From positions 32,543-56,737 of the forward strand of contig NW_003134840.1 in NCBI RefSeq assembly GCF_000003605.2: a DNA stretch of 24,195 nucleotides, written 5' to 3'. The position numbers were made by a program, and so were the translations under genes. The notes under the pieces were generated by a model. The model did not search any database. It saw nothing but the letters and a program-made list of their open reading frames with translations, and was not told the origin of the DNA. Shown piece after piece: positions 1-24,195 of this stretch (the first letter of the stretch is position 1; each line of letters opens with the position of its first letter). The stretch is from Saccoglossus kowalevskii. Lineage: Eukaryota > Hemichordata > Enteropneusta > Harrimaniidae.

Positions 1-2950
1 CTTGCACTGATTACCGCTGGTGACTCCTTCGATACCTTCCAATCACATGAAAAAAAAGCTTGGAAACGTGTCAGTTCGTACTCGTTGATCTGCGCAACAG
101 TCAAAATCGCCATCTTTGTTTATATGAGACCCATATATCTCGCACATGCGCAGCACGACGACTGCCGCGCTTTAAGCTCATTATATGTAAACATTTTTTT
201 TCATTATTAATAAATAATGATATTTCTAATCAAATATATAGAAATCATGAGTTAACATGAGTTTGTTTTATTTATAAATAATTAGATTCGTACTATTATG
301 CGTATATATATATATATCTTTATGTACATTTTATTATTTATAAATAATTTTACTTTCATTACTCAAATGTTATTTAATTATGACTTGAGATATGGTATAC
401 ATATGAAGAAATTATGAAGGTCGAGTTCAATTCTATGAAAATAATCTATGTTGTAGTATTTATTTACAAACCAAGGAATAACGTAACGTATTATATTCTT
501 TATTTATATATGCAAAATGCGTTATTTATAAATAAATACCATTGTATTTAAGTAAGCTCGTTATTTGTGAACAATAATACAGACTCGTGTATTTACTATT
601 TCATTGCTAAATAAATTTGAATAAGCGCATTGAATGTCAATAATGAAACGTGAGCACCAAAGTGTATGTATAATTGCAACTCGAAGGATAAAACTTTATT
701 TGTAAACCATGGACGTTGGTGGCGTCTTCACGGATTGGCCGCGCTATGATTATCTGGGTTAAGTACCTTCCATGTATACATGCCACAACTAGAATATTCA
801 GTGTTTTTACTCTTTTTGACCAGATTTTTTGTTACTAGTTTGTTTGTGTAAGCTGTTGACAGGCTTGCTAGACAAGCAGTCTCGTTTGGTGAAGTTTGAG
901 GGCACAATTGATTATGTGTCTGGTTCAAGAATAGATATACATTTACCGGACTAACGGCGATGAATCTAACAAGTCATTTGCAATGTTCCACACCACCACA
1001 TCGTAACTGACGAGTATAAAGTCACCGCGAATAAAAAAATATTTGCCACAAGTGAAAAAAATCGCAACTGAAGTAATCCTCTCTAAATAATAGTTTGGTC
1101 TGTTGTATCACACAACCCTTTTGGTGACAAGCGTTTAGAGGCGACCCATTTGAAATCTGGGGAGGAATTTAAAAGAAATTGGTCGATTGCATACTTTTTT
1201 ACACTGTTATATCAGACATTTTTTTCCTCAGCATACGACTGAACATAATTTTTTCTCAATAAAAATATTTTTTGAACTGCAGTTTTTATGGAGCCTGTGG
1301 CCTTTTTTTTCCTTGAATTCATCTTGCATCAATTTTATTTCCCAAAATCATCCAGGTCCCCTTCTGATTTTAAATGGATTATTCTCATCTTTCGCCCAAA
1401 TTAATCAAGTCAGTATGTGTATACTGGCTGGTCCACGCTACTTTTATTAAACTGTTATATATTGGAATAAAAAATAGTAATACATGAAGTGACATTCAAC
1501 AATTGAACAAATTTATTCACTGCTTTACATTATTTGTATTCATACCATTCCTTTGATAATGTATGATGCCATGGCCTCGTTATATATCAACAATTATAAA
1601 TATATATATCTTTAACAACAAACATATATAATATTATTTCCAAATGATATTGAAAATGGCGTATGTACTGGTGTCTGGTGTTTCGAGCTCATTCGTTGGA
1701 ACTTGTAGTAAAGTTATCTGAGTCATATAATCTCTTTATGTTAGTTTATAGAACAAACAATGGAAACGAATTATTTTTTTAGCTGATATAACCCCTTGTG
1801 GTTGAATATCATAACACACTTACACTGGTAATATGGCATCAGACATCACTATTCGATTTCACAATAATAGGGCGGTGCTGCATGTTGAGTGGATATCTGC
1901 ACGCTTCTGGTTGTATTGTTTCGTGTTCATGAACTTGTATTTTGCTTTTGCCACTTTTATTCGATGATGACACACTGTTGCTACTGCCAAGTGCGGTCAT
2001 ACGGTAAATCTAGAAATTTTGCTACAGCGCCCTCTATTACAATTTATTGAAGTCTGTTAGTTTGTAGTGCATTGGAGTAGAAATGCCATCAACGTAAAAA
2101 TGATAGCCATTTAAATACCGGGCTCCGTCAGTTTGCCGTCAGTGGAGAGTTAATTTAAATGTATTTTCTAGTAGCGATTGAAATGATTAATATCTATTGG
2201 TATTAACAGTAACACTGTGTTTTATTCTATGTATTTTATGGACTTGTATTTTATGATTCAAAATTTGCATGTTCATTACGACGATGCTCAAGTTTTATAT
2301 GTACTTTTGTACTGTAGTTTACCTAGATGGTATAGACAGCATAATAAATTTCGTGAAGAGTACGAAATTACCACTATTATCATTCTGAGTAACGAAATAA
2401 GGGTAGCGCCCTCAACACACACTCCATACATGCATGCACACATACACCCGGTACACTGGTAATATCAATATAATAAACTAAGAATAACATACGAAATCAT
2501 GAATTCAACACAACGTGGCACCTCCAATGGGCTAAGCTTTTGAGGCTGAAGAGGGAGGCGCCCTAAACCCTCGAGTAGACATGGTTTGCACTTTTCACGA
2601 TGGGTGATTTTTTTGCTTGTTCTGTGTTTGTCGAAAGTTTTCTCCGTCCTTCTTTATACGCTGTAAAAGGGCATTTTTTATTGTTATATTCAGCAATGAG
2701 TGAATATTGACTTTGCCGACCAACATTTATCAGTAAACTTAGTGACAGTTCAACTTAGAGTTGTTTTGTCAAATGTACCATCTTTTATGCCAAATGACGT
2801 CCGCGCAATGCCATGGTTACCGTAATACATTCTAACCAAACATCTAGCATTCCATGTAGACACATCTATGACGACATCGATCATTGAACCCTTATTTGGT
2901 CATATAAATTTGAAATTACATCGGGCTGGCAGATTGGGTTGAGGAAAATC
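1..2950. other. AT-rich intergenic stretch, no gene recognised
   Basis: I read both strands and found only short open frames with no domain, no splice-framed exon series and no RNA gene that I can support. The first 720 bases are very AT-rich and hold several copies of a palindromic TTATTTATAAATAA-like motif. A short TA run lies near 302-317. A few CpG-containing patches (around 2030 and 2400-2600) might be eroded repeats, but I cannot assign them to a family. Confidence 0.6.
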
Positions 2951-2959
2951 ACTAACACC

Positions 2960-3327
2960 TTATTGGAATTGTGAATCAGAAACAAACTTTTGACAGGATT
3001 CATCGTACATATTTTTTGGGAGTTAATAATGCTCTAACATGTCCTGTTGAGCTTGATAGGGGTAATCAGCATGGGTGTTCACTATTTACTGCCCTCTATA
3101 TGTTATCGCTACCATGCCTCTTGTTTATAAAATCAGTAAAACTATTGGTGAGTAGCCATGGCCGAACATGTTACCTTGCTGCATATGCAGATGGTGTTGA
3201 GGTTTTCGTTACCCGCAAACAAGATTTTGACAAACAAGACACTCTCCCGCTCGTTAAACACTTTGATGCTCGGGTGAATTTTTAAAAATCAGAAGGGCCA
3301 TGGGCAGGCACATAGCGCAACATTTAC
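2960..3327 (+). pseudogene. Relic of a LINE reverse transcriptase (L1/Tx1-like)
   Basis: The frame from about 2971 to 3285 reads like the middle of a non-LTR retrotransposon reverse transcriptase. It starts with a degenerate motif A (QTFDRIHR, where families have KAFDRI). It then jumps to the region before motif B (ALTCPVELDRG), a decayed motif B (NQHGCSLFTALY instead of a RQGCPLSPALY-type sequence) and motif C. Motif C reads AAYADG, so the second catalytic aspartate of YADD is lost. The family's usual residues between motifs A and B are missing, which indicates an internal deletion. The homology continues past the stop as an ARVNF..KSEG-like string near 3290. It is clearly non-functional. 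The clade assignment to Tx1/L1 rests on overall motif wording and is moderate. Confidence 0.8.
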
Positions 3328-3339
3328 TTGGTATACTGT

Positions 3340-3480
3340 AATTGGTCAAAACAGGATCACGTGTTACCGGCTAAATTACCATAATAGCGCCAGGGAAATT
3401 ACTAGTTCCCTAGGGCGACTAGTACATCAACTAGTGCCCGGGAATGACGTCACTCGTCACCTGATCGTGTGATTTCCAGT
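3340..3480 (+). promoter_or_regulatory. Candidate promoter with E-box, CRE and CCAAT-like sites
   Basis: This stretch is richer in CpG than its surroundings and lies directly before the ATG at 3481. It contains a CCAAT box in reverse (ATTGGT, about 3341-3346), a perfect E-box CACGTG (3358-3363) and a perfect cAMP-response-element palindrome TGACGTCA (3445-3452). An imperfect inverted repeat (CCCTAGGGCGACTAGT against ACTAGTGCCCGGG) spans about 3410-3442. No TATA box is evident. Promoter function is inferred only from site content and position. Just before the ATG the sequence TTTCCAG also resembles a splice acceptor, so this could instead be the end of an intron. Confidence 0.4.
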
Positions 3481-3852
3481 ATGTCGTCTGCTAGTTCGGT
3501 CGCTGATATCGAAGGTCTGCCTCGAAAGACTGGACGATTTAGTTTCAGTTCAGAAGAAGAACTTGACACACTAGTAGAAAATAAAGATGCACCGAAGACG
3601 AAGGACGTAATCAGTTTTTTTAGAAGCGTCTTTACATCGTTTTGTGAAGAAATCGGGACACCGCTAGCAGACATCGAGAAGAAGACGGCAGACGATCTAT
3701 GCACGTTCCTCCGGCAATTCTACGCCGGGCTTCGTCAAAGTAATGGGCAGTTATACTCCTGTAAATCGATGGCGACGATCAGATATGGTTTGCAGCGGCA
3801 CTTCAAAAAAGAGATCGGTATCGATATTATACACTGCAGCCTCGTGAAATAG
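3481..3852 (+). CDS. Truncated Crypton-derived (KIAA1958/ZMYM/QRICH1-like) N-terminal domain protein
   Basis: An uninterrupted 123-residue frame opens at ATG 3481 and ends at TAG 3850-3852. The first 50 residues are serine- and acid-rich. Residues from about 45 onward resemble the helical DNA-binding N-terminal half of tyrosine-recombinase-like proteins derived from Crypton transposons: an ADDLCTFLRQFYAGLRQ block, a SNGQLYSCKS loop, then MATIRYGLQRHF. In those families this part is followed by the recombinase-like catalytic half, which is absent here. The resemblance stops at GIDII, after which six unrelated residues lead to the stop. No donor site is obvious there, so a truncation or rearrangement is more likely than an exon end. 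Base composition is noticeably less AT-rich than its neighbours. It may be a transposon relic or a small domesticated protein. The domain call is by eye. Confidence 0.6.
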   Translation: MSSASSVADIEGLPRKTGRFSFSSEEELDTLVENKDAPKTKDVISFFRSVFTSFCEEIGTPLADIEKKTADDLCTFLRQFYAGLRQSNGQLYSCKSMATIRYGLQRHFKKEIGIDIIHCSLVK

Positions 3853-4287
3853 CATGTATTATTGGTACCTCACAACCCCTCGGGGAAATTGACGTATACT
3901 AGTGCCCTCATGGCCATGCAATGCGTGCTTAATAGTAACATGCACAGATTTCCACTGAAACGTTTCAGGTCTGCACATTATCAAAAAACATTATTGGAAT
4001 CTAATGATTGGTTCTTTTGGTGGAACAGACACAACGGCTCGATTTTGTGCCTTGCACACAGCAATCAAATACTCATATTGTCATATGCAAAATACTGCGC
4101 TTGTCACAGACAACAATATATTGAATAAATAACACGTGGTGACCAAACCCACCATAATAATTCAACTAATATATTTCGAGATTCAGATTTTAAATTAGTG
4201 GATTCTACAAAACCTTGTCAGGCCTAGCATTAGTTATATACAATTACATGCCCAGTTGTATTGAATTAGATTAGCGGTTCTTGAGAT
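3853..4287. other. Sequence after the Crypton-like frame, nothing assigned
   Basis: An open frame of under 90 codons lies here in the + direction. Its translation matches no family I recognise and has no good ATG context. I could not follow the recombinase-like protein into this stretch in any frame. Confidence 0.4.
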
Positions 4288-5623
4288 AGCTACCTCTGAG
4301 GTTCTCCACACGTGTCAGGGGGGAATCTCGTCTCGTCTTTCTATCGCGTCCCCTTGAGATACGGGATCGGGAAAGTCACTTAAACTCTATAGTCAAATAA
4401 ACGCACACAACGAAATACGTTTCAACTCTCGTCTTAGTCGGTCAGTCGAGCACTCTATAAGACACAGCGCCCTGGGAAAAGTCGCCAAGACTATCGCAAG
4501 GCTGACCCAAGACTCTGCTAGACTGCGTCGAGACTCGCCCCAAGACTAAGACTCTCCAGGACTGCCTCTGTCGTGGTGTACTCTCCAAGACCAACTAAAA
4601 ACTCTTTATTCACTTTTAAAACCTTAACCAATTACAAAGAAGTATTAAGACTCTAAGACGTGGCCTTCAATCATACAGCCAATCACACTAAGTACTGAAC
4701 ACGTCATATCTTTTGATTAATCGTTCACTACATTAATAACTGTGAATACCAAACTGTCAGAAATAGTAGTCCGAATAGCGACGGTTATCTCGTAATTAGT
4801 TCCAAATCACTGAGTCAAGTATCAGGGGTAAATTCTTCTTTCTGGGGTTTCTCCACACTTGTCAGGGGGGAATTTCGTCTCGTCCCTATATCTCGTCCCC
4901 TTGAGGTACGGGATCGGGAAAGTCACTTTACTTTACAGTCAAATAAGACACACACAACGAAATACGTTTCAGCTCTCGTCTTAGTCGGTCAATCGAGCAC
5001 TCTATAAGACACAGCGCCCTGGGGAAAAACCCCCAAGACTCTCACAAGGCTGACCCAAGACTCTTTTAGACTGCGTCAACACTCGCCCCAAGGCTCTCCA
5101 GGACTGGACCACGACTCTGACTCTCCAGGACTGCACTCTCTCTACTGCGTCTATCGTGCTGTGCTCCCCAAGACCAACTCAAACTCTCTTTATTCATTTT
5201 CAAAACTCTAACCAATTACAAAACAGTAAAAAGACTCTAGGGCGTAACCTTCAATCATAAAGCCAATCACACTAAGTACTGAATACGTCATATCTTTTGA
5301 TTAATCGTTCACTACATTAATAACTATGGATATACACTGTTAGAATGAGTAATCTAAATAGCGGCGGATATCTGGTAATTAGTTCCAAATCACTGAGCCA
5401 AGTTCCGTCCAAAACTTCAAATAGACCTAAACGATGACAGACATAACACAGCAATTCGCTAATAATCAGCTAATTAAGTCGGTTAACAGATACGCAAAAA
5501 CAAATTCATGACACAAGTTCCGTCCAGAACCTCGCATAGGCCTAAACGATGACAGACATAACACAGCCATTCGCTAGTAATCAGCTAATTAAGTCGATTA
5601 ACAGATACGTGCAAATAATTTCA
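4288..5623 (+). repeat. LTR-like repeat copy A, split by insertion of copy B
   Basis: Copy A runs from about 4288 to 4819 and resumes at 5518 to about 5623. It has the same order of blocks as copies B and C. These are CTCCACAC..GTCAGGGGGG near the start, a CCGATCCCGT-type block (on the other strand), a region rich in AAGACTCT quasi-repeats at 4490-4560, a CCAATCACACTAAGTACTGAA block, and a tail with AACGATGACAGACATAACAC. Its first ~30 bases, as judged from B and C, are missing or diverged. Its end (TTCATCATA) aligns with TTCATGACA of B. No protein is encoded. Read on the minus strand it looks like a solo LTR: a CCAAT-like box, an AATAAA followed by GT-rich sequence, and near-TG..CA termini. 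A non-autonomous DNA element is the alternative. Confidence 0.8.
4820..5513 (+). mobile_element. LTR-like repeat copy B, complete, nested in copy A
   Basis: This 694-bp unit starts TATCAGGGG and ends TTCATGACA. Exactly these termini recur in copy C, so the boundaries are supported by two independent insertions. It interrupts copy A at a point where B and C read continuously (CCAAGTTCCGTCC). The four bases CAAG lie on both sides (4816-4819 and 5514-5517), as expected of a short target-site duplication. On the minus strand the termini are TGTCA..TGATA, close to the TG..CA rule for LTRs. No internal retroelement genes lie between copies, so both would be solo LTRs. The superfamily is not determinable from this window. 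Confidence 0.8.
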
Positions 5624-7278
5624 TCATATAGCGGAAATTAACATCCACTTATGCATGAATCTCAATACTGGGTGAAGAGGAAACACATTTGCACAGTAAG
5701 CTTACCCTTTGTAGTGTTTAATTATTTACCCCTTTACTAAACCAAGCGATGTCATGGTTTAAATAGCTCCACTATCTTTGTAGAGTGTTTTTCTTAAACA
5801 AAGTTGATAATGTTCTAAATGGTGAAATCTGACAGGGGTTCGCCCACGGCACCTACATGCCACTTATCAAAGCAATTGAGATGGTAATTTTTCAAGAAGT
5901 CGAAAATAGCATTTTTTAAAATAGCAATTGAAGATTTTGTCACCAAATTAACTAAACCTATAAAGGTCAACCCTATGTATATGCACTATCAATATAATTA
6001 CTGTAGACTAATTAGTGTCATAATAGAAGACATTTTATCATTTTTATTTACTTGCAGTACAGTAGTGCAGGCGACATCCAGAACGTATGGATACTGTGTT
6101 GCGTGTTCTTCTCTGTTTACGGAGAATATTTAACCTAATGAACATTTAACCATAACCAAATGAACGTTAGATTACAATGACGTGTTGTGCATGGTACTTA
6201 CACAGCAAGTGGCTACTTGTTTCAAGCTAACTTTATTGATTCAGATTATTGTCTTTTTGTTGCGATTATAAGCAATGTCTCTTGCCTGCTTTCCTAATTT
6301 CGCCACCACATATTCACATACATTTCTAGGGCGCCAATGTCAAAATATGCTCTTGTTCATAATTCCAGTAGCTAAAGTATGCATATTCTGCAGAAGGACA
6401 AACAAACGTGGGGGGTCATGAACCCGGTAATTCGCTTGTTTTGTTCAGATACAGTGTAAAATTAACATTAAAGGTTGAATTTAGCTTTTACAATCTGGCT
6501 ACAGTGAGAACCAGTAACTTGAAGAATAGCTTGCACGTTTTGGGGGTTGTACGAATTTATTAGCTTACTATCAATTTACGTGTGAATCAAAAACCACAAT
6601 GCCGAAAAACGTATACTTAATAATTATCAATTATTATTAATCAAACTACAGAAAACGAGCACATATCTCGAATATATTATACCCTGATTTATACACAATT
6701 GAATTATAATGATAACAATCCGCGCCATCAATTAATGGTGTTATTATTTCAAAATCTATACTAAATGTGTATATTGCATTAGGTGACATATAATTAAGAT
6801 CAATTTATAAATATTTGATGTGTTTATTGAAGGTGAAATCAGATGATTGTTTAAAGCAAAATAGCAAAAATTAGTCTAAAATAAATTCATGTTAAGAATT
6901 TAATGACGAATATTTCAACAATTGTAAATTTAGTGATTCTAATGATACGTCAAACTGAACGGATTAGAGAAAAACTAGTATCAGCTCAGTCCGTTTTTTT
7001 CTCTCGACAACATATAGGATTTGCTGTGTTAATTTTTTTTTCATCATCTGATTCCTCTTTTCCAAACTATTTCGCCTTGCCAGAGAATGCGGTACATCCC
7101 TAACTTCACATCATCAATACATTGACTTTACTGGAACTTCTTCAGATATTGACCGGAAACATTTTGCAACTTTGTTTTACACAATCTTTAGGTGAAGTTA
7201 ATAGTGAGGGAAGCGTATAAATGCATTGTCAAAATAATCTTTAAAATCTCGTATTATATGTACCAACTGTCTGATAAT
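5624..7278. other. Intergenic stretch downstream of the transporter gene
   Basis: No coding exon, RNA gene or recognisable transposon was found. On the minus strand it contains the likely 3' untranslated region of the nucleoside transporter. AATAAA occurs at 6828-6823 and ATTAAA at 6904-6899, about 380-450 bases past the stop codon. Confidence 0.5.
6823..6904 (-). terminator. Candidate polyadenylation signals for the SLC28-like gene
   Basis: Minus-strand ATTAAA at 6904-6899 and AATAAA at 6828-6823 are the closest hexamers I found downstream of the TGA at 7281-7279. They would give a 3' untranslated region of roughly 400-470 bases. Such hexamers are common by chance in AT-rich DNA, so transcript evidence would be needed to choose. 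Confidence 0.3.
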
Positions 7279-8014
7279 TCATGTATAATTAGTGTAGTTT
7301 GTAGCATTAACGACGCCATACAATGTTGAATTTATAATTGATTCCACAGGCATGCCAGATTCGAAGTATCTTGGAGCCTCCTCGTCATACAGAACTCCTG
7401 AAATAGAAGTCAAGGTTGATTTAATTTTTCAAAACATTATTCAGAAAAATCGGAGATACATACAGGACATGGATATGTTACATGACCTTATATCGACATC
7501 AAGTGACAATGCGTACAAGTCATACATAAAATAAATTATCATTATACAAGGAAAGAATTTTCTTAGGGTTTGAATAACTCTTGTTGTTATTATGCTAATA
7601 GTGATTATTTGTAAACACAAAAAATATTAATCATTTATTTCTTGGTCTTGCAATTTGGTAAAATCTGCTAGTTGTCAATTACATCATGGGACAGTAATTT
7701 TTAAAACAGTTGTAGTTGAAGTATGCTTACCAGCCACACATGCCGTCATAAAACACGTGACTGATCCAGCTATCAATGCCCTTACAGATAAAACTGTAAT
7801 TTCAGTCTTCTTGGAAGGAACCAGGGAGCCAAATGCGCCAATGAATATAGCAACACCACCGATATTAGAGAATCCACATAAAGCATAGGTAGCAATGACT
7901 TCTGAACGTACCTAGAGAAGAAAAAATAGATTTACAATTCATGTTATAAAAAGTATGTTCCTGGTTAAATTATAGTTATATTAAAACATGTCATCTGTAA
8001 GACAAAAGGCCGCT

Positions 8015-8060
<46 letters not shown>

Positions 8061-11000
8061 TGATATGCCCTAATGCGCCTTAATAGATACCGGGGTACAG
8101 TTGCTGGAATGTTTCACTCGATCGTTTATAGTTTAATAATAGAGAGTATGTATAGTACTACCGAGATTGTTGGACCAATGCCAGTATTTCTATTCGTAAT
8201 ATAACCACCTAGTTGTTTGTATGCAACAAACTCATTGAGGAATGTCTTGACCCCAACCAGTTCAGCCACAATGTAACAGTCTTGTGGATCGACGCCCATT
8301 AACCATGCAACGGGATAAAGCACATAACGACATAGGAACTGTAACATAATGAACATATTGAAACAAAAATTAACGTATATATTTTTAACACCAACACTCC
8401 AACAACAAAAAACAACAAAAACAGCAACAATCACCGCAATCAACAATCATCGCAAGGTGTTTCTTATTAATTTCTTTCACCTGAAAGTTGAGTTCTGGAT
8501 GATCCACCATGCTGCCAAGCCATGATAACACAGCGTTAAGAAACGCTAATGTAGAAAGAATTGCTATCAACTGAGTGATAATACTCGCACATATGTTCAT
8601 CCCATCTGTTGCTCCATTTGCTGCAGCTTCTAAAATATTCTTTTCAGTCCTGGGACATAAACAAATATTGTAACATATCATCGACCATATTTGGACATTT
8701 TATTACGTAATTATTGAATTATATCTCCAACCAATTTTGGTTTTGAATCATTATTATTACAATAAATCGCGATATATTATTTTAAAATTCGAGCTAGTCC
8801 GAATGAAACTCACCGCTTTGGTGTGTACATATTGGTTTGATGTTTAGTCTTTGGTCTTCCCAGCTCAGGATAGAATATTTTGGAGACAGCAAGCGCAGCA
8901 GGCGCCGACATAACCGATGCTGATAATAGATGTGAAATACTGATGCCAAATGCAGCGTAGACACCAAGAATATTACCGGCTATAGTTGCATAACCGCTTG
9001 TTAATACAGCGTGTATTTCCGATGATGTCATGTCATTGAGATACGGTTTGACTACCAATGGAGCCGCTGTCTGGAAACAAATCTCGGAATTACCGTGTGT
9101 GAATATAGCATTAGTTTATGTTATACGCTGCAATTGGTTTTAACACTGGTCGCTCTGCTAAATTGCCTGTCATACTTTCCAGGATATTCTCTATGGTCTT
9201 CATTGGAATGGGTGTTATACGATAATCTCATTTTAAAATAGTATTTCAGATACGATCGGTTGTAGGTGCGCTACTTTTATACTATGAATAATCATGTAAC
9301 GGCACAATAATTTAATTAGACTACAGAAGAAAACGAATGATCGGATGCACTATTGAAAAAAAAATAAGGAAAAAGTTCCTTTTGTACCCAACCCGTAATA
9401 TTCAATTGTATATGTCCCTTCTAGACAATTGTAGGTGTCCTTAGGAGGGCAATATACAATTAAATTAGGGAATGCTGGAGGGCAGTGGTAGGATTAGAGT
9501 AACTAAAAGTAATATATGATTAAGCGAGGACCATTCTAGTATTGTCGATGCAGTTGCAGTATAAATGTATATATACACAAATTGACTACTCACACAAACA
9601 ATATATTGAAGCTTACTTACCATGCCCATAAAGACATTGGCGGCTGCGGTCATGGCCTCTGCACCGGAAGCGTCCATAGTATATTGCATCGCCCATGCAA
9701 ATTTGCCAGTAATCCAATGCATTAAACCAGTATAAAAAAGCATTTCCATTATATAACTAAAAAAAATTATCGCAGGAAGAGCCTGGAAATTGATAAACAA
9801 AAATACAATTTACAATGATGTATGTTATAAAGGGTAATAAAAGATATTTCGCCTGTATAGGAAAAACACACCGTGTACCTTGAAAATAAAAAAATGCACT
9901 TCAAGAGGGGCACTGAAAACGAATTCGGCCCCAACATCCGCATATTCAAGGAAGGTTTGCGTCCATCTCTCCAGTACCAGGAACACGTTGAATCCAACAC
10001 TTGTACGCAACACAATAATTCCGATTAAAAACTGTNNNNNNNNNNNNNNNNNNNNNNNNNNNNNNNNNNNNNNNNNNNNNNNNNNACGGTCCCCCAATTA
10101 ACCTGTAAGAAGTGAGAAAGAAAATCTTTGACAAGATGAATAAAAATAAGTATAAAAATATATATCTCAAATATTTGCACTGTTGCAAATTAATCTAAAT
10201 TTTATATTTAGATTGTATAACGATTGTAACAGTAGAACAAATTGTAAATACGTGTCATCGATATATGCAGTGTGTGCATAAACATGTTTTTCACATATTC
10301 GATCATATGCATCAACGCTATAGTCGCCGGGTTCCTGGACATATTCGGCATTGATTGAGGTGTTGAAATAAAAAGGTAAATTTGTATCATGTTAGAGGTT
10401 ATGTTTGATTGATAACTTGAAAACAACATACAAAACCGGGTCGTTTGGAGCAGAGCAAACTTGCCAGAATAAAAACTACAATGCCGACACCTGATATCAA
10501 CTGTTGGGGGTTGCTTGTAATTGACTTGAATATTCCCACGTAACCAGCAAATGCAATCAAGGCTGCTAACAGAAGTATGTACACAAGCCTGCAAAGAGAG
10601 AGACACACACACAAGAAGTTTAGAATAATGATATACGGAGACGTTTTATTCTTTATAGTATTCATTTATAGTAACTGGTAAATTTTCAAAATAATATGTA
10701 CTTAAGGGGGACATATTATCTTTATACAGAGTATGCTATTTTTAATAGATTTAAATTATTTTTTAACAGTGCTATTTTATTACATAGGGAACAAAGGACG
10801 ACGTGCTGCTCACGAGTATTGTCCACTGTCGGTATACAAAAGTGTGTTTATCCAGTAAACTGTAAATTCTTCACTTTATTGAGTTTTGACCACACCAAAT
10901 ATCACATACACGCAACACACGACACTTGCAAGTATCATAACTATGTAATGTTTTCATTTATCAAGTATTGCACTTTCTTAGATCAGACAATAGATACTCG

Positions 11001-12716
11001 GTCTTGCTGCTGGAATGTGTCTTTATTTAAAAGTGTTGTCAAAAGGTTGAACTCTTTATTCTTATCATATGTTCAATTAAGAATATTATGTCTAGCTGTG
11101 AATAACACATACAAGGAAATATCAAAGTAACCACTCCTTATGAGCAAAGCCATTTTATCCAATTTAATATATACCAATTTGACAACGATCAATACTAATT
11201 TATATATAAATTTGTTCTAGTCATGTTATTTACACAATAACGACCCCCCCCCCCATAGTTTCTATAATGGATGAGGGCAACGGAAAGTTCAAGTTAATGT
11301 GTTATTACTAAGCCGAATATTATTGCGTCCTTACACGAATCCAATATACGCTTTGGGGATTCATTATTGCTATTAACACCACCATCAATTCTGAACAAAT
11401 TTAGTTAATTCTGAGTTTGTTTGTTTTTTGTTATTAATTTACTTTCGAATACGATTTACATCACGCAGTGACGATATAAAGCTAAGGCGTCCTTAACAAC
11501 TTTAATTTTGAAATGTTGATTTGTGACATGCAATAATGGACAGCGCGTCGTTCTTCATTCACCAGATAATATAACGCAACTGTTAAAAAGTAACACGGTT
11601 TAAATATAATAAACAAAACATACTCCCTATAAGAATAACATGTTTCCCTTTCAGTATAATTCTAATATAATTCTGTTTCAATTTCCTGTTACAGTCACAT
11701 TTTCAATTGAATAAATCAATCCATCTCTGCTGAATATTCCTTTATTTCTCAAAAAAATACCTACCATGACAACAGCCTCCGGTTTCTCTTGATGAACCTC
11801 GAACATGGCTCCCAGAAACGTGTGCAAATGACTTCACCCCAGTATTTATCGATCAGTCCCCACGTAACATACAAGACAGCAAATACGGTAAAAATCAACA
11901 ATGCCAACGCACGGTGAAAGTCTTTCAACATTGCAAATGAGAAATATATTACGTAAATGACTAGTAAAACACCGTAGGTGGCATACCGTATGTACTTTCT
12001 ATGATGTCGACAATATGACGTGATTGCGTGGTCCAGTTGGTCGATTGTCTATGCAGAGAAAAATACAACATACATCATTCTCACATATCATTCAAAGCAC
12101 GAGTGTTTGTTTATACAACATACTATCGCTTTTTTGGATATTGAGGGTGAAAATTGCTGAAGGAATGTAAGGCCACATATATGTAAGAACCCTGCAGAAA
12201 ATATGACTAAAATTCTATTTTTTGAATTATTAATATGTATATATTTGTGGGTTCTTATATATATATTCAATTATTTATTGTTATATTGTTATATCGATTT
12301 TATTATAATTTATGTATTTGCTAAATAATATTGTAAGTTTGCCAACTGCTAATGTGGCGGTAATTAATACAGAAAGTAACAAGAAAAAAAAATAATCGGA
12401 TAATAATATTAAGGTCAGATTCTTGAAGGGTGTATGATATAATTTTATGTTCTAATTGTGCGCTACAAGAGATGTAAGATTTAAGATTATTATATATAAT
12501 TATGAAACTATCATTACCAAAAAAACAATAATATTCCAGTTAAAATCTAATTTAATAAATATTTGGAAAGCTTACTCTTGTGAGACAGTTACTGGGAGTG
12601 ATGGCGGGCTCCTCTTCTTCACTTTCCCCGTTGTCTTTTTCAATTGGCGTTGAAGGGAGTTGGTCAGGCGATAGAGAATCCGGTACTGGGTCATCTTCCG
12701 TATGAGTAGGTTTCAT
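7279..12716 (-). CDS. Concentrative nucleoside transporter, SLC28/CNT family, ten coding exons
   Basis: This is a plasma-membrane, cation-coupled nucleoside importer by family. Exons are 12716-12576, 12048-11765, 10588-10432, 10035-9879 (continuing into the N gap), 9782-9621, 9070-8814, 8649-8481, 8338-8162, 7911-7731 and 7397-7279. All visible introns are GT-AG and all visible phases match. The product is 600 visible residues plus about 12 hidden, against roughly 650-690 for human CNTs. Residues 1-47 are a hydrophilic tail with an EEEE run. Residues 48-194 cover the basic region and the first membrane helices. The core follows, with SVMSAPAAL, the CNT signature VGVKTFLNEFVAY (residues 470-482 plus gap) and YALCGFSNIGG. 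The last 39 residues carry four N-glycosylation sequons. The ATG has A at -3. The pocket departs from known CNTs: GMTA replaces GQTE (299-302 plus gap), and S/T-V/L becomes N-I (333-334). Three mammalian paralogues exist (SLC28A1-3), and I do not assign orthology. Confidence 0.95.
8013..8057. repeat. TA microsatellite in an intron
   Basis: About 45 bases of alternating TA, with one interruption (AAAT near 8027-8030), lie in the intron between the eighth and ninth coding exons of the transporter gene. Confidence 0.95.
10036..10085. other. Assembly gap of 50 Ns inside the transporter gene
   Basis: The Ns directly abut the codon for a glutamine at the start of QFLIGIIVLRT. In other CNTs about a dozen residues ending in a WG.G(L/M)Q-type string lie between the preceding exon (ending KRPGF) and this point. 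The missing 5' part of the fourth exon and its splice acceptor should therefore lie in this gap. A round 50 may be a placeholder rather than a measured length. Confidence 0.9.
11244..11254 (+). repeat. Poly-C tract of 11 bases
   Basis: Eleven consecutive C residues lie in the second intron of the transporter gene. It is a simple homopolymer, prone to length error in sequencing. Confidence 0.9.
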
Positions 12717-12856
12717 TTTAAACCATACCTTTAAAAACCCAAAGTAATTCAGAGATTAAAAGTTGGTCCAAGTAGGTCATCAAATTCGCTACCCTCGTTC
12801 ACAGCTAGTCATGCTGTAACCACTAAATTCCTCCACAAATATAATTATTGCCTTAC

Positions 12857-12976
12857 GACTTGGCCGGCGAATGTCTGATTTGAGTTTGCTGTGGGGCAAT
12901 CTGGTGCAGGTTTAAGTAGGTGACGAGTCCACGAATAGTTGATGCAATCGCACAAACTAACTAGATCAAATGAAAT
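12857..12976 (-). other. Candidate non-coding 5' exon of the SLC28-like gene
   Basis: On the minus strand a splice acceptor (ATTGCAG) at 12977 and a strong donor (GTAAGG) at 12856 enclose 120 bases that are less AT-rich than their surroundings. They contain no ATG and have stops, so they would be untranslated leader. They could join an acceptor-like TTTTTAAAG just before the first coding exon, where the sequence runs GTATGGTTTAAA into the start codon. This is inferred only from splice motifs. Confidence 0.3.
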
Positions 12977-13977
12977 CTGCAATGGTGTAATTATATGTTA
13001 AATTTTACCCAATATTGTGTGTGTGTAACGTCAAGTAAGAAGGCAAATCAGATTTCACATAGATTACTATTATATAGTAGTGGTGGTGGTAGGTAATCGT
13101 AGTTACTGGTGAATTATCCAATATATAGCCAGACCGTTTTAGCAATTTGCCCTTCATCAATCAATATTCTGAATAGAGTGAGAGATCGTGGAATATATAT
13201 TTATCATTATCAATATAAACTCATGGTTGATTTTTCATGGTTGCTATTCTGGCTGGGGCATTCGCGTGATTTGTCTCATATTTGGTCACTTTTGCCATGA
13301 CCTCCAACCATGTTGTTGCGAACGTAAATCGACAAGTGTACTCACCTGTTGGTTCACCTTATCGCCATGGGAATTGGCTAGATTGCTGTCTACTCCTACT
13401 TGGACATATTGCGCTGATGATGTACGTGAAGTGATCTCCATGCTGCTAACTTGTATGGTGCATTCAAATGATACTGAATATCAACCTGTTTAGTGCAAAT
13501 AATGGAAAAATTGTGTTTTTTTTATATACGGCCATTCGAATTTTATGAAGGTTATGCGTATGAATATACAGACTCGGTCTTATTTTGTCATCCTGATATG
13601 ATGGAATGATATAATACGAGGTTTTATGGGGTCAGTTAATCTGATCATGGCATTTTCAGACGTTTTCAGATATTGTGTCACAGAAACATTATTACATAGC
13701 AGCTAAAATGTTTTCCAATAATATACACTTTACTAAAACAACAATCTTATGCATTCATTTTAAATCGTCTAAATGATTGTAGGATTATTGGAGGCATTGA
13801 GGCTATTGTAATGCATGTGCATACACCCTCAACAGAGTGGTGGGTGGTATATGACTAGTGGGATTATACTTGATTAGTTATATTAGGGATGCAACAAACG
13901 CCAAAGGTGATTGCAAGAAATACCTCAGTGTTCACTTCTGCATAGCTTCCCTTGATATAATTATGCATGCAAGCGAA

Positions 13978-14211
13978 TGACGTCACTCGGTTTAAAAATA
14001 GGCGGAGCATGGCTCGGTTCAACAAAATAAAGGTCACTGATCTATGTGATATTTTCGCTGTTCTTTCGTGCTCGTGGTCAGCAGAGATTTTTCAGGGTTT
14101 TAAACCGGAGACCAATGTAAATGTAAAAGCGTATTCAACTTTCTATATCCTGTGTATAGTACACAATGACGTGTCCACCGATTCTGTGATTGGCAGTTTG
14201 CTTCGTGACGT
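13978..14211 (-). promoter_or_regulatory. Cluster of CRE-type TGACGT sites with CCAAT box, possible SLC28 promoter
   Basis: Within 234 bases there are a perfect TGACGTCA palindrome (13978-13985) and two half sites, TGACGTG (14167-14173) and TGACGT (14206-14211). GCCAAT lies on the minus strand at 14194-14189, and a TATTTTTAA stretch near 14000-13992 could act as a weak TATA box in that direction. The block lies about 1.0-1.3 kb upstream of the candidate non-coding exon and about 1.3-1.5 kb upstream of the first coding exon. Promoter identity is inferred from motif density alone. Confidence 0.3.
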
Positions 14212-14302
14212 TGCATGAGCTATCAATCATCCTCTGTTTAGTACCGGTGCAAAACCACGTAATGTCGCGTGAGAGCGTTTACAAGCGTTAAACAATCCTC
14301 AG

Positions 14303-14317
14303 CCCCCCCCCCCCCCC
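14303..14317 (+). repeat. Poly-C tract of 15 bases
   Basis: Fifteen consecutive C residues lie between the TGACGT cluster and the 3' end of the LINE. It is a homopolymer and its true length may differ from the assembly. Confidence 0.9.
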
Positions 14318-14723
14318 GTCTACGCTAAAATGCCTGTGGCATATCTTGCAAACGCCTTGCCGATTAAGTATACTAACAACTTTAAGTTTTCACAATACTA
14401 AGATGACGCCACATTTTCTTCATGAATTCTTTGAGGAGTTGATATATGTATTTTGTCTAAATTTAATAAAAGTCTTATTATATTTTGTTGTAATTCCAAT
14501 TTGTTTGGCGGTCAATGATTTTTACAAACTCATGTGTTCGTCGACTTTCTTTTAACTTTTATAGGTACTTTTTTTTTATTTGCGAATACAAGAAATACAA
14601 GAAGGGAAAACAAAGAAGTTGGAACGAATGGAAACATTAGGAATGATTATATATTTGAAAAAAAGGACAAAAGCCAATAAAGAAATGACAGAAAAAACAG
14701 AAATGTTACAGTGTTACATTGAG

Positions 14724-15417
14724 TTAAACTTGATTCCACAAAATCAACAGTATTCCATTTTCTATTAAAATGTCCGTTTTCAGGTTTCGAGCTGCAATGT
14801 AGCGCTCTATTTCAAAGTATTTTTTGAAAGAAAGTTCAACCTGAGTGGCATCTGGTTTACAGCTGTTCTTATGTGATAAATAGATATGATATTTACAGCA
14901 AATTATGAAATGGTTTAATACAAGTGTATTTTCGTTACCCACACCAAGCATAATTTCTACATTTGATAAATTAATGACTTTTTTGTCCATTTTTTCTATA
15001 TGACCAAACATTCCCTCCAAAACTGTCTAATGAAAGTACATTTAAGGATAATATATTCAACATGATAATTGCAGAACATACACAACGAACAGTCTACCAG
15101 ACCCCACTGACAAAGTTGTTTGTTAGTCAGAATGGCCCGATGTAAAATTTAAACAGAAGAGCTTGTAGTTTAGTATCACTTGTACAGCAGAAAGCTAAAT
15201 CATGTATGTAAGCCCATTGTGCACTTCAAGTTTATCTTCCCATTTATTATGAACTTTCAATAATATGCTATGATTTGTGTCCATGAGTATGTTGTAGACT
15301 GTTCTATGTGGCTTCTTTTTATTTGAAAAAAGAGCAATAAAGTTGATTTTCAAGATTTTGGTATTGCATTAATAAGCATCTAGTATTCTATAAAAATAAC
15401 CTTAAAATTATTCCATC
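14724..15417 (-). pseudogene. LINE ORF2 C-terminal region, broken
   Basis: Across two or three frames the minus strand shows the end of a LINE ORF2. It begins with an AIPKSWK-like and NKKxHxxxYN-like stretch within the 132-bp repeat, followed by HNKWEDKLE near 15240. Next come a DTKLQALLFKFYIGPF block and a CxxC-containing segment near 15090. It ends with a frame at 15020-14724 that contains LVLNHFIICCKYHIYLSHK and EIERYIAARN, typical of the C-terminus of these elements. Stops and frameshifts occur between the blocks. Confidence 0.75.
15286..15417. repeat. 132-bp direct repeat, left copy
   Basis: This stretch of LINE ORF2 sequence is identical at all 132 positions to 16095-16226. The two copies lie immediately on either side of the LTR-like copy C. 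Together with the uninterrupted LINE coding order this shows a duplication made at or after the insertion of copy C, or an assembly overlap that was not collapsed. Confidence 0.95.
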
Positions 15418-16094
15418 TGTCATGAATTTGTTTTTGCGTATCTGTTAACCGACTTAATTAGTTGATTATTAGCTGAATTGCTGTGTTATGTCTGTCATCG
15501 TTTAGGCTTATTTGAAGTTTTGGACGGAACTTGGCTCAGTGATTTGGAACTAACTACCAGATAACCGTCGCGATTCTGACAGTTTATATTCATAGTTATT
15601 AATGTAGTGAACGATTAATCAAAAGATATGACGTATTCAGTACTTAGTGTTATTGGCTTTATGATTGAAGGTTACGCCTTAGAGTCTTTTACTGTTTTGT
15701 AATTGGTTAGAGTTTTGAAAATGAATAAAGAGAGTTTGAGTTGGTCTTGGAGAGCACAGCACGATAGAGGCAGTCGAGAGAGAGTGCAGTCCTGGAGAGT
15801 CGAGTCCAGTCCAGGGGCGAGCCTTGAGGCAGTCCAGTCTTGGGCGAGTCTTGGTTCAGCCTTGTGAGAGTCTTGGGGACTTTTCCCCAGGGCGCTGTGT
15901 CTTATAGAGTGCTCCAAAAGATCGACTTAGACGAGAGTTGAAACGTATTTCGTTGTGTGTGCCTTATTTGACTGTAAAGTTAAAGTGACTTTCCCGATCC
16001 CGTACCTCAAGGGGACGCGATAGAGAGACGAGACGAGATTCCCCCCCCCTGACAAGTGTGGAGAACCCAGAGAGAAGAGAATTTCCCCCTGATA
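15418..16094 (-). mobile_element. LTR-like repeat copy C, inserted in the LINE
   Basis: This 677-bp unit is the reverse complement of copy B and has the same termini (TGTCATGAA at 15418, CCCCTGATA ending at 16094). All internal blocks are in the same order. These include the tail block (15420-15540), the TACTTAGTGTTATTGGC block (15640-15660), the AGTCTTGG quasi-repeats (15775-15880) and the CGATCCCGTACCTCAAGGGG block (about 15994-16013). Near its right end the sequence CCCCTGACAAGTGTGG is echoed about 40 bases later by CCCCTGATAAGTATG, a partial tandem repeat also seen in copy B. Copy C is flanked by the 132-bp duplication and not by a short target-site duplication. Confidence 0.85.
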
Positions 16095-16226
16095 AGTATG
16101 TTGTAGACTGTTCTATGTGGCTTCTTTTTATTTGAAAAAAGAGCAATAAAGTTGATTTTCAAGATTTTGGTATTGCATTAATAAGCATCTAGTATTCTAT
16201 AAAAATAACCTTAAAATTATTCCATC
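16095..16226. repeat. 132-bp direct repeat, right copy
   Basis: This copy is identical to 15286-15417. In the minus-strand order of the LINE it comes first and continues the ORF2 from the reverse-transcriptase side. The left copy continues into the C-terminal part. Confidence 0.95.
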
Positions 16227-17560
16227 ATCAAATTCCCCTCATCATTAAGCAAGTCATTCACATATTTTTTTCTCTGCAAAACCTCCTTTTTAATATAGGA
16301 GTCATCAATACATATTTGAGAGTTGTACCAAAGTGTCTGATTTTGAATTATACCGCATTTATCTTTTCTGGAGATACAAAGTTCCAACGTAAAAATAGCA
16401 GAGAAAAGAGCTTTCTACGGATGTGAGCAGTTTAACAATGACCTTAAATCCAAGCCGTTTTTAACAAGCTTGCAGACCTTGCCTTGTTCATTAAAATCAA
16501 TACCCCTTGTTCTCGCGAAAGACTAAGTGTCTCTCTGCTGATCTTTGCTCTTTTTCCATTCCAAATGAAATCAAAAATTACATTATTAAGTTAATTGAAA
16601 TAATCATTGCACGGATTTGGCAACGATGTAAAAAGATGAACTAATTGTGTTACCACCAGACCTTTAACTACTGTTATCTTACCAATTAGTGATAATGATC
16701 TCTGTTTCCACATTGACAATAGTGAAGTTATCTTTTTGAGTCTGGTCCTATAATTCTTTGCCACCATTTTCTTCAAATCTAAATCGGTAAGACCGGAAAT
16801 GTGACCGAAATAGCCCTGGATGGAAAAGACTGACTTTATAGCAACTCTGAACCATCAAGTGTCAAACATAAATCATCGGCATACTGCCCCAATAACAATT
16901 CCTTGTGTTGAATTTTTACACCCCTGACATTAGTATTTTTGCGCCAAAGCCACAACAAGCAGTTCAATACCTAAAATGAAGAGGTAAGGAGACAAAGGGT
17001 CTCCCTGCCTTACCCCCCTAGAAACATTGAACATTTCACAAGTATAACCATTGTTTATAACACAATTTCTTATATCAGTATAAAAACATTTGATCCAATT
17101 TCTTAAATTTATATCAAAGTTATATTTGTGTAAATTAGCATCAATATATTCCCATTCTATACTGTCAAATGCCTTTTCAAAGTCCAGTAACAATAAAAGC
17201 CCTGGAATTTGATTTTCTTCTGTATAATGCAACATATCATAAACAAAACGAGTATTGTGTCCTCTGAATCTGCCCTTTATATAACCTGTCTGAGTGTCAC
17301 TGATCAAAATACGCTCTGCTATACAACTAGTGGCAATTGTATAGTCAGTGTTTAAAAAGAGTGATCGGACGCCAATTTGATTTATGGGATGGATTAAAAA
17401 GAACTTAATATCGTGCAAAATAAACTAAAAAAAATCTGAGAAAAAGCCATCACTACCAGGACTTTTACTGTTTTCCATATGTTTAAGAACATGGAGGCAT
17501 TCAGATGGTGTTATAGCGCCATCAGCAGTGCCTGCTGCTCAGCTGACAATTGCGGTAAGA
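16227..17560 (-). pseudogene. LINE reverse transcriptase, frameshifted
   Basis: The minus strand shows RT blocks in order. A KSPGSDGF block near 17440-17490 is followed by an in-frame TAG. A GRFRGHNTRFVYDMLHYTEE block follows. Motif A, LLDFEKAFDSIEW, lies near 17155-17190, and motif B, RGVRQGDPLSPYLF, lies near 16980-17020. Motif C is an intact YADD at 16883-16872, in a different frame from motif B because of a shift near 16925. Downstream are a thumb-like block (TSLLSMWKQRSLSLIGKITVVKG, about 16650-16730) and FDFIWNGKRAKISR near 16540-16570. The catalytic residues survive, but the frame does not. Confidence 0.85.
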
Positions 17561-17759
17561 GCACATCAAACCTGTAATTATTAATCTGTAATTATTAATC
17601 TTTTCATAAAATCGCCTTTCTTCAGCTAGAATTTCTTTGGGGTCTGTAACAATTGTGTCATCAATTTTGAGGACGGTGATTGTTTTTTCACTATAATTTT
17701 TAATTATAATTTAGAAAATATTTAGTGCATTTCAATTTTCCAGGCTTTTGAGCGAAGCA

Positions 17760-18742
17760 TTATCCCCCTTGATTTTTATGAAAAACTTCTAATTCTTGTT
17801 TTTTCTTCTCTAAATCTGAAACCAAACGAAAAGAACTATTCACAGCAATATTTTCCTCCAAGTCATTAATTTGAGACTCCAAATTTAATTGATATTTATT
17901 CCTTTCTTTTTTCTTTTGAGAACTATAAGCAATTGTCATACCCCTAATATTCATTTTTAATACATCAAAAAAGAGCTGTGGGTCAATGGTAAAAGGCAAT
18001 TGAATTCATCAAGATCAATATTTTCTGTGTTAACATACTGTTTGGTTATTTCATTAATAGAATCTTTTACTTTTTTAACATATTCTTTATCATTTAACAA
18101 TGAAGTATTCAACTTCCAAAAACCACGACCTTGCAAGGTAAAATTACATGACAACGTTATTAAACTGTGGTCTGACCTATGCCCATATGAGATACTTGCT
18201 TTAGTCACAAATGTAGTAATATCAGAAGATACGAGGAAGTAATCAAGGCGACTCTGTTGTAATGAATTTGGTTTGTGTCTGGTATAACGAATTGTCTTGG
18301 CATTTTTATCTCTCCAAATGTCACTCAAACTATAAATATCTTTTAATCTTTCGACTACTAATTTCGCCTTAGGATTATTTTGTACTTTATAGTTTTTGAA
18401 TCTGAATTAATATTGGGAAAAATATTCCAGTCTCCACACAAAATAACACTGAGATTTCCAAAATCCTCTAAAATGTCAACAATGTCATTAAAAATCTGGT
18501 TTATCTGTATTTAGGCCATAAATAGTACCCAACGTAAAACGCTGGTTTTTGACTGTCAAATCAAGAAACATATAGTTCCCATTGCTATCCCCTTTAAAAC
18601 CATGGATTGTATGTTCAAAATTATTTTTCAAAAAAATCACAACACCCCGAGAGTGGCCCTTATATGGGCTAATGAAACATTTATAACCCCATTCACTTTC
18701 CCATTTTTCTTTCTTACCCACCTGACAATATATTGTAAACAT
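17760..18742 (-). pseudogene. LINE APE-type endonuclease and linker, frameshifted
   Basis: The first frame (18742-18488) matches the N-terminal part of an APE-like endonuclease, with KKEKWESEWGY and a SRGVVIFLKNNF block. The second holds the GDWN metal-site motif at 18435-18424. The third (18328-17957) holds IWRDKNAKTIRYTRH, SRLDYFLVS and the catalytic YGHRSDHSLITLS block, then GRGFWKLNTSLL. The fourth (17999-17760) is the basic, coiled linker before the RT (KMNIRGMTIAYSSQKKKERN). At least two frameshifts separate these pieces. Confidence 0.85.
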
Positions 18743-18770
18743 ACAACCTTGAGGATGAGGCTCCTTAGGT

Positions 18771-19671
18771 TAGTATTTTAATGGCCCCAAATGTATTGTC
18801 ATTTTCAGGTTGAAGATGGTTTGGAAGGTTAGGTGGGTTGTGAGTATTTCCCGCCCGTAATTATTGAGTTTTATAAACTTAAGAACAGAATCCACAGTCT
18901 TGTTAGTCTTTACCAGTTATACATGAAGTGAATAAACCAAGCAATTTAGACACGCAGTGGACCTCGGTGGAAGGGGCGGTGATAGCAGTTTGCTCCTCAC
19001 CATGGAAGAGGTCAACAAGTGGACCTTCCTCATTCTCTCAAATATACTGATAGATCAATGACTGGAGTTATTTTGTCACTCCAGCACCTGGGTCATTCGG
19101 AGGCTAGCGTTTTTTTAAAATACTTGCGATCCTATGCAACTATAAATGCAACAATACAAGGATCACACAGGGGTTGCTTAAAAGAGTTTAGCCTTAGCAA
19201 AATAACAAAAGTGGGGGCTGCCTAGAAACTATCGTTGTAAAGACTTTTTCTGAAAAGATCCTGTGCAAGTCCATAGCAAATATCTCATTTTCACGTTGAC
19301 ATAAAGGTTGCCCAAACCAGAATATGTGATGCTATACATATGGTGGTCAGCTTGCCAAATTTATGCTGGCGTAAGAGCTTTAAAACAAATACACTCAAAT
19401 GCCTTCAAAACAACCAATTTGAACAGCCTGCTTCCAATACATAGTAGCACTGGGAAAATTCCCTCATCCTATGGGTAGTGAACAACATATATCAAAGGGG
19501 AACCTTGTGTTTCGAGCAATGTGCGTCTAAATTTCGTCAACATTATTATAACCTAATTAACTACGATAGCAGCCGAGGAAAACACAATCGTAGAAATGTT
19601 GGTAAATCAGATTGGACATCCTAAGCACGTACATCTTTTTCCCAATTTCCCGAATGTTTTTAAGGTGCATA
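18771..19671. other. Intergenic stretch, nothing assigned
   Basis: No gene, RNA or repeat that I recognise. A 68-codon + strand frame near 19019-19225 has no ATG at its start and no recognisable domain. The part at 18940-19020 is less AT-rich than its surroundings, but it matches nothing known to me. Confidence 0.5.
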
Positions 19672-20250
19672 CTGTAAAACATGTTGAAAAAGCGACATGC
19701 AATTTTAGAAAATTGTGGCAAAATGACGTAATAGCGAAATGTTGATTTAGCGAATCTCTCTTGTCATTGTTGATTTCCCGTTTTCACAATACTTGTCTGT
19801 CGCGCGCCAAAACAAATGCGCAGTTATCACCTCCATAAAAACAAAGAAAAACTGTTAGGTGTAATTTGATTCTGTTCGCAATGATAAAAATCTGATTCAA
19901 CAGAGATTTGAAAAAGCGGGTATTGTTGCTGCGTTACATCCAGAACATTGACCTTTCATATTGTGACTCCGTAATAATATATCAGTATCACTTCATTTAT
20001 TAATTTTTCATTGAAATAATGACCATAATGAATACGTTTATTTTTTTGTGTTAATCTACATTTCAATCTATCATGTCAGTATGTATTTTGTTTTATGTTG
20101 TTTACAAAGTGTTTGTCTGGAGAAAAAGTCGTTGTTTGGCCACCATTTTGAATTTATAATGAAGTCATTAGCAACATCTTAAATTAGCGAATTAGTTCTC
20201 TCGTTTAATTCACTAAACAAACATGCTCGCGAAAAAGACATGTTTTACAG
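19672..20250. mobile_element. MITE-like element with short terminal inverted repeats and TA flanks
   Basis: The left end reads CTGTAAAACATGT and the right end reads ACATGTTTTACAG, a perfect 13-bp inverted repeat. TA dinucleotides flank it on both sides (19670-19671 and 20251-20252), as expected for Tc1/mariner-type target duplication. Next to both termini are AGCGA/TCGCGA-type sequences, and TTAGCGAAT occurs near each end (about 19747 and 20185). It is 579 bp long and encodes no protein, so it would be non-autonomous. A 15-bp inverted match, counting the TA, over this distance is unlikely to be chance, and the TA flanks support the call. Confidence 0.65.
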
Positions 20251-20803
20251 TACATTGTCGCATATGCATGCCTGTTACCGAACATACACTGGTTTAGTAA
20301 ATAAGTATTTATAGAAAGAATTTCCATGAAGACATCTAGATTCATTGAAATACATAAATGTTCCCAGAAAAAATTTTTCAGGTTTACTTACACAGTGTGG
20401 GTCGCGGTGTAAAATGATGCAAAAAGAGTTACATTACTTAATTACAGAAATTTAGTGATACCTGAAAGCAAGTGTACATTACATCTAAAAAATATCACAG
20501 AGAAAGAATGGTTTCAGAATGGTTTCAGTACATTGTCGCATATGCATGCCTGTTACCGAACATACACTGGTTTAGTAAATAATTATTTATAGAAAGAATT
20601 TCCATGAAGACATCTAGATTCATTGAAATACATAAATGTTCCCAGAAAAAATTTTTCAGGTTTACTTACACAGTGTGGGTCGCGGTGTAAAATGATGCAA
20701 AAAGAGTTACATTACTTAATTACAGAAATTTAGTGATACCTGAAAGCAAGTGTACATTACATCTAAAAAATATCACAGAGACAGAATGGTTTCAGAACTG
20801 GTA
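20248..20803 (+). repeat. 278-bp tandem duplication
   Basis: Two adjacent copies (20248-20525 and 20526-20803) align at a constant offset of 278 bases. Both begin CAGTACATTGTCGCATATG and both contain GTTTACTTACACAGTGTGGG. Over about 270 bases I see two differences (AATAAGTATT against AATAATTATT, and GAGAAAGAAT against GAGACAGAAT). The last few bases diverge. The left edge lies in the final bases of the MITE-like element. The duplication is recent, or else the two copies are two alleles placed in tandem by the assembler. Confidence 0.92.
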
Positions 20804-23102
20804 TATGGAATGTTGAATAAAACTAATATTTCTGACTCGACTAATACATAATTCTGGAAAACCAAGAGATCGTATAAAATAGATAACTTACTGGATCATG
20901 AGTGTCTTTTTAGTATTGGTTTGGTAGAATCTGATGTATGGGACTGATTTGTGCTGCCACTAAATTATATTTGTATTTTTATTGTATGTACCAGTAGAAA
21001 TTAAAAAACGTAGATCCTCGAAATAGTAAACCACAGAAAATGCCCGGATGTGTCTGACCTCTCGCGTTTAGAAAACATTTTTTTTCCATTAACTGTGTAT
21101 TATTTAAATGAAAATTGAATAGTGTGTTGTGTCCAAGTGCCGAAATCCGTTTGTAGCAATTTTTGAAATTTCTGACTATATAGTCATTTGTACGGCAACC
21201 GAGGTGGCTGATCACGTCATGATTTTTAAAACAAATATTTCTATTTTTGATTTTCGTTTTACAAGTCATTTTCATTTTAAAATCATTCATTTCAATGCCA
21301 GTTTTAGCACGTCGTATATCAAGAAATTTCTTGGCGTTCTATTCTTCTCAACATTATGACTAAACAAATTAGGATAGTTGGAACTATCATTATGTTAATA
21401 CACAAATTAGCATTTTTTGTAATTGCATAACGTCATTTCCAAATTATATTATAACTATGGTCTGATTTATTAACTTGTTTCTACTCTGAGCCAATAATGT
21501 TTTTCTTATCATTCGAGTTTTGTAATAATTGAGCAGCATAATTAATATGCCAATAACGCAGTTTATGGCTAATTCAATTGGTTTTCATCGATTTGGGTGC
21601 AATGTACAGTTATTCAGATTTTACACAAGGTCTAGTATTTCATAGAAGTTCGCATTATCTCTAAACGCATTCATTTATATGAAAAAATGCCATACTTTTC
21701 ACAGGTTCCACAAATTTCAACGAACTTTTTTTAGCGTGAGCCCACATACTAAATATATATCTGCAACATCCCCAGTGTTTGATGGACCGTAAATGACCGT
21801 AAATATGGTAGTTTACCAAACCTTATTTCAACACGGTAGAAAATAACTGGTATAATATGCGCTGTCAATAGTGATTGGCAGATCCCGATTTTTTCATGCC
21901 GAATAATACTCGAAGGGTAGGGCAACGCCACTGGCTGACATTTATTCACTTACGGGTGCGATATGAGCATGGTTAAATACATGTGTTTGGCCAGGATGGC
22001 GAACTATATTATCATTCGAGGCCAATGGTCGCACAACTCTTTCATGTATTAGAAAAATGTGTGTTTTTTTCTGGTCACCCGAATGCCGAAAAATTGGATA
22101 GGAATTCTAATTGCGCAAATAAAATCACTTTGCATTTGATACAGTGGTGAAAAAGTGATTATTATAATTCTGGTAGAAAATAACATGGTCACATACTTAT
22201 AAGACACCACCTAAACCATTTTCCCTTGCATAACCGTTTATTATTGAAAGATATACCTACCCCTCAATACTTGTTTTTTTTTCAATATTACCTAATATTT
22301 TCCATTAACCTGACAATAAGCTTTTCACATTGCTATACACAAATATAATATCATCCGTAAATAATACAAATAATTTTGAATTCATGACTGTGATATAACA
22401 GCTTTTTATCTTTTTTAAATTTGCTAAAACTTATAAGTACGTAGACGAGAAATGCGCCTACAGAGAGCGATAGTAGCTTTTGACCAATTCTCTAGAAAAC
22501 GCTATTTGCAATTGTCTATTGAACAGAATATTTAAATATGCGACATTATGTTAACATCATGCTTTAAACGAATCTACCAACATGTCGTCTTTGCTATTTT
22601 TCAAACAATTTACTATTTTTTTCAAACTACGAATTATATTTATGATTTCTTCATTGGTAATGTTAGTTCAAATTAATCGTCCAGTGAAATTAAATTGTTT
22701 AATTCGTCAAATACAATTAATTAGTTCGTTTTTAAGATATTTAACTGAAAACATATAATCACCGATAAAAAACACATCAATCACACATACCAAACACAAC
22801 AAAACTATAAAAACAATATTTATTACTTTTTACGAAAAAAAGAATGCAATACTCTCAACACAGCTAAAGGCGTCTATATTTTGTACCCCCTGTATCTGTT
22901 TACAATATATAAAAACATTCGTTTAAGTGATGACTTTGTACTCTATTTCATTCACGTGTGTTCATGCTTCTTATTCACTTGTCTAGAATGCGTCGCTTAG
23001 AGTATAATATGTATCACTATATGAGAAATGCATCTCCTTGTGTGAATGAAATTTGACTTGAAAATGTAAAATTGAAAAAAAAATGATAACAAGTTTGAAA
23101 AT

Positions 23103-23186
<84 letters not shown>

Positions 23187-24195
23187 TATTTGCGAAAATT
23201 GTGGTGTGGCATTTTATAAATGTTATGAATAAAAAAGCATTATCAACAGAGTATATTATATTGGCACTGTAATAATAATATTGGCACTGTGACTGGCACA
23301 CATATGGCTTGTATGAAAGAAGTCTATCAAAAAGGTATCATGACGTGTTCCGACTTGTAGTATTGGATCTTGGCATTTATGTGGTGTAGTTGGTAGTCAT
23401 GGCGACTTCAATTGATGTTATATTTAATGTCGGCTCTACGAGGATGTTGGCGTCAAAGTATATCGGGCCTTCATCATTATACAACACACCTGCAACGGGA
23501 AATGCATATAAAACTGAGTACTATATACATGGTGTATGAAACATAAAAGAGAGACTGACACTCACAAAATACAATGCGCTACAGGTGTTCACAATCAAAT
23601 AAACGGTTATTTTGTTTTCCTAGCCTTACAAAAAACGATAAACACATTGCCCAAAAAAGGTGTTTATGTCAACTTTAAGCAGAAGGAAAACTTTCGAGGA
23701 TTATTAAAACAAATACATAGACATGCGCATAATGTTCTCCAAGTGCTAATCACGTGATTTCAGTAACTAGATTAAAGCGTACATCGTTGACTCCGCTATT
23801 ATAGTAATATAAACAATAAACATTCCGAATATAACAACCCCTATATCTACCATTGAATTCTGGTTGTTGCTGTGAAGACCTCTTTATTATGTGTACTAGT
23901 ATGTGGATGCCTGTGACCGCTTCTGCATGTATATCTCGTTACTAGAGTACCTCGTTCACAACACGTTATTTCGAGACTAGGACAGTCAGTGTGGTATAGT
24001 GTGGTATACTTTTCGAATTCCGTGCAGCGGTGAGGTGTCATGTGAACGTGTATGCTGCGTTTATATGTTCGTAATAACCCTCGTAATAAGCCCCGAATTA
24101 GTATGTCTAATTTTATGGAAACATGTATTACAGCTCTAAAACTTTGTCTGAGCAGACTACAGCCACAGTCAGCTGGCGCACGCGTGATAATAAAA
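20804..24195. other. AT-rich intergenic stretch, no gene recognised
   Basis: The open frames here are short and low in complexity, and none shows a domain, transporter-like exon or splice-framed series. A small perfect hairpin (GATAGTTGGAACTATC) lies near 21372-21387. A duplicated GACCGTAAAT occurs near 21785-21803 and a duplicated ATATTGGCACTGT near 23258-23290. Confidence 0.55.
23107..23185. repeat. Long uninterrupted AT microsatellite
   Basis: Alternating A and T run for 79 bases without interruption. Read on either strand it gives an artefactual tyrosine-isoleucine repeat in a minus-strand frame, which is not a real protein. Confidence 0.97.

Follow-up and report, generated by a model that had tools for sequence, protein, structure and literature searches.

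The human transporter hCNT2 (SLC28A2), a purine-preferring member of the SLC28/CNT family of trimeric elevator transporters, which carry nucleosides and are powered by Na+ or H+, has Met at the site equivalent to Gln341 of hCNT3 and keeps the Glu of hairpin 1. How that Glu works has been described for vcCNT: in PMC4139061, Glu156 of hairpin 1 reaches N3 and C4 of uracil via water molecules, and a purine base displaces water. That paper also reports that the vcCNT and hCNT3 pockets differ by one residue, and it describes the contact Phe (the F563 site of hCNT3) as universally conserved in the CNT family. Titles cited in PMC4139061 and PMC5465479 indicate that both conserved CNT glutamates were mutated earlier to study substrate and cation coupling.

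Mutants of the human proteins provide further detail. According to PMC7440666, hCNT3 E343A still binds uridine at ~1.19 mM, compared with ~0.325 mM for the wild type (~3.7-fold weaker), and S568P abolishes binding. The same paper describes hCNT1 S319G/Q320M, which has broad selectivity, and the quadruple mutant S319G/Q320M/S353T/L354V, which is hCNT2-like. In PMC5465479, hCNT3 E343C and S568C are inactive in oocytes, although too little E343C reaches the cell surface for a verdict on its activity, and Cys mutants of the matching Glu in hCNT1 and NupC show low yet measurable uptake.

Here, we describe a CNT gene in a 24,195-nucleotide stretch of DNA from Saccoglossus kowalevskii (C2659:32543-56737; hereafter, the window). 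The gene model has 12 exons on the minus strand, from 13441 to 7279. Exon 1 (13346-13441) is proposed from its ATG at 13441, an open frame, and a gtgagt donor rather than from homology, and the boundaries of exons 2 (12857-12976) and 3 (12576-12728), which would encode N-terminal parts, the latter acidic, are inferred from AG/GT borders and open frames. Exons 4 (11765-12048) and 5 (10432-10588) encode an N-terminal hydrophobic region, and each has a modelled counterpart in four of six paralogous loci, a fifth model for exon 5 being spurious. Exon 6 (9879-10102) is partly unreadable; its remainder, FLIGIIVLRT...FFIFK, matches CNT3 by tblastn and falls in PF01773. Matches by tblastn also support exon 7 (9621-9782), which ends in NVFMGM and supplies the Na1 Asn and the N-terminal half of hairpin 1; exon 8 (8814-9070), which starts with TAAPLVV and includes the TM7 motif AGNI; and exon 11 (7731-7911), which contains LCGFSNIGG. 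Exons 9 (8481-8649) and 10 (8162-8338, with NEFVAY inside) are supported by tblastn and by exon modelling in the paralogues, and exon 12 (7279-7397) encodes the C terminus and ends at a TGA at 7281-7279. Frames are open and borders are AG/GT in exons 4, 5, and 7 to 12 and in the readable part of exon 6.

By its domains and motifs, the predicted protein is a member of the SLC28/CNT family. Its Pfam matches, PF07662 (E 2e-74), PF07670 (E 1e-14), and PF01773 (E 2e-7), all exceed the cut-off, and the Nucleos_tra2_N, Gate, and Nucleos_tra2_C domains are ordered as in that family; Nucleos_tra2_N is matched partially (profile 33-72 of 74), exon 6 being partly unreadable. The part of the protein after the unreadable stretch scores 409.5 bits against NCBIfam TIGR00804 (nupC; profile 37-401 of 401), for which the cut-off is 442. 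The best solved relatives are 8tz1 and 6ksw (SLC28A3), followed by 4pb1 and 3tij (vcCNT). We take 8tz1, whose structure entry is titled only "Sodium/nucleoside cotransporter," to be bovine CNT3. By tblastn over the window, identity is 193/368 residues to 8tz1 and 119/317 to vcCNT.

The window also holds features outside this gene. On the minus strand, an open frame at 16930-17424 matches the reverse transcriptase domain RVT_1 (E 1e-15), and the adjoining frames up to 18769, which have no Pfam match, look LINE-like. At 20240-20802, a 278-base unit occurs twice, head to tail, with 98% matches. Two stretches that flank the gene, 5008-5211 (plus strand) and 15707-15901 (minus strand), have similar translations (DTAPWGK.PKTLTRL...) in the list of open reading frames and resemble a dispersed repeat. 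An Rfam scan of the window at the gathering threshold gave no matches.

An earlier note on this DNA had proposed an SLC28 paralogue with remodelled nucleoside contacts and retained Na1 residues, and residue comparison bears this out. Hairpin 1 reads GMTA across an exon junction (GGC ATG at 9626-9621, followed by gtaagt; ttccag, followed by ACA GCG at 9070-9065), TM7 carries AGNI from 8980 with the Asn codon AAT at 8974-8972, and TM10 carries FSNIGG from 7872 with the final Gly codon GGT at 7857-7855; these motifs stand, to the base, where the note had placed them. We compared nine nucleoside contacts, listed from PMC7440666 and PMC5465479 Table 3, with S374 added from selectivity data. At the sites of hCNT3 Q341, T342, E343, S374, V375, E519, F563, N565, and S568, the window protein has M, T, A, N, I, E, F, N, and G. 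The residues that the note had listed as kept, namely, the NEFVAY Glu, the Phe and Asn of FxN, the Cys of LCGF (C561), and the Asn of NVFMGMT, are all present. At the Na1 positions N336, V339, T370, and I371, the protein has N, M, T, and I, and we take the Met as acceptable, since V339 contributes a backbone carbonyl (PMC5465479, Table 3).

Compared with mammalian CNT3 (SLC28A3; human 6ksw and 8tz1), then, the protein shares the Na1 residues, NEFVAY, and LCGFxN but has GMTA instead of GQTE, AGNI instead of AGSV, and, beyond the contact Asn, GG instead of GS, keeping four of the nine contacts. With vcCNT (3tij and 4pb1), it shares the E519, F563, and N565 sites, but vcCNT has GQTE, AGGV, and a Ser that contacts the 3'-OH where the window protein has GMTA, AGNI, and Gly. 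The window protein departs from the canonical pocket of hCNT3 and vcCNT in lacking the hairpin-1 Glu and in having Gly, not Ser, at the S568/S371 position. The Gly-Met of hairpin 1 is common to the window protein and hCNT2, but hCNT2 retains the Glu that the window protein lacks.

To look for an alternative exon that supplies the Glu, we used CNT3, vcCNT, and the window protein as tblastn queries against the window and found none; the search returned only the known exons, a second last exon, and otherwise weak rows. One candidate for such an exon, an AERP string within intron 7, was rejected, as there is no suitably placed AG upstream by eye and a stop occurs within 15 codons. The second last exon, at 23377-23489 on the minus strand (tblastn E 1.5e-6), is 50% identical to exon 12, with pS of 0.72 and pN of 0.28 over 37 codons. 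No other exons for this copy were found by tblastn in the window, and the fetched sequence beyond the window end, which is mostly N, gave no CNT matches. This exon points to a third tandem copy. Duplication of CNT genes is known from insects, where PMC9467524 describes one to three copies and a recent duplication in Drosophila.

A PF07662 profile scan of the 572-Mb genome yielded 27 exon matches that group into seven loci, so that the genome has at least seven CNT genes. These are the window gene; its tandem neighbor L089, which also lies on contig C2659, at a distance of ~19 kb; L091 on C1618; the pair L092 (6343-9320, plus strand) and L093 (6222-827, minus strand) on C1000; L094 on C1347; and L095 on C349. 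Exons 7 to 11 of the six paralogues were modelled under the requirement of an open frame and the phases of the window gene, and their openness is thus partly built in. Models failed for exon 12 in five of the six and for exons 4 to 6 in some, and these exons are excluded from all counts. Hairpin 1 reads GMTA in the window gene, GMTT in L089, GQTE in L091, SIAE in L092, SGGE in L093, GQSE in L094, and GQTE in L095, with residues 341 and 342 of L092 and L093 depending on a modelled, phase-constrained exon junction. The Glu is kept in five of the seven genes and is absent solely in the tandem pair, as Ala in the window gene and Thr (ACA) in L089.

The window gene and L089 form a clade (support, 100/99, in a tree with 12 of the 80 bacterial loci described below), and the loss of the Glu probably predates their split. 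Like the window protein, L089 has the GMT motif and no hairpin-1 Glu; it differs in having Thr for Ala, together with the ordinary AGSV and FSNLGS. The earlier idea that GMTA, AGNI, and FSNIGG form a clade signature is rejected by this sister gene, which reads GMTT/AGSV/FSNLGS. Grouping of the window pair with the C1000 pair has support of only 82/85.

Elsewhere in the family, only L091 has all nine vcCNT contacts unchanged, and its predicted pocket is an ordinary one. L094 carries F563Y, V375T, and A564D, and L095 carries S374D, V375A, and A564D. The C1000 genes keep E343 and the Na1 residues, and in both E519 is replaced by Val, N565 by His, and S568 by Gly; in L093, F563 is additionally replaced by His. 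L092 and L093 are 86% identical; of 313 codons, 43 differ in the encoded amino acid and 50 differ silently (pN, 0.07; pS, 0.26). Judged by these substitutions, the pair are probably not ordinary nucleoside carriers. The wider family, and the C1000 pair especially, is a larger surprise than the window gene, for there the second conserved Glu is gone, and the rest of the ribose contacts with it.

For a broader comparison, we used the best 80 of 516 confirmed bacterial loci, a sample biased to relatives of vcCNT, and eight more distant bacterial CNTs from plasmid records (8 of 82 matched). The query for the bacterial loci was the part of the protein that follows both hairpin 1 and TM7, and the E343 site lies outside both the query and the search patterns; NEFV is part of one of the two patterns, and the presence of the E519 Glu in 80/80 of these best 80 of 516 thus reflects the search in part. 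All of the best 80 of 516 and 8/8 of the distant rows have the hairpin-1 Glu. Ala at this site, which the note had considered might prove common among ordinary transporters, occurs in 0/80 of the former, 0/8 of the latter, and one of the seven genes of this genome. Among the distant rows, L098, a CNT from a Parabacteroides plasmid, reads GMTE and so has Met at the 341 site alongside a retained Glu. Another, L101, is a distant CNT-family protein on Erwinia haradaeae plasmid pBioThi, a name that hints at genes for biotin and thiamine; as a guess, its cargo may be a non-nucleoside. In viral contigs, the patterns tried detected no CNT relative.

The other pocket sites vary to different degrees. 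Of the best 80 of 516 bacterial loci, 77 have Ser at the S568 site, 2 have Ala, and 1 has Thr; at the S374 site, Ser (51 loci) and Gly (21) are commoner than Ala (7) and Thr (1), and Asn does not occur. The CNTs of the Saccoglossus genome have Gly, Ser, Asp, and Asn at S374. Because this site varies both in bacteria and in this genome, AGNI appears the least surprising of the three motif changes.

The pocket of the window protein is also unusual for how little it is conserved relative to the whole. Four of nine 8tz1 nucleoside contacts are retained at 52% overall identity, which is no excess over that identity (P 0.78), while vcCNT retains eight of nine at 44% identity (P 0.007). In the best 80 of 516 bacterial loci, with overall identity of 34 to 45%, nine contacts are kept in 34 loci, eight in 42, seven in 3, and five in 1, such that 79/80 keep at least seven. 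When the contact and Na1 positions are taken together, the window protein keeps 7 of 13, as does L054, the bacterial locus with the fewest, and 8 are kept in 13 loci of the same sample. A divergence restricted to the pocket was considered and rejected: the protein differs at 10 of the 49 columns that are invariant in 81 bacterial rows and CNT3 (8tz1), and among those 10 only E343 is a listed contact, with A564 sitting between two contacts. As read from these alignments, the usual extra conservation of the pocket is lost in the window protein, yet other parts have moved too.

How should this pocket be interpreted? We propose, with about even confidence, that the window protein is a working, Na+-coupled, elevator-type CNT with weakened pyrimidine recognition and low affinity. 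In line with a working gene, an alignment of nine CNTs has a single column, R583, where all eight others agree and the window protein does not. In this scheme, Na+ would still bind at Na1 and power the elevator stroke, as suggested by the retained Na1 residues, E519, F563, N565, and C561. Loss of the Glu would remove the water bridges to pyrimidine N3 and C4, and Met-341 together with Asn-374 and Ile-375 might favor purines or some other base over uridine at the base site. The Gly at 568 would loosen the grip on the ribose 3'-OH, making low affinity probable, and it may matter as much as the loss of the Glu. The note had called the protein a purine-leaning or novel-substrate paralogue. The Met-341 shared with hCNT2 fits the first of these, as do the broad selectivity of hCNT1 S319G/Q320M and the hCNT2-like quadruple mutant (PMC7440666) and the water data for vcCNT (PMC4139061): because the Glu acts there on uracil via waters that purines displace, pyrimidines should suffer more than purines when it is missing. 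By such analogy, a purine preference is plausible.

The note had also singled out Glu-to-Ala as the most surprising change. Bacteria have Glu there in 80/80 of the best 80 of 516 and in 8/8 distant rows. The weight placed on the substitution alone was overstated, as hCNT3 E343A still binds uridine (PMC7440666). The same observation (~1.19 mM) favors a reading in which the Glu is dispensable, the pocket changes affect affinity and not selectivity, and the protein is an ordinary CNT with broad nucleoside selectivity and reduced affinity. This reading also draws on the low, measurable uptake of hCNT1 and NupC with Cys in place of the corresponding Glu (PMC5465479), on the variation of bacterial CNTs at 341, 374, and 375, including the Parabacteroides GMTE protein, and on L054, which keeps five of nine contacts. 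However, S374N, V375I, and S568G accompany the Glu change in the window protein, and the Glu is invariant in both bacterial sets, so that we regard an ordinary carrier as possible but doubtful. By analogy with the inactive hCNT3 E343C and S568C, a loss of transport is also possible.

A further reading keeps the same elevator and Na+ coupling and assigns them a non-nucleoside cargo, such as a nucleobase or another small solute. In the window protein, E343, which contacts the base, and S568, which contacts the ribose, are both lost, and the C1000 pair has lost E519, N565, and S568 despite few protein changes (pN, 0.07, versus pS, 0.26); against this, the main ribose and ring contacts E519, F563, and N565 are all retained in the window protein. 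A new substrate is a serious rival to weakened pyrimidine recognition, even though we consider a non-nucleoside cargo rather improbable for this protein. A bolder version, which we hold to be unlikely if slightly less so, extends to the family: the SLC28 fold might have been remade into a set of transporters for new substrates, in which the tandem clade without E343 keeps E519, the C1000 pair without E519 and other ribose contacts keeps E343, Na1 and slow protein evolution are maintained, and the cargoes are novel for CNTs. The most mundane account, that of an artefact or a dying gene, we judge very improbable. Exon 6 is partly unreadable, and a single-base miscall (GAG to GCG) would alter the residue at the Glu site, but the absence of the Glu is common to both tandem genes (Thr, ACA, in L089), and a base-call error is therefore unlikely. 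Three more contact sites besides Met-341 are altered, the readable exons have open frames and AG/GT borders, and pN is below pS between the window gene and L089 (0.26 and 0.78 over exons 7 to 11, where silent sites are near saturation and the direction alone counts); all of these also speak against a pseudogene.

Among the matches listed in our literature search, in which subscription papers are poorly covered, no work concerned the loss of this Glu in animals or invertebrates or a CNT family of this kind. A natural clade without one Glu and a pair without the other are ready-made tests of the role of each. Such variants may reveal how a nucleoside carrier gains new cargo, and, as nucleoside drugs are carried by human CNTs, natural variants of the pocket bear on drug selectivity too.
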